A stretch of DNA of 64,000 nucleotides from Rhodobium gokarnense. Its GTDB lineage: Bacteria > Pseudomonadota > Alphaproteobacteria > Rhizobiales > Rhodobiaceae. Location: assembly GCF_025961475.1 (NCBI RefSeq), contig NZ_JAOQNS010000002.1:434001-498000 (forward strand), in the 5' to 3' direction. A program made the translations under genes and the position numbers. Under the pieces are notes generated by a model, which was given only the letters and a program-made list of their open reading frames with translations, was not told the origin of the DNA and ran no database searches. Below are positions 1 to 64,000 of this stretch, in pieces. Within the stretch, counting starts at the first letter, position 1. Each line of letters opens with the position of its first letter.

Positions 1-769
1 GCCGCATCATCGGATTGACCACGTCGCCGACGCGCAGGGAAAACTGCTCGACCGTTCCGTCCGTGCCGGCGACGACGAGGGTCTTGGAAAGGTCGACCTC
101 GGCCTGGGCGCGCGCGGCCTCGGCGCTCGCCTTTTGCGCCGGCAGGAGGACGTTGATCTGGGTTTCGACATTCTTCTTGTTGGCGGTTGCGGCATCGACG
201 CCGCCCTTGCGGCTGTCGACGATGTTCTGCAGCCGCTCGATCTCGCGCGTCGTGACGACGTTCGCGTTGCGCCGCTGCAGCTCCAGCTTCGTCTCCAGGT
301 CGTCGGTGGCCTGTTTCAGCGACGCACGGGACTGGCGTAGCTGGGCCTCGGCGGCGTCCAGTTCGGCCTTTGCGACCGCCATGGAGGCGTCGATCTCGGC
401 GACCTTGCGGCGGGCCGTCTCCAGCGCCGCCTGCTGCTGGGAACTGTCCAGACGGAAGATCGGGTCGCCGGCCTTGACCTTGCGCACCAGGCCGGGCTCC
501 AGGAAGACCTCCTGCACGCGCCCGCGGGTCTCCGGCAGGATCGGGACCGTGCGGTAGGCGGCGACCGCGTTGCTGGTCGAGGGGTGGTAATAGAAGATCA
601 TTGCGATCAGCGAGATCGTCAGGATGAGGCAGGAGATGATGCCCCAGCGCAATTCGTACCAGACCGAATAGAACGTGATCTCCCGGCCGATCCGCTTGCC
701 CTGGACGTAGCGGCGGAACAGGTAGTCCGGCAGGATCGTGATGAGCGAGCAAAGCAGCGTTTCGAGCAT
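1..769 (-). CDS. HlyD-family membrane fusion protein, 3' end cut by window edge
   Basis: The reading frame starts at an ATG at 769 and runs off the left edge without a stop, giving about 256 residues. It opens with a short cytosolic stretch, then one hydrophobic segment at about residues 35-55, then a short beta/lipoyl-like stretch (PILPETRGRVQEV) and a long Ala/Gln/Glu-rich helical hairpin with heptad character at about residues 90-220. This is the architecture of inner-membrane HlyD/EmrA-type adaptor proteins that link an inner-membrane pump to the outer membrane. The downstream end, where the lipoyl half returns, is just visible (VEQFSLRVGDVVNP). It starts 9 bases after the stop of the small membrane protein gene at 779-1240, so the two are very likely one operon. 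The exported substrate cannot be inferred. Confidence 0.85.
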   Translation of the reverse strand, partial: MLETLLCSLITILPDYLFRRYVQGKRIGREITFYSVWYELRWGIISCLILTISLIAMIFYYHPSTSNAVAAYRTVPILPETRGRVQEVFLEPGLVRKVKAGDPIFRLDSSQQQAALETARRKVAEIDASMAVAKAELDAAEAQLRQSRASLKQATDDLETKLELQRRNANVVTTREIERLQNIVDSRKGGVDAATANKKNVETQINVLLPAQKASAEAARAQAEVDLSKTLVVAGTDGTVEQFSLRVGDVVNPMMR

Positions 770-778
770 CGGCCGGCC

Positions 779-1240
779 TCACGCCTGTTCGGGTTGTGGT
801 GGCGTTGCCGATTGCGGCGCGGCAGCGCCGGCGGGAGGCTCTGCGGACGCCTTGCCGGTGTCCCGGTCCTCGGCCGATACCTTTTCGTCGTGGTCACGGG
901 GACCGGCCATGCGCCGCAGCGAGCGGGCCATCGACAGGAGCGGCGTGACGACGTCCGGAACGCGCAGGAACGCAAGGAGCAGCGCCGCCACCCAGAACAG
1001 ATTGTTGTGTGTGAACAGCGCCAGCAGCGCCAGGATGGCGACGATTTCAAACTGCGTGCGCCCGGCGCCATGGGCAAGACGTTCCGGCAGCGAGTGCAGC
1101 CAGAGATAGATGTTGCCAACGATCAGGACCATGACCACCAGGAAGACGATCATGACAGTGAAGAGATAATCGCCGCCGTCCGCCGTGGGAATGAAATGCG
1201 GCAGGTGGTCTATCGCGGCAGGATGCAACTCTGGCGGCAT
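779..1240 (-). CDS. Small inner-membrane protein paired with HlyD-type adaptor
   Basis: This is a 153-residue protein with two or three hydrophobic segments (about residues 25-48, 66-80 and 83-92) and a Pro/Ala/Glu-rich hydrophilic tail. The ATG is preceded by a good GGGAGG site. I do not recognise a named family. Its layout resembles the small membrane proteins encoded just upstream of HlyD-like genes, such as the YibI/YibH pair of enterobacteria, but that is an analogy of organisation and not a sequence match. The intergenic distance to the HlyD gene is 9 bases. A membrane partner of the adaptor is the simplest reading; function is otherwise unknown. Confidence 0.7.
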   Translation of the reverse strand: MPPELHPAAIDHLPHFIPTADGGDYLFTVMIVFLVVMVLIVGNIYLWLHSLPERLAHGAGRTQFEIVAILALLALFTHNNLFWVAALLLAFLRVPDVVTPLLSMARSLRRMAGPRDHDEKVSAEDRDTGKASAEPPAGAAAPQSATPPQPEQA

Positions 1241-1499
1241 GGGCTCCCCTCCCGGGCGCTATGGCCTGGCACTGTGTCAGTTGGAAAGCTAACGGATCGG
1301 CCGGCGCAGTGCTACGAACAAATGCGTAGGCACGAGGGGCGAAACCGGTCCCGCCGGCGCTTCCTGTGCATACCCACACGGCGGTCCGTTTTCCCGCCCG
1401 GAATCCTATGAACAAAATTTTCAGGAATATTGACATTTGCCGCAATTGGAGGATCATTCTGAAAATAATTTGCAAAAAATCCAAAACCGAGGAAACGCC

Positions 1500-3290
1500 A
1501 TGGATATCCACGCTCCCAACGGGAAGATCACCACCTGGCTGGCGACATTTTCAGACGCCCTTGCCAAGGGCGATATCGACGCCGCCGTCGGCCTTTTCGC
1601 GACCGATTGCTACTGGCGCGATCTCCTGACCTTCACCTGGAACATCAAGACCATGGAAGGCCGCGACCAGATCCGGGACATGCTGGAGGCGACGCTGTCG
1701 ACGGCCAAGCCCGTGAAATGGGAACTGGTCGGCGACGCCTCCGAGGCGGACGGCATCACGGAAGGCTGGATTCGGTTCGAGACTGAGGTCGCCCGCGGCG
1801 AAGGCCATCTGCGCCTCAACGCCGAGGGCGCCTGGACGCTGCTGACGGCAATGACCGAGCTGAAGGGCTTTGAGGAACGGAAGGGCACGACCCGCGAGAG
1901 CGGCGTGGAACACCGGGTCCAGCCCGGCCGCAAGACCTGGCTGGAGGAGCGCCGGGCGGAAGAGGCGAGCCTCGGCTACACCGAGCAGCCCTATTGCGTG
2001 ATCATCGGCGGCGGCCAGGGCGGCATCGGCCTCGGCGCGCGGCTGCGCCGCAACGGCGTCTCCACCATCATCATCGAGAAGAACGAGCGCCCCGGCGATA
2101 GCTGGCGCAAGCGCTACAAGTCGCTCTGCCTGCACGATCCGGTCTGGTACGACCACCTGCCCTATCTGCCGTTCCCGGAGCACTGGCCGGTGTTCTCGCC
2201 CAAGGACAAGATCGGCGACTGGCTGGAAAGCTACACCAAGATCATGGAGCTGAACTACTGGGCGAGCACGGTCTGCGAAAGCGCCTCCTATGACGAGGAA
2301 AAGGGCGAGTGGACCGTCAAGGTGGTGCGCGAGGGCAAGCCCGTCACCCTCAGGCCCAAGCAGCTCGTGCTGGCGACCGGCATGTCCGGCCGGCCGATGA
2401 TCCCGGAATTCGCCGACCGCGAGAAATTCAAGGGCAAGGTCCACCATTCCTCGCAGCATCCGGGCGGCGACGGTTACGAGGGCAAGAAGGTCCTCGTCGT
2501 CGGCTCCAACAACTCCGCCCATGACATCGCTGCCGACCTCTACGAGCACGGCGCCGACGTCACCATGGTGCAGAGGAGCTCCACCCATGTGGTGAAGTCG
2601 GAGACGCTGATGGATCTCGGCCTCGGCCCGCTCTATTCGGAAGAAGCCGTCGCCAGGGGGATCGACACCCACACGGCCGACATGACCTTTGCCTCCGTGC
2701 CCTACGCGGTCCTCGCCGACGTCCAGAAGCCGGTCTATGAAGAGGTCCGCAAGCGCGACAAGGACCTCTACGACCGACTGGAAAAGGCCGGCTTCCTGCT
2801 CGATTTCGGCGAGGACGGCTCCGGCCTTTTCATGAAATATCTGCGCCGCGGCTCCGGCTATTACATCGATGTCGGCGCCTCGGAGCTGATCGCCAGCGGC
2901 AAGATCAAGCTGAAGGCCGGCCAGGCGACCGCTTATACGGAAAACGGCCTCGTCGTCGATGGCGAGGAGCTTCCCGCCGACCTCATCGTGCTCGCCACCG
3001 GCTATGCCTCCATGAACGGCTGGGCGGCGGAGCTGATCTCCGAGGAGGTCGCCGACAAGGTCGGCAAGTGCTGGGGCCTCGGCTCCGGCACGACAAAGGA
3101 CCCCGGCCCCTGGGAGGGCGAATTGCGCAACATGTGGAAGCCGACCCAGCAGGAGGGTCTGTGGTTCCACGGCGGCAACCTGCACCAGTCGCGCCACTAT
3201 TCGCGCTACGTCGCCCTGCAGCTGAAGGCCCGCAAGGAGGGCATCCCGACGCCGGTCTACGGCATGTCGGAAGTGTATCACCTGGCGTGA
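1500..3290 (+). CDS. Flavin-containing monooxygenase with N-terminal NTF2-like domain
   Basis: The 596-residue product begins with about 150 residues that look like an NTF2/SnoaL-type alpha+beta domain (WLATFSDALAKGDIDAAVGLF). A two-dinucleotide-fold oxygenase follows. The FAD Rossmann motif is IIGGGQGGIGLGARL, the FMO-like signature region is FKGKVHHSSQHPGG, the NAD(P)H-binding fold is VLVVGSNNSAHDIAADL, and an ATG-type motif (VLATGYASM) lies near the C-terminus. I chose the ATG at 1500 because GAGGAAA stands just upstream. An in-frame start at 1437 would add 21 residues in AT-rich leader DNA. Such enzymes put oxygen on S, N or carbonyl carbon using NADPH. It is followed after 67 bases by a deacetylase-like gene in the same direction, so the two may act on one substrate, which I cannot name. 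Confidence 0.85.
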   Translation: MDIHAPNGKITTWLATFSDALAKGDIDAAVGLFATDCYWRDLLTFTWNIKTMEGRDQIRDMLEATLSTAKPVKWELVGDASEADGITEGWIRFETEVARGEGHLRLNAEGAWTLLTAMTELKGFEERKGTTRESGVEHRVQPGRKTWLEERRAEEASLGYTEQPYCVIIGGGQGGIGLGARLRRNGVSTIIIEKNERPGDSWRKRYKSLCLHDPVWYDHLPYLPFPEHWPVFSPKDKIGDWLESYTKIMELNYWASTVCESASYDEEKGEWTVKVVREGKPVTLRPKQLVLATGMSGRPMIPEFADREKFKGKVHHSSQHPGGDGYEGKKVLVVGSNNSAHDIAADLYEHGADVTMVQRSSTHVVKSETLMDLGLGPLYSEEAVARGIDTHTADMTFASVPYAVLADVQKPVYEEVRKRDKDLYDRLEKAGFLLDFGEDGSGLFMKYLRRGSGYYIDVGASELIASGKIKLKAGQATAYTENGLVVDGEELPADLIVLATGYASMNGWAAELISEEVADKVGKCWGLGSGTTKDPGPWEGELRNMWKPTQQEGLWFHGGNLHQSRHYSRYVALQLKARKEGIPTPVYGMSEVYHLA

Positions 3291-3357
3291 TTTTTTCCGG
3301 GGCCGGCGTCACCCTCGTCGGCCCCGACTCCCACCAGCGATCCAAAGGACCAAAAAG

Positions 3358-4275
3358 ATGACCGAGGCCGCTTTCTGGCCGGACGGTGCCCGTCTGGTGC
3401 TGTCCATCTCCATGCAGTTCGAGGCCGGCGGCGAGGTCGTCTACGGCGCGCCGGGTCCGCTCGACGGCCTCGGCACCATGGACGACGTTCTCGATTACCC
3501 GACCAAGAGCTGGTACCGCTACGGCTATGTCGAAGGCCTGCAGCGGATGATGGATCTGTGGGACCGGTTCGGCATCAAGGTCACCTCCCACATGGTCGGC
3601 TCGGCCGTCGACAATGCGCCGCACATCGCCCTCGAGATCGTGGAACGCGGCCACGAGGCCGCCGCCCACGGCCGCGACTGGGTCCCGCAATACGACATGG
3701 AGGCGGACGCCGAGAAGGCCTTCATCGAGGCGAACGTTGCGAGCATCGAAAGGGCCACCGGCACCCGGCCCCTCGGCTACAACAGCGCCGCCATGCGCCC
3801 GACCGCCAATACCCTCAAGATCCTCTCCGACCTCGGCTTCACCTACCACATCGACGACGTCAGCCGCGACGAGCCCTTCCTCATCCCGGTCCGTGGCAGG
3901 CCGTTCGCGGTCGTGCCCTACACGCTGCAGCACAACGACATCATCCAGTTCGAGCGCTACGGCTTTTCCGCCCACGACTTCGAGCGCGAGCTGAAGGACG
4001 GCTTCGACCAGCTCTACGAGGAGGCGGCGCACAGACGCCGGATGATGTCGATCTCGCTCCACGACCGCATCGGCGGCCGCCCGCACCGGGTTCGCGCGAT
4101 CAGCCGCTTCCTGGAATACGCGCTCGCGCAACCCGGCGTCATCGTCCTGCGCAAGGACGAGATCGCGGCCTTCGCGCTCACCGACCCGACCATTCTCCAG
4201 GACGTCAACGAGCACGACCGCTGGGCGGAGATCGAAGACGGCCTCGGCACGGCGAAAGTCGGGCGGATGGGGTAG
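3358..4275 (+). CDS. Polysaccharide deacetylase family protein (PuuE/allantoinase-like)
   Basis: The 305-residue protein matches the NodB-fold carbohydrate esterase 4 relatives that include cofactor-independent allantoinase PuuE. Visible family features are the N-terminal strand LVLSISMQFEAGG, a central KVTSHMVGSAVDNAP segment, the GHEAAAHGRDW stretch that supplies a metal-ligand-like His, and LHDRIGGRPHRV toward the C-terminus. In true polysaccharide deacetylases the first motif is TxDD; that is absent here, which points to the amidase-like branch (C-N bond hydrolysis of ureide or imide substrates). The ATG has an AAAGGA site upstream. It lies 67 bases downstream of the monooxygenase and is probably co-transcribed with it. 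Confidence 0.75.
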   Translation: MTEAAFWPDGARLVLSISMQFEAGGEVVYGAPGPLDGLGTMDDVLDYPTKSWYRYGYVEGLQRMMDLWDRFGIKVTSHMVGSAVDNAPHIALEIVERGHEAAAHGRDWVPQYDMEADAEKAFIEANVASIERATGTRPLGYNSAAMRPTANTLKILSDLGFTYHIDDVSRDEPFLIPVRGRPFAVVPYTLQHNDIIQFERYGFSAHDFERELKDGFDQLYEEAAHRRRMMSISLHDRIGGRPHRVRAISRFLEYALAQPGVIVLRKDEIAAFALTDPTILQDVNEHDRWAEIEDGLGTAKVGRMG

Positions 4276-4340
4276 GGGCGAGATCGGGGAAAAAAGCCGC
4301 TTCGTCGGTCACACATTCGGTTCCGAACCTCGACGCCAAC

Positions 4341-4368
4341 AAAAAAGCCCGCCGACGGATCGGCGGGC
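4341..4368 (-). terminator. Rho-independent terminator of the minus-strand pdh-aldolase operon
   Basis: A 9-bp GC-rich stem (GCCCGCCGA / TCGGCGGGC) with a 4-base loop is followed, on the minus strand, by six T residues. It lies 38 bases past the stop of the phosphatase gene, so it ends the long operon that begins near 10943. Confidence 0.85.
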
Positions 4369-4405
4369 AGGGCGTTCCAGAGGGTCTGGAAGGCTCACGA
4401 TAAGG

Positions 4406-5104
4406 TCAGGTCAGCGTCTTGCAGTCGGTGAGAGTCACCTCGGCGAGGCTCGGCACGACTTTGTCGGCGCCGGAAAAGTCCTCGTCGGCGGTATAGGACG
4501 ACGTCGTGACGACGCAGTGCATGCCGGCGGCAAGCGCCGCCTTCATGCCGATCTCGCTGTCTTCGACGACGACGCAGGCGGCCGGGTCGAGGCCGAGCTT
4601 GTCTTTCGCCAGATTGTAGATGTCCGGGTTCGGCTTCTTCCTCGGCACCATGTCGCCGGCAAAGACCGGCATGTGTTTCGCCCGGTCCGGGCCGAGCAGG
4701 ACGTCGACGACGGCCTGGACGGCACGTTCGTTGGAGGTCGAGCAGACGGCGATCTTCTTTCCGTCCGCGATCGCCTCGTCGACGATCGCGGCGATGCCGG
4801 GCCTGAGCGGCAGGGCGCCGCCCTCGATCAGCTCCATGAAGAGGCCGGTCTTCAGCTTGTGGAGGTCGAGGATGAAGGCGTCGCGCTCCTCCTCCGGCAC
4901 GGGCCATTCCGTCTCGTCGAAATGGCGCCGCATACGCTCCTTGCCGCCGGCGGTCTTCAGGAGCTCGCCGTAACGCTCCACCGACCACGTAACGTCCAGT
5001 CCCTTTGCGGCGAATGCCTTGTTGAAGGCGACCCGGTGGCCGTCCCGCTCGGTGTCGACGAGGACGCCGTCGCAGTCGAAGATGAGGGCCTGCATCTCAG
5101 CCAT
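4406..5104 (-). CDS. HAD-superfamily hydrolase, CbbY-like
   Basis: The 232-residue protein has all four HAD motifs: the nucleophile DCDGVL near the N-terminus, a CSTSNE stretch as motif II, the Lys in PRKKPNPD, and the acidic VVVEDSEIG loop. The cap region TERDGHRVAFNKAF is typical of CbbY-type sugar phosphatases, known in autotrophs for xylulose-1,5-bisphosphate dephosphorylation. No RuBisCO genes are nearby, and the gene follows a class II aldolase with a 1-base gap. The likely role is therefore dephosphorylation of a sugar phosphate, or removal of a side product, within this catabolic operon. The nearest alternative is a beta-phosphoglucomutase-like enzyme. Confidence 0.8.
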   Translation of the reverse strand: MAEMQALIFDCDGVLVDTERDGHRVAFNKAFAAKGLDVTWSVERYGELLKTAGGKERMRRHFDETEWPVPEEERDAFILDLHKLKTGLFMELIEGGALPLRPGIAAIVDEAIADGKKIAVCSTSNERAVQAVVDVLLGPDRAKHMPVFAGDMVPRKKPNPDIYNLAKDKLGLDPAACVVVEDSEIGMKAALAAGMHCVVTTSSYTADEDFSGADKVVPSLAEVTLTDCKTLT

Positions 5105-5105
5105 G

Positions 5106-5981
5106 TTACGCCGCCTTCATCTGGCTGGCTTTGCCTTCCGAGCCGAAGGTGCGGATCATGTCCGTGACGCCGGCCTTCATGGTCTCGTACTGGGCCTCGA
5201 TATAGGGGATCGGCTCCTTCACCGGCGGCTCTTTCTTCTTCAGGTCGCAGAAGCCGTCGACGAAATGCTTCTTGTGCATGGTCGAGATGTTGACCTTGGC
5301 GCAGCCGGACTGGATGCAGCGGGTGAACTGCTCGTCGGTGAGCCCGGTGCCGCCATGCAGCGCGATCGGAATATCGATGATGCTCGTCAGTTTCTCAAGG
5401 CGGTCATAGGCGATCTTCGGCTCGCCCTTATAGTCGCCATGGGCGGTGCCGATGGCCGGCGCGAAGACCGCGAGTTCCGGCATTTCCTTGCAGAAGGCGA
5501 GGCACTCGTCGACATCGGCGAGGATCGCCTCGTCCTCGGCGACGAACTTGTCGTCTTCGACGCCGCCGATGGCGCCGAGTTCTGCCTCAAGGCCGACACC
5601 GGCCGCCATGGCGATGTCGTAGGCCTGTTTGGATTTCCTGACGTTCTCCTCGAACGGATCGGCCGAGCCGTCGAACATCACCGAGGTCCAGCCATTGTCG
5701 ATGCAGCCCTTGATGACGTCGAGGTCCTTGCAGTGGTCGAGATGGAGCGCCACCGGCACGTCGGCATCGGCGGCGAGCGCGGCGACCCAGGACCCGAGCG
5801 TCTTGTGGCTCCACAGCTTGATGGTCTTGACCGAGACCTGGATGATGATCGGCGCGTTCAGCTCCTGTGCCCCGTCGACGATGGCGCGGGCGCTGTTGAA
5901 ATCGATCATGTTGAAGGCGGCGATGCCGTAGCGGGCGGCCTTTGCGGTCTTCAGCATCGGCTTCATGTGAACGAGAGGCAT
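5106..5981 (-). CDS. Class II fructose-bisphosphate aldolase family protein
   Basis: The protein is 291 residues from the ATG at 5981, which is preceded by a strong GAGGAGG site; the open frame extends upstream without one. Class II (metal-dependent) aldolase features are AFNMIDFN near the N-terminus, the Zn-ligand motif LHLDHCKD, the second His in IGTAHGDYKG, and IALHGGTG near the phosphate site, with KVNISTMHK following. Such enzymes cleave ketose 1-phosphates or 1,6-bisphosphates to a triose phosphate plus an aldehyde. Its position between the E3 gene and a phosphatase suggests catabolism of a dedicated sugar phosphate and not central glycolysis. The gap to the phosphatase gene is 1 base and to the E3 gene 31 bases. 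Confidence 0.88.
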   Translation of the reverse strand: MPLVHMKPMLKTAKAARYGIAAFNMIDFNSARAIVDGAQELNAPIIIQVSVKTIKLWSHKTLGSWVAALAADADVPVALHLDHCKDLDVIKGCIDNGWTSVMFDGSADPFEENVRKSKQAYDIAMAAGVGLEAELGAIGGVEDDKFVAEDEAILADVDECLAFCKEMPELAVFAPAIGTAHGDYKGEPKIAYDRLEKLTSIIDIPIALHGGTGLTDEQFTRCIQSGCAKVNISTMHKKHFVDGFCDLKKKEPPVKEPIPYIEAQYETMKAGVTDMIRTFGSEGKASQMKAA

Positions 5982-6012
5982 GGGGACGTCTCCTCCTCGA
6001 AAAGGGATGGCT

Positions 6013-7452
6013 CTAGATGTGGATGGCGCGCCCATAGGCGCTGAGCACGCTCTCGTGCATCGCCTCCGACAGCGTCGGATGCGGATAGACGGTCTGCATG
6101 AGGTGCTCTTCGGTGGTTTCGTGGGAGATCGCGGTGGCGAACCCCTGGATCAGCTCGGTGACTTCCGGGCCGACCATGTGGGCGCCGAGAAGTTCTCCCG
6201 TTGCATCGTCGAAGACGGTCTTGACGAAGCCCTCCGTATCGCCGAGGGCGACGGCCTTGCCGTTGCCGATGAAGGGGAATTTTCCGACGCGGATTCTTCG
6301 GCCGGCGTCCTTGGCGGCTTTTTCGGTAAGGCCGACCGAGGCGACTTGCGGATGGCAGTAGGTGCAGCCGGGGATCCGGGTCTTGTCGAGGGCGTGGGCG
6401 TCCTTTCCGGCGATGGCTTCGACGCAGAGAATCCCCTCGTGCTCGGCCTTGTGGGCGAGCATCGGCGCGCCGGCGACGTCGCCGATGGCGTAGACGCCGG
6501 CAACGTTGGTGCGGCAGAGCCCGTCGGTGACGATGCCGCCGCGGTCCGTCTTCACGCCGATGCTTTCCAGGCCAAGGTTTTCCGTGTTGGTAGCAACGCC
6601 GATGGCGGAGATGACCTTGTCGACGGTGACCGTCTCGGTCTTGCCGTCGGGACCTTCCAGCGTGACGGTGACCCCCTTGCCCGACTTATCGAGCTTCGTC
6701 GCCTTCGTGCCGGTCAACACCCGCATGCCGCGCTTCTCGAAGCGCTTGCGGGCAAAGGCGGCGACCTCCTCGTCCTCGTGCGGCAGGATCTGCGGCAGGA
6801 GTTCGACGATGGTGACCTCGGTGCCGAGCGAGCGGTAGAACGAGCCGAATTCGACGCCAATGGCGCCGGAGCCCATGACCAGCAGCGACTTCGGCACCTC
6901 CTTCGGCACCATCGCCTCGAAATAGGTGAGCACCTTGTCGCCGTCGGGCTCAAGGCCGGGCAGGGCACGCGGCCGGGCGCCGGTGGCGACGATGATGTGC
7001 TCTGCGCTGTAGCGGCCCGGTCCCTTGACGGCTTTCGGGGCGGGATGGGCCGGCTCGGCCGGCTTCTTCGACGGGGCGGCGACGTCCAGCGTGTGGGCGT
7101 CCTTGAAGCGTGCCTCGCCCCAGATCACGTCGACCTTGTTCTTCTTCAGGAGCATGCCGATACCGCCGTTGAGCTGGGCGGAGACGGCGCGCGAGCGCTT
7201 GACGATGGCGGCGATGTCGGGCTTTGCCTCGCCCGCCGTAATGCCGAAGGCCTTCGCCTCGCGCATCTGGTCGAGAAGGTCGGCGGAGCGCAAGAGCGCC
7301 TTGGTCGGGATGCAGCCCCAGTTGAGGCAGATGCCGCCGAGATGCTCGCGCTCGACAACGGCCGTCTTCAGGCCGAGCTGGGCGGCGCGGATCGCGGCCA
7401 CATAGCCGCCCGGTCCGGCGCCGATGACGATGACGTCGTAGTCCCTGGTCAT
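6013..7452 (-). CDS. lpdA: Dihydrolipoyl dehydrogenase (E3)
   Basis: The 479-residue flavoprotein has the FAD fold VIGAGPGGYVAAIRAAQLG, the redox-active disulfide motif GGICLNWGCIPTKAL, the NAD fold MGSGAIGVEFGSFY, the second FAD-contact motif YAIGDVAGAP, and the C-terminal interface with the His-Glu pair (YPHPTLSEAMHE). It reoxidises dihydrolipoamide on the E2 subunit with NAD+. Its ATG overlaps the E2 stop by 4 bases, showing tight translational coupling within the E1-E2-E3 operon. Length and motifs are normal for the family. Confidence 0.95.
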   Translation of the reverse strand: MTRDYDVIVIGAGPGGYVAAIRAAQLGLKTAVVEREHLGGICLNWGCIPTKALLRSADLLDQMREAKAFGITAGEAKPDIAAIVKRSRAVSAQLNGGIGMLLKKNKVDVIWGEARFKDAHTLDVAAPSKKPAEPAHPAPKAVKGPGRYSAEHIIVATGARPRALPGLEPDGDKVLTYFEAMVPKEVPKSLLVMGSGAIGVEFGSFYRSLGTEVTIVELLPQILPHEDEEVAAFARKRFEKRGMRVLTGTKATKLDKSGKGVTVTLEGPDGKTETVTVDKVISAIGVATNTENLGLESIGVKTDRGGIVTDGLCRTNVAGVYAIGDVAGAPMLAHKAEHEGILCVEAIAGKDAHALDKTRIPGCTYCHPQVASVGLTEKAAKDAGRRIRVGKFPFIGNGKAVALGDTEGFVKTVFDDATGELLGAHMVGPEVTELIQGFATAISHETTEEHLMQTVYPHPTLSEAMHESVLSAYGRAIHI

Positions 7453-8717
7453 TCCGCCGCCGCCGAAAGTTTGCCGTCGAACATGTTGTAGGTGGAAATC
7501 GTCTCCGACAGCGCCTGCAGGAACTGGGCGCCATAGGCGCCGTCGACGGCGCGGTGGTCGGCGGCCAGCGACAGGGGCAGGATGTCCCGTACCTGGATGC
7601 CGCCGCGATGCTCGCGCACCTGGCGCTGGATCGGCCCGACACCGAGGATGCCGGCCTCCGGCGGATTGATGATCGGGATCACCTCGACGCCATACATGCC
7701 GAGATTGGAGATCGAGAAGGTGCTCTGGGCCTGCGACTTGGTCATGCCGCGCCTTGCGGCCGCCGCGTGCTCGCGCACGGAAGCGGCGATCTCGGCAAGG
7801 CTCATGAACGGCGTGTTCTCGATCGCCGGCACCATCAGCCCGTTCTCCACGGATACGGCGACGCCCACATTGACCTGGCCCTTCAGGACCACACGGTCGC
7901 TGGCCACATGGGCGTTGAGGCGCGGGAATTCCAGCAGCGTGAGCGCGGTCGCGTGGACGATGACGTCGTTCAGGGAAACCTTGTCGCCGCCCATGTCGAG
8001 ATGGGCGCGGCGCCGGATCAGCAGGTCGCTGACGTCGACCTCCGCCTTCAGGTAGAAATGCGGGATGGTCTGCTTGGAGAGCAGCAGCCGGTCGGCGATC
8101 ACCTGGCGCATGCGGGTGAACGGCTCTTCGCGGTCGCTGGTGTCGGCCGCCGGCAACGGCATCGGCTTGGCAGCGGGCGCCGCGGGAGCGGGGGCCGGGG
8201 CGGCGGCCGGTTGTTCTGTCGCCGGCGCCTTGGCCGCGCCGCTGGCAAGCGCCGCCTCGATGTCGCGCTTGACGACCGAGCCGCGCGGGCCGGTGCCTGC
8301 AATGGCGGTGATGTCGAGGCCGTTCTGCTTGGCGAGCCGGCGGGCGAGCGGTGAGGAGGAGGTGCCGCCGGAGCTTGCCGGCGCGGGCTCGGCCGTCTCG
8401 GCCGGCGCGGCGCTCTCCGGCGCTGGCGCTTTTTCCTCGGCCTTTGCCGCGTCCGCCGTATTGCCGTCGAGGCTTTCGCCCTCCGCGCCGACGAAGAGGA
8501 TCGGCTCCAGCACGGTCGCCTTGTCGCCCTCGCCGTAGAGCAGCTTCAGGACGGTGCCTTCCTCGAAGGCCTCGACCTCGAAGCTCGCCTTTTCCGATTC
8601 CACCACGGCGACGATGTCGCCCTTCTTGACCGGGTCGCCGACCTTGACGTTCCAGGAAACGAGAACGCCCTCGGTGAGGTCCTGGCCGACCTGGGGCATC
8701 AGGATGGGGGCTGCCAT
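7449..8717 (-). CDS. Dihydrolipoamide acyltransferase (E2) of a 2-oxoacid dehydrogenase complex
   Basis: From the ATG at 8717 the protein is 422 residues. It holds one lipoyl domain at about residues 1-80 with the lipoyl-Lys in ESEKASFEV, an Ala/Pro-rich linker, a peripheral-subunit-binding domain at about 130-165 (SPLARRLAKQNGLDI), a second flexible linker, and the catalytic acyltransferase domain ending with the active-site motif ADHRAVDG. The upstream in-frame extension to 8795 is rejected because the lipoyl domain begins at MAAPILMPQVGQD. It forms the core of the complex whose E1 and E3 are encoded on either side. Pyruvate or acetoin are the likeliest substrates, and the sequence does not decide between them. 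Confidence 0.92.
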   Translation of the reverse strand: MAAPILMPQVGQDLTEGVLVSWNVKVGDPVKKGDIVAVVESEKASFEVEAFEEGTVLKLLYGEGDKATVLEPILFVGAEGESLDGNTADAAKAEEKAPAPESAAPAETAEPAPASSGGTSSSPLARRLAKQNGLDITAIAGTGPRGSVVKRDIEAALASGAAKAPATEQPAAAPAPAPAAPAAKPMPLPAADTSDREEPFTRMRQVIADRLLLSKQTIPHFYLKAEVDVSDLLIRRRAHLDMGGDKVSLNDVIVHATALTLLEFPRLNAHVASDRVVLKGQVNVGVAVSVENGLMVPAIENTPFMSLAEIAASVREHAAAARRGMTKSQAQSTFSISNLGMYGVEVIPIINPPEAGILGVGPIQRQVREHRGGIQVRDILPLSLAADHRAVDGAYGAQFLQALSETISTYNMFDGKLSAAAE

Positions 8718-8786
8718 GGGTCTAACGCCTTTCTTCAACAGTCGTTTTTCAAGGGCGCTATCAAGCGCGCGGGTCTGGTGCGGTGA

Positions 8787-8851
8787 TCCCGCCATGTCCC
8801 GCGCCCCGTCGTCGGGCCGGGCATGGTGATTCCGGGGAGGACATGGCGGGA
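8787..8851. repeat. Intercistronic inverted repeat between E1 beta and E2 genes
   Basis: Thirteen-base arms (TCCCGCCATGTCC at 8787-8799 and its complement at 8839-8851) flank a GC-rich 39-base loop that itself can fold. No T-run follows, so it is not a standard terminator. An mRNA-stabilising or processing hairpin, or a remnant of a dispersed repeat, are both possible. Confidence 0.6.
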
Positions 8852-8895
8852 CCTGTCGCGAAGGCGCGCCCGAATGCGGCGCGCAAAAACGAAGG

Positions 8896-9891
8896 TCAGG
8901 CCGCCTTGTCGGCGTGGAGCACGGACTTGGCGGCCGCCACGATGTCGGCCGTCTGCGGCACGGAGGCCTTTTCCAGTTCCAGGTTGAACGGGATCGGCGT
9001 GTTCATGCCGGCAACGATCTCCACCGGAGCGTCGAGGTCATAAAAGGCCTCCTGCTGGATGATCGAGGCGATGTCGGAGGCAACGCCGCCGCGGCGCACG
9101 GCCTCCTGGACGATGACGACGCGGTTGGTCTTGGCGACTGAAGCAAGGATCGCGTCCTTGTCGAGCGGCACCAGGGTGCGCGGATCGAGCACTTCGGCGG
9201 AAATGCCTTCCTCGGCCAACGCCTCTGCCGCCTCAAGCGTGCGCGGCACCATGTTCGACCAGGCGATCAGCGTGACGTCGCTGCCCTCGCGCTTGATGTC
9301 GGCCTTGCCGAACTCGATGACGAACTCGCCCTCCGGCACCATGCCCTTGGTCATGTAGAGGTGCTTGTGCTCCAGGAACATGACCGGGTCGGGCTGGCGC
9401 AGGGCGTATTTCAGCAGCCCCTTGGCGTCGTAGGGCGTCGAGGGCATCACGACCCTGAGACCGGGGATGTGGTAGAAGAGGGCTTCCAGGCTCTGGGAGT
9501 GCTGGGCCGCGACGCCGCCGCCCGTGCCCCCTTGCGTCCTGAGGACGAAGGGTACGCGGCCCTCGCCGCCTGTCATCAGCCGGAACTTTGCCGCCTGGTT
9601 GACGATCTGGTCCATGCCGAGCATGGCGAAGTCGATATAGAGGATTTCGACGACCGGCCGCGCATGGGCGATTGCCGCGCCGACGCCGACACCGATCATG
9701 CTGGCTTCCGAGATCGGCGTGTCGCGGACCCGGAGTGCGCCGAATTTGGCGAGCAGCCCCTCGGTCACCTTGTAGGACCCGCCGCGCTCGGCGATGCCCT
9801 CACCGATGATGAAGACCTCGTCGTTCAGCTCCATTTCCTCAAAGAGCGCTTCCCTGAGGGCTTCGCGGTACATCAGCTCACGGTCAGCCAC
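8896..9891 (-). CDS. 2-oxoacid dehydrogenase E1 component, beta subunit
   Basis: I place the start at a GTG at 9891, because GGGGAGG lies 5 bases upstream and the preceding in-frame residues are low-complexity. That gives 331 residues. Family hallmarks are MYREALREALFEEM at the N-terminus, FIIGEGIAERGG, the ETPISE-like segment RDTPISEASMIGVGVGAA, and VPFVLRTQGG with the GGGVAAQHSQS stretch that lines the thiamine diphosphate site. A transketolase C-terminal domain follows (DVTLIAWSNMVPRTLEAAE ... PRTLVPLD). It pairs with the alpha subunit encoded 66 bases upstream to decarboxylate a 2-oxoacid or cleave acetoin. Confidence 0.93.
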   Translation of the reverse strand: MADRELMYREALREALFEEMELNDEVFIIGEGIAERGGSYKVTEGLLAKFGALRVRDTPISEASMIGVGVGAAIAHARPVVEILYIDFAMLGMDQIVNQAAKFRLMTGGEGRVPFVLRTQGGTGGGVAAQHSQSLEALFYHIPGLRVVMPSTPYDAKGLLKYALRQPDPVMFLEHKHLYMTKGMVPEGEFVIEFGKADIKREGSDVTLIAWSNMVPRTLEAAEALAEEGISAEVLDPRTLVPLDKDAILASVAKTNRVVIVQEAVRRGGVASDIASIIQQEAFYDLDAPVEIVAGMNTPIPFNLELEKASVPQTADIVAAAKSVLHADKAA

Positions 9892-9956
9892 GTGATCCTC
9901 CCCGTTTTCTTCTTCAGCGCCTTTTTCCAAGGGCGTTCGGTTTGTGCTCTTTGCGG

Positions 9957-10943
9957 TCAGTAGGCGGAGACGAATTCCTGGAATTCCTCAACCGAGATCT
10001 CGCCGGCGTTCTTGGCCTTGTCGACGGCCGCGTCGAATTCCTGCTGGATCTCTTCTTCCAGCTTGGCGACCTCCTCGGCCGACATCTTGCCGAGCTTGAT
10101 GAGGTTGTCGCGCGCCCGGTCCACCGGATCGCGGTCCATGTAATATTTCAGCCGCTCCTCGGGCATGTATTTGCCGGGATCGTTCACGTGGTGGCCGGAG
10201 TGGCGGTAGGTCTTGGCCTCGATCAGGACCGGACCGAGGCCGGAGCGGCACTTCTTCACCGCATCGAGCACGGTCTCGTAGACCAGCAGCGGGTCGTTGC
10301 CGTCGATCTGGTGGCTTTCCACGCCGATCGCCTCGCCGCGCTTGTAAAGGTCCGTGTCGCGGGTCGCCTCTTCCAGGGTGGTGGAGACGGCGTACTGGTT
10401 GTTCTCGATGATCAGGATGAAGTTGAGGTTCCAGATCGCCGCGAGGTTGAGGGACTCCAGGAACGTGCCGTTGTTGGTGGCGCCGTCGGTCGTGAAGGTG
10501 ATGGTGACGGCGTCCGAGCCGCGCACCTGATTGGCCAGCGCCGCGCCGACGCCGAGCGGCGTGCCGGCACCGACGATGCCGTTGGCGCCGAGATTGTTCT
10601 TGGTGATGTCGGCGATGTGCATGGAGCCGCCATAGCCCTTGCAGTAGCCGGTGCGCTTCTGCAGCAGTTCGGCGACCATGCCGTCGATTTCCGCGCCGCG
10701 GGCGATGCAGTGGCCGTGGCCGCGGTGGGTCGAGCCGATATAGTCCCGGTCCTCGATTGCCGCGCAGGCGCCGGTCGCGATGCCTTCCTGGCCGAGGGAG
10801 GGATGGAAATAGCCGCGCACCAGGCCCTGGCGGTAGAGCTTGATGCCGCCGCTCTCGAAGGTCCGGATGCGGAAGGCCGTCGTGAAAAGTTTTTCCAAAA
10901 GTTCCCTAGGCGGCGTGTTCGACCGCGTATTATCGGCTGCCAT
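9957..10943 (-). CDS. 2-oxoacid dehydrogenase E1 component, alpha subunit
   Basis: The ATG at 10943 (GGGAGG 6 bases upstream) gives 328 residues. The phosphate-loop region RGYFHPSLGQEGIATG, the conserved STHRGHGHCIARG and GYGGSMHIAD motifs, and the thiamine-diphosphate-binding GDGATNNGTFLE-type motif (here TDGATNNGTFLESLN) identify the alpha subunit. It is the first gene of a six-gene minus-strand operon (E1 alpha, E1 beta, E2, E3, aldolase, phosphatase). The region upstream contains a GAAATTTTC palindrome that may bind the RpiR regulator encoded divergently. Pyruvate dehydrogenase and acetoin dehydrogenase alpha subunits are too similar to separate from this alone. Confidence 0.92.
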   Translation of the reverse strand: MAADNTRSNTPPRELLEKLFTTAFRIRTFESGGIKLYRQGLVRGYFHPSLGQEGIATGACAAIEDRDYIGSTHRGHGHCIARGAEIDGMVAELLQKRTGYCKGYGGSMHIADITKNNLGANGIVGAGTPLGVGAALANQVRGSDAVTITFTTDGATNNGTFLESLNLAAIWNLNFILIIENNQYAVSTTLEEATRDTDLYKRGEAIGVESHQIDGNDPLLVYETVLDAVKKCRSGLGPVLIEAKTYRHSGHHVNDPGKYMPEERLKYYMDRDPVDRARDNLIKLGKMSAEEVAKLEEEIQQEFDAAVDKAKNAGEISVEEFQEFVSAY

Positions 10944-11032
10944 CCCCGTACCTCCCGGCATTTTCGGCGTTTTCGGCCCGTTTTCCGGCCCGTGTTTGCC
11001 AAAGCTATAACGGCGGCCGACGAAGTTGTAAA

Positions 11033-11041
11033 GAAATTTTC
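11033..11041. promoter_or_regulatory. Palindromic GAAATTTTC site upstream of the E1 alpha gene
   Basis: The site lies 90 bases upstream of the E1 alpha start in AT-rich DNA. It is one of several related palindromes that flank the divergent RpiR/pdh region and the ABC operon promoter. Its use as an operator is inferred. Confidence 0.4.
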
Positions 11042-11105
11042 ACCAGAAATTGGACACCATTGTGCTTCTGCCGGGTTTCAGTCGTGTGTGGAACTTTCGT
11101 CTTAG

Positions 11106-11598
11106 GCCAAAAGGCACGCGCACAGTAGCGAAACGAATGCTCCGTATTAATTTAGACAATTGAAAAGAATAGATAAAATTAAAAAGCGCCGGGATGTAGA
11201 TAATTTTCAGAGCGCGACGCAGGGTGTATACACATCGCTGCGCATCAACAGCAGGATGTTGAAAAAAATTTTCGATTTGGCGCGCCGAAAGTTTTCATCA
11301 TAATTGTTTCCCCAAACGCCCGGTCTCCAATCCCCCATGGCCGGGTTCGAATATGCCGGGAAAGCAAGGGCCTGGTCTCCCGGATCATCGAACCGCAAGC
11401 GCCCGCGACAATGTGGGGCGACGTCTCGCCCTTGCGCGGACGCGCTGTTCGGGAGACGTCCGTGCCCTGAAAGCCTTGAGTGCCGACGCCGTCCGTCCGG
11501 CGGCGGTCCTTGGGGCGCCATGGGCGCAGCGGCGCCGGACGGGGCGAGGCCGCCGGCAAGGCGGCGGCTTCAGGCCCGAAGAAGGAGCGACGGGAACG
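11106..11598. promoter_or_regulatory. Intergenic region with palindromes upstream of rpiR
   Basis: No convincing gene lies between the E1 alpha start (10943) and the RpiR start (11599). The left half, about 11106-11310, is unusually AT-rich for this genome. It carries two related palindromes, GAAAAAAATTTTC at 11261-11273 and GAAAGTTTTC at 11287-11296. The right half is GC-rich leader DNA in which frames stay open by composition only. Confidence 0.5.
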
Positions 11599-12483
11599 AT
11601 GGAGCCGGTCTCCAAGGACGTTATCGAGCGCATTCAGGAGCGCTATCCGGACCTCAGGCGCTCCGAGCGCCTGGTCGCCGACTATCTGCGGGAGCATTCC
11701 AACAAGCGCCTGGAGATGTCGATCACCGAATTCGCCGACACGCTCGGCGTCAGCGAGGCGACGGTGAGCCGGTTCACGCGCGCGCTGGGCTACAAGGGCT
11801 TCGCCGACATGAAGCTCTATCTGGCGGCCGAAAGCGCGGAAAGCGCCGTCGACCACCGCATCGGCAACATTCCCGTCGCCATGCACGAGACCGATTCGCT
11901 GATCGAGACCAGCCGCAAGCTCGTCATGGCGCTGTCCTCGGCCATGGGCGAGACCCAGAAACTCCTCGACCACGCCAGCATCCAGGCAGCCGTCAGTGCC
12001 GTCATCAATGCCAAGGAAGTGCTTTTCATGGGCGTCGGCGGCGCCGCCGCCGTCTGCGACGAGGCCGCCCACCTGCTCCTGAAGGCCGGCGTCCACGCCA
12101 TCAGCCACGCCGACGGCTACACCCAGATCATCGCGGCAACGACCGCCAACGAATCGACCACCGTCTTCGGCGTCTCTCATACCGGCATGACCGATACGGT
12201 GGCCAACGCATTGATGACCGCCCGCGCCAACAAGGCCAAGACGATCTGCATCACCTCCGGCCCCGAATCGCCCGTCGGCAAGGCCGGCGAAATCGCCCTC
12301 ATCACCTGGCACCACGAGGCCGAACAGATCCCGCTCTATGGCGACTTCCTCGAGGGCCGGATGTGCCAGCTCTATATCATCTACCTGATTTATCTGGGCG
12401 TTCTGTTCCAGACCGGCGCCGACTCCCGCGACGCCCTGGAGGCGACGGCGGCGAATCTCGCGAAGTTTTATCTGCAGAAATAG
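11599..12483 (+). CDS. RpiR-family transcriptional regulator (HTH plus SIS domain)
   Basis: The 294-residue protein has an N-terminal HTH_6 domain (LRRSERLVADYLREH, then GVSEATVSRFTRALGYKGF at about residues 45-65) and a C-terminal SIS sugar-phosphate-binding domain at about 120-265 (VLFMGVGGAAAVCDEAA, VFGVSHTGMTDTV). The start at 11599 follows GAAGGAG and sits directly before the HTH; longer in-frame starts add GC-rich leader without domain content. RpiR proteins sense phosphorylated sugars. Placed between the oxoacid dehydrogenase/aldolase operon and a sugar ABC operon, it is the obvious regulator of both. Confidence 0.9.
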   Translation: MEPVSKDVIERIQERYPDLRRSERLVADYLREHSNKRLEMSITEFADTLGVSEATVSRFTRALGYKGFADMKLYLAAESAESAVDHRIGNIPVAMHETDSLIETSRKLVMALSSAMGETQKLLDHASIQAAVSAVINAKEVLFMGVGGAAAVCDEAAHLLLKAGVHAISHADGYTQIIAATTANESTTVFGVSHTGMTDTVANALMTARANKAKTICITSGPESPVGKAGEIALITWHHEAEQIPLYGDFLEGRMCQLYIIYLIYLGVLFQTGADSRDALEATAANLAKFYLQK

Positions 12484-12530
12484 GGATAGGTCGTCCGGGA
12501 CGATCGGCACGCTGGTGTCCGTCGCGTTCC

Positions 12531-12662
12531 GGATCGCTTCGCTGCGCTCGCGATGACGGCCTCAGAACGGATCGCACTCCGCTCCCGTCCTTCGGTTCCT
12601 TGCAACGACGTTGAAATGTTGAGGGAATTCCCATCGGCATTGCGAACGAAGTGAAGCAATCC
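12531..12662. repeat. Intergenic palindromic repeat, pair of inverted copies
   Basis: One copy (12531-12557, GGATCGCTTCGCTGCGCTCG...) is mirrored by an inverted copy at 12637-12662 ending in GAAGCAATCC. The same unit recurs at 58051-58077. These match the style of dispersed REP-like elements common between genes in Rhizobiales. Confidence 0.7.
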
Positions 12663-12731
12663 AGCATCGCGGCACGGGCGATGGCGCGCTGCGCCGGTTG
12701 CCTGAACTCCACCATCAGCCACATCCTCAGC

Positions 12732-12902
12732 CGTCACCCCGGGCCTGACCCGGGGCCTATTGCCCCTGTCCACACGGTATGCCGCTGACGGGCAGGGTTC
12801 TGCGCCTGCGTGGGGCACGGCCTGTTCAGGAGTTGCGATGGCATACCGTGTCGAGGCGGGCAATGGGTCCCGGCTCTCCGCTGCGCTCCGGCCGGGATGA
12901 CG
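12732..12902. repeat. Long imperfect inverted repeat between rpiR and the ABC operon
   Basis: The left arm begins CGTCACCCCGGGCCTGACC and contains CACACGGTATGCC near 12771. The right arm contains GGCATACCGTGTCG at 12840-12853 and ends GGCCGGGATGACG at 12902. Whole arms pair over about 50 bases with small differences, around a loop of roughly 55 bases. It looks like a non-coding, MITE-like palindromic element. The remaining DNA of the 12484-13229 gap holds no gene that I can support. Confidence 0.65.
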
Positions 12903-13116
12903 CCGAGGGGGGTGTCGCCGGCGCTTCAATCGTCTGTCCGCGCGCATTCCTGAAAACGATTTTCCTAGCGCCGCACACCCCAAACGCGCCTCCTGCGCGC
13001 CGTCACCGCATTCCGTGGATACGTCCGGTGAGAATTTTTGTCGGCGAAAATCCCTGTAGAAATAGAGAGTTAAGTCGCCCATCGAATTTTGTCATAACAT
13101 GTTTCGATCAAATCTG

Positions 13117-13148
13117 TTGACAGCCAGAACAAAATGGCGAAAATTTTC
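13117..13148 (+). promoter_or_regulatory. Candidate promoter and palindromic operator of the sugar ABC operon
   Basis: A TTGACA hexamer (13117-13122) is followed after 17 bases by AAAATT. The latter lies inside a perfect GAAAATTTTC palindrome at 13139-13148. An RpiR protein bound there would block the -10 region. The first gene starts at 13230. Confidence 0.5.
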
Positions 13149-13229
13149 AACATAAAAAGAAATTGCTGATCCACCTTGAAAAAAATTATCGCGAGGGTGG
13201 CGCGTCGGCTCAGCTAGGGAGGAAAGTCG

Positions 13230-14756
13230 ATGTTCTATGTACCGAAGAATTCCGTCCACAAAACCGTTTCCCGCCGCAAGTTCCTGGAGCTTGGCGGCGG
13301 CACCGCGGCCGCCCTCGGCATCGGCTCGATGACCGTCGGCCTCGGCACCGTGATCACCCGCACGCCGGTCAGCGCCGCCTCGTCCGAAGACGCCAAGTGG
13401 CGCCAGTACGAAGGCACCAAGCTGGTCTTCATGTCGGAGAACACGCCGCCGTCCTTCGCCATCCGCGACAACATCAAGGCGTTCTACGATCAAACCGGCA
13501 TCGAGGTGGAGATCATCACCGACGGCCTGCCGATCGTCCAGCAGAAGGTCGGCATCGACCTGCGCGGCGGCAATTCCGACTTCGCGCTGTCCTATGTCCA
13601 GGACAAGCCGATCGGCGCCCCGTTCGCCGACTTCTACGCCGACCTGACGCCGCTGCTCGGCGACGAGACCCTGCCGCAGGACCCGGAAGGCTACGGCCGC
13701 GACGCCTGGTTCGAGAACTTCCTTGACGTCTGCGGCGTCTACTACGACCGCGACCGGCTGATCGCCCTGCCGTATGACTCCGCGGTCGCTTGCACCTTCT
13801 ACCGCCAGGATCTCTACGAGAAATACTCCAAGCAGTTCGAGGCCGAATACGGCTACCGCCTGGAATACACCAAGGACTCCACCTGGCAGAACGTTCTCGA
13901 CTTCGCCACCTTCTTCAAGAAGCTCCGCGAGGCCGGCGAGGACGTGCCCTATGGCTACGCCCAGCACAACGGCAACTTCACCTGGACGACCCAGCTCGAC
14001 ATCCAGCGCATGCAGTTCGCCAACGGCCGCTGGATCGACTTCGACATCGACGACAAGCTCGGCTCGCGCGAGCCCGGCCCGTGCAACTGGGGCGACGAGC
14101 AGTCGGTCCTGATCATGGAGAAGTTCAAGGCGCTCGGCGACGTCAGCCATCCGGACAACCTCGCCAACGGCACCCTGGAGCTGAACACAGTCTACCAGTC
14201 CGGCCAGATCGCCATGCAGGTCCAGTACCACGAGTTCGCCGCCTCGGTGGAGAACGCCGAGACCTCGGTCGCGGCCGGTGGCAAGACCGCCTATGCCCCG
14301 TGCCCGAAGGGCGCGCCGGAATGGATCGTCAATGGCGGCGACGCCGTCAACGGCACCAATTGCGGCATCGGCGGCATCGGCATCAACGGCAACGCCTCCG
14401 AAGACGTCAAGCGGGCGGCCTACATCTTCGCCATCTGGGCAACGTCCAAGAACACCCAGTTCGACGTCCTGAAGGGCGTCGGCGGCACGCCGACCCGCAA
14501 GTCGGTGATGGACATCCCGGAGGTGCAGAAGGCCCGCACCCGGCCGACCGAGATGCCGAACGCGCTGACCTTCGATGCGGTCTACGACTTCGGCATCAAG
14601 GACCCGCACTTCGTGCTCGGTCCGAAGATCCCGGAGGCCAACGAGTACCACAACATCGTTGCCGCGGAATCGCAGAACTGCCTGGCCGGCCGCACCACGC
14701 CGCAAGAGGCCTGCGCCACGATCAAGCAGCAGATCGACAACCTCAACGGCGTCTGA
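13230..14756 (+). CDS. Tat-exported extracellular solute-binding protein (family 1) of a sugar ABC transporter
   Basis: The 508-residue product has a twin-arginine signal (VSRRKFLELGGG) followed by a hydrophobic stretch, with cleavage expected around residue 45 after VSAAS. The mature part is a long family 1 binding protein of the CUT1 sugar class (KLVFMSENTPPSFAIRDNI, then VYQSGQIAMQVQYHEFA). A strong GGGAGGAAA site precedes the ATG. The protein is longer than typical family 1 binding proteins (about 420 residues). Two permease genes and an ATPase gene follow in order. The ligand is unknown; the downstream FGGY kinase suggests a ketose, polyol or related monosaccharide. Confidence 0.88.
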   Translation: MFYVPKNSVHKTVSRRKFLELGGGTAAALGIGSMTVGLGTVITRTPVSAASSEDAKWRQYEGTKLVFMSENTPPSFAIRDNIKAFYDQTGIEVEIITDGLPIVQQKVGIDLRGGNSDFALSYVQDKPIGAPFADFYADLTPLLGDETLPQDPEGYGRDAWFENFLDVCGVYYDRDRLIALPYDSAVACTFYRQDLYEKYSKQFEAEYGYRLEYTKDSTWQNVLDFATFFKKLREAGEDVPYGYAQHNGNFTWTTQLDIQRMQFANGRWIDFDIDDKLGSREPGPCNWGDEQSVLIMEKFKALGDVSHPDNLANGTLELNTVYQSGQIAMQVQYHEFAASVENAETSVAAGGKTAYAPCPKGAPEWIVNGGDAVNGTNCGIGGIGINGNASEDVKRAAYIFAIWATSKNTQFDVLKGVGGTPTRKSVMDIPEVQKARTRPTEMPNALTFDAVYDFGIKDPHFVLGPKIPEANEYHNIVAAESQNCLAGRTTPQEACATIKQQIDNLNGV

Positions 14757-14859
14757 GCGCCGCCGGTTCGATGATCGATGCCGGGGGCGTCCAGCTCCCG
14801 GCGTCCTTGGCCCGTTTACCCGTTTTCAAGTGCCAGACGGCCCTGTCTGCGAGAGCGTC

Positions 14860-15861
14860 ATGCAGAAATCCCTAAGTGCGTCCCGCGCGTCCTTCAGTGC
14901 GATCGAGGAAGATCACGGCTATGCCGCGCGCCGGCTCGACTACGGACCGGGTGCGCTCAACGAAGAGCCGAAGCGCCGCTACCACATCCTTCTGATGGCG
15001 CCGGCCATCGTGACGCTCGCCGCGATCACCATCTACCCGTTCTTCTGGCTCATCTATATGAGCCTGCACAAGGTTTCGGTCGCCCGCTCCGACCGCTGGG
15101 TCGGCCTCGACAACTACGCCCGGCTTTTCGGCGACGTCAAATTCACCGACGGCTGGCTGCTGCTGCTGAAATATTCGGCGCTCTGCCTGACGCTGGAAAT
15201 CCTGATCGGCGTCGCGCTCGCCGTCATTCTCAACGGCTCGCGCTTCGAAAAGGTCCTGGTGACCGTCTTCCTGATGCCGATGATGATGTCGCCGGTCGTT
15301 GCCGGCCTCGTCTGGTACTACCTCTATAACGGCACCTTCGGCTGGTACCACTGGCTGTTCCAAAGCATCGGCATCCTCGGCGAGACCTCGATCCTCGCCG
15401 ACATCGATACCGCCATGTGGGGCATCGTCATCGTCGATGTCTGGCAGTGGACGCCGCTGATCACGCTGATCACGCTGGCCGGCCTGAAGCGCGTCCCCCA
15501 GGACCAGCTGGAAGCCAACATGGTCGACGGCGCCGGTTCCCTGCGCAATTTCTTCACCGTCTCGCTGCCCAACATCTACCCCTTCCTGCTGATCGCCATC
15601 CTGTTGAGGTTCATGGACAATTTCCGGTTCATCGACCACATCCTGGTGCTCACGGGCGGCGGGCCGGGCAACGCCACGCGCATCCTGCCGGTCTACCTGT
15701 TCGACGTCTCCTTCCAGTTCTTCAAGCTCGGACGCGGTGCTGCCATCGCCTTCACGCTGCTCATCGTGACCATCATCCTCGGCATGATCCTGGTGCGCAT
15801 CTTCGACGATCCCAAGAAGCAGGCCGCCAGCGGCGGCGCCGGCGAAACGACGGACGACTAG
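14860..15861 (+). CDS. Sugar ABC transporter permease (MalF/UgpA-like)
   Basis: The chosen ATG at 14860 gives 333 residues; the frame is open further upstream only by composition and would overlap the binding-protein gene. Six membrane segments are apparent, beginning with ILLMAPAIVTLAAITIYPFF. The cytoplasmic EAA loop that contacts the ATPase is present as VPQDQLEANMVDGAG. It forms the channel with the MalG-like permease encoded next. Confidence 0.9.
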   Translation: MQKSLSASRASFSAIEEDHGYAARRLDYGPGALNEEPKRRYHILLMAPAIVTLAAITIYPFFWLIYMSLHKVSVARSDRWVGLDNYARLFGDVKFTDGWLLLLKYSALCLTLEILIGVALAVILNGSRFEKVLVTVFLMPMMMSPVVAGLVWYYLYNGTFGWYHWLFQSIGILGETSILADIDTAMWGIVIVDVWQWTPLITLITLAGLKRVPQDQLEANMVDGAGSLRNFFTVSLPNIYPFLLIAILLRFMDNFRFIDHILVLTGGGPGNATRILPVYLFDVSFQFFKLGRGAAIAFTLLIVTIILGMILVRIFDDPKKQAASGGAGETTDD

Positions 15862-15917
15862 GCCCTAAAGAACAGGCCGAACGAGTAGGCCCAACGAGTT
15901 AGAAAGGCTGACAGCAA

Positions 15918-16796
15918 ATGGCATCCCGCGAAATCGTCCAGTATGACAGCGGCCTGTCGCGCGTCTTCAAGGTGCTGGCCCAGGTCTTCCTGGTCATCTA
16001 CCTGATCTGGACCGTGTCGCCCTTCATCATCATGGTCGGCTCGTCCATGAAGGACCTCCTGGAGGCCTTCACGCTGCCGCGGGTCGGCGACTGGCTCGGC
16101 GCGCTGTCCTTCTTCAACTTCTCGCCGACCTTCAAGCACTATGTGGCGCTGTTCGCCGACGAGAGCTTCGGCACCTATCTCGGCAACAGCCTCATTGCAT
16201 CCGTCGGCTCGGCCATCATCGCCGTGGTGCTGGGCACGTCCTGCGCCTATTCCATGTCGCGCTACCAGTTCCGCGGCAAGAAGGACGTCTTCTTCTGGAT
16301 CATCTCCACCCGCATGGCGCCGGTCGTCGCGGTCATCGTGCCGCTCTATGCGATCTTCCGCTCCTTCGGCCTCGTCGGCACCCTGCCGGGCCTGATCCTC
16401 GCCTACACCACCTTCAACCTGCCGTTCGCGATCTGGATGCTGAAGGGCTTCTTCGACAACGTGCCCTATGCCATCGAGGAGGCGGCCCAGTGCGACGGCG
16501 CCACCCGGCTGCGGGCGACCCTGCAGATCCTGCCGCTGGTCGCCCCCGGCATCGGCGCCTTCCTGGTGCTGTGCATCCTGTTCGCCTGGAACGACTTCCT
16601 GTTCGCCACCATCATCGGCAGCGGCGGCGCCAAGACCCTGCCCGTCGCCACCAAGGAACTGATCCAGCCGCAGAACGTGCAGTGGGGCAAGATCATGGCC
16701 GCCGGCGTCGTCACCACCGCGCCGATGATGCTGCTTGGCCTCCTGATCCGCCGCTACCTCGTCGCCGGCCTGACCATGGGCGCGGTCAAGGAATGA
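15918..16796 (+). CDS. Sugar ABC transporter permease (MalG/UgpE-like)
   Basis: The protein is 292 residues with six predicted membrane segments and the EAA loop VPYAIEEAAQCDGATRLR. It belongs to the carbohydrate uptake transporter 1 permeases and is the second half of the channel. A GAAAGG-like site precedes the ATG. The gap to the upstream permease gene is 56 bases and to the ATPase gene 66 bases. Confidence 0.92.
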   Translation: MASREIVQYDSGLSRVFKVLAQVFLVIYLIWTVSPFIIMVGSSMKDLLEAFTLPRVGDWLGALSFFNFSPTFKHYVALFADESFGTYLGNSLIASVGSAIIAVVLGTSCAYSMSRYQFRGKKDVFFWIISTRMAPVVAVIVPLYAIFRSFGLVGTLPGLILAYTTFNLPFAIWMLKGFFDNVPYAIEEAAQCDGATRLRATLQILPLVAPGIGAFLVLCILFAWNDFLFATIIGSGGAKTLPVATKELIQPQNVQWGKIMAAGVVTTAPMMLLGLLIRRYLVAGLTMGAVKE

Positions 16797-16862
16797 CGGA
16801 ATAACCCTCCAGAGAACAACAGCCGGACAACCGGCCAAGACCCAAACGAAGGCACAACTGCA

Positions 16863-17951
16863 ATGGTCGCAATCAGCATAGAAAACGTCTGGAAGTACTA
16901 CGGCGAGACCGTGGCCGTTCAGGACCTCAACCTGGAATGCAAGGACGGCGAGTTCGTCTGCGTGCTGGGGCCCTCCGGCTGCGGCAAGTCCTCCACCATG
17001 CGGATGCTGGCCGGCCTGGAGCATATTTCGGCAGGCCAGATCCTGTTCGGCGACAAGCGCATCAACGAGCTGGCGCCGAAGGACCGCGACATCGCCATGG
17101 TGTTCGAGAACTACGCGCTCTATCCGCACAAGACCGTCGCGGAGAACATGGCCAACCCCCTGCGCATGGCCGGTGTCGACAAGGCGACCGTGACCAAGAA
17201 GGTGACGGAGGCGGCCAAGCTGCTGGAGATCGACCATCTCCTCGACCGCAAGCCGGTGGAACTCAGCGGCGGCCAGAAACAGCGCGTCGCCATCGGCCGG
17301 GTCATCGTCCGCCAGCCCGCCGTCTACCTGTTCGACGAGCCGATCGCCCATCTCGACGCCAAGCTGCGCGCCCGCATGCGCACCGAGCTGAAGCACCTGC
17401 AGCAGCACCAGGGCGTCACCACCGTCTACGTCACCCACGACCAGCTCGAGGCGCTCTCCATGGCCGACCGCATCGCGGTCATGCATGACGGCGTCCTGCA
17501 GCAGTTCGGAACGCCGGCGGAGATCTACAGCAACCCGGTCAACACCTGGGTCGCCGGCTTCGTTGGCGAGCCGACCATGAACCTGATCCTCACCGAGGTC
17601 GCCACCGAGGCCGATAGGCCGAAGCTGACCCACAAGGGCTTCACCATCGACCTTGACGGCCATCTCGGTGAGGCGGCCTTGCGCGGCAACGAAAAGGCCC
17701 TGCGCTTCGGCATCCGGCCGGAGAACCTCAAGGTTTCGCTGGAAAAGTCGCCGGGCGCGATCGAGGGCACGGTCTATACCCGCCAGCTCCTCGGCTCCGA
17801 TCTCCTGGTTGAGGTGGAGACCGGCAACGACCACTTCCGGGTCCGCACCTCGCCGGCCTTTGAGGGCGAGGTCGACCGGCCCTGCTACATCTCCTACGAC
17901 CTCGGCCACGCGCACCTGTTCTCCGCCGAGACCGGCCAGTCGATCGTCTAG
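16863..17951 (+). CDS. Sugar ABC transporter ATP-binding protein (MalK/UgpC-like)
   Basis: The protein is 362 residues: Walker A LGPSGCGKSST, Q-loop in VFENYALYP, signature LSGGQKQRVAIGR, Walker B VYLFDEP, D-loop and switch His in VYVTHDQLEA. The C-terminal 120 residues form the TOBE/OB-fold regulatory extension found in MalK-type ATPases (LRFGIRPENLKVSLE). Two small differences from consensus are visible. The Q-loop has E-N in place of Q-S (VFENYALYP against VFQ), and the D-loop reads IAHLDAKL where SNLDAKL is usual. Both substitutions recur in some CUT1 ATPases, so I would not call it inactive. Confidence 0.93.
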   Translation: MVAISIENVWKYYGETVAVQDLNLECKDGEFVCVLGPSGCGKSSTMRMLAGLEHISAGQILFGDKRINELAPKDRDIAMVFENYALYPHKTVAENMANPLRMAGVDKATVTKKVTEAAKLLEIDHLLDRKPVELSGGQKQRVAIGRVIVRQPAVYLFDEPIAHLDAKLRARMRTELKHLQQHQGVTTVYVTHDQLEALSMADRIAVMHDGVLQQFGTPAEIYSNPVNTWVAGFVGEPTMNLILTEVATEADRPKLTHKGFTIDLDGHLGEAALRGNEKALRFGIRPENLKVSLEKSPGAIEGTVYTRQLLGSDLLVEVETGNDHFRVRTSPAFEGEVDRPCYISYDLGHAHLFSAETGQSIV

Positions 17952-17962
17952 AGAGCAAGGCC

Positions 17963-18610
17963 ATGGACCCGCACGGAAACGGCGCAGCGTCCGCGGGAGG
18001 ACGCCGGGGAAACGGAACGGGCGAGGGCCTTGCCCGGGCTGTCGCGCTGTTCCACCACGTGCGTCGCTTCACCTATCTCTCCGACGGCGTGCGCGACCCG
18101 AAGATCGTCGCCGCCCGCCGGGCCGGCGCCTGCACGGGCAAGCACCTGGTGCTGCGCGAGCTCTTGCGCGAGGAAGGCTTTTCGGCCGGGGTCGAGACGG
18201 TGGAAGGCGATTTCGCCGCCGGCATTCCAATCTCCGAGACCATGGGTCCGGACCTGCAATCGATGATCGCCGAGGCCGGCGTCACCGACTTCCACAACAT
18301 CGTCCGGCTCGACTGGCACGGCCGTTCGATGGCGCTCGACGCGACCTGGAACGACGCGCTCATCCCCTACGGTTTTCCGGTCAACGACGACTGGACCGGC
18401 GGCGGCGACACCGAACTGGCGCTCCGCCCCGTGCGCAGCCACGGCATCGTCGAGGACGTCATCGCCTTCAAGGAAGAGAGCCTGGCGCGCCTGTCCCGCG
18501 AGGACCGCATCCGCCGGGGCCGTTTCCTCAGTCTGCTGAGCGACTGGATTACCTCGCTCAAAGCACCCCGCTCCACGCCTGCTGACGGAGGCTCGGGAGC
18601 CAACAACTAA
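17963..18610 (+). CDS. Transglutaminase-like (papain-fold) protein in a sugar transport operon
   Basis: The 215-residue protein shows the Cys-His-Asp order of the transglutaminase-like superfamily: Cys57 in RRAGACTGKHLVLRELL, His111 in VTDFHNIVRL and Asp126 in MALDATWND. No signal peptide is evident, so it is probably cytoplasmic. It starts 11 bases after the ATPase stop and 51 bases precede the kinase gene, so it is part of the operon. Members of this fold in bacteria include peptidases, amidases and inactive relatives; substrate and role are unknown. Annotation as hypothetical protein would be the cautious alternative. Confidence 0.6.
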   Translation: MDPHGNGAASAGGRRGNGTGEGLARAVALFHHVRRFTYLSDGVRDPKIVAARRAGACTGKHLVLRELLREEGFSAGVETVEGDFAAGIPISETMGPDLQSMIAEAGVTDFHNIVRLDWHGRSMALDATWNDALIPYGFPVNDDWTGGGDTELALRPVRSHGIVEDVIAFKEESLARLSREDRIRRGRFLSLLSDWITSLKAPRSTPADGGSGANN

Positions 18611-18661
18611 AAGAACCACCTGAAAAAGAAGCAAAAAAAGACATGGATCGAAAGGGAGGCC

Positions 18662-20215
18662 ATGACCAAAGCTTTCATAGGGATTGACGCCGGAACGACG
18701 GGTTGCACCGTCATGATTTTTGATGAGGCGGGCAGGGCCCTCGGCCACGGCTACAAGGAGTACCCCTGTTCGTCGCCCCATCCGGGCTGGAGCGAGCAGG
18801 ACCTCGGGGCCGTCTGGAACGGCATCTGCGATGCCAGCCGCCAGGCCGTTGCCCAGGCGAACCTGCCGGACGAGGCCTACGAGTCCGTCGGCCTTTCCAG
18901 CCAGCGCGGCACCGTCTGCCTGCTCGACGACAGGAAGCGCCCGCTCGCGCCCAGCATCGTCTGGAACGACGCCCGCGCCACGGAGAATGCCGAGGAGTTC
19001 GCCCGGCACATTTCGCCGGAGGAGCACCACGAGCACACGGGCATGCAGCTCAGTCCCCTGTGGACGGCCTCCAAGATCGCCTGGCTGCGCGACCGCCAGC
19101 CGGAGCTCTTCAACGAGATCGCCTGGTTCGCCAACGGCCAGGAATACTTCCTCCACCTGCTCGGCGCGGAGAAGTGGGAGACCGACCCGGCCTCGCTGAC
19201 CCTCAACGGCATGATGGAGATCTCCAAGCTCGACTGGTCGGACCGCATCCTGGACCTTTGCGGCATCACCCGCGACCGGCTGCCGCCGGTCGGCATCCCG
19301 ACCGGCTTCGTCGGCACGGTGTCGAAGGAGGCCTCCGAGGCGACCGGCATCCCGGCCGGGGTCAAGCTCTGCCGCGGTGCCGGCGACCAGCAATGCGCCG
19401 CCGTCGGCGCCGGCGTCATCAAGCAGGGCCTTGCCGAATTCACCGTCGGCACGGCCGCGGTGATGGTCGCGCATCTGGACTCGCTCGATCGCATCCAGGG
19501 CAAGAACCTGTGGTGGGGCGGCCACGGCGTGCCGCACCACTGGAACATCGAGGGCGCCGCCTTTGCTCTCGGTGCCTGCCTCAAATGGTGGCGCGACACC
19601 ATCGGCTCCGACGAGATCAATCTCGGTCGCGACAGCGGCACCAGCCCGTTCGCCGTCATGGTCGACGAGGCGGGCAGGGCAAAGCCCGGCGCCGGCGGGC
19701 TGCTGTTCCACTCGTTCCTGACCAGCCAGGTGACGCCCTATTACGACGCGGCCGCCCGCGGCGGCTTCCTCGGCCTCGGCCTGCACCATTCCCGCCAGGA
19801 CATGCTGCGGGCGCTGCTGGAAGGCTGCGCCAACGAGATGCGCATGGTGGTCGATGCCTTCGACAGCGACATCGCCGGCGGCATTTCCGAACTCAGGCTC
19901 ACCGGCGGCGGCACCAAGAGCCCCGGCTTCGTGCAGATCATGTCGGACATCTTCCAGCGCCCGGTGCATGTCACCTGGGAGCGGGAATGCACGGTCCTCG
20001 GCGCCGCCATCCTCGGCGCGGTCGGTGCCGGAGCCTTCACCGATGTCGACGAAGCGGTCGGCGCGATGGTGCACATCGAGCGCGACTTCGAGCCGAACAA
20101 CAACCTCGCCGGCCTCTATGACGACCAGCACCAGGTCTATCGCGGCTTCTACGAAGCCATGGCCAATGGCGGCGCCTACAAGAAGCACGCCGCCTTTTCC
20201 GAAAAGCATTTCTAG
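18662..20215 (+). CDS. FGGY-family carbohydrate kinase
   Basis: The 517-residue kinase has the N-terminal phosphate-1 motif GIDAGTTGCTVMIFDEAG, the substrate-side region SIVWNDARATENAEEF, the FGGY signature-like stretch with CRGAGDQQCAAVGAG, and the adenosine-binding motif LTGGGTKSPGFVQIMSDIF. The spread of motifs is closest to xylulokinase or erythritol/glycerol-type kinases. ATP-dependent phosphorylation of the imported sugar is the expected role, giving a phosphosugar that the RpiR regulator could sense and the class II aldolase could cleave. The start has an AGGGAGG site. Confidence 0.9.
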   Translation: MTKAFIGIDAGTTGCTVMIFDEAGRALGHGYKEYPCSSPHPGWSEQDLGAVWNGICDASRQAVAQANLPDEAYESVGLSSQRGTVCLLDDRKRPLAPSIVWNDARATENAEEFARHISPEEHHEHTGMQLSPLWTASKIAWLRDRQPELFNEIAWFANGQEYFLHLLGAEKWETDPASLTLNGMMEISKLDWSDRILDLCGITRDRLPPVGIPTGFVGTVSKEASEATGIPAGVKLCRGAGDQQCAAVGAGVIKQGLAEFTVGTAAVMVAHLDSLDRIQGKNLWWGGHGVPHHWNIEGAAFALGACLKWWRDTIGSDEINLGRDSGTSPFAVMVDEAGRAKPGAGGLLFHSFLTSQVTPYYDAAARGGFLGLGLHHSRQDMLRALLEGCANEMRMVVDAFDSDIAGGISELRLTGGGTKSPGFVQIMSDIFQRPVHVTWERECTVLGAAILGAVGAGAFTDVDEAVGAMVHIERDFEPNNNLAGLYDDQHQVYRGFYEAMANGGAYKKHAAFSEKHF

Positions 20216-20244
20216 AAACAACCGACAAACGAGGAGACACCCAC

Positions 20245-20799
20245 ATGCCTATGCCCGGAATGCGCGGAATGGAGCACATCGGCTTCACCGTCCCCGACAT
20301 CGACGAGGCCTGCACGTTCTTTGAGGAGATTCTCGGCGCCGAGACGCTCTATACGGCTGCGACCAACTTCCGCGTCGACGACAGCGACTGGATGTTCGAG
20401 CACCTGAACGTCGACCCGCGCTGCGTCATCACCGAGTTCCGCTACATGCGCGTCGGCAATGGCACCAACCTGGAGGTCTTCCAGTACGAAGCGCCGGACC
20501 AGGCCAAACAGCCGCCGAAGAACAGCGACATCGGCGGCCACCATCTCGCCTTCTATGTCGACGACATGGACGCCGCGATCGCCTTCCTGAAGGAAAAGGG
20601 CGTCAAGGTGCTGGGCGATCCGACCTCCTACACCGAAGGTCCGAACCTCGGCCTCACCTGGTGCTACTTCATGGCGCCCTGGGGCCAGCAGCTCGAAATC
20701 GTCTCGGCGCCGAAGGGCACCGTCTACGACAACGAGGCCAAGACCTCCGGCAAGACCCGGCTGTTCCACCCGGGCAAGGTCGCAGAGACGACGATCTGA
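20245..20799 (+). CDS. VOC-superfamily protein (glyoxalase/dioxygenase fold)
   Basis: The 184-residue protein contains two beta-alpha-beta-beta-beta modules. The first opens with GMEHIGFTVPDIDEACTFF, the second with GGHHLAFYVDDMDAAIAFL and ends WGQQLEIV. Conserved His and Glu residues at the ends of these modules are the usual metal ligands of the vicinal-oxygen-chelate fold. It is the last gene of the transport operon, 29 bases after the kinase and followed by a terminator. Lyase, isomerase or epimerase activity on a sugar-derived intermediate would fit, but the fold alone does not tell. Confidence 0.8.
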   Translation: MPMPGMRGMEHIGFTVPDIDEACTFFEEILGAETLYTAATNFRVDDSDWMFEHLNVDPRCVITEFRYMRVGNGTNLEVFQYEAPDQAKQPPKNSDIGGHHLAFYVDDMDAAIAFLKEKGVKVLGDPTSYTEGPNLGLTWCYFMAPWGQQLEIVSAPKGTVYDNEAKTSGKTRLFHPGKVAETTI

Positions 20800-20924
20800 T
20801 CCTCAACGGCCGGGGCGTTGGCGGAGCCGGTGCCCCGGCCACCCGTGTTCATCTCTTCCTGCATGGTTGTCGTCCCGCGCGTCTCCCTGGCGCGGGGGAC
20901 GGCGATCGATCCCGAAAACTTGAC

Positions 20925-20954
20925 GGCACCGCCTGCCAGCGCGGTGCCTTTTTT
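20925..20954 (+). terminator. Rho-independent terminator of the sugar ABC operon
   Basis: An 8-bp stem (GGCACCGC / GCGGTGCC) with an 8-base loop is followed by six T residues. It lies 126 bases past the VOC stop and just before the convergent AI-2E-family gene end. Confidence 0.85.
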
Positions 20955-20967
20955 CTTGCGGGAGGCG

Positions 20968-22041
20968 TCAGGAACGCATCGGCAGGATGTTGTTGAGGAG
21001 GGCGTAGAGGATCAGCAGCACCGGCACGGCGATGATGCCGCCGATCAGCCCCCACAGCCACAGCCAGAAGACGATCGACAGGAACACCACGAAGGGGTTC
21101 AGCGTCAGGTGCCGGCCGATGACGTGCGGCGTGACGAACTGGGACTCGATCAGGTTGAGGCCGAGGAAGATCGCCGGCGGAAACAGGATCTCCGCACCCT
21201 GGAAGGTGGCAAGGCCGACCAGGAACAAAAGCACCGCCATCAGCGCCGGCCCGACATAGATGACATAGTTGAGGACGGTGGCGAGGACGCCCCACAACAG
21301 CGGCGAGGGAACGCCCGCGGCCCACAACAGCAGGGCGAGCAGGGCGCCGAGGCCGAGATTGATCAGCGTGATGGCGACGAGATAGCTGGAGACGTACCGC
21401 TCCGCGTCGCGGAACACCCGGGCGATGCGCCAGCGCAGGCGCCGGCTGACGCACATCGACAGCACCGCGGCCCGGAACCGGTCGCGGGTCGCCAGGAAGA
21501 AATACATGCTGGCGAGGAAGGTGATGATCTGCGCCAGGATCGTCGGCGCGATGATGACCGCCTCGGTGACCGGGGCCGCGTCGTCGACGGTAACGGTCAT
21601 GGCCGTATCGCTGCCCATCGCCTCGCGCAACTGCTCCTGGGCGCTGGAAATCGCGGAAAAGATGCCCTGCCAGTCGCGCAACTCGCTCTGCAGCCGCGCC
21701 CAGATCGCCGGCAACTGGTCGATCCAGGACGACAGCGGCACGGCGAAGGCGATCACCGAGGCGACGATCAGTGTGACGAAGCCGAAGACGACCGCGGCCG
21801 CGGAAATCGCCACCGGGATGCCGCGCCGCTCCAGCCAGCTGGCCGGCGGGCCGAGCATCAGGCCGAGCACGACGGCAAGCGCCACCGGCGCGAGGATCAT
21901 CTTGGCGAAATGGAGCGCGCCGACGAGCGCCACCACACCGATAAAGATGATGGCGACGCGGGAGGCGTCGGTTGCGACGGAGGCAACCGGCGTCTGCCCC
22001 GGCCGTCGGACCGGTGAGGGGGTCGGCGTCGGATATGTCAT
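20968..22041 (-). CDS. AI-2E family transporter (PerM-like)
   Basis: From the ATG at 22041 the protein is 357 residues; a GTG at 22062 is an alternative. It has the typical order of an N-terminal pair of membrane segments (VAIIFIGVVALVGALHF, ILAPVALAVVLGLMLG), a soluble middle region, and five or more C-terminal segments with the family stretch LSIVFWLWLWGLIGGIIAVP. The family was first linked to autoinducer-2 export but many members serve other exports, including Na+/Li+ antiport. An EcfG-type promoter at 22161-22186 points at this gene, so it belongs to the general stress regulon. Confidence 0.88.
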   Translation of the reverse strand: MTYPTPTPSPVRRPGQTPVASVATDASRVAIIFIGVVALVGALHFAKMILAPVALAVVLGLMLGPPASWLERRGIPVAISAAAVVFGFVTLIVASVIAFAVPLSSWIDQLPAIWARLQSELRDWQGIFSAISSAQEQLREAMGSDTAMTVTVDDAAPVTEAVIIAPTILAQIITFLASMYFFLATRDRFRAAVLSMCVSRRLRWRIARVFRDAERYVSSYLVAITLINLGLGALLALLLWAAGVPSPLLWGVLATVLNYVIYVGPALMAVLLFLVGLATFQGAEILFPPAIFLGLNLIESQFVTPHVIGRHLTLNPFVVFLSIVFWLWLWGLIGGIIAVPVLLILYALLNNILPMRS

Positions 22042-22160
22042 AAAGGTCCCGGGCCAGGTCACGCGTCGTCCCCGGCAGGGAGAACGCGTGATGAACGAAC
22101 AACGAAAGCATGTTGCGCGAAGATAGGCGATCGCAACACGCCTTGGGCGTGATGCCCATC

Positions 22161-22186
22161 AACGCGCCGGCAGGCGGGAAGGTTCC
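22161..22186 (-). promoter_or_regulatory. EcfG-type promoter for the AI-2E-family gene
   Basis: On the minus strand GGAAC is followed after 17 bases by CGTT. It points at the gene starting at 22041, leaving a leader of about 115 bases. Confidence 0.65.
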
Positions 22187-22210
22187 GCCGCAAGCACGGG
22201 CAATCTGCCG

Positions 22211-23890
22211 TTATTGCTTGGATTTCTTTGAGGCCGTGATCGCTTTTCTCGGCACGGAGATGATGATCGTCAGGCCCGTGTCGCCGTAGATCCGCTCGAT
22301 CGAGCCGCCGAGTTCACCGCGGATGTTGGCGTCGATCAGCCTGGTGCCGAACCCGGTCGCCTGGGGCTTCGTCACCGGCGCGCCGCGTTCGGCCCATTCC
22401 AGGACAAGGGTGCCCTCCGCGCCGGTGCCGGAAAGCGTCCAGGAGATTGCCAGTTCGCCGCCGTCGTCGGACATGCCGCCATATTTCATGGCATTGGTGG
22501 CCAGCTCGTGGAAGGTCAGCCCGAAGGCCTGGGTGGCCGTTTCGTTGAGGTCGACCGGCGGCCCCTTTATCAGGTCGTTTTCGATGTCGTCGCCAAACAC
22601 CTGCGCCAGTTCGGTGGTCAGCAGTTCGCGCAGATCCGTGTGCTGCCAGTGGGTGCGGGTGAGCACGTCCTGCGCCGTCGCCATCGCCTGCAATCGGGCG
22701 GAAAACGACTGGGTGAACTCGTCGAGGGTCTCCGAACTCGACGCCGTCTGCCGGGAGATCGCCATCATCCGCGCGATGGAATTCTTGATCCGGTGCTTCA
22801 TCTCCTGAAGCATCAGGTCCTTTTCCTGCAGGGTCTTTTCCGAAAGCTGATGCAGTGCCCGGGCGGCGGCCAGCGCCTTGCGCTGGGAGTGCATGGCGAG
22901 CGACAGCGTCGCGGCCAGCAGCAGCGAGACCATCAGCACCGTGAGCGGCACGATATTCGCCGTAATGAAGCCCGGCTCGACCGCGCGCCGGAACTCGTAG
23001 ACCCAGGTCCGGCCGGCGATGCCGACCTCGCGCTGCGCCGCGAAGCCGCCGTCGTCGCGGGCCGTGTCGTAGCCTTCGGAGCGGAAATAGACGAGGTCCG
23101 GATTGGCCTTGTCGTAGGATTTCATGAGCAGCGGCGTTGCCGGTATCCGCCTCAGCACCGCGATATGGAAGTCGCCCGCCCGGAACGGGGCGTAGATGAA
23201 GCCGTCATAGGGCAGGGTGCCGGAGGCCCGCCCGCCCGGAGGCGCCGTTTTGCCGGCAAAGGGAAGGTAGACCAGGAAGCCGTTCTGCTTGTGGGAGGTG
23301 ATCTCCTGGACCAGTTCCACCGGGCCGCTCGCCGTCGGCTCCTCGCTCAGCATGGCCGCGTCCATCGCCTGGCGCCGGACCTTTTCGCTGAACATGTCGA
23401 AACCGAGCGCCTTCTTGTTACGCGCGTCCTCCGGCTCCAGGAGCACGATCGGCGCGCGCAGCGGCTGGTCGGTTTCCGGCCATACCTCGACGTCGATGCC
23501 ATATCCGGAGCGGATGTCGGCTTCCACCATCTGCTCGTTGCCGACCGGGATCAGGCGGGCGAAGCCGATGCCCTGGATGCCGTCATAGCGGCCGTCGATT
23601 TCCAGGTCTTTCACGAAGGAGCGGAAGGCGGAACGGCCGATGCGCCCGTTCATGGCCTCAAAGAAGGACGCCGTGCCCCTTAGCAAGGAGAGGTGCTGGT
23701 CGAGGCGGGCAACGATCCGGTCGACGATGTCGTCGGCGACCGCTTCGGTCCTGAGGTCTCGGGCAACGGTGTTGGAGCGGTGGAGCGTCACCGCCATCGC
23801 GGCACCGATGGTGGCAACGACCACGAAGACGAGTATTGGCAGTAATCGGTACACGAGCCTGATCCGTGATGGCCCCCCGCCGCGGTCCAT
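22211..23890 (-). CDS. CHASE-domain sensor histidine kinase, HWE family
   Basis: The 559-residue kinase has an N-terminal membrane segment (about residues 12-32), a periplasmic CHASE domain at about 60-290 (GIQGIGFARLIP), a second membrane segment near 305-330, then an HWE/HisKA_2 kinase domain. The phosphoacceptor is the His of LQEMKHRIKNSIARM, the N-box is HELATNAMKYGG, and the WxE-like stretch is LEWAERGAP. HWE kinases lack a recognisable F-box. The kinases that act on PhyR mostly belong to this group, and phyR lies 0.9 kb away, so phosphorylation of PhyR is a reasonable inference. CHASE domains bind small ligands outside the membrane. Confidence 0.88.
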   Translation of the reverse strand: MDRGGGPSRIRLVYRLLPILVFVVVATIGAAMAVTLHRSNTVARDLRTEAVADDIVDRIVARLDQHLSLLRGTASFFEAMNGRIGRSAFRSFVKDLEIDGRYDGIQGIGFARLIPVGNEQMVEADIRSGYGIDVEVWPETDQPLRAPIVLLEPEDARNKKALGFDMFSEKVRRQAMDAAMLSEEPTASGPVELVQEITSHKQNGFLVYLPFAGKTAPPGGRASGTLPYDGFIYAPFRAGDFHIAVLRRIPATPLLMKSYDKANPDLVYFRSEGYDTARDDGGFAAQREVGIAGRTWVYEFRRAVEPGFITANIVPLTVLMVSLLLAATLSLAMHSQRKALAAARALHQLSEKTLQEKDLMLQEMKHRIKNSIARMMAISRQTASSSETLDEFTQSFSARLQAMATAQDVLTRTHWQHTDLRELLTTELAQVFGDDIENDLIKGPPVDLNETATQAFGLTFHELATNAMKYGGMSDDGGELAISWTLSGTGAEGTLVLEWAERGAPVTKPQATGFGTRLIDANIRGELGGSIERIYGDTGLTIIISVPRKAITASKKSKQ

Positions 23891-24031
23891 TAGGCTATGG
23901 GGAAGAATGGCGCAACGGGTTTTTATCGAGACTCAAGTTGTACGGTAAGAAAGATTCTATACGCGTTCCGGTAGTTTTTGAAGGCAACGCCGGCCGCCGC
24001 CGGTTTTTGCGCGATGGGGTCGCGAACGGAT

Positions 24032-24057
24032 GGAACAGCATCCGGCCCGGTCGCGTT
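24032..24057 (+). promoter_or_regulatory. EcfG-type promoter for the CsbD-family gene
   Basis: GGAAC, 17 bases, CGTT; the start codon lies 49 bases downstream. Confidence 0.75.
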
Positions 24058-24105
24058 TGTCTCCCATAGAAAACGGCAGCTCTGCCGTAACAAGAGGAGA
24101 CTGAG

Positions 24106-24303
24106 ATGAACTGGAATCAGATCGAAGGCAATTGGGAACAATTCAAGGGCAAGGTGCAGTCCGAATGGGGCAAGCTGTCCGGCGACGACCTCGACGTCGT
24201 GGCGGGCAACCGCAAGCAGCTCGCCGGCAAGCTCCAGGAGCGCTACGGCAAGGCGCAGGAAGAGGTCGAGCGCGAAATCGACGACTGGCTTGCCCGGCAC
24301 TAA
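24106..24303 (+). CDS. CsbD-family stress protein
   Basis: The 65-residue hydrophilic, helical protein has the family signature MNWNQIEGNWEQFKGKV and a following KLSGDDLDVVAGN segment. CsbD-like proteins are among the most strongly induced targets of general stress regulators, though their biochemical role is unknown. The gene has its own EcfG-type promoter, a clear AAGAGGAGA site and a strong terminator, so it forms a single-gene unit. Confidence 0.95.
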   Translation: MNWNQIEGNWEQFKGKVQSEWGKLSGDDLDVVAGNRKQLAGKLQERYGKAQEEVEREIDDWLARH

Positions 24304-24327
24304 CGGTCCGCCAGCGTGATTTAAGAA

Positions 24328-24359
24328 GCCGGGTGCGCACCGTCGCACCCGGCTTTTTT
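24328..24359 (+). terminator. Rho-independent terminator of the CsbD-family gene
   Basis: A perfect 10-bp stem (GCCGGGTGCG / CGCACCCGGC) with a 6-base loop is followed by six T residues. Confidence 0.92.
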
Positions 24360-24431
24360 GTGTCTTTTTTGGCCCGTCCAGAGCGAATCCGCCCCGACTG
24401 GCAATCTGCCCGCTGACATTCCGCGCATACG

Positions 24432-24467
24432 AAAACCGGCCCGCCGCCGGAAAGGCGAGGGCCGGTT
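24432..24467 (-). terminator. Terminator of the DUF1328 gene
   Basis: Nine-base arms (AACCGGCCC / GGGCCGGTT) precede a short T-run on the minus strand, 48 bases past the gene stop. Confidence 0.65.
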
Positions 24468-24514
24468 GTCGTGTCGGGCTCTCGGCCGGGCCGAAACCCG
24501 ACGTCAGGGCGATG

Positions 24515-24679
24515 TTATCCGCGCCGCAACACGCCCATGACCAGCGAAACCACCAGGAAGAGCAAGAACACGAAGAAGATGATCTTCGCAATACCTGCTG
24601 AAGCGCCCGCGATGCCGCCGAAGCCAAGTGCGGCGGCGATAAGAGCGATGACCAGGAACAAGAGCGCATAGTAAAGCAT
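24515..24679 (-). CDS. DUF1328 (YtjA-like) small membrane protein
   Basis: The product is 54 residues from the ATG at 24679, preceded by a GGAG site; upstream in-frame codons lie in the promoter. Two hydrophobic helices are separated by the Gly-rich turn [14 protein letters not shown], the family hallmark. Function is unknown; such genes are commonly stress-induced. An EcfG-type promoter with 17-base spacing lies 33 bases upstream. Confidence 0.92.
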
Positions 24680-24711
24680 GAGTCGATCTCCGTTTTCTGT
24701 ATCTGCACTCA

Positions 24712-24737
24712 AACGGATTATCGGTCGCTTTGGTTCC
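24712..24737 (-). promoter_or_regulatory. EcfG-type promoter for the DUF1328 gene
   Basis: On the minus strand GGAAC, 17 bases, CGTT; 32 bases separate CGTT from the start codon. Confidence 0.75.
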
Positions 24738-24791
24738 GCGATTCCTGGAATCAATTTCAATACCTGCCGATAACAGCTATTTCGCGTCGGG

Positions 24792-25586
24792 TCAGGCGGC
24801 TTCCCCGGCCGTCTCGTTGAAGAACAGCGCCTGGCTGATCAGCGCCTTCACCATGTCCGGATTGAACGGCTTGGTGACGAGGAAGGTCGGCTCCGGACGC
24901 TCGCCGGTCAAGAGCCGCTCCGGGAACGCGGTGATGAAGATCACCGGCACGGCGCTGGTCTTCAGGATGTCGTTGACCGCATCGATGCCGGAGCTGCCGT
25001 CGGCGAGCTGGATGTCGGCGAGCACCATCTTCGGCTGCGTCGCATTATAAAGGTCGACCGCCTCGCCATGGGTGCGGGCGATGCCGGTCACGGTATGGCC
25101 GAGGCTTTCCACCATCTGCTCGATGTCCATGGCGATCAGCGGCTCGTCCTCGATGATCATGATGTCCGTCGCCACCTGGCGCGAGATTTCGGCGGATGCC
25201 TGCTCCAGCAGCGTGCCCATCTCGTCGTCCGGTACGCCGAGGATGGTCGCCGCCTGCGACGGCGTGAACTCTTCGACGGCCACGAGCAGGAAGGCCTGGC
25301 GCGCCACCGGCGGGATCGCCATCAGGTTGGCGGCCGCGCGCTGCTCCCAGGCAAAAGGCGATTCCACGGGCGGAATGTCGATGGAGGCGGAACCAAACAG
25401 CCGTGTGAACAGTTGGAACAGCGACACCCGGTCGCTCTGGGTTTCGGGAAACAGGGAAACATCGGCGATCAGGGCTTCCAGCGTTGCCGCCACATAGGCA
25501 TCGCCCGACGTCTGGGAACCGGTGACGGCACGGGCGTATCTCCGCAGGTGCGGAAGGTGCGCGGCGATACGGGTGGAAAGGGACAT
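24792..25586 (-). CDS. phyR: General stress response regulator PhyR
   Basis: From the ATG at 25586 the protein has 264 residues. Residues 1-135 form the EcfG-like sigma-mimic domain (region 2-like [21 protein letters not shown], region 4-like [13 protein letters not shown]). Residues 140-255 form a receiver domain with the acidic pair in [11 protein letters not shown], the phosphoacceptor Asp in [10 protein letters not shown], and the conserved Lys in LVTKPF. Phosphorylated PhyR captures NepR and frees the sigma factor EcfG. The gene is divergent from nepR-ecfG, the standard arrangement, and has an EcfG-type promoter, giving positive feedback. Confidence 0.97.
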
Positions 25587-25631
25587 TTGGACGTGCTCCA
25601 TTACTCGTGAGGGTGTTCCAGTCGGCACAAA

Positions 25632-25656
25632 AACGCATGGCCGCAAAAAAAGTTCC
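25632..25656 (-). promoter_or_regulatory. EcfG-type promoter for phyR
   Basis: On the minus strand GGAAC, 16 bases, CGTT, 46 bases upstream of the phyR start. Its GGAAC lies in a palindrome (25651-25670) whose other arm gives a GGAAC on the plus strand facing nepR. Confidence 0.8.
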
Positions 25657-25670
25657 GAACCCTCGGAACT
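25651..25670. promoter_or_regulatory. Palindrome sharing GGAAC elements between phyR and nepR
   Basis: Arms AGTTCCGA and TCGGAACT are separated by ACCC. The minus arm is the -35 of the phyR promoter. The plus arm has no CGTT at 16-17 bases, so only a half-site faces nepR. Confidence 0.5.
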
Positions 25671-25742
25671 TTTCGGCTCTTGATGAATTACGCTAGCGGA
25701 ACAGTGAATGCGTACCAAGTCACAACGGACAGACGTGCATTG

Positions 25743-25943
25743 ATGATCGACGACAACAAAGGCTTTACGCCACGAGGCGGCGCCCGCAGGGCCAGGACCA
25801 ACGATCCCAACGAGGCGATCAGCCGGCAGCTCAAGTCGCTGTACAGCTCCCTCGAACAGGAACAGATCCCCGATCGTTTTCTCGACCTTCTCGAGCAACT
25901 GGATGAGGCGGAAAAGGCCGCATCCGGCAAACGCGGAAGCTGA
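25743..25943 (+). CDS. nepR: Anti-sigma factor NepR
   Basis: I choose the ATG at 25743, giving 66 residues. The conserved NepR core is ISRQLKSLYSSLEQEQIPDRFLDLLEQL, two amphipathic helices that clamp EcfG or, when PhyR is phosphorylated, the sigma-like domain of PhyR (shown here as a description of residues about 20-48). An upstream start at 25680 would overlap the candidate promoter. The stop is 7 bases before ecfG. Confidence 0.93.
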   Translation: MIDDNKGFTPRGGARRARTNDPNEAISRQLKSLYSSLEQEQIPDRFLDLLEQLDEAEKAASGKRGS

Positions 25944-25950
25944 TCCTCAC

Positions 25951-26514
25951 ATGGAAAACGTTTCACCCGACTTCAAGCGCGATATGCTCGCGCTGTTGCC
26001 GAGCCTGCGCGCCTTCGCGATTTCGCTGACGGGCCGCCACGACCGGGCGGACGATCTCGTCCAGGACACCATCATGAAGGCCTGGGCCAAGCACGAGAGC
26101 TTTGAGCCGGGCACCAACATGAAGGCCTGGCTGTTCACCATCCTGCGCAACGACTTCTACAGCCAGATGCGCAAGAAGGGCCGCGAGATCCAGGACACCG
26201 ACAACGCCTTCACCGAGCGCATGGCGACGCACCCCGAACAGCACGGCCGCCTCGACATGGAGGATTTCAAGAAGGCCCTGGAGAAGCTGCCGGAAGACCA
26301 GCGCGAAGCGATCATCCTCACCGGCGCCTCCGGCTTCGGCTACGAGGAAGCGGCCGAGATCTGCGGCTGCGCCGTCGGCACCATCAAGAGCCGGGTGAGC
26401 CGGGCCCGCACGCGCCTACTGGAACTGATGCAGATCGACGGCGACTCCGATTTCGGACCGGACCCCCACGAGGCCGCGGTTACGGCCTCCCTCCATTCGA
26501 CCCCGTCCCGTTGA
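25951..26514 (+). CDS. ecfG: General stress ECF sigma factor EcfG
   Basis: The 187-residue sigma factor has region 2 (LRAFAISLTGRHDRADDLVQ, DTIMKAWAKHESFEPGTN) and region 4 (LEKLPEDQREAIILTGASG, then GCAVGTIKSRVSRARTRL). It recruits RNA polymerase to GGAAC-N16/17-CGTT promoters, of which nine lie nearby. It is co-transcribed with nepR. Its 3' end overlaps the convergent receiver gene by 35 bases. Confidence 0.96.
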   Translation: MENVSPDFKRDMLALLPSLRAFAISLTGRHDRADDLVQDTIMKAWAKHESFEPGTNMKAWLFTILRNDFYSQMRKKGREIQDTDNAFTERMATHPEQHGRLDMEDFKKALEKLPEDQREAIILTGASGFGYEEAAEICGCAVGTIKSRVSRARTRLLELMQIDGDSDFGPDPHEAAVTASLHSTPSR

Positions 26515-26944
26515 CGGGAGCGGCGACGCCGTCGGCGTCCGCCTTCAGCCTCGCTGACAGGTTGAACGACAGTGATGCGCCCACCGCATCCTCGAACAGG
26601 CGCACGTCATAGGGCTTGCCGACGACCGGAATGCCCGGAAAACCGGGCACGCCGCCGAGGAAGGAATCGTGCGTGGTGGTGAACATGAGATGGGCGGCGA
26701 CGTCGTGCAGTTCGCCGACATCGTTCATTTCCTGGCTTTCCGGCAGGCCGGTATCGTAGACGACAAGCTCGTAATGGCGCGGCCCGGTGCCGCAAAACGC
26801 GTGTTCCTTGAGGTGCTCTGCCAATGCGGTAGGGTTGAGGATGGTAACAGCCATGCCAAACGTTTCCGTCAGCAGGCGCTCCGTCTCCAATGCCACGATG
26901 TAGTCGGAGTCGACCACCAGGGCCTGGGGGCTACTATGTTGCAT
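26480..26944 (-). CDS. Stand-alone receiver-domain response regulator
   Basis: The 154-residue protein is a single receiver domain with an unusual stretch. Acidic residues occur in VVDSDYIVALE, the likely phosphoacceptor in LVVYDTGLP, the Thr in LMFTTTHD and the Lys in VVGKPYD. There is no output domain. Single-domain receivers of this kind act in phosphorelays upstream of PhyR in several alphaproteobacteria. Its convergent position against ecfG makes a role in the same network likely, but no EcfG promoter was found for it. Confidence 0.75.
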   Translation of the reverse strand: MQHSSPQALVVDSDYIVALETERLLTETFGMAVTILNPTALAEHLKEHAFCGTGPRHYELVVYDTGLPESQEMNDVGELHDVAAHLMFTTTHDSFLGGVPGFPGIPVVGKPYDVRLFEDAVGASLSFNLSARLKADADGVAAPVNGTGSNGGRP

Positions 26945-27124
26945 TAAAGGGCCTTTCTGAAACGGACGGGTTGATCCTGACGATCAGGTTGCTCCCATTC
27001 TCAGGGAAAGTACGGAACGCGTCATTTAAATAAGACATATACACATCAATTGGGCACAAAGCGGGGCCGGAACAGGCTGGCCGCTGGTGCGTTCTGCAGA
27101 AAACACGCGACGCGAGTGAGTTAG

Positions 27125-27877
27125 GTGGAAAAAATCAATTCCGGGTCAAAGCGCACGCACTGCATTGACTGCCCGCTGCGGCGAAATTCCCATTTCCGGG
27201 ATCTCAGCGAGGAGGAACTCGCATTCGTCGACAGCTTCAAGGTCGGCGAGCTGTCGGCCGATCCGGGGGCGACGATCTTCTCCCAGGGCACCAACAGCGC
27301 GCACATCTACACCATTCTGGATGGTGCGGCCTTCCGCTTCAAGATCCTTGAAGACGGACGACGTCAGATTCTTAATTATGTGTTTCCCGGCGACATGGTC
27401 GGCCTGCAGAGCTTCCTGATGGGGGAGATGCAGTATTCGGTGGAATCCCTCTCCAATCTGCGCCTGTGCGTTTTCGAGCGCGGCCGGATGATGACGCTGT
27501 TCGAGAAGCATCCCTCGCTCGCCTATGACGTGACCTGGCTCGCCGCCCGCGAGGAGCGGATGCTGGACGAGAACCTGCTCAGCGTCGGCCGCCGCACGGC
27601 GCTGGAACGCATCGCCTATTTCCTTGCCTTCCTGTATCGCCGCGCGGACGCGGTGGGCCTCACCAACGGCTCGATGCTGGATCTGCCGATCACCCAGCGC
27701 CACATCGCCGACACCCTCGGCCTGTCGCTGGTCCACACCAACAAGACGCTGCGCCGCCTTACCGATCGCGGCCTTGCGCGCTGGCGCGACACGAGCTGCG
27801 AGGTGATCGATCCCGACGGCCTGCAGGAGCTTGCCGGCTGGGAAGGGCTCTCCGACACGCCGCGCCCCTTTATCTGA
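27125..27877 (+). CDS. Crp/Fnr-family transcriptional regulator
   Basis: The 250-residue protein starts at a GTG and has an N-terminal CIDCPLRR motif, a cyclic-nucleotide-binding-like beta barrel (PGATIFSQGTNSAHIYTIL ... GRRQILNYVFPGDMVG), a dimerisation helix and an HTH_Crp domain (LPITQRHIADTLGLSLVHT with KTLRRL). Only two Cys lie close together at the N-terminus, fewer than the cluster-binding set of Fnr, so it probably does not carry an oxygen-sensing iron-sulfur cluster. Targets are unknown. The following DAG-kinase gene is 38 bases downstream. Confidence 0.9.
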   Translation: MEKINSGSKRTHCIDCPLRRNSHFRDLSEEELAFVDSFKVGELSADPGATIFSQGTNSAHIYTILDGAAFRFKILEDGRRQILNYVFPGDMVGLQSFLMGEMQYSVESLSNLRLCVFERGRMMTLFEKHPSLAYDVTWLAAREERMLDENLLSVGRRTALERIAYFLAFLYRRADAVGLTNGSMLDLPITQRHIADTLGLSLVHTNKTLRRLTDRGLARWRDTSCEVIDPDGLQELAGWEGLSDTPRPFI

Positions 27878-27915
27878 CGGCTTAGAGCCGGCTCGAACGA
27901 AAGACGACGGCCCCG

Positions 27916-28890
27916 ATGCGCATCAAGGCGATCCTCAATCGCGACAGCGGCACCCTGCGCAATCTCGACATTGCGATGCTGTGCCAGCGGCTCGGCGAGC
28001 GTTTCGGCGCCAACGGCCACGAGATCGCCTGCGATATCGTGCGGGGCAGGGACCTTGCCCGCGCGCTCGATGCCGCGGCCGACGACAGTGCTGTCGAGGC
28101 GATCGCGGTCGCCGGCGGCGACGGCACCATTTCCAGTGCTGCCGGCCTGTGCTGGCGGGCGCAAAAGACGCTGGTCGTGCTGCCCGGCGGCACCATGAAC
28201 ATGTACGCCCGGACCCTCGGCCTGCCGATGGACATCTTCGCTGCGGTCGATGCGATCGCCGCCGGAACGGTGGTGGGCGCCGACATCGCAACGGCCAACG
28301 GCCGGCCCTTCGTGCACCAGTTCTCCGTCGGTCTGCACCCGCGGCTGGTGCGCATCCGCAAACGGCTCGCCTACAACAGCCGCTTCGGCAAGATGATTGC
28401 CAGCGCCCGTGCCCTCGGCGCCGCGATCTCGCGCCCGCCGGCGCTGCCGGCGACCATCGAGACCGATGCCGGGTCGCGCCGCGAGGTCTTCAGCCTGCTC
28501 GGCGTCTCCAACAACCGCTTCGGCGAGGGACATCTGCCCTATGCCGATACGCTGAACGAAGGCCTCCTCGGCCTCTACTGGGCAAGGGTCCTCAACCGGC
28601 GCGACGGCTTCCGCCTCACCAAGGACGCGGTCCTCGGCACCTGGAGCACCAATCCCGATGTCACGGTCGAGCATTCCCGCCGGGTGCGGCTGCATTTCGA
28701 TCCGGTGCGCCGCCAGCCGAAATGCGTCATCGACGGCGAACTCCTGAGCCTGGAGGAAAGCGTCGACATCTGCATGCACGCCGGCGAACTGTCGGTCATG
28801 AAGCCGGTCGAGGCCGTGCCCTCGGTGCTCGATGCCGTCCTTCCCGGCCGTAACGGAGCCGGCCCGGCCGGGGCGGAGCCGGCCTCATGA
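27916..28890 (+). CDS. Diacylglycerol/lipid kinase family protein
   Basis: The 324-residue protein has the catalytic motif VAGGDGTISSAAG and the following LPGGTMNMYARTLGLP segment of the DAGK_cat domain. The C-terminal YegS-like domain follows (FRLTKDAVLGTW). It would phosphorylate a lipid such as diacylglycerol, or a sphingoid or undecaprenol lipid. Its stop overlaps the start of the DUF2254 gene by 4 bases, so the two are translationally coupled. Confidence 0.88.
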   Translation: MRIKAILNRDSGTLRNLDIAMLCQRLGERFGANGHEIACDIVRGRDLARALDAAADDSAVEAIAVAGGDGTISSAAGLCWRAQKTLVVLPGGTMNMYARTLGLPMDIFAAVDAIAAGTVVGADIATANGRPFVHQFSVGLHPRLVRIRKRLAYNSRFGKMIASARALGAAISRPPALPATIETDAGSRREVFSLLGVSNNRFGEGHLPYADTLNEGLLGLYWARVLNRRDGFRLTKDAVLGTWSTNPDVTVEHSRRVRLHFDPVRRQPKCVIDGELLSLEESVDICMHAGELSVMKPVEAVPSVLDAVLPGRNGAGPAGAEPAS

Positions 28891-30242
28891 TCGGCCTTCC
28901 GACCCTGCGCAAGCCCTTCGTGGTGCTGCTGACGATCCCGGCCGGTACGGCGCTGACGATCGGCGCCCTGCCGTTCCTCATCATCTATCTGGAAGACCTC
29001 TTCGGCGTCGGCGACGTCGCCCTGCAGGCCTTTCCCTTCGATACGCAAAGCGCCCGCACGGTGCTGTCGGTGATCGCGACCGGCGCCATGTCGGCACTGA
29101 GCCTTGCCTATTCGCTGGTGCTCGTGGTGTTCACCCTTGCCGCCGGCAATATCGGGCCGCGCCTCCTGAAGCGCTTCACCACCGACTGGGTCAATCAGAT
29201 CACCGCCGGCATCCTCGGCGGCACCTTCCTTTATGCGGTGATCTCGCTGATTTTCGTCAGCGCGGAGTTCATGCCGCGGATCACCATTTCGGTCGGCGTC
29301 CTGCTCGCCGCCGTCTCGGTCGTCCAGCTCATCTATTTCGTCCGCCATGTCGCCCGCACCATCTCCATCGACGACGAGATCGCCGAGATCAGCAGCCGGC
29401 TGACCGAGGCCCTGCAGAGCCTCGTCTCCGCCGCGTCGAGGGAACGTAAGGGCCGCAAGAAGCAGGACCGCGACCTGGAGCGCTCGAGCGCCGATGTCGC
29501 CGCCCCCCGGTCCGGCTATATCGGTGTCACCGACATGAAGGCGGTGATCGATCTCGCCACCGCCCACGACCTCGTCGTCGAGTTCGCCCTGCCGCACGGC
29601 GCCTTCATCCTCAAGGAGCAGACCCTTGCGACCGTCACCGGGCCGCTGGAAGAGGGCGACGAGGAGGCGCTCCTGAAGCTGATCACCATCGAGCCGTCGC
29701 GCTCGGAGGTGGCCCCGGTGCAGTTTTCCATCAAGCTCCTGGTCGAGGTCGCCTTGCGCGCCCTGTCGCCGGGCGTCAACGACTCCTATACCGCGGTCGC
29801 CTGCGTCGACAGCCTGACCAGCGCCTTCGCCACCGTCGCCGACGAGGGCATCAACATGGCGGTGCACAGGGACCGGGAGGGCAATGCCCGCGTCGTCCTG
29901 CCGGGACTCGGCCTGAAGGAACTCGTCGGCAGCGCCTTCCATCCGATCCGCCGCGCCGCCGGCGCCAACATCCTGATGGCCCAGAGCCTCGCCTACTCCC
30001 TGGCGCGGCTGCACCATGCCGGCGGCGAGGAGATGCGCTCGATCGTGGAGAACCACCTGAGCCTCTTGTTCGCCCAGATCCGCGCCGCCGATGTCTTCGA
30101 AGACGACATCAAGAGCGTCGTCGAGATGCTGCCAGGCGAACTCGCCCGTGTCGTGGAAGCCGGCGAGGAGGACGCGACCGGCGAGGACGACGCCGCAGAA
30201 GACAAGGACGGAGACAAGAGCGGCCAGACGCCGACGGCCTGA
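28887..30242 (+). CDS. DUF2254 family membrane protein
   Basis: The 451-residue protein has four N-terminal membrane segments (about residues 10-165) and a long cytosolic region. The family-like stretch SARTVLSVIATGAMSALSLAY and the later ALSPGVNDSYTAVACVDSL identify DUF2254. The C-terminal 25 residues are Glu/Asp/Ala-rich. Function is unknown. Coupling to a lipid kinase suggests an envelope-related role. A terminator lies 22 bases past the stop. Confidence 0.85.
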   Translation: MIGLPTLRKPFVVLLTIPAGTALTIGALPFLIIYLEDLFGVGDVALQAFPFDTQSARTVLSVIATGAMSALSLAYSLVLVVFTLAAGNIGPRLLKRFTTDWVNQITAGILGGTFLYAVISLIFVSAEFMPRITISVGVLLAAVSVVQLIYFVRHVARTISIDDEIAEISSRLTEALQSLVSAASRERKGRKKQDRDLERSSADVAAPRSGYIGVTDMKAVIDLATAHDLVVEFALPHGAFILKEQTLATVTGPLEEGDEEALLKLITIEPSRSEVAPVQFSIKLLVEVALRALSPGVNDSYTAVACVDSLTSAFATVADEGINMAVHRDREGNARVVLPGLGLKELVGSAFHPIRRAAGANILMAQSLAYSLARLHHAGGEEMRSIVENHLSLLFAQIRAADVFEDDIKSVVEMLPGELARVVEAGEEDATGEDDAAEDKDGDKSGQTPTA

Positions 30243-30263
30243 ACGTCGAAAATCGTTGGAAAC

Positions 30264-30301
30264 AAAAAAACGGCGACCGCGTGGGCGGCCGCCGTTTTTT
30301 C
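30264..30301. terminator. Bidirectional rho-independent terminator
   Basis: Stem AACGGCG... / ...CGCCGTT flanked by A7 on the left and T6 on the right serves both the DUF2254 gene and the convergent small-gene operon. Confidence 0.85.
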
Positions 30302-30330
30302 GTTCGCAATTGGTCTGGCGTCGAGGCGCC

Positions 30331-30576
30331 TTAGAGCGTTGCCGCGCCTTCGTCCTCGATCGATGCGACATCGACGCCGAGGCCTTCCAGCGCCCGCTCA
30401 TAGGCCATCAGGTCGTTGTTGAGGCCGTCGTCGTCGACCATCGGGCTTTCCGTGGCGGCGCGCTGGCGGGCGCGGGCGTCGAAATAGTGCGTCTTGATCG
30501 TCCGGATCTTCTGCTCGCGGCTGAGCGCATCGTCCTTCAGCACGCTGTCGATCGTCTGTTCGGCTTGGGTCGCCAT
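30331..30576 (-). CDS. Small acidic protein of unknown function
   Basis: The 81-residue soluble protein is rich in Ala, Asp and Glu, with a helical start (TIDSVLKDDALSREQKIRTIK). A strong AAAGGAGG site precedes the ATG. I recognise no family. It is the third gene of an operon that begins with the YqjD-like gene at 31381, and is therefore under an EcfG-type promoter. Confidence 0.75.
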   Translation of the reverse strand: MATQAEQTIDSVLKDDALSREQKIRTIKTHYFDARARQRAATESPMVDDDGLNNDLMAYERALEGLGVDVASIEDEGAATL

Positions 30577-30610
30577 AGTGGCCTCCTTTCGTCGAGGTGG
30601 GTCGGCTGGC

Positions 30611-31033
30611 TCAGTCGTCCTCGTCGCTGTCGTTGAGAACGAAATAGGCGAGCGCGCCGAGCGCGGCGGTGATCATCAGCGGCTTGGAGCGCATCAGGCT
30701 CGGAGCCACCGACGCCAGCGCCAGCAGCTGCATGCGGCGGGCGGCGTTGCGCTGCGCCGCGATCCGCCTCTGCCGGCGGTTGACGATGGCCTGGACGATC
30801 AGCGCCAGGACGGCAATCAGCGCCGTCGCCCCGGCGATCAGCAATGCCGCGTCCAGGCCGCTGCCGACGGCCTCGGCCAGCAACTGGTGTACGACCACCA
30901 TGCCGAAGGCGTAGGCGGTCAACAGAAGGATGGCGACGATCGCATAGACGATGGCGGACCGCTTCGCGCGGTCCACCATCGATCCGACGTCCTGGGAGAC
31001 CAGCGAAGCCGCTGTCCCGATCAGTCTGTACAT
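30611..31033 (-). CDS. YqjE-like/phage-holin-family membrane protein
   Basis: The 140-residue protein has hydrophobic segments at about 27-52, 63-85 and 122-136, and a basic stretch NRRQRRIAAQRNAARR between the second and third. The organisation, a small multi-span protein following a YqjD-like gene, matches the yqjD-yqjE pairs of Proteobacteria. YqjD-type proteins bind ribosomes at the membrane; the partner has no known role. Confidence 0.65.
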   Translation of the reverse strand: MYRLIGTAASLVSQDVGSMVDRAKRSAIVYAIVAILLLTAYAFGMVVVHQLLAEAVGSGLDAALLIAGATALIAVLALIVQAIVNRRQRRIAAQRNAARRMQLLALASVAPSLMRSKPLMITAALGALAYFVLNDSDEDD

Positions 31034-31048
31034 GTCTCGTCGCGAAGC

Positions 31049-31381
31049 TTATCGGCGGGCCAGCATGGCGACGAGGAAGCCGACGCCGGCGGCGACGCCG
31101 AGGGCGGCGAACGGGTTCTTGCGCACCTTGCGGGTGATGTCGCGCTCGATGTCTTCCAGTTGATCGGTCATCGCGGCGAGTGCGTCTTCCGCGCCGGCGC
31201 TGATTTCGTCGGCCTTGCCGCGGGCGCGCCGCTTGAAGTCGCGGGCCTTGGCGTCGCCCATGCCGCGCATGGTGCGGGCGAGCTCGCTGATATCGGTGCG
31301 AAGCTGGCGGATCTGCTCGTCGAGTTCGGCAGCGCTCGGAGCGTCGGTCTTGCCGTTGCCGGCCGGGGTAGCGGTAGCCAT
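31049..31381 (-). CDS. YqjD/ElaB (DUF883)-like membrane-anchored protein
   Basis: From the ATG at 31381 (AGGAGA upstream) the protein is 110 residues. A long amphipathic helix with heptads (LDEQIRQLRTDISELARTM) is followed by the C-terminal segment KNPFAALGVAAGVGFLVAMLARR, the DUF883 signature of a Gly-rich tail anchor. In E. coli the relatives tie ribosomes to the inner membrane in stationary phase. It has its own EcfG-type promoter and heads a three-gene operon. Confidence 0.85.
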   Translation of the reverse strand: MATATPAGNGKTDAPSAAELDEQIRQLRTDISELARTMRGMGDAKARDFKRRARGKADEISAGAEDALAAMTDQLEDIERDITRKVRKNPFAALGVAAGVGFLVAMLARR

Positions 31382-31426
31382 GTCGAAATCTCCTTGTTGA
31401 ACGGTGATACGTTCGCGTGCCGGTAC

Positions 31427-31451
31427 AACGGTCGGCAGCGCCGTTTGTTCC
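31427..31451 (-). promoter_or_regulatory. EcfG-type promoter for the YqjD-like operon
   Basis: On the minus strand GGAAC, 16 bases, CGTT, 45 bases before the start codon. Confidence 0.78.
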
Positions 31452-31480
31452 ATGACATCGACGTCGCCCGCTCCGCCCTT

Positions 31481-31505
31481 GGAACCCTTTGCCGGGTTCT
31501 TCGTT
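31481..31505 (+). promoter_or_regulatory. EcfG-type promoter for the Rho-N-like small protein
   Basis: GGAAC, 16 bases, CGTT, 27 bases before the start codon at 31533. It is divergent from the YqjD-like promoter, 29 bases away. Confidence 0.75.
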
Positions 31506-31532
31506 GCAAACGAAGGAAATGGAGTGGCCGAC

Positions 31533-31793
31533 ATGCCGAAAAACGACAATCCGAGCATCAAGAACGAAGAGGTCTACGAGGCCCTGCGCGACAAGGGCGC
31601 CTCCAAGGAGAAGGCCGCCCGCATCGCCAATGCTGAGGCGTCCCCCACCCAGCACCCCTCGCAAAAGGGCGGCAAGGCGCCGCCGTACGAGGAGTGGACG
31701 AAGGACGACCTCTACGACCGCGCCCGGGAACTGGACATCGACGGCCGCTCCGACATGTCCAAGAGCGAACTGATCGACGCCCTTCGCCGGTGA
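31533..31793 (+). CDS. Small protein with Rho N-terminal/SAP-like helix-extended-loop-helix motif
   Basis: The 86-residue protein has a first half with the Lys/Glu-rich EVYEALRDKGASKEKAARIAN and a second half YEEWTKDDLYDRARELDI ... MSKSELIDALRR. The latter is the Rho-N/SAP-like fold found in small stress proteins. The start at 31533 follows a short leader after an EcfG-type promoter; earlier in-frame codons would lie upstream of it. Nucleic-acid binding is possible but unproven. Confidence 0.8.
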   Translation: MPKNDNPSIKNEEVYEALRDKGASKEKAARIANAEASPTQHPSQKGGKAPPYEEWTKDDLYDRARELDIDGRSDMSKSELIDALRR

Positions 31794-31972
31794 TCCCCGC
31801 CCTCCAGTGCCGGACACCTCCCGGCCGTTGGCAGACACTAAATGAGGATATGAATGGACCAGCAGCTTATCGGGGTGGACGCGCCCGCCGGCGTCGATGC
31901 GGGCGAAAACGGCCTTGAGGCGGCGCATGGATAGGGAAAGTTGGTCAAGCGACCAAAAAAATGGTCGATCCT

Positions 31973-31997
31973 GGAACCTTGAACGGTTACATGCGTT
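31973..31997 (+). promoter_or_regulatory. EcfG-type promoter for the GAF-PAS-HWE kinase
   Basis: GGAAC, 16 bases, CGTT. The gene starts at 32138, leaving a 140-base leader. Confidence 0.65.
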
Positions 31998-32137
31998 TGG
32001 TTCCTGGCCTTTACGTCGGAGTATCCGGCGAAAGACCGTGAGGGTCGAGCCTGCAAGGTCAGGAGCCGGGCCGTTCGTTGCGGCCGCGGGGGGTGCAGGT
32101 ACCTGGAAAACGAGAAGGAAAACGCCAGCGGAGCGAG

Positions 32138-33775
32138 ATGTCGAAGCGTGAGGCGACCGGACGGCAGGTGCGTGCCGTCGGAACGTCGCCATCGGGGGAA
32201 CGGGCCGAAGCCCCCGGAGCGCAAACGTTATTTTCGACCGCCCCAAAAAGGTGCCCGGAATTGCGGAATCTTCCCGACCACGTTCGCAAAGTCGTCGACG
32301 ACGAAAGCCGGTTGCAGGTGCTGTCGCAGTTCGTTCTGCGCAGTCAGCGGCCCGACCCCGATTTCGATACCATTACGCGGATCGTCGCCGACGAATTCGA
32401 CGTGCCGATCGCGTTCATCTGCATGGTCGACCGCGAGCGCCCCTGGCTGCAGTCGGCGATCGGCATTGACCTTGCCGAAGGCCCCATCGGCATGGCGCTC
32501 AGCGCCTACACCATCGAGCTTGATGCCGGCGGGACCTTCATCGTCACCGACGCGACCCGCGACCCCCGCTTCGCCGCCCATCCGCACGTCTCCGACGGCC
32601 CGCGCATCCGCTTCTTCGCCGGTGCGCCGATCACCATCGAGAAGCGCAATGTCGGCGTCATCGGGCTGATCGACAACGTCGCCCGGACGATGCCGGAGGC
32701 GGACCAGCTCCAGAACCTGACCCGCTTTGCCTCGCTCGCCGGCTCGCTGTTCACCCTCAAGGAGGCGGCGCGCGGCCGCAAGTCGTCCGACCGCGCCCTG
32801 TCGCGCGCCCGCACCCGCCATTCGCTTGCCTTCCGCGCCGCCAACATCGCCTCCTGGAGCTGGGACATCCGCACCGACGTCGTCGATTGCGACGTCGCCA
32901 TGCGCCAGATGTTCAAGCTTCCGCGCGAGGAGGTGGTGACCGGCGCCAAGCTGCTGGAACGCATCGACCAGAACTGCCAGCGGGCCATCCGGCGCAATCT
33001 CAAGCGGGCGATCCGCGAGAATGTCGACTGGTCGTCCGAGTTCCACGTCGCCTCGACCGACCGCTGGCTGCTCGGCCTCGGCCGCATCTACGAGCGGGCC
33101 GAGAACGGCGATCCGCTGTCGGCCCTCGGCGTCGTCGTCGACATCACCAAGACCAAGCAGTCCGAACAGAAGACGCGCCTCTTGCTGCGCGAGCTCAATC
33201 ACCGGGTCAAGAACACGCTGGCGATCCTGCAATCGCTGGCCAGCCAGACCCTGCGCCGTTCCGACAGCGCGGCCGACTTCACCATGTCCTTTTCCGGCCG
33301 GCTGCAGGCGATCGCCGCGGCCCACACGCTGCTGTCGGACCAGGAATGGGGCGATGTCGGCGTCTTTGCCCTGTTGCGTGGCCAGATGGCGCCCTATGCG
33401 GTCTCTCTCGACGAGGACGTCGTCATCCATGGCGACGACGTGGCGTTGGGCCCCGACGAGGCGCTCGGCCTCGGCCTCGTCATCCACGAACTGGCGACCA
33501 ATGCGGCCAAATACGGCGCCCTGTCGGTCGACGGCGGCACCGTCGACATCGCCGTCTCCGCCGAGGCGAAAAAGGCCGGGACCGACGTCGTCATCGACTG
33601 GACGGAAAAAGGCGGCCCGACGGTCTCGCCGCCGACCCGCCAGGGCTTCGGCACCACGCTGATCACCCGCAGCCTCGACAAGATCGTCGGCAGCGACGTG
33701 GCGCTCGATTTCGCGCCCGGTGGCCTCAGGGTCCGCATGCGCTTTCCCGTCAGCCGCAAGGACCTCGGCGCGTAA
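32138..33775 (+). CDS. GAF-PAS sensor histidine kinase, HWE family
   Basis: The 545-residue soluble kinase has an N-terminal GAF domain at about residues 55-205 (FDVPIAFICMVDRERPWLQS), a PAS domain at about 225-345 (ANIASWSWDIRTDVVDC), and an HWE kinase domain to the end. The His phosphoacceptor is in LRELNHRVKNTLAILQSL, the N-box is HELATNAAKYG and the WxE stretch is IDWTEKGGP. No membrane segment is visible, so it senses a cytosolic signal. The ATG at 32138 has a GGAG site; a start at 32078 would add 20 basic residues. Its own EcfG promoter suggests feedback onto PhyR. Confidence 0.9.
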   Translation: MSKREATGRQVRAVGTSPSGERAEAPGAQTLFSTAPKRCPELRNLPDHVRKVVDDESRLQVLSQFVLRSQRPDPDFDTITRIVADEFDVPIAFICMVDRERPWLQSAIGIDLAEGPIGMALSAYTIELDAGGTFIVTDATRDPRFAAHPHVSDGPRIRFFAGAPITIEKRNVGVIGLIDNVARTMPEADQLQNLTRFASLAGSLFTLKEAARGRKSSDRALSRARTRHSLAFRAANIASWSWDIRTDVVDCDVAMRQMFKLPREEVVTGAKLLERIDQNCQRAIRRNLKRAIRENVDWSSEFHVASTDRWLLGLGRIYERAENGDPLSALGVVVDITKTKQSEQKTRLLLRELNHRVKNTLAILQSLASQTLRRSDSAADFTMSFSGRLQAIAAAHTLLSDQEWGDVGVFALLRGQMAPYAVSLDEDVVIHGDDVALGPDEALGLGLVIHELATNAAKYGALSVDGGTVDIAVSAEAKKAGTDVVIDWTEKGGPTVSPPTRQGFGTTLITRSLDKIVGSDVALDFAPGGLRVRMRFPVSRKDLGA

Positions 33776-33803
33776 GGCTGTTGCCCGCAGCGCCGGTCGA
33801 CGC

Positions 33804-33829
33804 GGAACCATTCCTTCCTTTCCGACGTT
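33804..33829 (+). promoter_or_regulatory. EcfG-type promoter for the small membrane protein pair
   Basis: GGAAC, 17 bases, CGTT, 33 bases before the start at 33863. Confidence 0.75.
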
Positions 33830-33862
33830 TGATAGCCAGTCAGACCGACGGAAAGGCAGAAC

Positions 33863-34033
33863 ATGCGTCAGGAATTTCACGCCACACCGGTTTCGCTGAT
33901 GCCGACATCGGTCGGCGCGCGCGCCGCGGTCCGCATGGCCCGCGCGGAGCACGCGGAGCGTATCGCGACCACGTTGGTCGTTGCGACGGCCTTCGCCATG
34001 GCGTCGGCCCTCAATCTTCTGATCCTGTTGTGA
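33863..34033 (+). CDS. Small single-span membrane protein, unknown
   Basis: The 56-residue product has a basic N-terminal half (GARAAVRMARAEHAER) and one C-terminal hydrophobic helix (TTLVVATAFAMASALNLLI). An AAAGG site precedes the ATG. I recognise no family. It sits between an EcfG-type promoter and the DUF3309 gene, 10 bases upstream of the latter, so the two form an operon of tiny stress-induced membrane proteins. Confidence 0.65.
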   Translation: MRQEFHATPVSLMPTSVGARAAVRMARAEHAERIATTLVVATAFAMASALNLLILL

Positions 34034-34043
34034 GGAAAGACCC

Positions 34044-34202
34044 ATGACCGTTTCCACGATCATCCTGATTATCCTGATCCTGCTTCTTGTCGGCGCCCTG
34101 CCGACCTGGCCCCACGCCCGCACCTGGGGCTACGGACCGTCGGGCATCCTCGGCACCCTCCTCGTCATCCTGCTGATCCTGATGCTGCTCGGGATGCTGT
34201 AG
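34044..34202 (+). CDS. DUF3309 family small membrane protein
   Basis: The 52-residue protein matches the family pattern exactly: a Leu/Ile-rich first helix, the central GALPTWPHARTWGYGPSG motif, and a second hydrophobic helix. An AGGAAAG site precedes the ATG. DUF3309 genes are widespread in Rhizobiales with no known function. A terminator follows. Confidence 0.9.
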   Translation: MTVSTIILIILILLLVGALPTWPHARTWGYGPSGILGTLLVILLILMLLGML

Positions 34203-34258
34203 GACGCACGCCGGCTCGGCGCGTTGCGCCGGAACCGCCGGGCTAAAAGAAGAATTTC

Positions 34259-34295
34259 AAACGGCCGTGGGTCACTCCGCGGCCGTTTCCTTTTG
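34259..34295 (+). terminator. Terminator of the DUF3309 operon
   Basis: A stem of AAACGGCCG / CGGCCGTTT, extended by further pairs, is followed by TCCTTTTGTTT. Confidence 0.75.
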
Positions 34296-34358
34296 TTTCA
34301 AGTTATTTTCAGGTATTCGACTAACAAAATGATTTCAAAAGAAAATTTTGGATCGTGA

Positions 34359-34383
34359 GGAACCGGTACTTATCATTCTCGTT
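34359..34383 (+). promoter_or_regulatory. EcfG-type promoter for the PRC-barrel gene
   Basis: GGAAC, 16 bases, CGTT, 90 bases upstream of the start at 34474. Confidence 0.78.
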
Positions 34384-34473
34384 ATTTGGATGTGAGGCGG
34401 TCGCGCCGATATCAAATAAGTAAAAAGATATCTGAAGCGCAGCTGCATGTCAAAAAGACAGGGAGAATGAACC

Positions 34474-35475
34474 ATGTTCCGCAAGTTTATGACGACGACC
34501 GCCATCGTCGCGTTGATGTCCACCGGTGCGATCGCCGCCGATGAGGGCAAGACCGACATGAAGACCGGCACCGAGATGAAGTCGGGCACCGAGATGAAGG
34601 CAGGCGACAACAGCGCGCTGTTCTCGTCCGACAAGAGCGTCAAGCCGATGAACAGCTGGCACGGCTACTACACCGGCACGCCGAACCAGGTGCTGGCCTC
34701 CTCGCTGATCGGCCAGACCGTCTATCACGGCGCCGTTCGCGACGACATCGAGGTCGGTGACGTCAACGACATCGTCATGTCCCGTGACGGCACGGCCAAG
34801 GCCGTCGTCATCGGCGTCGGCGGTTTCCTCGGCATCGGCGAGAAGGAGGTCGCGGTCGACTTCGAGCGCCTGACCTGGACCAGCCTCGACAACCGCCAGT
34901 ACCTGACCCTGGCGGCGACCAAGGAAGAGCTCGAGCAGGCGCCGGAATTCCAGCGCACCCCGGAAAACGAGATGGAATCCTCGACGGGTGACGACGCCGC
35001 GATGGAGACCACCAAGACCGACGACAGCGCCATCACCGGCAACAAGTCCGATCAGGACGTCGCCATGACTGAGCCGACCGACACCACCGAGACGGCCGAC
35101 AAGTCGATGACCGACGACCAGACCACCGCCGACACCCAGGAAGAGATGGCCGTCGTCGATCCGACGACCGTCAGCGCCGACGACCTGATCGGTGCCGTGG
35201 TTTACAGCGCCGAGAACGAGAATATCGGCGAGATCGGCGACGTCATCCTGACCGGTGACGAAAAGAAGGCCGAGGCCTACATCGTCGACGTCGGCGGTTT
35301 CCTCGGCATCGGCGAAAAGCCGGTCGCCATCGAGCCGGGCGCGGTCAAGGTGATGAAGGACGGCAACGGCACGCTTTCGGTGCACACGCCCTTCGAGCAG
35401 GCCAAGCTGGAAAACCACAAGGCCTACACCAAGGACGGCTATGACCAGGACCGCGACTCGGTCGTCATCCGCTAA
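34474..35475 (+). CDS. Exported tandem PRC-barrel protein
   Basis: The 333-residue protein has a Sec signal peptide (hydrophobic core TTTAIVALMSTGAIA, cleavage after Ala21 or so). Two PRC-barrel domains follow at about residues 70-150 and 230-310, each with the repeat VGGFLGIGEK. They are joined by an acidic, Thr/Asp-rich linker (about 160-225) that is probably disordered. Two short repeats near the N-terminus (TDMKTGTEMKSGTEMKAG) suggest slippage expansion. PRC-barrels mediate protein binding or membrane association; periplasmic two-domain forms of this kind are common stress proteins in Rhizobiales. Confidence 0.88.
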   Translation: MFRKFMTTTAIVALMSTGAIAADEGKTDMKTGTEMKSGTEMKAGDNSALFSSDKSVKPMNSWHGYYTGTPNQVLASSLIGQTVYHGAVRDDIEVGDVNDIVMSRDGTAKAVVIGVGGFLGIGEKEVAVDFERLTWTSLDNRQYLTLAATKEELEQAPEFQRTPENEMESSTGDDAAMETTKTDDSAITGNKSDQDVAMTEPTDTTETADKSMTDDQTTADTQEEMAVVDPTTVSADDLIGAVVYSAENENIGEIGDVILTGDEKKAEAYIVDVGGFLGIGEKPVAIEPGAVKVMKDGNGTLSVHTPFEQAKLENHKAYTKDGYDQDRDSVVIR

Positions 35476-35527
35476 CGGACCTGGCAGGAAGGTGCGGCCT
35501 GTCTGGGGCAACACCGTCACAGCGGGG

Positions 35528-35560
35528 AAAACGTCGGCGAAAGCCGGCGTTTTCTTCGTT
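35528..35560 (+). terminator. Rho-independent terminator after the PRC-barrel gene
   Basis: An 11-bp stem with one G-T pair (AAAACGTCGGC / GCCGGCGTTTT) and a GAAA tetraloop runs into TTTTCTTCGTTT. The rest of the 35476-35801 gap holds no supportable gene. Confidence 0.8.
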
Positions 35561-35801
35561 TCCAGCCGTTCCAGCCGTTTGCGCGCAACGGCCGGGCCTG
35601 TTGCGAACCGTCATTGCAGCCACGCGCCGGAGGTTGCATGACACCGCGAGCCATCCGCAACGGTTCCGCTGGGGCGCAGCCTGGGTCAGTGCGTCGCGGG
35701 AACCGGAGACCGGCGAGACGGTTCTGACCTTTGACGGCTCCTGATATAGTTTTCCCCGGAGCCACCCACCCGCAACCAACCAAACCGAAAAGGTGACCGA
35801 T

Positions 35802-36098
35802 ATGGCAGGATCAAGCGAAGGCTATCACGAGCCCGTTGAGGAACTGAGCGACGACTGCCGGGACATGCACCGTGCCATCGTCTCGCTGATGGAAGAGCTC
35901 GAGGCCGTCGACTGGTACAACCAGCGGGTCGATGCCTGCAAGGACGAGGAACTGAAGGCGATCCTCATTCACAATCGCGACGAGGAAAAGGAACACGCCG
36001 CGATGGTCATGGAATGGATCCGCCGCAAGGATTCGAAGTTCGACGACGAACTGAAGGACTATCTGTTCACCGACAAGCCGATCGCGCATCACGACTAG
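35802..36098 (+). CDS. Encapsulated-ferritin-like protein (EncFtn family), without encapsulin
   Basis: The 98-residue two-helix protein carries the EncFtn pattern: DMHRAIVSLMEELEAVDWYNQR supplies the first ferroxidase Glu and Tyr positions (read as residues about 24-45), and HNRDEEKEHAAMVMEWIRR supplies the E-x-x-H pair, followed by FDDELKDYLF. EncFtn dimers assemble into a decameric ring with an inter-subunit di-iron site that oxidises Fe(II). I prefer the ATG at 35802 with an AAAGG site; a GTG at 35793 is possible. The protein ends at LFTDKPIAHHD, without the C-terminal encapsulin-targeting tail of the founding members, and no encapsulin gene is adjacent. Confidence 0.82.
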   Translation: MAGSSEGYHEPVEELSDDCRDMHRAIVSLMEELEAVDWYNQRVDACKDEELKAILIHNRDEEKEHAAMVMEWIRRKDSKFDDELKDYLFTDKPIAHHD

Positions 36099-36144
36099 GT
36101 GTTGCGCGCCGGGCGGGTGTTGCCTGCCGGGACCTCGGATCGAG

Positions 36145-36176
36145 AGCCGCCGGCGCCTCCCCGCCGGCGGCTTTTT
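36145..36176 (+). terminator. Rho-independent terminator of the EncFtn-like gene
   Basis: A perfect 11-bp stem (AGCCGCCGGCG / CGCCGGCGGCT) with a 6-base loop is followed by TTTTT. Confidence 0.92.
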
Positions 36177-36261
36177 CGTGCGCGACCAGGCGTCGGTTGC
36201 GCCGCGCCGCCGTCGGCGGCATCTTCGGACAATCCGCGCTCCCACCATCGGCGGCACGCCC

Positions 36262-37125
36262 TTGACCGTCCTCGACACCCAGATCTCCTGTTTCGACACC
36301 ACCTGGAATCCGTCCACCGGCTGCACCAAGGTCTCGGCCGGCTGCGACAACTGCTATGCCGAGGCGATCGCGAAGCGCTTCTTCGGCGGTTTCGATCTGC
36401 GGCTCTATCCGAAGCGGCTCTCCGAGACCCGCAAGTTCCGACCCCTCGTCGGCGCGGACGGTGCGCCTATTCCACGCCGGGTCTTCGTCAATTCCATGAG
36501 CGACCTCTGGCATCCGGGCGTGCCGGACGACTTTCTGGCCAGCGTCTTCGATGCCATCGCCGGCCATCCGACCACGATCTTCGTCTGCCTGACCAAGCGG
36601 GCGAGCCGCCTGCGCGCCTTCGGCGAAAGGCGCTGGAAAACGGGCGTGCCGGACAACCTCTGGCTCGGCGTCACCGCCGAGACGGCGGCGGTGGCCAACC
36701 GCATCGACCAGCTCCGGCGGCTGAAGGACGCCGTCGGCCCGTTCACCGCCTATGTCAATGTGGAGCCGCTGCTGGAGCCGGTCCCCGGCCATGACTTTTC
36801 CGGCATCGACTGGGTCGGCGTCGGCGGCGAGGCCGGCGCACGGGCGCGGCCCTGTGCCGAAGGCTGGGTGCGCGACGTGGTCGACCGGGCCCACGGTACC
36901 GGCGCGGCGGTCTGGTTCAAATCCTGGGGCCGCTGGGAGAACAATCCCGCCTGGCCGCTCGCGCGGGGAAAGACCAAGAAGGCCAAAAAGCAGGATCTCG
37001 TCGATCGCGGCCTGGAACTGCTGCCCGAGGAGCATGGCGGCGCCACCCTCGACGGCCGCCTGGTCCAGGAACTGCCGCCGGCCTTTGCCCTGATGCGGGA
37101 GCGTCTGGTCGCGGCCCGCGGCTGA
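36262..37125 (+). CDS. DUF5131 (phage Gp37/Gp68-like) family protein
   Basis: The family signature is clear: TTWNPSTGCTKVSAGCDNCYAE, read here as TTWNPSTGC then a C-x6-C-x2-C spacing of cysteines, followed by FVNSMSDLWHPGVPDDF, NLWLGVTAE and VGVGGEAGARARPC. The start is uncertain. The frame opens at a GTG at 36178, directly after a terminator, so a TTG at 36262 just before the conserved domain is my choice. The cysteine spacing resembles metal-cluster motifs of radical-SAM-like barrels. Family members occur in phages and bacteria without a known function. Confidence 0.75.
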   Translation: MTVLDTQISCFDTTWNPSTGCTKVSAGCDNCYAEAIAKRFFGGFDLRLYPKRLSETRKFRPLVGADGAPIPRRVFVNSMSDLWHPGVPDDFLASVFDAIAGHPTTIFVCLTKRASRLRAFGERRWKTGVPDNLWLGVTAETAAVANRIDQLRRLKDAVGPFTAYVNVEPLLEPVPGHDFSGIDWVGVGGEAGARARPCAEGWVRDVVDRAHGTGAAVWFKSWGRWENNPAWPLARGKTKKAKKQDLVDRGLELLPEEHGGATLDGRLVQELPPAFALMRERLVAARG

Positions 37126-37131
37126 CCTCGT

Positions 37132-37779
37132 CTACTCTTTGCCTGCTTCTCCGCCGGTATCGCTGGCATGGTGCTGCAGGAAGTTGAGCAGCAACTGGTG
37201 CTCTTCGGCGTCGAGCGCCGCCCGCTCTCCCATGATCTTCAGAAAGCTGACCCATTGATTGGCGGTGTAGTGGTGCGGGATGCGCCGCTGGTGGCAGGCA
37301 ACGCACTTGGTCGAAAACGTCTGCCAGGCCTGCGCCCAGAGCGGTTCCCGGTCGGCGGTGACGCCGTCCTCCGGCACCCAGCCGGCAAAGGCCGCGCCGA
37401 ACCAGGTGAGGCCGGAATCCGGATCGACCGCGCTCTCCAGCGGTCGCAGGTCCGAGACGGCGGATTTGGCGAGGAGCGCGGAGCGGATGCGTTTGCCGGG
37501 GAGGGCATAAAGGAGGCGTTCGGCGCCTTCCTGGTGCCAGCCGCGGACCTCCACCTTGACCCAGCCGGGGCTGCGCTCAAGGACGGTGAGCGGTGTGGCG
37601 ATGAAGATGCGTCCGGCCGGCTTGCCGGCGCCGTCCGCCTCGGCATGGAGGCCGAGCGTATGGGCGGCATAGACCGTCTCGCCGGCGGCCGATCCGGCGC
37701 GGCCGGGGACGGCGAGGCAAAGCGTCAGGACGGCTATGGCAAAGAAAAGGGGAGGGAGGCGACGCGAAAGCACGCCCAT
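37132..37779 (-). CDS. Monohaem cytochrome c resembling the TorC C-terminal domain
   Basis: From the ATG at 37779 (GGAGG upstream) the 215-residue protein has a Sec signal peptide, an SH3-like domain at about 35-110 (TPLTVLERSPGWVKVEVRGW), and a single haem motif CVACH near residue 160 with a downstream helical segment ending FLQHHASDTGGE. It aligns along its mature length with the last 180 residues of the TorC encoded at 42110-43288, sharing VLER, EVDPD-like, NQW and DTGG stretches. It is therefore a TorC-terminal-domain paralogue without the NapC/NirT tetrahaem part. Electron transfer to or sensing for TMAO reductase is the likely role. Confidence 0.82.
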   Translation of the reverse strand: MGVLSRRLPPLFFAIAVLTLCLAVPGRAGSAAGETVYAAHTLGLHAEADGAGKPAGRIFIATPLTVLERSPGWVKVEVRGWHQEGAERLLYALPGKRIRSALLAKSAVSDLRPLESAVDPDSGLTWFGAAFAGWVPEDGVTADREPLWAQAWQTFSTKCVACHQRRIPHHYTANQWVSFLKIMGERAALDAEEHQLLLNFLQHHASDTGGEAGKE

Positions 37780-37849
37780 TGGTCGGGTCCTCCGAGAGGA
37801 TCGGCGGGAGCCGGCAGGGGGCAGCGCCCCCTGTCGACGTCTTGTCCGC

Positions 37850-38734
37850 TCAGCCGAGACTTTTGACCCAGTCTGCGAGGGCGGCGCCGATCTCGTCGGC
37901 GGAATCTTCCTGGACATAGTGGAGGCCGGGAACGGCGACCTCCTTGACGTTGGGCAAGGACCGGCAGAATTCCAGCACCTTGCCGGCGATCATCATGCCG
38001 GGCTCGGCCCTGACGAAGAGCTTCGGGATCGCCGTCTCGGCAAGGAACGCGCAATTGGCCTCGCAGACGGCGGCAACGCCCGCCGGCTCACCCTCGATCG
38101 GGATCTGCCGCGGCCAGGTCAGCGTCGCCCGGCGGCCTTCGCCCGGCTCCGGATAGGGCGCCCGGTAGGCGGCCATTTCTGCTTCGCCGAGATCGCGGAG
38201 CACGGCCATCGGGATCACCTGCTCCACGAAGATATTGTCTTCCAGGCACATCTGTTCGCCGGTGCCTTCGGCCCTGAACCCCTGGAACGCCGGCACCGCC
38301 GGCTCCGGCATCATCTCCCAGGTCAGCGGCATGATCATCGGCTCCATGAAGGCGATGCCGCGCACCCGATCCGGGTTTGTCCGGGCCCAGTCGAAGCCGA
38401 GCGCCGCGCCCCAGTCGTGCAGGACGAGGACGACGCCGTCGCCGAGGTCGAGCTGGTCGAGAAGGGCGAACAGATAGCTGCGGTGGTCGTCATAGGTGTA
38501 GCGGTCCGGCCCGGAATTCGGCAGCTTTTCCGACTGGCCCATGCCGATGAGGTCGGGCGCGATGCAGTGCCCGAGCGGTTCGGCGTGAGGAATGATGTTG
38601 CGCCAGATATAGGAATGGGTCGGATTGCCGTGCAGGAACACGATCGGCGCGCCGCTGCCGGCTTCCACATAGGCCATGGCAAGGCCGTTCACGGTCGCGG
38701 TGCTGCGTGGGTAGGGGTCTTTTGCATCGAGCAT
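37850..38734 (-). CDS. dhaA: Haloalkane dehalogenase
   Basis: The 294-residue alpha/beta-hydrolase has the diagnostic residues of this family. The oxyanion-hole/halide Asn lies in FLHGNPTHSYIWRNII, the nucleophile Asp with the adjacent halide-binding Trp in VLHDWGAALGFDWA, and a catalytic His in VPGLHYVQEDSADEIG. It hydrolyses carbon-halogen bonds to alcohol and halide. No signal peptide is visible. It lies between torA and the TorC-like cytochrome, separated from torA by a terminator. Most likely it is an independently expressed gene within the Tor cluster. Confidence 0.92.
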   Translation of the reverse strand: MLDAKDPYPRSTATVNGLAMAYVEAGSGAPIVFLHGNPTHSYIWRNIIPHAEPLGHCIAPDLIGMGQSEKLPNSGPDRYTYDDHRSYLFALLDQLDLGDGVVLVLHDWGAALGFDWARTNPDRVRGIAFMEPMIMPLTWEMMPEPAVPAFQGFRAEGTGEQMCLEDNIFVEQVIPMAVLRDLGEAEMAAYRAPYPEPGEGRRATLTWPRQIPIEGEPAGVAAVCEANCAFLAETAIPKLFVRAEPGMMIAGKVLEFCRSLPNVKEVAVPGLHYVQEDSADEIGAALADWVKSLG

Positions 38735-38751
38735 GTGTGACTCTCCCGGTC

Positions 38752-38782
38752 AAAAAAGAGGCCGGGCGATGAGCCCGGCCTC
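38752..38782 (-). terminator. Rho-independent terminator of torA
   Basis: A perfect 10-bp stem (GAGGCCGGGC / GCCCGGCCTC) with a 5-base loop is followed on the minus strand by six T residues. It lies between torA and dhaA. Confidence 0.92.
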
Positions 38783-38802
38783 GCTGGCGATGTCGTCTGA
38801 CC

Positions 38803-41265
38803 TTATTCGGCCTTCGGTCCGTCGAACGCGGTGACCGCCGGCGGGGTCTCCGTATACTTTTCGACGTCGGCAATGGCGGTATGGCCGCAATTGCCCTGTG
38901 CAAGGCTGGAGGTTCCGATGTCGACCGTCAGGCAGTTGACGTCGCCATAGGCATCGAGCGAGCCGGGCGTGCCGCCCTCGACCGGGCTGTACCAGCCGCC
39001 CTCGAAGACGCGGACCACGCCGGGGGCGACGTCTTCGGTAACGATGGCGCCGGCCAGCAACTGGCCGCGGTCGTTGAATACCCGCACCACGTCGCCGTCG
39101 GCGATGCCGCGGGCTTCGGCGTCCTTGGCGTTGATCAGGCAGGGCTCGCGGCCGGCGACCATGTACTCGTCGCGCAGCTTGGTGCCGCAGAGCTGCGAGT
39201 GCAGGCGCCATTCGGGGTGCGCGGCGTCGACATGGAGCGGGAACTTGGCGTCCGGCGTGCCGGTGCGCTCGACCGGTTCCATCCAGGTCGGATGGGCCGG
39301 GCAGTCCTCGTAGCCCATCTTCTCGATGTTGCGCGAGAAGATCTCGATCTTGCCGGACGGCGTGCCGAGCGGCTCAAGCAGCGGGTCTTCGCGGTAGTCG
39401 CCGTAGCGCACATACTGCTTGGCTTCTTCCGGGATCTCGAAGGTCAGGACGCCCTTTTCCCAGAAGGTGTCGAAGTCCGGCACCTCGATGTTCTTGGCAG
39501 CGCCCTGCTGTTCGGCGGCGGAGTAGAACTCCTTCAGCCAGCCCATCTCGTCCTTGCCCTCGGTGAAGGCATCGCCGGCGCCGAGCTTGTCGGCGATCTC
39601 CGCGAAGATGTCGAAGTCGTTGCGGGCCTCGAACACCGGGTCGATGACCTTCTTCATGGCCAGCACGGCCTTCAGCGAGTAGTCGCCGACATTCTCGATG
39701 TCGTTGCGCTCATAGGCCGTCGTTGCCGGCAGCACGATGTCCGCGAAGCGGGCCGATGCGGTCCACTGGAAGTCCTGGACGATGACGGTCTCGAACTTCT
39801 GCCAGGCCTTGACCATGCGGTTGCGGTCCTGGTGGTGCGAGAACGGGTTGCCGCCGACCCAGTAAGCCATCTTGACGGCCGGGTATTTCTGGGTCTTGCC
39901 GTTGAAGTTGAAGTCGGCGCCCGGGTTCTCCAGCATGTCGACGACGCGCGCCACCGGGATCGAGGCCGCGCCCGCCTGGGTCAGCCACGCCGCGCCTTCG
40001 ACCGCCGCGCCGCCGTCGGTGATGCCGGCAAGCACGGGGCTGTTGGCCGACGGGGCACCGCCATTCGCGTAGTGGTAGGAAAGGCCGAAGCCGCCGCCCG
40101 GAAGGCCGATCTGGCCGAGCATGGAGGCGAGGGTGACCAGCATCCAGTGGGCCTGTTCGCCATGGTGCTGACGCTGCAGCGACCAGCCGCTCGACAGCAT
40201 GGTGCGGTTGGACTGGAAGAGCTTGGCGAGTTCCTTGATCTTGTCGGCCGGAACGCCGCAGATCTCGGAGGCCCATTCGGCGCTCTTCGGCGTGCCGTCG
40301 CTGTCGCCGGTGAGATACGGTACGAAGTCGTCGAAGCCGACGGTGTAGTTGTCGAGGAACTCCGCATCGTGCAGCTCTTCGGCATAGAGCGTGTGGGCGA
40401 TGCCGAGCATCAGGGCAACGTCGGTCTGCGGCCGCACCGTGATCCATTCGGCATCGAAGAACTTGGCCGTCTGGGTCCGGACCGGATCGATGCAGATGAC
40501 CTTCTTGCCGGTCTTCTTGAACTCTTCCATGTAGGGATAGGTGTCGTGGTCGGCGACGGTCCAGCCGATCTGGTTGGTCTTGATCGGGTCGGCGCCCCAG
40601 AACACGAGGACGTCGGTGCTTTCAACGACCACCGGCAGCGCGGTCTGCTGCTCGTAGACTTCGAGCGTGCCCATGACGTGGGGCATGATCACCTGCGAGG
40701 CGGCGGTGGAGTAGTCGCCGGTGGAGTTCACGAAGGCGCCCTTGAGGCCGACATTGAGGGCCCGGCGCAAGAGGCTCTGGCAGTTGTGCAGCTTGCCGGA
40801 GCTCTTCCAGCCATAGGAGCCGGCGAAGATGCCTTCCGGCCCGTAGGTCTCGTTGACGCGCTTCAGTTCGCCGACGACGAGCTCCATCGCCTTTTCCCAG
40901 GACACACGCACGAAGTCGCCGTTGCCGCGGCTCTCGACGTCCGCGCCGGCACCCTTTTCAAGGAACGCCCGGCGGACCATCGGGTATTTGATGCGGGTCG
41001 GGGAGTAGACGGAATCGAGGACGCCGGGAAGCTGCGGCGAGGGATGCGGGTCGCCTTCCCAGGCATCGATGCCGACCCAGCGGCCGTCCTGGACGGTCGC
41101 CTTGAAGACGCCCCAGTGCGACCCGTTGAGGACGGCGCCGCCTTCCGCTGCGCGCGCCGCACCGGCGGTCAGCAGCGAGGGAGCGATCGCACCCAGCGCG
41201 CCGAGGGCCGAGGCGCTCAAGAGGAAATCGCGCCGATTGACGTAGTAAGACCGATTGGCTGACAT
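38803..41265 (-). CDS. torA: Trimethylamine-N-oxide reductase, molybdopterin catalytic subunit
   Basis: The 820-residue protein has a twin-arginine signal (VNRRDFLLSASALGALG). The molybdo-bis-MGD fold is typical of the DMSO/TMAO reductase family: SYGWKSSGKLHN, the Mo-ligand Ser region VNSTGDYSTAASQVI, VFWGADPIKTNQIGW, GWSLQRQHHGEQ and IVLPATTAYERNDIE. There is no N-terminal cysteine cluster motif, as expected for TorA. It reduces TMAO to trimethylamine in the periplasm with electrons from TorC. It lies downstream of torD and has its own upstream box region at 41375-41435. Confidence 0.95.
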   Translation of the reverse strand: MSANRSYYVNRRDFLLSASALGALGAIAPSLLTAGAARAAEGGAVLNGSHWGVFKATVQDGRWVGIDAWEGDPHPSPQLPGVLDSVYSPTRIKYPMVRRAFLEKGAGADVESRGNGDFVRVSWEKAMELVVGELKRVNETYGPEGIFAGSYGWKSSGKLHNCQSLLRRALNVGLKGAFVNSTGDYSTAASQVIMPHVMGTLEVYEQQTALPVVVESTDVLVFWGADPIKTNQIGWTVADHDTYPYMEEFKKTGKKVICIDPVRTQTAKFFDAEWITVRPQTDVALMLGIAHTLYAEELHDAEFLDNYTVGFDDFVPYLTGDSDGTPKSAEWASEICGVPADKIKELAKLFQSNRTMLSSGWSLQRQHHGEQAHWMLVTLASMLGQIGLPGGGFGLSYHYANGGAPSANSPVLAGITDGGAAVEGAAWLTQAGAASIPVARVVDMLENPGADFNFNGKTQKYPAVKMAYWVGGNPFSHHQDRNRMVKAWQKFETVIVQDFQWTASARFADIVLPATTAYERNDIENVGDYSLKAVLAMKKVIDPVFEARNDFDIFAEIADKLGAGDAFTEGKDEMGWLKEFYSAAEQQGAAKNIEVPDFDTFWEKGVLTFEIPEEAKQYVRYGDYREDPLLEPLGTPSGKIEIFSRNIEKMGYEDCPAHPTWMEPVERTGTPDAKFPLHVDAAHPEWRLHSQLCGTKLRDEYMVAGREPCLINAKDAEARGIADGDVVRVFNDRGQLLAGAIVTEDVAPGVVRVFEGGWYSPVEGGTPGSLDAYGDVNCLTVDIGTSSLAQGNCGHTAIADVEKYTETPPAVTAFDGPKAE

Positions 41266-41374
41266 GGGATCACTCCTTTGGTGCCTGAAAGTCGTTGGAA
41301 CCGGCTTTTTTCAGAGGCCTCGGCGTCGCTGCGCCGCGGGTTTCCCCCTGTTGTCGATAGCTCTAGCCGGGGCG

Positions 41375-41435
41375 TGTAAACGCCGTTCCGGAGGGGATTG
41401 AACGGCCTGTAAAATCTCGTAAACAGGCTGTAAAC
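41375..41435 (-). promoter_or_regulatory. TGTAAAC box array upstream of torA (candidate TorR sites)
   Basis: TGTAAAC-like boxes start at 41375, 41408, 41418 and 41429, a spacing of 33-10-11 bases. A GCCGTTC-N11-GAACGGC dyad lies between the first two. The identical arrangement occurs upstream of torC. Confidence 0.6.
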
Positions 41436-41439
41436 GGCT

Positions 41440-42117
41440 CTAGTCAGAGGTTGCGGGAGCTGTAAGGCGCTCCCGGTCGGTGTGCAGATAGGCGGCAAGC
41501 GCGGCCGCAAGGTCGGCATAGAATCCGGACCGGTCGTGCTTGTGGCAGTCGGCGGCAAAGGCCGGAACCCAGGTGAGGAGCTGCGCGTCGATGAACGCCG
41601 CCTGCTGCGCCTGAAGCCGCATCGCCTCGTGGCGGTCGCCGCCAAGGGCGGCCGTCTCCGCGCGCTCCGCCAGCTCGGCGACGACGCTGAGCTCAATGGC
41701 GATGTGGTCCGGCGGCTCCTTCATCGTGTCGACGACGGCGATGTCGAGCCGGCGAAGCGTCTCCGCCATCTCCGAGGTCGGGCGCTGGAAGAGGGTGCCC
41801 TTGGCGCTCAGATAGGCCGAGGCATAGGGGTGGGCCGTGCGCGGGCCGCCAACGCCGAGGAAGAGGAGGCTGTAGTCGGCGGCAAGGTCGAGCGCCCGGT
41901 CGCGGAGCCGGTCGGGCTCGCTGGAAAGCGCCCGGATGCGGGCGACGACCGGCCGGAACGCCGGCTCGTCTTCCAGGCTGGCAAGCGCGACGCGGCCTTC
42001 GGGTCCGCCATAGGCCTTCAGGGCTTCGGCCGTCAGCTCGCCGGCGAAAAGACCGGCGAGCCAGCGATAGGCCAGCGGTCTTTCGACCGCCGGCGCGAGG
42101 GGGGCAAGATCAGCCAT
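41440..42117 (-). CDS. torD: TorA-specific chaperone TorD
   Basis: The 225-residue all-helical protein belongs to the TorD/DmsD redox-enzyme maturation chaperones, with PLAYRWLAGLFAGEL at the N-terminus and the family hinge motif EPPDHIAIELSVVAELAE. It binds the TorA signal and apoenzyme before Tat export. The ATG at 42117 lies within the 3' end of torC (8-base overlap). The gap to the torA start is 174 bases and contains the regulatory boxes. Confidence 0.9.
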   Translation of the reverse strand: MADLAPLAPAVERPLAYRWLAGLFAGELTAEALKAYGGPEGRVALASLEDEPAFRPVVARIRALSSEPDRLRDRALDLAADYSLLFLGVGGPRTAHPYASAYLSAKGTLFQRPTSEMAETLRRLDIAVVDTMKEPPDHIAIELSVVAELAERAETAALGGDRHEAMRLQAQQAAFIDAQLLTWVPAFAADCHKHDRSGFYADLAAALAAYLHTDRERLTAPATSD

Positions 42118-43288
42118 GGGCTTCGGCTCCGCCGGTGTCCTTGGCATGGAACTGGAGGTATTTCTGCAGGAAGCGGTACTGCTCGGTGTCCAGCACGATG
42201 AACCGCTTCATGGCCTTCAGGCTGCCGATCCACTGGTTGGCGAGCAGGTGGTCCTTCTCCGGCAGCGAATGGCAGACCGAGCAGCTCGAGGTGTACATTT
42301 CCTTGCCGTAGTCCCAGAGCTTCTTCTGGTCGGCGATCACCGCGCCGGACTTGATCCAGCCTTCCATGCTGACCTGGTGCCAGGTGAGGTCGGTGTCCGG
42401 ATCGACTTCGGTCTTGATCCGCTGGATGGCGTCGACCGCGTTCTTGCTGGCGGTGGCGGAGAAGATGCGGTGGCCGCGAAGGGCGTAGATCACCTGGTCG
42501 ACCTGGTCCTGCTGCCAGCCGTCGACGCGCACCTTGAGGAGGTCGCCGTCGCGCTCCAGCACGCTCACCTCGGTCGCCGCGAGCAGCCGGCCGGCCGCCT
42601 TGCCGCCGCCCTTGGCCGCGTCCTCGGTGAGGAAGTAGGGCTGGGTCTCGATGGTGTAGACCGTGTCCGCCGACGGCGTGTTAGCCTTCGCCGCGGCCTT
42701 GAGGTCCTTGAACATCGCCAGGTAGCCGGCGGTCATGTCCGGCATCTTGTGGGCGATGCCCTTGTGGCAGTCGATGCAGGTGTCGCCGTTCTTCATGGCC
42801 GTCTGCATCTGCTTGGAGGCCTTTTCGCTCTGCTTGTGGAAGTCCATGGTCTCGAACGAATGGCAGTTTCGGCATTCGCGCGAGTCCGTCGCCTTCATGG
42901 TGTCCCAGACCCGCTGCGCCATCTCCAGCCGGTGCTCCTGGAACTTCTCCTTGGTGTCGATGGTGCCCATGACCTTGTGCAGGAGCTCGTTGGAGGCCTG
43001 CACCTTGCGGATCAGCTTCGCCGTCCAGGGCTTCGGCACGTGGCAATCGGAACAGATCGCCCGCACGCCGGAGGCGTTCTTGTAATGCACGGTTTCCGTG
43101 TATTCCGCATAGACGTTATCGCGCATCTCGTGGCAGGAGATGCAGAACTCCAAGGTGTTCGTATATTCCATGAAGGTGTTGAAGCCGCCCCAGAAGACGA
43201 CACCACCGATACCGCCGACAATGAGCACGGCGCCGAGCGCGTATTTGCTTGTCGGCCGCCACAAAGTCCGCCAGATTCTTCCGAACAT
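42110..43288 (-). CDS. torC: Pentahaem c-type cytochrome TorC
   Basis: From the ATG at 43288 (GGGAG upstream) the protein has 392 residues. An N-terminal membrane anchor (YALGAVLIVGGIGGVVFWGG) precedes a NapC/NirT domain with four haem motifs (CISCH, CSDCH, CRNCH, CIDCH). The C-terminal SH3-like and monohaem domain follows with CSVCH, giving five haems in all. TorC takes electrons from menaquinol or ubiquinol and passes them to TorA; its C-terminal domain has a regulatory role in E. coli. It is the first gene of the torC-torD pair. Confidence 0.95.
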   Translation of the reverse strand: MFGRIWRTLWRPTSKYALGAVLIVGGIGGVVFWGGFNTFMEYTNTLEFCISCHEMRDNVYAEYTETVHYKNASGVRAICSDCHVPKPWTAKLIRKVQASNELLHKVMGTIDTKEKFQEHRLEMAQRVWDTMKATDSRECRNCHSFETMDFHKQSEKASKQMQTAMKNGDTCIDCHKGIAHKMPDMTAGYLAMFKDLKAAAKANTPSADTVYTIETQPYFLTEDAAKGGGKAAGRLLAATEVSVLERDGDLLKVRVDGWQQDQVDQVIYALRGHRIFSATASKNAVDAIQRIKTEVDPDTDLTWHQVSMEGWIKSGAVIADQKKLWDYGKEMYTSSCSVCHSLPEKDHLLANQWIGSLKAMKRFIVLDTEQYRFLQKYLQFHAKDTGGAEAHG

Positions 43289-43357
43289 TCTGGTCTCCCG
43301 CCGTGAGAGGAAAATGGCCACAGGGGCCGATCGTGTTTGCGGACCATAGGCGGGCGG

Positions 43358-43433
43358 TGTAAACGCCGTTCCGGACAGAATTGAACGGCATGTAGAAAGC
43401 TGTAAACAGCTTGTAAACAAGAAAGCTGCATAC
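43358..43433 (-). promoter_or_regulatory. TGTAAAC box array upstream of torC (candidate TorR sites)
   Basis: Boxes start at 43358, 43391, 43401 and 43412, with a weaker one (TGCATAC) at 43427. Spacing 33-10-11 and the GCCGTTC-N11-GAACGGC dyad are the same as at torA. The region is also the divergent torR leader. Confidence 0.65.
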
Positions 43434-43458
43434 AGCTTGCAGACAATAAGGAGCGGCC

Positions 43459-44190
43459 GTGACCGGCGATCGGCGGGCGGGCACCAGTCGGCAGAACCAC
43501 ATTCTGGTCGTGGAGGACGACGCCACCAGCCGGGTGACGCTCGCCGGCTATTTCGAGAACGAGGGGTTCAGGGTCACCGAGGCCGGCGATGGCGCTGAGA
43601 TGCGGGCCGCATTCGCCCGCGGCGACGTCGACCTCGTGATGCTCGACATCCGCCTGCCCGGTGAGGACGGCCTGACGCTCCTGAAGGAACTGCGCCAGCA
43701 GTCCGACATCGGCGTCATCATGGTCACCGGCAAGAACGACGACTTCGACCGGGTGGTGGCGCTGGAAATCGGCGCCGACGACTATGTGACGAAGCCCTTC
43801 AACCCGCGCGAACTGCTGGCCAGGACCAAGAACCTGCTACGACGCACCTATGCCGCGCGGATGGCCGACCGGGCCTCAAGGGTGAAGAACTTTTCCGGCT
43901 GGACGCTCGATCTCGACAAGCGCGGGCTGACGTCGCCCGGCGGCGACGACGTGCGCCTCACCCGCGGCGAGTTCGAACTGCTGACGGCGCTGGTCGACAA
44001 TTCCGGCCGGGTGCTGACCCGCGACAACCTGCTCGACCACCTCAACCACCGCGAATGGGACCCGAGCGACCGCACGGTCGACGTCCTCATCGGGCGCCTC
44101 CGCCGCAAGCTGGAGGTCGACCCGAAGGACCCGGCCCTGATCATCACGGTGCATGGCGTCGGCTACGTCTTCACCGGATCGCCGAACTGA
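43459..44190 (+). CDS. torR: OmpR-family response regulator, TorR-like
   Basis: The 243-residue protein begins at a GTG preceded by AAGGAG. The receiver domain has HILVVEDDATSR, the phosphoacceptor in VMLDIRLPGEDG and the Lys of VTKPFNPRE. A winged-helix output domain follows (VRLTRGEFELLTALVDNSG ... RTVDVLIGRLRRKLEVD). Placed divergently from torC, it is the obvious regulator of the box arrays. Its 3' end overlaps the convergent hybrid kinase gene by 20 bases. Confidence 0.88.
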   Translation: MTGDRRAGTSRQNHILVVEDDATSRVTLAGYFENEGFRVTEAGDGAEMRAAFARGDVDLVMLDIRLPGEDGLTLLKELRQQSDIGVIMVTGKNDDFDRVVALEIGADDYVTKPFNPRELLARTKNLLRRTYAARMADRASRVKNFSGWTLDLDKRGLTSPGGDDVRLTRGEFELLTALVDNSGRVLTRDNLLDHLNHREWDPSDRTVDVLIGRLRRKLEVDPKDPALIITVHGVGYVFTGSPN

Positions 44191-46654
44191 AGATATCGGA
44201 CGGCCCTTTGGCGTCCGCGCTTTCCGCTCCCGCCGAGATGGCGTGCCAGCTTTCCTTGAGCGCCTTCAGCGACAGCACGTAGGTGGTCTTCAGCGCCTCG
44301 AAGCGGCCGCGGACGGTGTCCGCATCCCGCGCCTCGGCCGCCGCTTCAACGGCGACGGCAAGGTCGGCGAGCCGGTTGAGGCCGACATTGCGGGCCGCGC
44401 TCTTCAGCGAATGGGCGCGCCGGGCAATCTCGGCAAAGGCCCCGTCGGCAACGTCGGAGGAAAGCGCGTCGAGGGCCGCGGGCGTTGTCTCGGCGAACAC
44501 CTTGACGATGCGCTCCGCGCGGGCCTTGCCGATCATCTCGAAATGGCCGCGCAGCACCGCCGCGTCGATCAGGTCGGCATCAGCCTCGAAGCCGCTACCG
44601 TTTGTGGGCGGGACCGCCGCGCTGTCGTCCGGCTCAGTCGATCCGGCATCCGCAGCAGGGCTCTTTGCCGGCGAATTGCGCTCGGCAAGGCACCGGGCGA
44701 TCGCCTCGGCAAGGTCCTCGGCGGAAAACGGCTTGCCCAGAAAGCCGTCGGCGCCGGCGGCAAAGGCGCGCTCCACTTCGGTCCGCACGACCGAGGCGCT
44801 GATCATGATCACCGGCATCGCGGCCTTGTCCGCATCGGCGAGCTTGCGGATCCGGCGCACCACTTCCACGCCGCTGATGCCGGGCATGCGGTCGTCCATC
44901 AGGATGAGGTCGAAGCGCCCACGCACGATCCGCGACAGCGCCTCCTCGCCGGTGCCCGCGATGACGATCTCGTGGCCGAGCCGGCTCAAAAATCCCTCGG
45001 TGACGATCTGGTTGATCTCGTTGTCCTCGACGAGGAGCACGCTGAGTTGCTCAGGCTGCCAGCCCGGCGCCGCGGAGGTCGGCACCAGCGAGGCTGCGGC
45101 CGGCTTCAGCGCCGGCACGGTGAACTGGAAGGTGCTGCCACCACCGGCATTGCGCCTGCACGATATCTCGCCGCCCATCACGTCGACCAGCCGCTTGCAG
45201 ATGGCGAGCCCGAGGCCGGTGCCGCCGAAGAGCCGTCCGGTGGAAACGCTCTGCTGGGTGAACGGTTCGAACAGCCGTTCGTTTCCCTGCGCCGGCACGC
45301 CGATGCCGGTATCGACGACCTCGAGCCGGATCGCCTCCGCCCCCTGGATCTTGCCCTTGGAGGGCAGGGCCCGGATGGTGATCTCGCCCTCATGGGTGAA
45401 CTTGACGGCATTGTTGCCGAGATTGAGCAGCACCTGGCGGATCTTGCCCGGATCGCCGCGCATCAGCACCGGCGTTTCCGGATCGATGCTGACGGTCAGC
45501 CTCAATCCCTTCTTCTCCGCCGCCGTTCCGAGCAGTTCGCCGATCTGGCCGACGACCTTCGTGAGGTCGAAATCGACCGTTTCCAGTTCCAGCACGCCGG
45601 CCTCGATCTTGGAATAGTCGAGGATGTCGTTGAGCACCGCCATCAGCACCTCGCCGGAGGCGGTCAGGCCGCTGAGGAAATAGCGCTGGCGCTCGGTGAG
45701 GTCGGTGTCGTTGAGGAGGTCCGCCATGCCGAGGACGCCGTTGATCGGCGTGCGGATCTCGTGGCTCATGGTGGCCAGGAACGCCGACTTCGCCCGGTTC
45801 GCGGCTTCTGCATCCTCGCGCGCCTGGCGATATTCGGTGACGTCGTTGAGGATCAGCACCGTGCCGAGGAATTTCTCCGAGATATCGAGCATGCGCTGGA
45901 CGCGGACGGCGAAGTGGCGCGTGCCGCTGTTGGTCTCAAGCGGCATGTCGAAGCCGTCGGCGCTTGCCGCCCGCGCCATCAGCGCATCGATCTGGTGCAT
46001 CAGCGCGGAGTGCCGCTCGCTGCCGTAGTAGATCGCGCCGGGGTCGTTGGCGCCGATGAACAGCGCATGGGCGGTGTAGTTCATGTTCTGCACCGCGCCG
46101 GTATCGTCGAGGAGGATCACCGGGTCGTTGAGGCTCTCGAAGATCGTCAGATACTTGTTCTTCTCGTTGGTGATCCGCCGGTTCTCTTCCTGGATTTCGG
46201 CGAGCTTGGCGCTCTCGGAGGTGTTGCACCACTCGGTGCAGTAGCCGAGCTCGATGAGGTCGAAGAAGCGCTCCACGAAGAGGCGGTAGTACTCCCGCTG
46301 GTCCGCCGGAAAATCCTGGGCGACGATCAGGTCGAGATAGCTCTGGCGGTAATATTTGGTGAGGCCGAGGAAGAGGTTCAGCGTGATGCCGCGGGCCCGG
46401 TGCTGCTGCGCCTGTTCGACGCCGAAGGCGGCGATCGGGTTGCGCGAAAAATCCATGTCGGCCGGCATCTCCGGCGGCGTGTCGAAGATTTCCAGCGCCG
46501 CCAGCAGCGGGTCCGAAAGGCCGCAGATCGAGGCCCGCCAGGCTTCCTTCAGCGTCGAGGTATAGGCGGTGTAGCCGTGCGCCTTGGCATAGGTGACGAC
46601 GCGCTCGATCAGCCAGTCCTCGTTCTCGGCGATAAGCTGCCGCAGCTTTTCCAT
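44171..46654 (-). CDS. Soluble hybrid sensor kinase with PAS, receiver and Hpt domains
   Basis: The 827-residue protein starts at the ATG at 46654 (GAGGAGAG upstream). A helical N-terminal domain at about 1-175 has no assigned family, then come a PAS domain (YLTIFESLNDPVILLDDTG), a HisKA domain with the His in MSHEIRTPINGVLGM, an ATPase domain (GTGLGLAICKRLVDVMGG), a receiver with the Asp in LILMDDRMPGISG, and a C-terminal Hpt with the His in RRAHSLKSAARNVG. The domain order is that of TorS, but I see no membrane segments or periplasmic sensor. It probably signals to the convergent TorR-like regulator. Confidence 0.88.
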   Translation of the reverse strand: MEKLRQLIAENEDWLIERVVTYAKAHGYTAYTSTLKEAWRASICGLSDPLLAALEIFDTPPEMPADMDFSRNPIAAFGVEQAQQHRARGITLNLFLGLTKYYRQSYLDLIVAQDFPADQREYYRLFVERFFDLIELGYCTEWCNTSESAKLAEIQEENRRITNEKNKYLTIFESLNDPVILLDDTGAVQNMNYTAHALFIGANDPGAIYYGSERHSALMHQIDALMARAASADGFDMPLETNSGTRHFAVRVQRMLDISEKFLGTVLILNDVTEYRQAREDAEAANRAKSAFLATMSHEIRTPINGVLGMADLLNDTDLTERQRYFLSGLTASGEVLMAVLNDILDYSKIEAGVLELETVDFDLTKVVGQIGELLGTAAEKKGLRLTVSIDPETPVLMRGDPGKIRQVLLNLGNNAVKFTHEGEITIRALPSKGKIQGAEAIRLEVVDTGIGVPAQGNERLFEPFTQQSVSTGRLFGGTGLGLAICKRLVDVMGGEISCRRNAGGGSTFQFTVPALKPAAASLVPTSAAPGWQPEQLSVLLVEDNEINQIVTEGFLSRLGHEIVIAGTGEEALSRIVRGRFDLILMDDRMPGISGVEVVRRIRKLADADKAAMPVIMISASVVRTEVERAFAAGADGFLGKPFSAEDLAEAIARCLAERNSPAKSPAADAGSTEPDDSAAVPPTNGSGFEADADLIDAAVLRGHFEMIGKARAERIVKVFAETTPAALDALSSDVADGAFAEIARRAHSLKSAARNVGLNRLADLAVAVEAAAEARDADTVRGRFEALKTTYVLSLKALKESWHAISAGAESADAKGPSDIFSSAIR

Positions 46655-46726
46655 GGCACTCTCCTCGGAGAAGGCGGCTACTATATCAAGATCGAGTCGC
46701 AAGGAAATGCGGGCCAAACCCACCCC

Positions 46727-47170
46727 ATGGCAATCAATCTTTTCACCATCGGCTATACGCAATCGACGGCCGAGCGGTTCTTTTCCCGACTGACGGGGGC
46801 GGGCGTTGCCACCCTCATCGACATCCGCGTCTCGAACCGCTCGCAGCTTGCCGGCTTTGCCAGGATGCCGGACCTTGCCTTCTTCCTGGAGAAGGTCTCT
46901 GGCATCGCCTACCGCTACGAGGAGCTTCTCGCCCCGCCCCTGGACCTGATGCGCGCCTACCGGGCCAAGGAGTTCTCCTATCCGGCCTACGCCGAGACCT
47001 ATCGCGGCCTCCTCATCGAGCGCGGCGCGGCTGAGAAATTGGACCCCGCCGCCTTCGACCGCGGCTGCCTGCTTTGCAGCGAGGCCAAACCCGACACCTG
47101 CCACCGCAAGCTCGCCGCGGAATTTCTGACGGAGCGCTGGGGCGAAGAGGTCGCCATCGGGCATTTGTGA
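46727..47170 (+). CDS. DUF488 family protein
   Basis: The 147-residue protein matches DUF488: LFTIGYTQSTAERFFSRL at the N-terminus, TLIDIRVSNRSQLAGFA, and the Cys-containing C-terminus LLCSEAKPDTCHRKLAAEFL. The start is the first ATG of the conserved domain and leaves a 72-base divergent promoter region with the hybrid kinase. The function of the family is unknown; the conserved Cys-x(n)-His tail suggests nucleotide or metal chemistry. Confidence 0.88.
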   Translation: MAINLFTIGYTQSTAERFFSRLTGAGVATLIDIRVSNRSQLAGFARMPDLAFFLEKVSGIAYRYEELLAPPLDLMRAYRAKEFSYPAYAETYRGLLIERGAAEKLDPAAFDRGCLLCSEAKPDTCHRKLAAEFLTERWGEEVAIGHL

Positions 47171-47282
47171 GAGGCAGCGGCCGGCGCGACTCCCCCCTTC
47201 GTGATTGGACGCTCCCGCTGGCCCCCGTTACCGTCCGTTACGGTAAACATTTTCTTTGCGATTCAGTGTCAAAACGGACCGC

Positions 47283-48050
47283 ATGCCGAACCGATTTTTT
47301 CCCGTAATCCTCATCGCCCTTCTGCTCGCTGCCTGTGCCGGCGGCGACGTGACGAAGAACCTTGCCCCGGTGGAACAGCACCCGGTCGGGTTCGTCGAGG
47401 GCATCGACATCTCCAAATACCAGGGCGACATCGACTGGCGCACGGTCAGGAAGGCGGGCATCCGCTTCGCCTTCATCAAGGCGACGGAGGGCGGCGACGT
47501 CGTCGACGATCGCTTCGATGAGAACTGGCGCGCGGCCAAGGCGGCGGGCGTTGCCCGCGGCGCCTACCATTTCTACTATTTCTGCCGTACGGCCGAGGAC
47601 CAGGTGAAATGGTTCATCCGCAACGTGCCGAAGGACCCGGACGCCCTGCCGCCGGTGCTCGACATGGAGTGGAACGCCCATTCGCCGAGCTGCAAGAAGC
47701 GGCCGCCGCGCGACAAGGTGCTGGCCGAGATGCGCGTGTTCCTGGAGGCGGCCGAGCGCTATTACGGCAAGAAGCCGATCATCTATTCCTCGGTCGATTT
47801 CCACCAGGATATCCTGGAGGGTGCGCTGAAGGAGTATCCGTTCTGGCTGCGCTCCGTCGCCGGCCATCCGAGCACCAAGTACCGCAGCCGCGCCTGGGTG
47901 TTCTGGCAGTACACCGGCACCGGCGAGGTCGACGGCATCGACGGCAAGGTCGACCGCAACGTCTTCAACGGCAACGCCGCCGCCTGGAAACGCTGGCTGG
48001 AGAAGCAGACCGACGATCCGACCCCGGCGCGGCCGCCGACCCGGCCCTGA
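47283..48050 (+). CDS. GH25 lysozyme-like lipoprotein
   Basis: From the ATG at 47283 the protein is 255 residues. A lipoprotein signal ends with the lipobox LLAAC. The GH25 muramidase domain has the catalytic-site motifs GIDISKYQGDIDW, FAFIKATEGGD and VLDMEWNAHS, plus VFWQYTGTGEVDGIDG. It should cleave peptidoglycan between MurNAc and GlcNAc from a membrane-anchored position. A Pro-rich tail ends the protein. No immunity or secretion genes are adjacent, so housekeeping wall remodelling is likelier than effector use. Confidence 0.9.
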   Translation: MPNRFFPVILIALLLAACAGGDVTKNLAPVEQHPVGFVEGIDISKYQGDIDWRTVRKAGIRFAFIKATEGGDVVDDRFDENWRAAKAAGVARGAYHFYYFCRTAEDQVKWFIRNVPKDPDALPPVLDMEWNAHSPSCKKRPPRDKVLAEMRVFLEAAERYYGKKPIIYSSVDFHQDILEGALKEYPFWLRSVAGHPSTKYRSRAWVFWQYTGTGEVDGIDGKVDRNVFNGNAAAWKRWLEKQTDDPTPARPPTRP

Positions 48051-48095
48051 GGCAAGTGCCGGCCGGCTCCGTTCGGGGCGCCGTCCTTGTGCAGC

Positions 48096-48257
48096 CTACC
48101 AGCCGAAGATGCGGCCGCTGCCAAGACCCGTGCTGCTGAGGCCCTTGACCGGACCTGCCGCGGCCTCGGTCGTCGTCACGGTGGTGAAGGTGGTGGTGGC
48201 CATTGCGAGCCCGACCATCAGCATCAGGGCGGTGAGGGTCTTCTTGAAGGTGGTCAT
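48096..48257 (-). CDS. Small exported protein, unknown
   Basis: The 53-residue product starts at an ATG with AGGAGA upstream. A Sec signal (FKKTLTALMLMVGLAMATTT) is followed by a Thr-rich stretch and a Gly-rich tail ending GRIFGW. The mature part would be only about 25 residues. I recognise no family. Confidence 0.6.
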   Translation of the reverse strand: MTTFKKTLTALMLMVGLAMATTTFTTVTTTEAAAGPVKGLSSTGLGSGRIFGW

Positions 48258-48393
48258 GTCGATCTCCTGTTTTCGATCTCTGTCGATGATCAAAGGCTAC
48301 CCGCGCGGCGGCCCGACCGCTGTGCTCTCGGTCACAGTTTTCGCGTTCGAGGGGAGATCGGGCAGGAGGGTCCATTCGCTCGGGACGGCGAGA

Positions 48394-48438
48394 AGAAAAA
48401 TGAGCGCTATTGGAGGTGCATGAACTCCAATAGCGCTC
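48394..48438 (-). terminator. Rho-independent terminator of the transporter/CoA-ligase operon
   Basis: A perfect 14-bp stem (GAGCGCTATTGGAG and its complement) with a 9-base loop is followed on the minus strand by ATTTTTCTTCT. It lies 193 bases past the last gene of the operon. Confidence 0.85.
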
Positions 48439-48630
48439 CGGTGACCGGTGTCAGTCTCGTTGCCCGGCGCCCCGAAGCAGGCGGTTCGGTTTCTCCGGGG
48501 GCGCCGCGCTGATATCGGTCACCGAGTTGGCGGAAAGGCGGCGGGCTTCAGGAACCGCACTTTCCTGGTGGCAAAGTCAGGTCTCGTCAGAACGGGCATC
48601 GGCCGCCAACGACGGCCTCGTCCATCGGGC

Positions 48631-49509
48631 TCAGGCGACGGCCTTCAGCCGCTCGGAAAGCAGCTCGGGAAGCTGGCTCGGAACGTCCGCGACGGCGACG
48701 CCGGCGGCTTCCAGGGCGCGGCGCTTGGAGGCGTAGTCGCCCTGGCCGCCGGAGACGATGGCCCCGGCATGGCCCATCTTCTTGCCCGGCGGCGAGGCGC
48801 GCCCGGCAATGAAGGCTACCACGGGCTTCGACATGGTCCGGGCATACTCCGCCGCGTCCTCCTCCGCGCTGCCGCCGATCTCGCCGCACAGGACGACCGA
48901 TTCGGTTTTCGGGTCGGCGTCGAGCATTTCCAGCGCCTCGCGCGAGGTGGTGCCGATCATCGGATCGCCGCCGACGCCATAGAACACCGACTGGCCCATG
49001 CCGTTCTGGGTGAGGTTGAGGCTGACGAGGGTGCCGAGGCTGCCGGAGCGCGAGATGACGCCGACGCTGCCGGGCCGGAACACATTGGTGTTGAAGGCCG
49101 GCATGATGCCGGCGAAGGTCTCGCCCGGCGTGACGAGGCCGGCCGTGTTCGGCCCGACGATGCGGGTGCCGCTGGCGCGCGCCGCCGCATGCATTTCCAT
49201 CACGTCATGGGCCGGGATGTGCTCGGTCAGACAGACCAGCAGTTTCGCCCCTGCCTCGCAGGCATCGATGGCAGCGGCCTTTGCCGCCATCGGCGGGATG
49301 AACATCAGCGCGACGTCGAAGGCCCCGGCCTTGGCCGCGTCGCGCGCGCTGGCATGGACCGGCACGCCGAGGTGCTCGGTGCCCGCCTTCTTCGGATTGA
49401 CGCCGCCGATGACGTTGGCGCCGTAGTCCTGCATTGCCCTGGTCCAGAAGGTGCCCTGCTTGCCGGTGATGCCCTGGACGAGGATCTTGTGTTCTTTCCG
49501 GAGGATCAT
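48631..49509 (-). CDS. SucD-like ADP-forming acyl-CoA ligase, alpha subunit
   Basis: The 292-residue protein has the CoA-binding fold ([17 protein letters not shown]), [13 protein letters not shown] and the catalytic phosphohistidine motif [13 protein letters not shown] of succinyl-CoA synthetase alpha subunits. Its ATG overlaps the beta-subunit stop by 4 bases. It lacks TCA-cycle neighbours and lies in an operon with an acylating aldehyde dehydrogenase and a carboxylate transporter. A dedicated carboxylate, for example sulfoacetate, is a likelier substrate than succinate. Malate-CoA ligase is the main alternative. Confidence 0.85.
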
Positions 49510-50642
49510 GCCGCTTTCTCCTTGGCTGCGCTGACCGCGGCCCTGACCGCGTCGTCCATCAGATCGAACGGCTCGATGCCGAGTTCCTTCTTGACGAGCG
49601 CGATCGCCTCGTCCTCGCCGGTGCCGTGGATCGTGAAGAACACCGGGATCGACGGATTGAGGTCCTTCCAGGCATTGACGACGCCCTCGGCCATCACGTC
49701 CGTGCGGGCAAAGGCGCCGCAGAAATTGACGAGCAGGCTGCGCAGGTTCGGATTGGCAAGAAGGATCGACAGCGCGTCCTTGGCCTTGGTGTAGGCCTCG
49801 CCGCCGACTTCCAGGAAATTAGCCGGCTCACCACCATAGTGGGTGACGGCATCCATGGTCGTCATGGTGAGGCCCGCGCCGTTGGCGAGCACGCCGACCG
49901 AACCGCCGAGCTCGATATAGCGCAGGCCTGCCTTCTGGGCCGCTTCCTCAAGCTCGGTCTGCGGCTCGGCAGCGGCGAATTCCGCCAGCCCCTGGTGCCG
50001 CCCGGCGGAGGAGTCGTCGAGCACGAACTTGCAGTCGAGCGCCACGACATTGCCGTCCTCGGTGACGACCAGCGGATTGATCTCCAGGAGATCGGCGTCG
50101 TACTTCCGATAGGCCCTGTAGAGCGCAACGAGGCTATCCGCGATCTTGTCCGCCGCGCCGGAAAGGTCGAGGCCGTCGAGCAGCGAGAGCGCGTCGTCGC
50201 GCGAAAGGCCCTTGGTGATGTCGACCGGGAGCCGGCGCATCGCGGTCGGGTCCTTTTCGGTCGCCTCTTCGACGTCCATGCCGCCCATGGTGGAGAACAG
50301 CACCATCGGCCCGCGCGTCTTCGGATCGTTGAGGACGGCGGCATAGAGTTCGCGCGCGATCGGCACCTGGCCCTCGATCAGCAGCTTTTCGACGGTGAAC
50401 CCGCCGATCTCCATGCCGAGGATCGCTTTCGCGTGTGCCTTGGCTTCGTCCGCCGTGGCTGCGAGCTTGATGCCGCCGGCCTTGCCGCGCTTTCCGGTCG
50501 GCACCTGGGCCTTGACGACGCACGGCCCGATCGCTTGGGCAGCCGCGTAGGCGGCCTCCGAGTCGGCGACAAGGCGAGCGGGAGGGATCGCCAACCCGCT
50601 CTTCGCCAGGAGCGGTTTGGCGGCGTACTCTTCGAAGTTCAT
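49506..50642 (-). CDS. SucC-like ADP-forming acyl-CoA ligase, beta subunit
   Basis: The 378-residue protein has an ATP-grasp domain (CVVKAQVPTGKRGKAGGIKL) and the C-terminal flavodoxin-like CoA-ligase domain (LLVNFCGAFARTDVMAEGV). The LLEINPLVVTEDG and VALDCKFVLDD segments are family hallmarks. With the alpha subunit it would use ATP, CoA and a carboxylate to form an acyl-CoA. The ATG has an AGGAAG-like site. It follows the aldehyde dehydrogenase gene by 25 bases. Confidence 0.88.
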   Translation of the reverse strand: MNFEEYAAKPLLAKSGLAIPPARLVADSEAAYAAAQAIGPCVVKAQVPTGKRGKAGGIKLAATADEAKAHAKAILGMEIGGFTVEKLLIEGQVPIARELYAAVLNDPKTRGPMVLFSTMGGMDVEEATEKDPTAMRRLPVDITKGLSRDDALSLLDGLDLSGAADKIADSLVALYRAYRKYDADLLEINPLVVTEDGNVVALDCKFVLDDSSAGRHQGLAEFAAAEPQTELEEAAQKAGLRYIELGGSVGVLANGAGLTMTTMDAVTHYGGEPANFLEVGGEAYTKAKDALSILLANPNLRSLLVNFCGAFARTDVMAEGVVNAWKDLNPSIPVFFTIHGTGEDEAIALVKKELGIEPFDLMDDAVRAAVSAAKEKAA

Positions 50643-50667
50643 TGTCTTGCCTTCCTGTCTTTCCGGA

Positions 50668-52098
50668 TCAGGCCCCGTATTTTTCCCAGTAAGGACCGAA
50701 CAGGTCCTCCTCGGACGGTTTGTCCTCCGGGATCGTCGTCACCAGGTGGGTGATGTTGATGAAATGCCGGTAGTTGAGGTTTTCCGAGATCGTGTTGCCG
50801 GCCCAGGTGCCGCCGCCCATCGAGAGCGTGAACGGCAGCGAGTTGTTGAAGCCGCCGCCATTGCCGAAGGTGTGCGCCTGGTTGACCAGAACCCGGACGA
50901 CGTCGGTGTCGGCCGCGATCTCGCGGGCGTGGTCGAGGTCCCTGGTGTGGATGCCGACGGAATGGCCCTTGCCGGTGACTTCGAGGATGTCCTTGGCGAT
51001 CCGCTTGGCGTCGGCAAAATCCTTTGCCCGGTAGACGGTCAGCACCAGCGACAGCTTCTCGTCGGCAAAGGAGTGCTTGCCGCCGATAGACGCCTCTTCG
51101 ACCATGAAGAATTTTTTCGACTTGGCCGCCTCCGGCAGGCCCATCGCCTCGGCGGTGATGTCGGCGTCCTTGGCGATGATGTGCCGGTTGAGCTTGCCAT
51201 TGATCCAGAGATTGTTCTGCACGCTCTCCTTCTCCGAGGCGCTGCAGCGCCAGCCGCCGGCCCGCTCCAGCGCGGCCATCGCCTCCTCATAGACGCCGTC
51301 GAGGATGATGACGGCGTTCTCCGAGGAGCAGGAGGTGGAGTTGTCGAAAATCTTGGAGGCACAGATCTTTTCCGCCGCGTCGTCGAAATCGGCGGTGGTA
51401 TCGATGATGACCGGCACGTTGCCGGCGCCGACGCCGATGGCGACGGTGCCCGACTGCATCGCCCGCTTGACGTTGTTCTGGGAGCCGGTGACGACGACGA
51501 GGTCGACCTGGTTCATCAGCTCCTGGGTCATCTCCTTGGAGATCGGCGGCGGCAGCAGTTGCACGAGGTCTTCCGGGTGGCCGGCCTTGGCCAGCTCGGC
51601 GCGCATCAAATCGACCGTCTTGCCCGTCGTCGTGGCGCCGGCCGGCGACGGCGCGATGATGACGGCGTTGCCGCCTTTGAGGGCCATCATCGCCTTGTTG
51701 ACCGGGGTCGCGGCCGGATTGGTCGAGGGGCAGACCGCGCCGACGACGCCGACCGGCTTGCCGTATTTGACGAGACCCTTTTCCGGCTCCTCGGAGATCA
51801 CGCCGACGGTCTTGGCCCTGAGCAGGTCTCGCAGGGTCCCGAACGTCTTGCGCTGGTTCTTGATGATCTTGGAGGGAACGTTGCCGAGCCCGGTGTCGGC
51901 GACGGCGAGTTCGGCCAGCATGCGCGCATGGTCCGGCTTGTAGATCGACCAGGCGAGCGCGGTGACCGCCTCGTCGACCCGGCCCTGGTCGTGATTCTCG
52001 TAAGCCTCCATCGCCGCACGGCCGCGGGCGACGAGCTCCGCCACAATCTCCGACGCGGAAGGGGCCTCTTCAGTGGTGTTTCTGGCCGGTTGGGACAT
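50668..52098 (-). CDS. sauS: Acylating aldehyde dehydrogenase, sulfoacetaldehyde dehydrogenase-like
   Basis: The 476-residue protein belongs to the CoA-acylating branch of aldehyde dehydrogenases. The catalytic Cys lies in FDNSTSCSSENAVI, with GAVCPSTNPAATPVNKAM and the C-terminal FTLSMGGGTWAGNTISENL typical of the EutE/AdhE/SauS group. Overall it resembles SauS, which interconverts sulfoacetyl-CoA and sulfoacetaldehyde with NAD(P)H. Between a CoA ligase and a carboxylate transporter this gives the sequence import, CoA activation, reduction to aldehyde. The symbol is by resemblance; other acylating dehydrogenases cannot be excluded. Confidence 0.65.
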   Translation of the reverse strand: MSQPARNTTEEAPSASEIVAELVARGRAAMEAYENHDQGRVDEAVTALAWSIYKPDHARMLAELAVADTGLGNVPSKIIKNQRKTFGTLRDLLRAKTVGVISEEPEKGLVKYGKPVGVVGAVCPSTNPAATPVNKAMMALKGGNAVIIAPSPAGATTTGKTVDLMRAELAKAGHPEDLVQLLPPPISKEMTQELMNQVDLVVVTGSQNNVKRAMQSGTVAIGVGAGNVPVIIDTTADFDDAAEKICASKIFDNSTSCSSENAVIILDGVYEEAMAALERAGGWRCSASEKESVQNNLWINGKLNRHIIAKDADITAEAMGLPEAAKSKKFFMVEEASIGGKHSFADEKLSLVLTVYRAKDFADAKRIAKDILEVTGKGHSVGIHTRDLDHAREIAADTDVVRVLVNQAHTFGNGGGFNNSLPFTLSMGGGTWAGNTISENLNYRHFINITHLVTTIPEDKPSEEDLFGPYWEKYGA

Positions 52099-52147
52099 CG
52101 TTTTTTCTCTTCTTTTGCGAAATCGGTCAGGGGTGGTCTCGAAGGCC

Positions 52148-53671
52148 CTAGTCCATCAGGGCCTTCTGGAAGTCCGTGTCGCGGATCTCGTTGATGATGC
52201 TGGTGGCGATGACGATCACCGCGAGGATCAAGAGCCCGGCCGCGATCGGCCTCTGGAAGAAGCCGAGGAAGTCGTAGTCCATGAGTTGCATGGACTTGGA
52301 AAAGGCGGATTCGCCGAGCTTGCCGAGGATCAGGCCAAGGACGATGCCGGCGGCCGAATAGCCGGTCTTCCTGAGCAGGTACCCGGCGATGCCGGCCAGG
52401 AACATCACCCACACGTCGATGACGAGGTTGCGGAGCGCGTAGGCGCCGATGGTGGCGAGCAGGAGGATGCCCGGCGCCAGCCAGCGGAACGGCACGCGCA
52501 GGATGTGGACGACGGTCTTGGTCTGCAGCCAGCCGAGGAAGACGATGCACAGGTTCGCCCAGAACATCGCGGCGAAGGTGACCCAGACGAGGTCCGAGGA
52601 GTTGATGAAGATGAGCGGGCCGGGCTCCATGCCGTGGATCTGGAAGATGCCCATGATCATGGCGGTGAGCGCGCCGCCCGGCAGGCCGAGGGCAAGGAGC
52701 GGGATCATCGCAGCGCCGGTCGCGGCATTGTTGGCGGTCTCCGAAGCAACCACGCCCTCAAGCTCGCCCTTGCCGAAATTCCTGCGGTTCTTGGAGGCCC
52801 GGTGTGCCTGGCTGTAGCCCAGGAAGGCGGCGAGCGTCGCCCCGATGCCCGGCAGGATGCCGGCAAAGAAGCCGATGAAGATGGAGCGGACCATGGTGAC
52901 GCGCACGCTCCAGAATTCCGCAAGGGTGGGGAATTCCAGACCCGCCTTCGGCCGCTCGCGCGTGCCCTCGGCGATGCTCATCGCCTGGGTGATGACTTCC
53001 GAAACGGCGAAGAAGCCGAGGATCATCGGGATGAAGTGGATGCCGGCCGAGAGGTAGTAGGAGTGATACTCCAGCCCGAAGACGGAGCCCTCGTTGAAGC
53101 GCGGCACGCCGCCGACCGGGTCGGTGCCTATGGTCGCGATGATCAGGCCGACGAACACCGACAGCCAGCCCTTCCACAGCGTCTTGGCGCCGATCGAGGC
53201 CGAGACGGCAAGGCCGAAGAAGATGAGCGCGAAAATCTCCTGCGGCCCGAAGGCGCGCACCGCCCAGCCGGCAATCGCGCCGGTCGCCGTCATCATCAGG
53301 ATGGCCGAGGCGACGCCGCCGAGGGCGGAGCAGGAAACGGCCGCGCCGATCGCCTTGCCCGACTGGCCCTTCAGGGTCATCGGATAGCCGTCGAAACAGG
53401 TCGGCGCGTTTTCCGGCGCGCCGGGGATGTTGAACAGGATTGCCGTAATCGCCCCGCCGAAGACGCCGGCGCAGTAGATGACGGAGAACAGCATCACCGC
53501 GTGGGATGCGTCCATGTTGATGGTGAAGGGGAGCAGCACGGCGCCGAGCGTCAGCATGTTGACGCCCGGAATGGCGCCGAACAGCATGCCGCCGACGAGG
53601 CCGAGGGCGAAGATCAGGATCGCCTGGGGATCCCCGAACAGCATCACGGTGCCGCCGATGAAATGTTCCAT
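52148..53671 (-). CDS. tctA: Tripartite tricarboxylate transporter, large membrane subunit (TctA family)
   Basis: The 507-residue protein has about 12 membrane segments and the conserved TctA stretches GAIPGVNMLTLGAVLLPF, NIPGAPENAPTCFDGYPM, FAGILPGIGATLAAFLGY and LALGLPGGALTAMI. These Gly/Pro-rich motifs form the substrate path. It works with the small TctB subunit (12-base gap) and the TctC binding protein. TctA transporters move carboxylates or sulfonated carboxylates driven by ion gradients. Confidence 0.95.
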   Translation of the reverse strand: MEHFIGGTVMLFGDPQAILIFALGLVGGMLFGAIPGVNMLTLGAVLLPFTINMDASHAVMLFSVIYCAGVFGGAITAILFNIPGAPENAPTCFDGYPMTLKGQSGKAIGAAVSCSALGGVASAILMMTATGAIAGWAVRAFGPQEIFALIFFGLAVSASIGAKTLWKGWLSVFVGLIIATIGTDPVGGVPRFNEGSVFGLEYHSYYLSAGIHFIPMILGFFAVSEVITQAMSIAEGTRERPKAGLEFPTLAEFWSVRVTMVRSIFIGFFAGILPGIGATLAAFLGYSQAHRASKNRRNFGKGELEGVVASETANNAATGAAMIPLLALGLPGGALTAMIMGIFQIHGMEPGPLIFINSSDLVWVTFAAMFWANLCIVFLGWLQTKTVVHILRVPFRWLAPGILLLATIGAYALRNLVIDVWVMFLAGIAGYLLRKTGYSAAGIVLGLILGKLGESAFSKSMQLMDYDFLGFFQRPIAAGLLILAVIVIATSIINEIRDTDFQKALMD

Positions 53672-53683
53672 ATCCGCGGCTCC

Positions 53684-54292
53684 TTACATTCCGGCGCGAA
53701 CGATCGAGATGATCGCGTTGTTGATGTCGTAGAACGCCTCGATGCGGCCGGTCGGCAGCGCCACGTAGAAGAAGCGGGTGAAGACGAGGAGCGCGAGGCC
53801 GTAGACGATGGCGGTCACGGTGGCGATGGTGATCACCGAGCGCACCTCAAAGAGCAGCAGAAGCACGACGACGAAGATCGGCGTCGCCACGTAAAAGCCC
53901 ATGCGCGGCATCAGGTAGAGATAGATCAGCGGCACCACGAAGATGCCGAGGCGCTGCAGCTTGGAGCCGAGCGTCGCCGTCTTGCCGTTCGTCCGGGGCT
54001 CCGTATCGTCGCCGTCTATGGAGGCGAGGTCCTTGCCGCGCCAGATCGAGGCCATCTGGTAGACGAACTGGCCGGTGGCGCCGACGATCATGGCGATGGT
54101 GAGCGCCCGCGGCCAGCCGGTGGCGCCGAAGGCGTATTCCGGGATCGTCTTGTCGAAAAAGCCGGTCTGGGCATAGACCAGGGCGGCGAAGCCGACCCAG
54201 AAGATCCATTCCAGGATCGGCCGGATATAGGTGACCGGCGTGTCGATGCGTCCGCGAATGCCGGCAACGTCTTCTTGTGAACTGGAGACCAT
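53684..54292 (-). CDS. tctB: Tripartite tricarboxylate transporter, small membrane subunit (TctB family)
   Basis: The 202-residue protein has four membrane segments (IRPILEWIFWVGFAALVYAQ and three further ones) and the usual TctB region LYLMPRMGFYVATPIFVVVLL. An acidic loop between the second and third segments is longer than usual. It sits between the binding protein (122-base gap) and the large subunit. Confidence 0.9.
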   Translation of the reverse strand: MVSSSQEDVAGIRGRIDTPVTYIRPILEWIFWVGFAALVYAQTGFFDKTIPEYAFGATGWPRALTIAMIVGATGQFVYQMASIWRGKDLASIDGDDTEPRTNGKTATLGSKLQRLGIFVVPLIYLYLMPRMGFYVATPIFVVVLLLLFEVRSVITIATVTAIVYGLALLVFTRFFYVALPTGRIEAFYDINNAIISIVRAGM

Positions 54293-54414
54293 GGCGATCG
54301 TCCACTCCCGACAGAGATGCTGTTCTTGTTGTTCTTAAGAGGTTGCGAGAGGCACGTGCCCTTTAGCGGTGAGCACGGGGCAACGTGCCTCTCGCGATCG
54401 GCGATCGACCGGGC

Positions 54415-55416
54415 CTATTTGCCGATGCCGAGCTTCTTGTACATCTCGCGGTAGCTGGCGACCGCGTTGTTGATCAGCTCGATCGAGCCTTCCGTGTCGC
54501 GGAAGCTGTCGATGAGATGCATGTACTTCTTCTTGTTGAAGGCCTGGTAGTCCGCGGTCTCAAAGCCGGCCTTGCAGGCGGCGGCGAGGAAGTCGGTGCG
54601 GTCCTTGGGAACGCCCGCCTTGACCCAGAAGCCGCGGAAGCGGGTCAGCGCTTCGAAGTCGGCGCCCACTTCCTTGTGCGTCGGGGTGTCGGCGAAGGCC
54701 GACGGACGCTCGGAAAGGAAGGTCAGGATCGGCTTCATCTGGTCCGCGTCGAGGAAGTTGCGCACGTCGCCCGGCTGCTCGAACAGCACGTCCACATGGC
54801 CGCCGATCAGCGCGCCGTAGCGCTCGGCCGGCTTGTCGAAGGCGATCTGCTTGATCTTCAGGCCGAGCGCCTCCTGGAGCTGCTCCATGACGACCAGCTC
54901 CATGGAGCCGACCTTGCCGAGATTGGCCATGGTGACGTCGCCCGGATGCGCCTTGGCGTATTCGGAAAAGCTCTCCCAGTCCGTGAACCGGTCCTCGTCG
55001 GAGCGGATATAGATCTGGCTGAAGGTGATCTGCGTCATGCACAGCGGCACCCAGTCTTCGGCCGGGTTCTCGCGGATGTCGCCGGCCGCATAGGCCGAAA
55101 TCGCGTTGTCGATATGCTCCAGCACCGTGTAGCCGTCTGGCGGCGCCAGCATGAAGTCGGGAATCGCGGCGGTGCCGCCGCCGCCCGGCTTGTTGACCAC
55201 CTGGAAGGTGATGCCGGCGACCTCTTCCATCGCCTTGGCCATCGCCCGGGCAAGCTGGTCGGAGCCGCCGCCGGCGCCGAACGGCACGATCATGGTCAGC
55301 GGGCGGTTGCCGAAGCCGGCGGGCTTTTCAAGCTCCGCGGCACCGGCCGTGCCGGCGAGTGCGACAACGGCCGCGAAACCGGCGGCAGCGGCGGTATTCC
55401 TGAAGAATGATGTCAT
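54415..55416 (-). CDS. tctC: Tripartite tricarboxylate transporter substrate-binding protein (TctC family)
   Basis: From the ATG at 55416 (GGGAGG upstream) the protein has 333 residues with a Sec signal (AAAAGFAAVVALAGTAGAAE). The TctC/Bug signature PLTMIVPFGAGGGSDQLAR is present, followed by VVNKPGGGGTAAIPDFM and the C-terminal KAGVPKDRTDFLAAACKAG. It delivers the substrate to TctAB. As the first gene, divergent from a LysR regulator, it defines the operon tctC-tctB-tctA-dehydrogenase-ligase beta-ligase alpha. Confidence 0.93.
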   Translation of the reverse strand: MTSFFRNTAAAAGFAAVVALAGTAGAAELEKPAGFGNRPLTMIVPFGAGGGSDQLARAMAKAMEEVAGITFQVVNKPGGGGTAAIPDFMLAPPDGYTVLEHIDNAISAYAAGDIRENPAEDWVPLCMTQITFSQIYIRSDEDRFTDWESFSEYAKAHPGDVTMANLGKVGSMELVVMEQLQEALGLKIKQIAFDKPAERYGALIGGHVDVLFEQPGDVRNFLDADQMKPILTFLSERPSAFADTPTHKEVGADFEALTRFRGFWVKAGVPKDRTDFLAAACKAGFETADYQAFNKKKYMHLIDSFRDTEGSIELINNAVASYREMYKKLGIGK

Positions 55417-55562
55417 GAGTCCTCCCTTGATGCGCTTGAGCACGCATTTGTTTCCGGCTTTTGCCGTGTCGTTATGCGCGAAAACCCTATCACAAGATTT
55501 CTTTCACAAAAGCCATTTTTTTTGGTATTATATTCAGGAAAGTTGATGATGATGGATGCGCC
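55417..55562. promoter_or_regulatory. Divergent promoter region between lysR and tctC
   Basis: The 146-base region is AT-rich around 55490-55545, including TTTTTTTTGGTATTATATT near 55517. A LysR site with T-N11-A spacing probably lies in the stretch around ATCACAAGATTTCTTTCAC. No exact operator can be fixed by eye. Confidence 0.4.
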
Positions 55563-56459
55563 ATGTCCATACGCCAGTTCCGGGCGCTGGAGGCGATCAG
55601 CGAATACGGCTCCTTTGCCGCCGCCGCCAAGGCGCTCAACCTGACCCAGTCGGCGATCTCCATGCAGATCGCCTCGCTGGAGGAGTCCCTCGGCGTTCCC
55701 CTGTTCGACCGCCAGCACCGCCCGCCGCGCCTGACCCGGGCCGGCACCGTCGTGCTGCGCCACGCCCGGGTCATCCTCTCCCAGTACAACGACATCTTCG
55801 ATGCGCTGTCGGAGGCGCGGCCCTATCACGGCAGTTTCCGCCTCGGCGTCATCCCGACGATCCTGACGAACCTGTTGCCGCTTTCCCTGATGCGCCTGCG
55901 TGAAGAGGAGCCGGGGCTGACGGTCAACGTCTCCTCCGGCCTTTCCGGAGAACTGATGCACCAGGTGGAGACCGGAGAGCTCGATGCCGCCCTGATGCAC
56001 AAGCCGGGAACGCTCGGCACCGCGCTGTCCTGGCGCGACATCGCCCAGCAGCGGGTGGTCGTCGTCGCCCCGCCCGACTCCACCGGCGAGACGCCCCAGG
56101 AGGTCTTCGAGCGCCACCCCTATATCCGTTTCAACCGCTCGGCCTGGGTGGCGCCGCTGGTCGAGGCGCGGCTTTCCGACCTCGGGATTTCGCCCGACAC
56201 AAGGGCCGAGATCCAGTCGATCGAGGCGATCCATCTCCTCGTCGGCCTCGGCTTCGGCGCCTCGATCCTGCCCGACGTCAGCACCGAGAGCTTTGCCCGC
56301 ACCTCGCTGCGCATCATCCCGTTCGGCGAGCCGCCGGTCTACCGCACGGTCGGCATCCTGTCGCGCACCGACATGACCAAGAAGAACGCACGGCGCATCA
56401 TCGGCGACGTCTTTGCCGCCACCGCCGGCCGTCCCAATACCCTGAAAAAGGACGGATGA
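55563..56459 (+). CDS. LysR-family transcriptional regulator
   Basis: From the ATG at 55563 the 298-residue protein has an N-terminal winged HTH (RQFRALEAISEYGSFAAAA, LNLTQSAISMQIASLEESLG) and a periplasmic-binding-protein-like effector domain (YHGSFRLGVIPTILTNLLP). Divergent orientation from the tripartite transporter operon makes it the likely regulator, with the transported carboxylate or its CoA ester as inducer. In-frame codons upstream lie in the shared promoter. Confidence 0.92.
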   Translation: MSIRQFRALEAISEYGSFAAAAKALNLTQSAISMQIASLEESLGVPLFDRQHRPPRLTRAGTVVLRHARVILSQYNDIFDALSEARPYHGSFRLGVIPTILTNLLPLSLMRLREEEPGLTVNVSSGLSGELMHQVETGELDAALMHKPGTLGTALSWRDIAQQRVVVVAPPDSTGETPQEVFERHPYIRFNRSAWVAPLVEARLSDLGISPDTRAEIQSIEAIHLLVGLGFGASILPDVSTESFARTSLRIIPFGEPPVYRTVGILSRTDMTKKNARRIIGDVFAATAGRPNTLKKDG

Positions 56460-56630
56460 CAGGCGGCACCGCCTCCCCTCTAGACTGGGGGGTGCATACT
56501 GTCGCGTTCGAGGGGAGGGGTGTTCGTTCCCCTTGACCCGTTCGCAGGAAACCGGATAGCCCGGACGGACGGCCGGCCCCGATCGGGAATTCAAACCGGC
56601 TTCCCCAGCCACAAGGATGAGAGGTGAGAC

Positions 56631-57935
56631 ATGGCGGAGACGACGGACGCAATCGTGATCGGCGCCGGCATTATCGGTGCGGCGACGACGCTGGAACTGG
56701 CCCGCGCCGGCTTCCGGACCCTTTGCGTCGACAGCCTGCCGGCCGCCGGCTACGGCCCGACCAGCGGTTCCTGCGCCGTCATCCGCGTGCATTACTCGAC
56801 CTTCGAGGGCACGGCCTTCGCCTATGAGGGCTACCACTACTGGCGCGACTGGGCCGACTATCTGGGCGTTGCCGACGAGCGCGGCCTTGCCGAGTTCCGC
56901 GACATCGGCTGCATGGTCATGTGCACCGACGAGAACGGCCACCTGAAGAAGCACACCGACATCTGCGACGAGATCGGCATTCCCTACCAGCGCTGGGACG
57001 CGGCCAAGATCGAGGAGCGCCTGCCGTTCTATGACCTGAGGAGCTATTTCCCGCCCAAGCGCCTCGACGATCCCGACTTCGGCCATTCCAACGGCTGCCG
57101 CCTCAAGGGCTCGGTGTTCTTTCCGACCGCCGGCTACGTCACCGACCCGCAACTCGCCACCCACAATCTGCAGCGCGCGGCCGAGGCCGCCGGTGCGACG
57201 TTCCGCTTCGGGCGCACGGTGACGGAGATCCTCACCGGCGCCGGCCGGGTTTCCGGCGTCCGGCTCGACGACGGCACGATGACCTCCGCGCCCATCGTCG
57301 TCAACGTCGCCGGTCCCGCCTCGGCAAAGGTCAACGCCATGGCCGGGGCCCTCGACGACATGACGATCTCGACCAGGGCCCTGAAGCAGGAGGTGGTGCA
57401 CGTGCCGGCGCCCGACGGCGTCGATTTCTTCAACGCCGCGTTCCCGATTTCCGACAACGACATCGGCTGCTACTGCCGGCCGGAAAAGGGCAACTACATC
57501 CTCATCGGCAGCGAGGACCCGGCATGCGACCCGCGCGAATGGGTCGACCCGGACGGCTACGACACCAATTTCACCGACCAGTGGACCCACCAGGCCTACC
57601 GCTACGCCCAGCGCGTGCCGAGCCTCGGCATCCCGAGCCGCATGCAAGGCGTGGTCGACCTCTACGACGTCTCCGACGACTGGATCCCGATCTACGACAA
57701 GTCCGCCGTCGACGGCTTCTTCATGGCGATCGGCACCTCCGGCAACCAGTTCAAGAACGCGCCCATCGCCGGCAAGATGATGGCCGCCCTCGTTGCCTAC
57801 TGCGCCGAGGGTCACGACCACGACACCAATCCGCTGCAGTTCGAACTGCCCTATCTGGGCCGCAGCATCGACGCCGGCTTCTATTCGCGGAAACGCCCGA
57901 TCAACAAGGAAAGCAGCTTTTCCGTGCTTGGATGA
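56631..57935 (+). CDS. FAD-dependent oxidoreductase (DAO family, sarcosine-oxidase-like)
   Basis: The 434-residue protein opens with the FAD fold AIVIGAGIIGAATTLELARAG and continues with TSGSCAVIRVHYST, VVNVAGPASAKVNAMAG and the C-terminal GTSGNQFKNAPIAGKMMA, typical of the DAO family that oxidises secondary amines such as sarcosine and dimethylglycine. The ATG has a GAGGTGAG site. A methylated-amine substrate would fit the TMAO genes 15 kb away, but that is only suggestive. An APH-type kinase gene converges on it. Confidence 0.85.
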   Translation: MAETTDAIVIGAGIIGAATTLELARAGFRTLCVDSLPAAGYGPTSGSCAVIRVHYSTFEGTAFAYEGYHYWRDWADYLGVADERGLAEFRDIGCMVMCTDENGHLKKHTDICDEIGIPYQRWDAAKIEERLPFYDLRSYFPPKRLDDPDFGHSNGCRLKGSVFFPTAGYVTDPQLATHNLQRAAEAAGATFRFGRTVTEILTGAGRVSGVRLDDGTMTSAPIVVNVAGPASAKVNAMAGALDDMTISTRALKQEVVHVPAPDGVDFFNAAFPISDNDIGCYCRPEKGNYILIGSEDPACDPREWVDPDGYDTNFTDQWTHQAYRYAQRVPSLGIPSRMQGVVDLYDVSDDWIPIYDKSAVDGFFMAIGTSGNQFKNAPIAGKMMAALVAYCAEGHDHDTNPLQFELPYLGRSIDAGFYSRKRPINKESSFSVLG

Positions 57936-58050
57936 CTGCGGAATGCATGTCGGTGGGTCAGGGTTCTGGCCGGAGTTTGCCCTCGTGCGGTCCGTGTCGG
58001 GTTGGAGGGCGCAAGCGCCGGCTCCTGAGAGCCCCCTGCACCGCTGCTCT

Positions 58051-58136
58051 GGATTGCTTCGCTTCGCTCGCAATGACGTTGAAAAAGTTAAGAAAATCGT
58101 CATTTCGAGGAGGCCGTCAGGCCGACGCGGCAATCC
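58051..58136. repeat. Intergenic palindromic repeat, second locus
   Basis: The left arm (58051-58077, GGATTGCTTCGCTTCGCTCG...) is followed by GTTGAAAAAGTT and an inverted half (58099-58136) ending in GGCAATCC. The left arm matches the 12531-12557 and 12637-12662 copies. Confidence 0.75.
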
Positions 58137-58191
58137 ATGGGGCCTCTCGTTAGATGACCGAGCGCCTTTGGCATCCCGACATGCGGGCACC

Positions 58192-59241
58192 CTACCCGAA
58201 CCGCGACAGATACCCCTCAGCAAGCTCGACGCTCGTCTGCGTGTACTCCGCCCCGAGCGTCCTAGCGAGGTCGGTGTCGGCGTGGGAGCCCATCCAGGCG
58301 AGGATGATCATCCGGCGCAGCATCAGGAAGGTCGGGATTTCGGCGATATCCTCGGCACCGAGCGGGCGCACCCGGCGGTAGCCGTCGAGCCAGGCCTCGA
58401 TCAGGTCCGGCACCTGCGGCAGGTGCTCCATGAAGGAGAGGGCGGTAGCGACGTCGTAGAGGAACCAGCCGAAGCCGCTGTCGTCGAAGTCGAGCACATG
58501 GGTGTCGTCCTCGGTGACGAGGAGGTTGGCGAGCCGGATGTCGGCATGGACGAGGTTGTAGCGCTCGGGACCCTGGCCGAATGCGGCAAGGCGCCGTTCC
58601 ACGGTCGCCGCCTGCCGCTCCAACAGGGTGACACCCGCCGCATCGACGGCAGGGGCGCCTCGCCAGTCGCCCCAGTTCGGATCGGACCCGAGCGAATGCT
58701 CGAAGTCCCAGGCGTGGCGCTCGAAAAACGCCGGCCGTTGCCACTGGTCGACGTGGCGGTGCATGCGCGCGGAGATCTCGCCGAGGCGCCGGAACGGGCC
58801 CTGAAGGTCGTCGGCCTCCGACGGCTCGCGGCCCTCCAGGAACTCGAACATGACCAGACGGCGGCCCCGCGGGACGGAGGGTGTCGCCCGGTCCTGGATC
58901 GCCGCGCCGTTGAGCCCGGCGATCGGCACCGGCGTGGAAACACCCGCCTCCTCTCGCAGCGCCGTCATCCAGCAAAGCTCGCTCTCGATGGCGGCGCGCG
59001 AATGGTAGCCCTCCCGGTGGACCCTCAGGACCGTCTTTTCCGCATCCCTCGGCTCGACCAGGAAGGTGGCGTTCTCCGACAGGTTGATGAGCGTCAGCCG
59101 CGCCTCGGGGTCCGTGCCCCAGAGCGGCAGGGCGGCGCGGGCGAGCGCTTCCAGCTCGCCGGTCGTCGCCTCGCCGGCGGGCGCCGGGACCTCGTCGGTT
59201 TCCGTCTCCTCAAAAGAATCGCTGTCGCCTGATCGCTGCAT
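58192..59241 (-). CDS. Aminoglycoside phosphotransferase-like kinase (APH/homoserine kinase II type)
   Basis: The 349-residue protein starts at the ATG at 59241; upstream in-frame codons are basic and unlike the family. The kinase-like fold has LSENATFLVEPRDAEKTVLRVHR, the catalytic Brenner motif VHADIRLANLLV, and the Mg-binding VLDFDDSGFGWFLYDVATA. Family members phosphorylate small molecules such as homoserine, choline or aminoglycosides. The convergent oxidoreductase and intergenic repeat give no firm clue to the substrate. Confidence 0.85.
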   Translation of the reverse strand: MQRSGDSDSFEETETDEVPAPAGEATTGELEALARAALPLWGTDPEARLTLINLSENATFLVEPRDAEKTVLRVHREGYHSRAAIESELCWMTALREEAGVSTPVPIAGLNGAAIQDRATPSVPRGRRLVMFEFLEGREPSEADDLQGPFRRLGEISARMHRHVDQWQRPAFFERHAWDFEHSLGSDPNWGDWRGAPAVDAAGVTLLERQAATVERRLAAFGQGPERYNLVHADIRLANLLVTEDDTHVLDFDDSGFGWFLYDVATALSFMEHLPQVPDLIEAWLDGYRRVRPLGAEDIAEIPTFLMLRRMIILAWMGSHADTDLARTLGAEYTQTSVELAEGYLSRFG

Positions 59242-59334
59242 TCGGGATCGTCCGGGCCTTCGAAAAAGAGAATTTCGCGGCGCCCTAGCATGCGAGCGGG
59301 CAGCGGGCAATGCGACCGAGGCGGCGAACGGCCG

Positions 59335-59634
59335 TCAGGCGGCGTAGACGTTGATGTATTTGAGGCAGATGACTCTGAGGCACGAGGCGACGTTCTTGTC
59401 GTTGGCGAGGATGCACTGGTCGATGATGCGCTCGATGAGCTGCGGCACGGTCAGGCTGAGATCGTCGGCCATCAGCTCGATGACGTTCCAGAACGCCCGC
59501 TCCAGCCGCACCGTGGTGGAATGGCCGTGGATTCGGAACGAGCGCTTTTCCGGCACGAATTCGCCGATCTGGTCGGTCGTGCAGGCCTGAAACATGTGAT
59601 CGAGGGGGTCTTTTTCTTCCAGGAAGATCGCCAT
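59335..59634 (-). CDS. Ribbon-helix-helix domain protein
   Basis: The 99-residue protein is chosen from the ATG at 59634. The segment FRIHGHSTTVRLERAFWNVIEL, with LSLTVPQLIERIIDQC and the C-terminal VASCLRVICLKY, matches the RHH_4 type of small DNA-binding proteins of Alphaproteobacteria. It is divergent from the sulfur operon beginning at 59895 and could regulate it; the 260-base region between holds no other gene. Confidence 0.72.
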   Translation of the reverse strand: MAIFLEEKDPLDHMFQACTTDQIGEFVPEKRSFRIHGHSTTVRLERAFWNVIELMADDLSLTVPQLIERIIDQCILANDKNVASCLRVICLKYINVYAA

Positions 59635-59894
59635 TGCCGCCCTTTCTCGCGCCGCTGCCCCGAGCCCTTCGCAGGCCGCTTTTGTCGTTGCCGCCGGCAA
59701 ATCGGCCCTGTCGGCATATGCTACTACCAACCGGCCCGGACCTCGCCCTATCATGTATAAATGCCGGCCCCGCGGGATCGCGCTGGAAGACCGATTAGAG
59801 CAGAATTGTTCCGGCAAGGACAAGGCGTGCTTGTGTCTTCGGCAAAGTTCCCGCGACAGAATCGAGAAGCCGGCCGCGGCAAATTGGGGGAAGA

Positions 59895-60386
59895 ATGGAT
59901 CTCTTCAAGAAAACGCTCGACCCGGTGATCGCGCTCGCCGCCATCGCCGTCCTCGACATCTTCCTGTTTCTCATCGTCGGCTCTTGGACCGTCGGCGGCG
60001 GCGAGACCATGATGACGGGGCTCGCGGCCGAAGCCGTCCTCGGAGACGACATCGAACGGCTGCCCTTCTGGAGCCTCGTCTTCCAGCCCGACTGGGGCTA
60101 CTGGAAGATCTATATCAGCCTCGGCATGCTGTTCGGCGCCTTCGTCGCCGCCGTGCTCTCCAAGGAATTCTACCTGCGCATGCCGCGCCGCCTCGGCGAA
60201 TGGGTGATGATCACCATCGGCGGCCTCCTCATGGGCATCGGCATAAGGCTCGCTTTCATCTGCAACGTCTCGACCTTTTTCGGCATCACGCCGGAGGTCA
60301 ATTTCGGCGGCTACCTGGCGATCAGCGGCATCATCGCCGGCGCCTGGGTCGGCTCGCTGATCTACAAGCGCATCCTGGAGGGCTGA
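59895..60386 (+). CDS. YeeE/YedE family transporter, first half
   Basis: The 163-residue membrane protein has four hydrophobic segments and the half-site motif MGIGIRLAFICNVSTFFGI with the key Cys123. The family includes the thiosulfate transporter TsuA, where conserved cysteines pass the sulfur compound across the membrane. Here the transporter is encoded as two genes; the second half starts 4 bases after this stop. A GGGGGAAG site precedes the ATG. Confidence 0.88.
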   Translation: MDLFKKTLDPVIALAAIAVLDIFLFLIVGSWTVGGGETMMTGLAAEAVLGDDIERLPFWSLVFQPDWGYWKIYISLGMLFGAFVAAVLSKEFYLRMPRRLGEWVMITIGGLLMGIGIRLAFICNVSTFFGITPEVNFGGYLAISGIIAGAWVGSLIYKRILEG

Positions 60387-60389
60387 GCG

Positions 60390-61070
60390 ATGAGCCCTGT
60401 CGGTGAATGCATCGTCGCCTTCGTCTTCGGCACCGTCGTCGGCGTCCTCGTTCAACGCTCGCGCTTCTGCAACACGGCGGCCCTGCGCGACGCCATGCTC
60501 TTCAACAGCTATCGCAACACCAAGGCCCTCTTGGTGGCGATGATCATCCTGACCATCGGCTTCACCACCTTCATCTCCATCGGCGAAGGCCACACCATGC
60601 ATTTCGACGTCGGCCTCAACACGGTGGCCGGCCTCTTCCTGTTCGGCATCGGCATGGTGCTTGCCGGCGCCTGCACGGTCTCGACCTGGGTCAAGACCGG
60701 CGAGGGCAATATCGGCGCGCTCTGGGCGCTGATCTTCACCTTCGTCGGCATGTTCCTGTTCTCCCTCGTCTGGTCGTGGAATTTCTGGCCGCCGGCACCG
60801 GCCTCCATGACCGGCAAGATCAACGTGGAAGCCCTGCAACTCGGCTTTTCCAACGCCGCGACGCTGCAGGAAAAGCTCGGCATTCCGGCGATCGTCTTCG
60901 GCCTCGTCCAGGCGGCCGTGCTTCTCCTCATCTACCGGGCGATCCTGAAGAAGGAGGCCGCCCAGCAGGCCCGCCACAAGGCGGCCCAGGAGGAGCGGGC
61001 GCTGAAGAAGGCGATGACCGAAAAAGCATCGGGCAAGACCGGAGAGCCGGTCGCCGAGCCGGCGCAATAA
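60390..61070 (+). CDS. YeeE/YedE family transporter, second half
   Basis: The 226-residue protein has five or six membrane segments and family motifs RSRFCNTAALRDAML (Cys27) and GMVLAGACTVSTWVKTGEGN (Cys near 97). A charged C-terminal tail (KKEAAQQARHKAAQEERALKKAM) projects into the cytosol. Together with the preceding gene it makes one full transporter, probably for thiosulfate or a related sulfur species. The TusA gene follows by 41 bases. Confidence 0.88.
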   Translation: MSPVGECIVAFVFGTVVGVLVQRSRFCNTAALRDAMLFNSYRNTKALLVAMIILTIGFTTFISIGEGHTMHFDVGLNTVAGLFLFGIGMVLAGACTVSTWVKTGEGNIGALWALIFTFVGMFLFSLVWSWNFWPPAPASMTGKINVEALQLGFSNAATLQEKLGIPAIVFGLVQAAVLLLIYRAILKKEAAQQARHKAAQEERALKKAMTEKASGKTGEPVAEPAQ

Positions 61071-61111
61071 CGCACCCAAAGACACAAACAAGCGACACGA
61101 AGGAGGAACCA

Positions 61112-61426
61112 ATGGGTCTGTTCGGATTTGGAGACAAGAAGGGGGCGGAGGCCGCGCCGAAGCCGATGGCGGCGGCAACGCTCAGCGACGGCACCAGCGT
61201 CCAGATCACTGAGGTCGTCGACTGCATCGGCGATTCCTGCCCGCGCCCGCAGCTCATGACCAAGAAGGCCATCGGCAAGATCGAGCCGGGCGAGGTCGTG
61301 GAGGTGTTGGTCGACAACCCGTCCTCGGTGGAGGCTCTGCCGCCCATGTGCGACGAGATCAACGCCACCCATCTTGAGACCGTCAAGGGCGAGCGCTCCT
61401 GGCACGTCTATATCCGCAAGGACTGA
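61112..61426 (+). CDS. TusA-family sulfur carrier protein
   Basis: The 104-residue protein has the CPxP persulfide motif in VVDCIGDSCPRPQLMTKKAI, with Cys38 and Cys43. The TusA fold (EPGEVVEVLVDNPSSVEALP) is preceded by about 30 residues that are not part of the fold and could be a linker to a partner. It would take sulfur from the YeeE/YedE transporter as a protein persulfide. An AAGGAGG site precedes the ATG. Confidence 0.93.
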   Translation: MGLFGFGDKKGAEAAPKPMAAATLSDGTSVQITEVVDCIGDSCPRPQLMTKKAIGKIEPGEVVEVLVDNPSSVEALPPMCDEINATHLETVKGERSWHVYIRKD

Positions 61427-61458
61427 GCGGTGGATCTGCGAACGAAGGGGAGGGGACG

Positions 61459-61665
61459 ATGAGCGGTCCGCTGCTGATGCGGCTCTATTCCATCGCCGTC
61501 GGCGTCATCGTTTTCGCCGGGCTGGCTTACGTCTACGCCGTGCCGCCCCAGTCGATGCGGGTGACCCGCGACGGCCGGCCCCATTTCCAGCCGCAGGTGC
61601 TGCACCCGGAGACGGGCAAGGGCGTGCCCCTCGGCGACCTGATCGACCACTTCAAGGGCGGATGA
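61459..61665 (+). CDS. Small single-span membrane protein in the sulfur operon
   Basis: The 68-residue protein has one N-terminal helix (RLYSIAVGVIVFAGLAYVYAV) and a soluble tail with HFQPQVLHPETGKGVPLGDL. I recognise no family. It is preceded by GGGGAGGGG and followed 4 bases later by another tiny membrane gene. Confidence 0.65.
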   Translation: MSGPLLMRLYSIAVGVIVFAGLAYVYAVPPQSMRVTRDGRPHFQPQVLHPETGKGVPLGDLIDHFKGG

Positions 61666-61669
61666 TGCG

Positions 61670-61762
61670 ATGACCCTCGATGCCCAGACCATTGCCCATT
61701 TCGTGCTCTTCGCGGTGGCGATGTACATCATGTACGTCGCCTTCGTGAAGGAGAGCTACTGA
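61670..61762 (+). CDS. Tiny membrane peptide in the sulfur operon
   Basis: A 30-residue reading frame encodes one hydrophobic helix (IAHFVLFAVAMYIMYVAF) with a short polar end. It lies 4 bases after one small gene and 29 bases before the next. Peptides of this size are often subunits of membrane complexes. I accept it because of position and composition. Confidence 0.5.
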   Translation: MTLDAQTIAHFVLFAVAMYIMYVAFVKESY

Positions 61763-61791
61763 CACAAGAAACGACCAAGGGGGAGAAAACC

Positions 61792-62064
61792 ATGGATCGG
61801 GCAAGCCTGATCTTCTGTGTCGGCGCACTTGCCGCCGCGCTCGTCCTGTCCGTCGTCGGCTTCCAGTTCGCGGCGATGCCGCAGGACGCCGTCGCGGCCG
61901 CCAATACGCCGGTGACGGCCGAGGAAATGGGCGTCGTGGAGCTCGGCGACGGCTTCGGCGAACTCGCCGTTACCGACCTCATGGACTACTACCTGGAAAA
62001 CCCGCCGGTGAGCGATGCCGGCGCCAGCGACACGGTGCCGGAGCGCCGTTTCGGCGGATGCTGA
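61792..62064 (+). CDS. Small anchored or exported protein in the sulfur operon
   Basis: The 90-residue protein has an N-terminal hydrophobic segment (SLIFCVGALAAALVLSVVGF) and an acidic soluble part with VELGDGFGELAVTDLMDYYLENP. It ends with a C-terminal Cys (RRFGGC). Its stop overlaps the rhodanese-like gene by 7 bases. No family is recognised. The terminal Cys in a sulfur operon is notable. Confidence 0.65.
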   Translation: MDRASLIFCVGALAAALVLSVVGFQFAAMPQDAVAAANTPVTAEEMGVVELGDGFGELAVTDLMDYYLENPPVSDAGASDTVPERRFGGC

Positions 62065-63041
62065 AGACCCCGGCCCTGCTGATCGGACTTGCCGCGGTGC
62101 TCCTTGCCGGCGCCGGAACGGACGCGCGGGCCGATTTCCGGTTCCTCGACGATGCCGCGGCGATCCCGGCGGGCGTGGTCGTCGTCGACAGCCGCGACGC
62201 GGACACCTGCGCCGGCGGCGCACCCGCGCGGGCCGAAACCGAGCCCCGCTGCGTGCCGATTGCCGCCGTCATCGGGCCGAATGGCCGGCTCGCGTCCTTC
62301 CGCGACGTTGCCTGGTTCCTCGGCACGGTCGGCCTCGACGGCTCGGAAACGGTGCTCGTCATCGGCGCCCGGGAGCGCGACCGCGACGCCGTCGCAGGCC
62401 TTCTCCACCTTGCGGGCCAGAAAGGCGTGCTGGTCTGGCAGCGGCCGATCAATGCCCTAGGTGAGGATTTCGCGACCGTCTCCGGCCGCATCTCCGAGCC
62501 GGCCCGCCGTGCCGTCTTCCGGGAACCGACGCGCGACGATCGCATTGTGCTTCGGGATGATCTGCAGCGGATGCTGGCCGGGGGCGGTGTGCTGCTCCTC
62601 GACGGGCGTCCGGCAGAGGATTTCTGGGGTGAGAGGACGACGGGCGCGCGGGCGGGCCATCTGCCCGGCGCCCAGTCTCTGCCGGCGCGGGCGCTTCGCG
62701 GCGCAACGCCCGTCGTCGCGCCGGACGGCGTAGACCCCGTTCTTTATGGACGCGGGGCCGTCGACGGCCTTGCCTACTACACCGCCGTCGCCGCCGGGCG
62801 GGGCCGGGCTGCAAGGGTCTATCTGGAAGGCTTCGCCAACTGGGCCGCTTCCGGCCTGCCGCTCGATGCGGAAAGCCATCCGGACCTTACCGCGCCGGGG
62901 CCTGAACGCGTCCGCGCCAAACCGCGTCCCGCGCCGAGGCCCGACGGAAAACTTCTCGCCCTGTCCGCCTCGGTCGGTGCGCTCCTGGGGGCCGCCGTGG
63001 CCGTGGGAACCCTTGCCGTCATTCGCAGAAGGAAAGCCTGA
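62058..63041 (+). CDS. Membrane-anchored tandem rhodanese-like protein lacking the active-site Cys
   Basis: The 327-residue protein has a Sec signal, two rhodanese-like domains at about 25-140 and 165-285 (LLLDGRPAEDFWGERTTG, YLEGFANWAASGLPL), and a C-terminal hydrophobic segment ending RRRKA. At the position of the catalytic cysteine loop the second domain reads VDPVLYGRGAVDG, so Cys is replaced by Gly or Tyr. It may bind rather than transfer sulfur, perhaps as a periplasmic scaffold. Overlaps on both sides (7 bases and 1 base) show tight coupling. Confidence 0.75.
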   Translation: MLKTPALLIGLAAVLLAGAGTDARADFRFLDDAAAIPAGVVVVDSRDADTCAGGAPARAETEPRCVPIAAVIGPNGRLASFRDVAWFLGTVGLDGSETVLVIGARERDRDAVAGLLHLAGQKGVLVWQRPINALGEDFATVSGRISEPARRAVFREPTRDDRIVLRDDLQRMLAGGGVLLLDGRPAEDFWGERTTGARAGHLPGAQSLPARALRGATPVVAPDGVDPVLYGRGAVDGLAYYTAVAAGRGRAARVYLEGFANWAASGLPLDAESHPDLTAPGPERVRAKPRPAPRPDGKLLALSASVGALLGAAVAVGTLAVIRRRKA

Positions 63042-63331
63042 TGGACGTCCTCATCCACATGACCTGCCGCGATGCCGCACGCCTTGCCGCGCCACTCGGC
63101 CGGGCGCTGACCAGCCGCGGCGCCACCTGGGGCTGCTTTCTCACCAACGATGCGGTGTTCGCCGCCGACGATGCCGCCTTCGTCGAGGCCGTCAAGGGCG
63201 CCAGCCGGGCGGTCGTCTGCGAGCATAGCTGGGATCTCCATATGGCCGGCCGCGACAACCCGTTCGAGCGCGGCAGCCAGACCATCAACAGCGGCCTGAT
63301 GGCGGACGCCGCCCGCGTCGTCAGCCTTTAA
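63041..63331 (+). CDS. DsrE-like protein
   Basis: The 96-residue protein starts within the TGA of the previous gene (ATGA overlap). The fold resembles DsrE/TusD: LIHMTCRDAARLAAPLGRAL, then GCFLTNDAVFAA, VCEHSWDLHM and an ending VVSL. Cysteines at residues 9, about 31 and about 59 could be the sulfur-accepting sites. It is the first of three small genes in the DsrEFH/TusBCD style. Confidence 0.65.
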   Translation: MDVLIHMTCRDAARLAAPLGRALTSRGATWGCFLTNDAVFAADDAAFVEAVKGASRAVVCEHSWDLHMAGRDNPFERGSQTINSGLMADAARVVSL

Positions 63332-63343
63332 CGGGAGCGATTG

Positions 63344-63628
63344 ATGGCCGTCACCGAGAAGAAAATCCTGCTGCTCGCCCGCCGCGACCACACCGAGGCG
63401 ATGCGTGTCGCCGCGGGCCTTACCATCTTCGGACACCACGTCCGGCTGGTCTTCATGAACGAGCCCGTCGCCCAGACGGAGGCCAATGCCGAGCAGGCCG
63501 AACTCCTGGATCTCGCCGACATCGAGCCGGAGACGACCGTGCCGGAAATGGCCGACGAGCTCACCCATCTCGATGCCATGGCGCTCGGCGAGGCGATCGC
63601 CGATGCCGACATCGTCATCAACGTCTGA
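63344..63628 (+). CDS. DsrE/DsrF-like protein
   Basis: The 94-residue protein (ATG at 63344, GGGAG upstream) has the strand-helix layout KKILLLARRDHTEAMRVAAG, HHVRLVFMNEPVA and an ending ADADIVINV. It contains no Cys, so it would be a structural partner of the cysteine-bearing subunit. Position and length fit DsrF/TusC. Confidence 0.6.
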   Translation: MAVTEKKILLLARRDHTEAMRVAAGLTIFGHHVRLVFMNEPVAQTEANAEQAELLDLADIEPETTVPEMADELTHLDAMALGEAIADADIVINV

Positions 63629-63640
63629 CGGGAGACCGAC

Positions 63641-63823
63641 ATGCGCATTGCCGCCCTGAAGACGGGGCTTTTCCCCGATACCGACACCGTCGAGACGGCG
63701 CTCGCCGTCCTCGGCGGCGATCATCAGCTTGCCGCCGTCGACCTTGCCGAGGTCGAGGGCGACGGGGCCTGGGAGGAAGTCGCCGACCTGATTTTGTCGG
63801 CGGACCGGGTCGTCACCATCTGA
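63641..63823 (+). CDS. Small DsrH/TusB-like protein
   Basis: The 60-residue protein MRIAALKTGLF... ends ADRVVTI, a pattern like the ends of the two preceding proteins. It is shorter than DsrH (about 95 residues) and has no Cys. The assignment rests on position (third of the trio, 12-base gap) and general fold; unknown protein is the alternative. Confidence 0.5.
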   Translation: MRIAALKTGLFPDTDTVETALAVLGGDHQLAAVDLAEVEGDGAWEEVADLILSADRVVTI

Positions 63824-63857
63824 CCCGAACAAGAACAAAGGAAGGGAAGCAACCACC

Positions 63858-64000
63858 ATGACAAAGCATTCCAGAATTTTTGGCCTGGCCGGCGCGGCGG
63901 CGATCGCCGTCACCGTCCTTGCCGCACCGGCGAGCGCCGCCGATCCGCTGGTCGACGTCGACTGGGTCAAGGCCCATGCCACAGACGACGGCGTCGTCCT
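63858..64000 (+). CDS. Exported protein, probably rhodanese-type sulfurtransferase, 3' end cut by window edge
   Basis: Only 47 codons are inside the window. A Sec signal (FGLAGAAAIAVTVLAAPASA) is followed by DPLVDVDWVKAHATDDGVVL, the usual opening strand and helix of a SseA-like rhodanese. A GGGAAG site precedes the ATG. If it carries the active-site Cys, it would complement the Cys-less rhodanese-like protein at 62058-63041. Confidence 0.6.
   Translation, partial: MTKHSRIFGLAGAAAIAVTVLAAPASAADPLVDVDWVKAHATDDGVV

Follow-up and report, generated by a model that had tools for sequence, protein, structure and literature searches.

How sulfane sulfur travels from the periplasm to the cytoplasmic oxidation enzymes was described in 2024 as poorly understood, or as proceeding by unknown means (PMC11582611), and for the Dsr route an unknown sulfurtransferase was invoked in 2012 (PMC3397948). 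Within the YeeE family, TsuA and SoxT1A are reported to import (PMC11582611, PMC11073785). The 2024 account presents SoxT1A and SoxT1B of Hyphomicrobium denitrificans as YeeE-family importers for cytoplasmic oxidation with TusA as the likely acceptor; their genes are linked to sox or shdr and encode the transporter in full length, a one-helix protein of just 56 aa is encoded nearby, and DsbA/SoxS are proposed as partners (PMC11582611). The same source describes PmpA/PmpB, a pair of proteins of about 130 aa, each with a single Cys, whose genes divide YeeE into a C-terminal and an N-terminal half. Closest in gene content is the published YTD cluster, or DsrEFH type II, in which yeeE lies beside tusA, and tusA beside a trio that escapes sequence models, made up of a DsrE-like gene encoding a conserved Cys and two further small ones (PMC13293266, PMC13047784, PMC12998232). 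By one of these descriptions, type II is found mainly with reductive DsrAB, and one subtype is 21% Pseudomonadota (PMC13293266).

The operon described here lies at the end of our window, the whole 64,000-nucleotide stretch of Rhodobium gokarnense DNA that was analyzed. A sequence-only reading had named a split YeeE/YedE transporter, TusA, three tiny membrane proteins, a membrane-anchored rhodanese-like protein, DsrE-like proteins and an exported rhodanese candidate, following each other with overlaps or short gaps. All of these genes were found on one strand (+) within 59895-64000, with gaps of -7 to 41 bases between successive genes up to the exported rhodanese gene rhdB, which runs beyond the window. 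Two corrections apply: a 60-aa gene (63641-63823) lies before rhdB, and a c-type cytochrome gene follows rhdB. From 127 confirmed loci we took the best 80 by yeeA similarity. The twelve genes thus assembled were complete in 59 of these and stood in identical order in 56 of the 59; two of the 59 have a yeeB identical to that of another locus, leaving 57 distinct. In four loci (L050, L079, L092 and L093), none of them among the 59, the gene counted as rhdA or rhdB is a cross-match of the other. The genes were therefore not scattered in relatives, and since the small ORFs also show a coding-type substitution pattern, a chance grouping is ruled out. One set of alignments drew on 24 of the 80 loci, fewer for rhdA and the cytochrome, and the rows scored for conserved residues were restricted to sequences of 0.7-1.4 times the median length. 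Six operon proteins, one of them only 30 residues long, fell below the cut-off of every Pfam and NCBIfam model. Among twelve regions around rhdA matches, six contained the operon; in the other six the match was weak (E above 1e-20) and the operon was absent. A tblastn search of a plasmid collection with rhdA gave no match.

We consider it reasonably probable that the operon encodes a trans-envelope relay importing sulfane sulfur for dissimilatory sulfur oxidation. Its transporter is indeed split: yeeA (59895-60386, 163 aa) matches positions 172-310 of PF04143, the C-terminal half of the YeeE/YedE sulfur transporter, and yeeB (60390-61070, 226 aa) matches positions 1-174, the N-terminal half. 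Cys123 of yeeA was present in all 81 rows, and in S. thermophila TsuA it aligns to a conserved Cys located within the final third of the protein. The conserved cysteines of yeeB are Cys7, Cys27 and Cys95, of which Cys27 (76/78 rows) and Cys95 (78/78) were aligned to TsuA cysteines. The TusA-family sulfur carrier (61112-61426; PF01206, 8e-19) follows yeeB in 76 of the best 80 loci and retains the Cys43 of its CPRP motif in 77/77 rows. With a TsuA-like transporter and a TusA-like partner, the operon could serve assimilatory thiosulfate uptake or cofactor sulfur supply, as TsuA-TsuB does in E. coli. We regard this as very unlikely, as its occurrence is patchy and concentrated in Dsr-positive genomes (8/150 within the host's order), and a cytochrome and two rhodaneses would be superfluous for such a task.

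Three one-helix membrane proteins of 68, 30 and 90 aa follow tusA, as had been read from the sequence, and they do co-occur with the YeeE-TusA pair. The first, s68 (61459-61665), is conserved across loci, being present in 75 of the best 80 with a single hydrophobic helix in all 75; its C-terminal part is probably periplasmic, and Pfam and NCBIfam models gave no match. The second, s30 (61670-61762), occurs in 71 of the same 80 loci, again with a single hydrophobic helix in every case (71/71), and its conservation is joined by a codon-position signal, with 70 synonymous against 39 nonsynonymous codon differences across up to 12 pairs of our choosing. The third, s90 (61792-62064), is membrane-anchored and ends in Cys, exactly so in 73/73 sequences; a second Cys, Cys9, was found in 65/74 rows, the charge bias places the C-terminus outside, and a PDB profile search returned nothing usable. 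We infer from this that s90 is a candidate periplasmic sulfur carrier. It is conceivable that cooperation is limited to yeeAB, tusA and the DsrE-like trio, as an ordinary YTD cluster, while the rhodaneses, cytochrome and small proteins serve other ends: that core set alone corresponds to the published cluster (PMC13293266, PMC12998232), and two loci, L079 and L107, do without rhdA, which is therefore dispensable in some cases. However, s68, s30 and s90 hold their position between tusA and the trio across classes, and we find such a division of the operon quite unlikely.

Two rhodanese-fold proteins belong to the set. The exported rhdA (62058-63041; PF00581, 7e-7) carries hydrophobic stretches at its N- and C-terminus, the latter its anchor, which agrees with the earlier description of a membrane-anchored rhodanese-like protein; to this must be added that the catalytic-loop Cys expected of an active sulfurtransferase is replaced. 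Two cysteines of its first domain, Cys51 and Cys65, were each found in 51 of 52 length-filtered rows (69 rows reduced to 51, plus the window sequence). The proposed exported rhodanese proved to be rhdB (63858-64000, continuing to about 64796 outside the window), a two-domain protein (PF00581, 4e-28, two stretches). Its active-site loop, CNTGHW, does contain the Cys of an active sulfurtransferase, and this Cys266 was present in 64/66 rows, up to three of which are possibly rhdA cross-matches. The c-type cytochrome gene lies after rhdB (about 64950-65630, outside the window), separated by 153 bases in this genome against a median of 7 in the other loci.

Between rhdA and rhdB lie three genes whose order suggests DsrE, DsrF and DsrH. 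The product of the first, dsrEa (63041-63331, 96 aa), has a confident DsrE-superfamily fold by VIA-align structure comparison and is a candidate sulfurtransferase, with Cys60, invariant in 69/69 rows, as its likely active residue. The closest DsrEFH chain was 2hy5_C, so the fold is silent on which subunit dsrEa corresponds to, and a PDB profile search gave nothing usable. The second, dsrEb (63344-63628, 94 aa), is possibly DsrF-like: profile-profile probability was 23% for DsrF and at most 0.8% for DsrE or DsrH. In the PDB profile search, DsrF (2hy5_B) matched weakly (E 0.26) and was outranked by stringent starvation protein A (E 0.025), whose NCBIfam model likewise gave a weak hit (E 0.0076) that falls well short of its cut-off. 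The third, s60 (63641-63823, 60 aa), a short alpha/beta protein, occupies the DsrH position; it had no conserved Cys column in 66 rows, no decisive fold match and no usable PDB profile match. Against curated DsrE/TusD and Pfam DsrE models, none of the trio matched at E up to 1. The label DsrE-like stands for dsrEa at the level of fold, whereas dsrEb has only a weak DsrF profile match. The three proteins may form a complex.

Divergent from the operon is a gene for a putative ribbon-helix-helix (RHH_4) regulator (59335-59634, - strand; PF13467, 9e-21). A homologue was found in 57 of the best 80 loci, mostly at the same place, with Cys18, Cys74 and Cys85 in 41/41 aligned rows and Cys90 in 38/41; tree labels count loci with little upstream sequence as RHH by default. 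This Cys-rich protein may regulate the operon. Its four conserved cysteines also fit a sulfur-signaling module of the kind described for Hyphomicrobium SoxT1B (PMC11582611), where a small import would set the redox state of the regulator. Twelve structural genes far exceed what a sensor needs, and in 21 loci for which 1.5 kb or more of upstream sequence was available the RHH gene is missing yet operon genes are present, making signaling an unlikely main role.

Many sulfur-oxidizing bacteria from distant lineages have the operon with its gene order almost unchanged; Rhodobium orientis, Magnetovibrio blakemorei, Thiorhodococcus mannitoliphagus and Sedimenticola are among them. Its link to Dsr genes is strong but not absolute. 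Among 53 operon genomes (47 from the set of 80 loci and six others), two (G171, G194) had neither DsrA nor a true DsrB and two (G011, G152) had a DsrB-level match only. A strict requirement for Dsr is rejected by G097, which is 98% complete and carries all twelve genes and SoxB, yet lacks dsrA and dsrB. Conversely, a dsrEb match was missing in 51 of 53 Dsr-positive genomes of a phylum sample. Canonical DsrE was present in 50/53 operon genomes and DsrE2 in 46/53, so the operon is not the sole possible route. These two counts also led us to reject the operon as a supplier of absent DsrEFH and as a replacement for the DsrE2 route, respectively. In the present genome the operon (contig C2) and soxB (C14) are on different contigs, which places the set outside the sox cluster and speaks against membership of a known sox cluster; the canonical dsr genes of this genome are at another location. 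Recurrent flanking genes, clustered and with three representatives typed, included no sox or dsr gene. In G012, the genes separating dsr from the operon resemble glycogen genes by eye. Sequence gives no reading of direction, and the relay might run outward, delivering cytoplasmic sulfane sulfur to acceptors in the periplasm or to sulfur globules, or might serve detoxification. We judge this improbable, given that the family members TsuA and SoxT1A are importers and that the hosts mostly carry Dsr genes and canonical DsrE, which are tied to sulfur oxidation in the account of PMC13293266.

The earlier suggestion that the set moves sulfane sulfur between periplasm and cytosol as one machine is borne out in part; it is the best-supported reading, with conserved cysteines on both membrane sides, a TsuA-like transporter, a DsrE fold and the Dsr link. 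In the import relay that we favor, with steps, direction and substrate all proposed from these features, rhdB would charge periplasmic thiols with sulfane sulfur drawn from thiosulfate, polysulfide or stored sulfur. The sulfur would be held and presented by two proteins, the degenerate anchored rhdA with its two cysteines and s90, in which a flexible tail would let the C-terminal Cys swing; the cytochrome may remove the electrons freed by persulfide or disulfide formation. The split yeeA-yeeB, helped by s68 and s30, would then move sulfur across the membrane to TusA, which would pass it via Cys60 of dsrEa to the presumed dsrEa-dsrEb-s60 complex and, in most hosts, onward to DsrEFH/DsrC and DsrAB. 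A self-contained, membrane-spanning operon of conserved order in named strains makes the periplasm-to-cytoplasm step directly testable.

SoxY, a periplasmic sulfur carrier, bears its Cys on a C-terminal Gly-containing tail. The periplasmic Cys of s90 likewise sits on such a tail, a mere resemblance; unlike SoxY, s90 is membrane-anchored and the Cys itself is the last residue. Canonical DsrEFH (type I; PMC3397948) shares with the trio the DsrE-superfamily fold and invariant Cys of dsrEa and, apparently, the E-F-H gene order, but the trio matches no DsrE model, its members measure 96, 94 and 60 aa, and s60, if it is the DsrH counterpart, lacks the active Cys of DsrH. The division into C- and N-terminal YeeE genes is that of PmpA/PmpB, whereas the halves here are longer and the N-terminal one has three conserved cysteines. 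In contrast to SoxT, the operon lies neither in nor beside sox genes, holds no full-length transporter of 330-350 aa, and has a rhodanese and s90 where DsbA/SoxS are proposed. Finally, the core of yeeE, tusA and DsrE-like trio is not new: as in type II, a yeeE/yedE-type transporter gene adjoins tusA and a DsrE-fold protein carries a conserved, presumably active Cys (Cys60), a likeness judged by gene content and published description. Type II differs in that hosts of our operon mostly carry canonical DsrE too. More tentatively, the whole may be an undescribed dedicated import machine in which s90, as a new class of tethered carrier loaded by rhodanese and balanced by cytochrome, feeds a YeeE channel in two parts, held by a pair of micro-proteins, and, through it, TusA and the DsrE-like complex, possibly the missing link from periplasm to Dsr in many sulfur oxidizers. 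What sets the operon apart from the YTD cluster and type II is the split transporter together with the additional s68, s30, s90, rhdA, rhdB and cytochrome c.

The window corresponds to C2:434001-498000 within the 5.1 Mb genome of R. gokarnense. From 59895 onward, the plus strand carries, in this order, yeeA and yeeB (the split YeeE/YedE transporter), tusA, s68, s30, s90, rhdA, dsrEa, dsrEb, s60 and rhdB, followed beyond the window edge by a gene for a c-type cytochrome, also on the plus strand. The names s68, s30, s90, s60, rhdA, rhdB, dsrEa and dsrEb were coined in this analysis. Divergent from the operon and upstream of it lies a gene for a 99 aa RHH_4 protein with four conserved cysteines (59335-59634, minus strand). 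Two further genes near the operon appear unrelated: a phosphotransferase-family gene (PF01636; 58192-59310, minus strand) and an FAD-dependent oxidoreductase gene (PF01266; 56631-57935, plus strand).

The twelve genes form a unit. Searching 150 genomes of the order with rhdA, we obtained matches at E <= 0.001 in 37, with 7, our own genome included, below 1e-20. Of twelve regions around such matches, six, all from those seven genomes, repeat the gene set, with rhdB upstream of yeeA in G011 and the contig cut in G062; the gene set was not found in the six regions with weaker matches. Scanning a single genome of each species with a yeeA alignment yielded 127 confirmed loci, of which the best 80 were kept. 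Profiles detected all twelve genes in 59 of these 80, in the same order in 56; since loci were picked by yeeA similarity, these counts are silent on the frequency of yeeA relatives that lack the other genes. The three rearranged loci (L057, L058 and L073) have rhdB upstream of yeeA. Among the 21 incomplete loci, L079 and L107 are without the cytochrome and have no rhdA between s90 and dsrEa (in L107 rhdB is also on the other strand), profiles did not detect s30 in L078, L082 or L084, and a contig end truncates the remaining 16. Median intergenic gaps range from -1 to 33 bases.

The RHH_4 protein is a candidate sulfur-responsive regulator, of a fold that to our knowledge is not usually tied to sulfur sensing. 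Homologues occur in 57 of the 80 loci, usually divergent and directly upstream of yeeA, and elsewhere in a few (e.g. L107 and L123); of the loci with 1.5 kb or more of upstream sequence, 21 lack the gene. In 13 of these 21, its place is taken by a gene of a cluster represented by a PF12974 binding protein (e.g. L125:6210-7028, upstream of the operon). Clusters represented by a HAMP histidine kinase (L121:7153-8514, upstream) and a sigma-54 regulator (L099:4463-5788, upstream) occur in 18 and 17 loci, 14 without RHH in each case, and all thirteen loci hold all three clusters, whose families were typed from their representatives. In a tree, these loci group together, along with L122, which has the RHH gene, and L124. 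The pattern is an apparent regulator swap. TtrS likely binds tetrathionate through a PhnD-like domain (PMC5408782).

Several proteins of the operon have conserved cysteines. In yeeB, Cys27 (76/78 alignment rows) and Cys95 (78/78), and in yeeA, Cys123 (81/81), each line up with a cysteine of TsuA from Spirochaeta thermophila, a protein described as having three conserved cysteines (PMC11582611). TusA Cys43 (77/77), dsrEa Cys60 (69/69), rhdB Cys266 (64/66) and the cytochrome CxxCH (61/61) are similarly retained. A second cysteine of dsrEa (63041-63331) is present in 65 of 69 rows; the window has Asn at this position, and L048, a close relative, has Ser. Two cysteines are found in the first domain of rhdA (51 of 52 rows), but not the loop Cys that active rhodaneses carry; rhdA is short in several loci, among them L052, L074 and L101 (160-202 aa), where it apparently lacks the second rhodanese domain. 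One helix each is predicted for s68, s30 and s90 in every member found, and s90 ends in Cys in all 73, an end predicted from charge bias to lie in the periplasm.

Most likely, these proteins form a relay, each transfer of which we infer. In the periplasm, rhdB would load sulfur, which rhdA and s90 would present for passage through yeeAB with s68 and s30; TusA would then take it up and deliver it via dsrEa to a cytoplasmic oxidation pathway, and the cytochrome could accept electrons from the periplasmic thiol chemistry. Published work supports this model: SoxT1A brings in sulfur for oxidation in Hyphomicrobium (PMC11582611), persulfidation of DsrE type II by TusA proceeds via Cys67 in vitro, and DsrC receives sulfur from DsrEFH type II (PMC13293266).

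Of 53 genomes with the operon, 49 have dsrA at E <= 1e-50, 46 of them over the cut-off; canonical DsrE is present in 50, DsrE2 in 46 and SoxB in 45 (41 over the cut-off); the dsrA search gave a DsrB-level match only in G011 and G152 and none in G171 and G194. The host Dsr locus (G000:C2:24000-43000) includes dsrA, dsrB and dsrE, identified by model, and, as read by eye, dsrF, dsrH, dsrC and additional genes. The host also has a second, full-length YeeE gene (G000:C14:130842-131777), about 6 kb from soxB (138119) and SoxT-like by position. In a phylum sample of 398 genomes, 53 have dsrA; dsrEb was clear in two, the host and G449, both with dsrA, and borderline in G555 (E 9.7e-4), which has no dsrA. 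In the 150-genome order sample, dsrA accompanies six of eight dsrEb-positive genomes versus 14 of 142 others (p 3e-6, uncorrected for kinship, three of the eight being from one genus and two from another). Of the remaining two, G011 has dsrB over the cut-off; G097 (98% complete, SoxB-positive) has neither dsrA nor dsrB, yet carries the complete operon together with the RHH gene (G097:C2:40000-59000), its rhdA having escaped the 150-genome search. SoxB occurs in 56 of the 150. By comparison of lists, the operon is present in 7 of 21 Dsr-positive genomes versus 1 of 41 that are SoxB-positive and Dsr-negative (p 0.0015). It therefore accompanies Dsr rather than Sox, with exceptions, and the majority of sampled Dsr-positive genomes are without it.

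The sequence-only reading did not recognise this exact gene set as a described system. In the literature searched, we found no description of the split transporter with s68, s30, s90, rhdA, rhdB and cytochrome c; within that scope the periplasmic half and the micro-proteins are undescribed. The cytoplasmic half is known in outline: in gene content, the operon core is the YTD cluster. The dsrE and two hypothetical genes of that cluster have been identified as DsrEFH type II (PMC13293266; also PMC13047784, PMC12998232), and its DsrE and CHP1-3 are reported only from Desulfobacterota, Nitrospirota and Acidobacteriota (PMC12998232). One type II subtype is given as 21% Pseudomonadota (PMC13293266) and may include the dsrEa/dsrEb/s60 trio.
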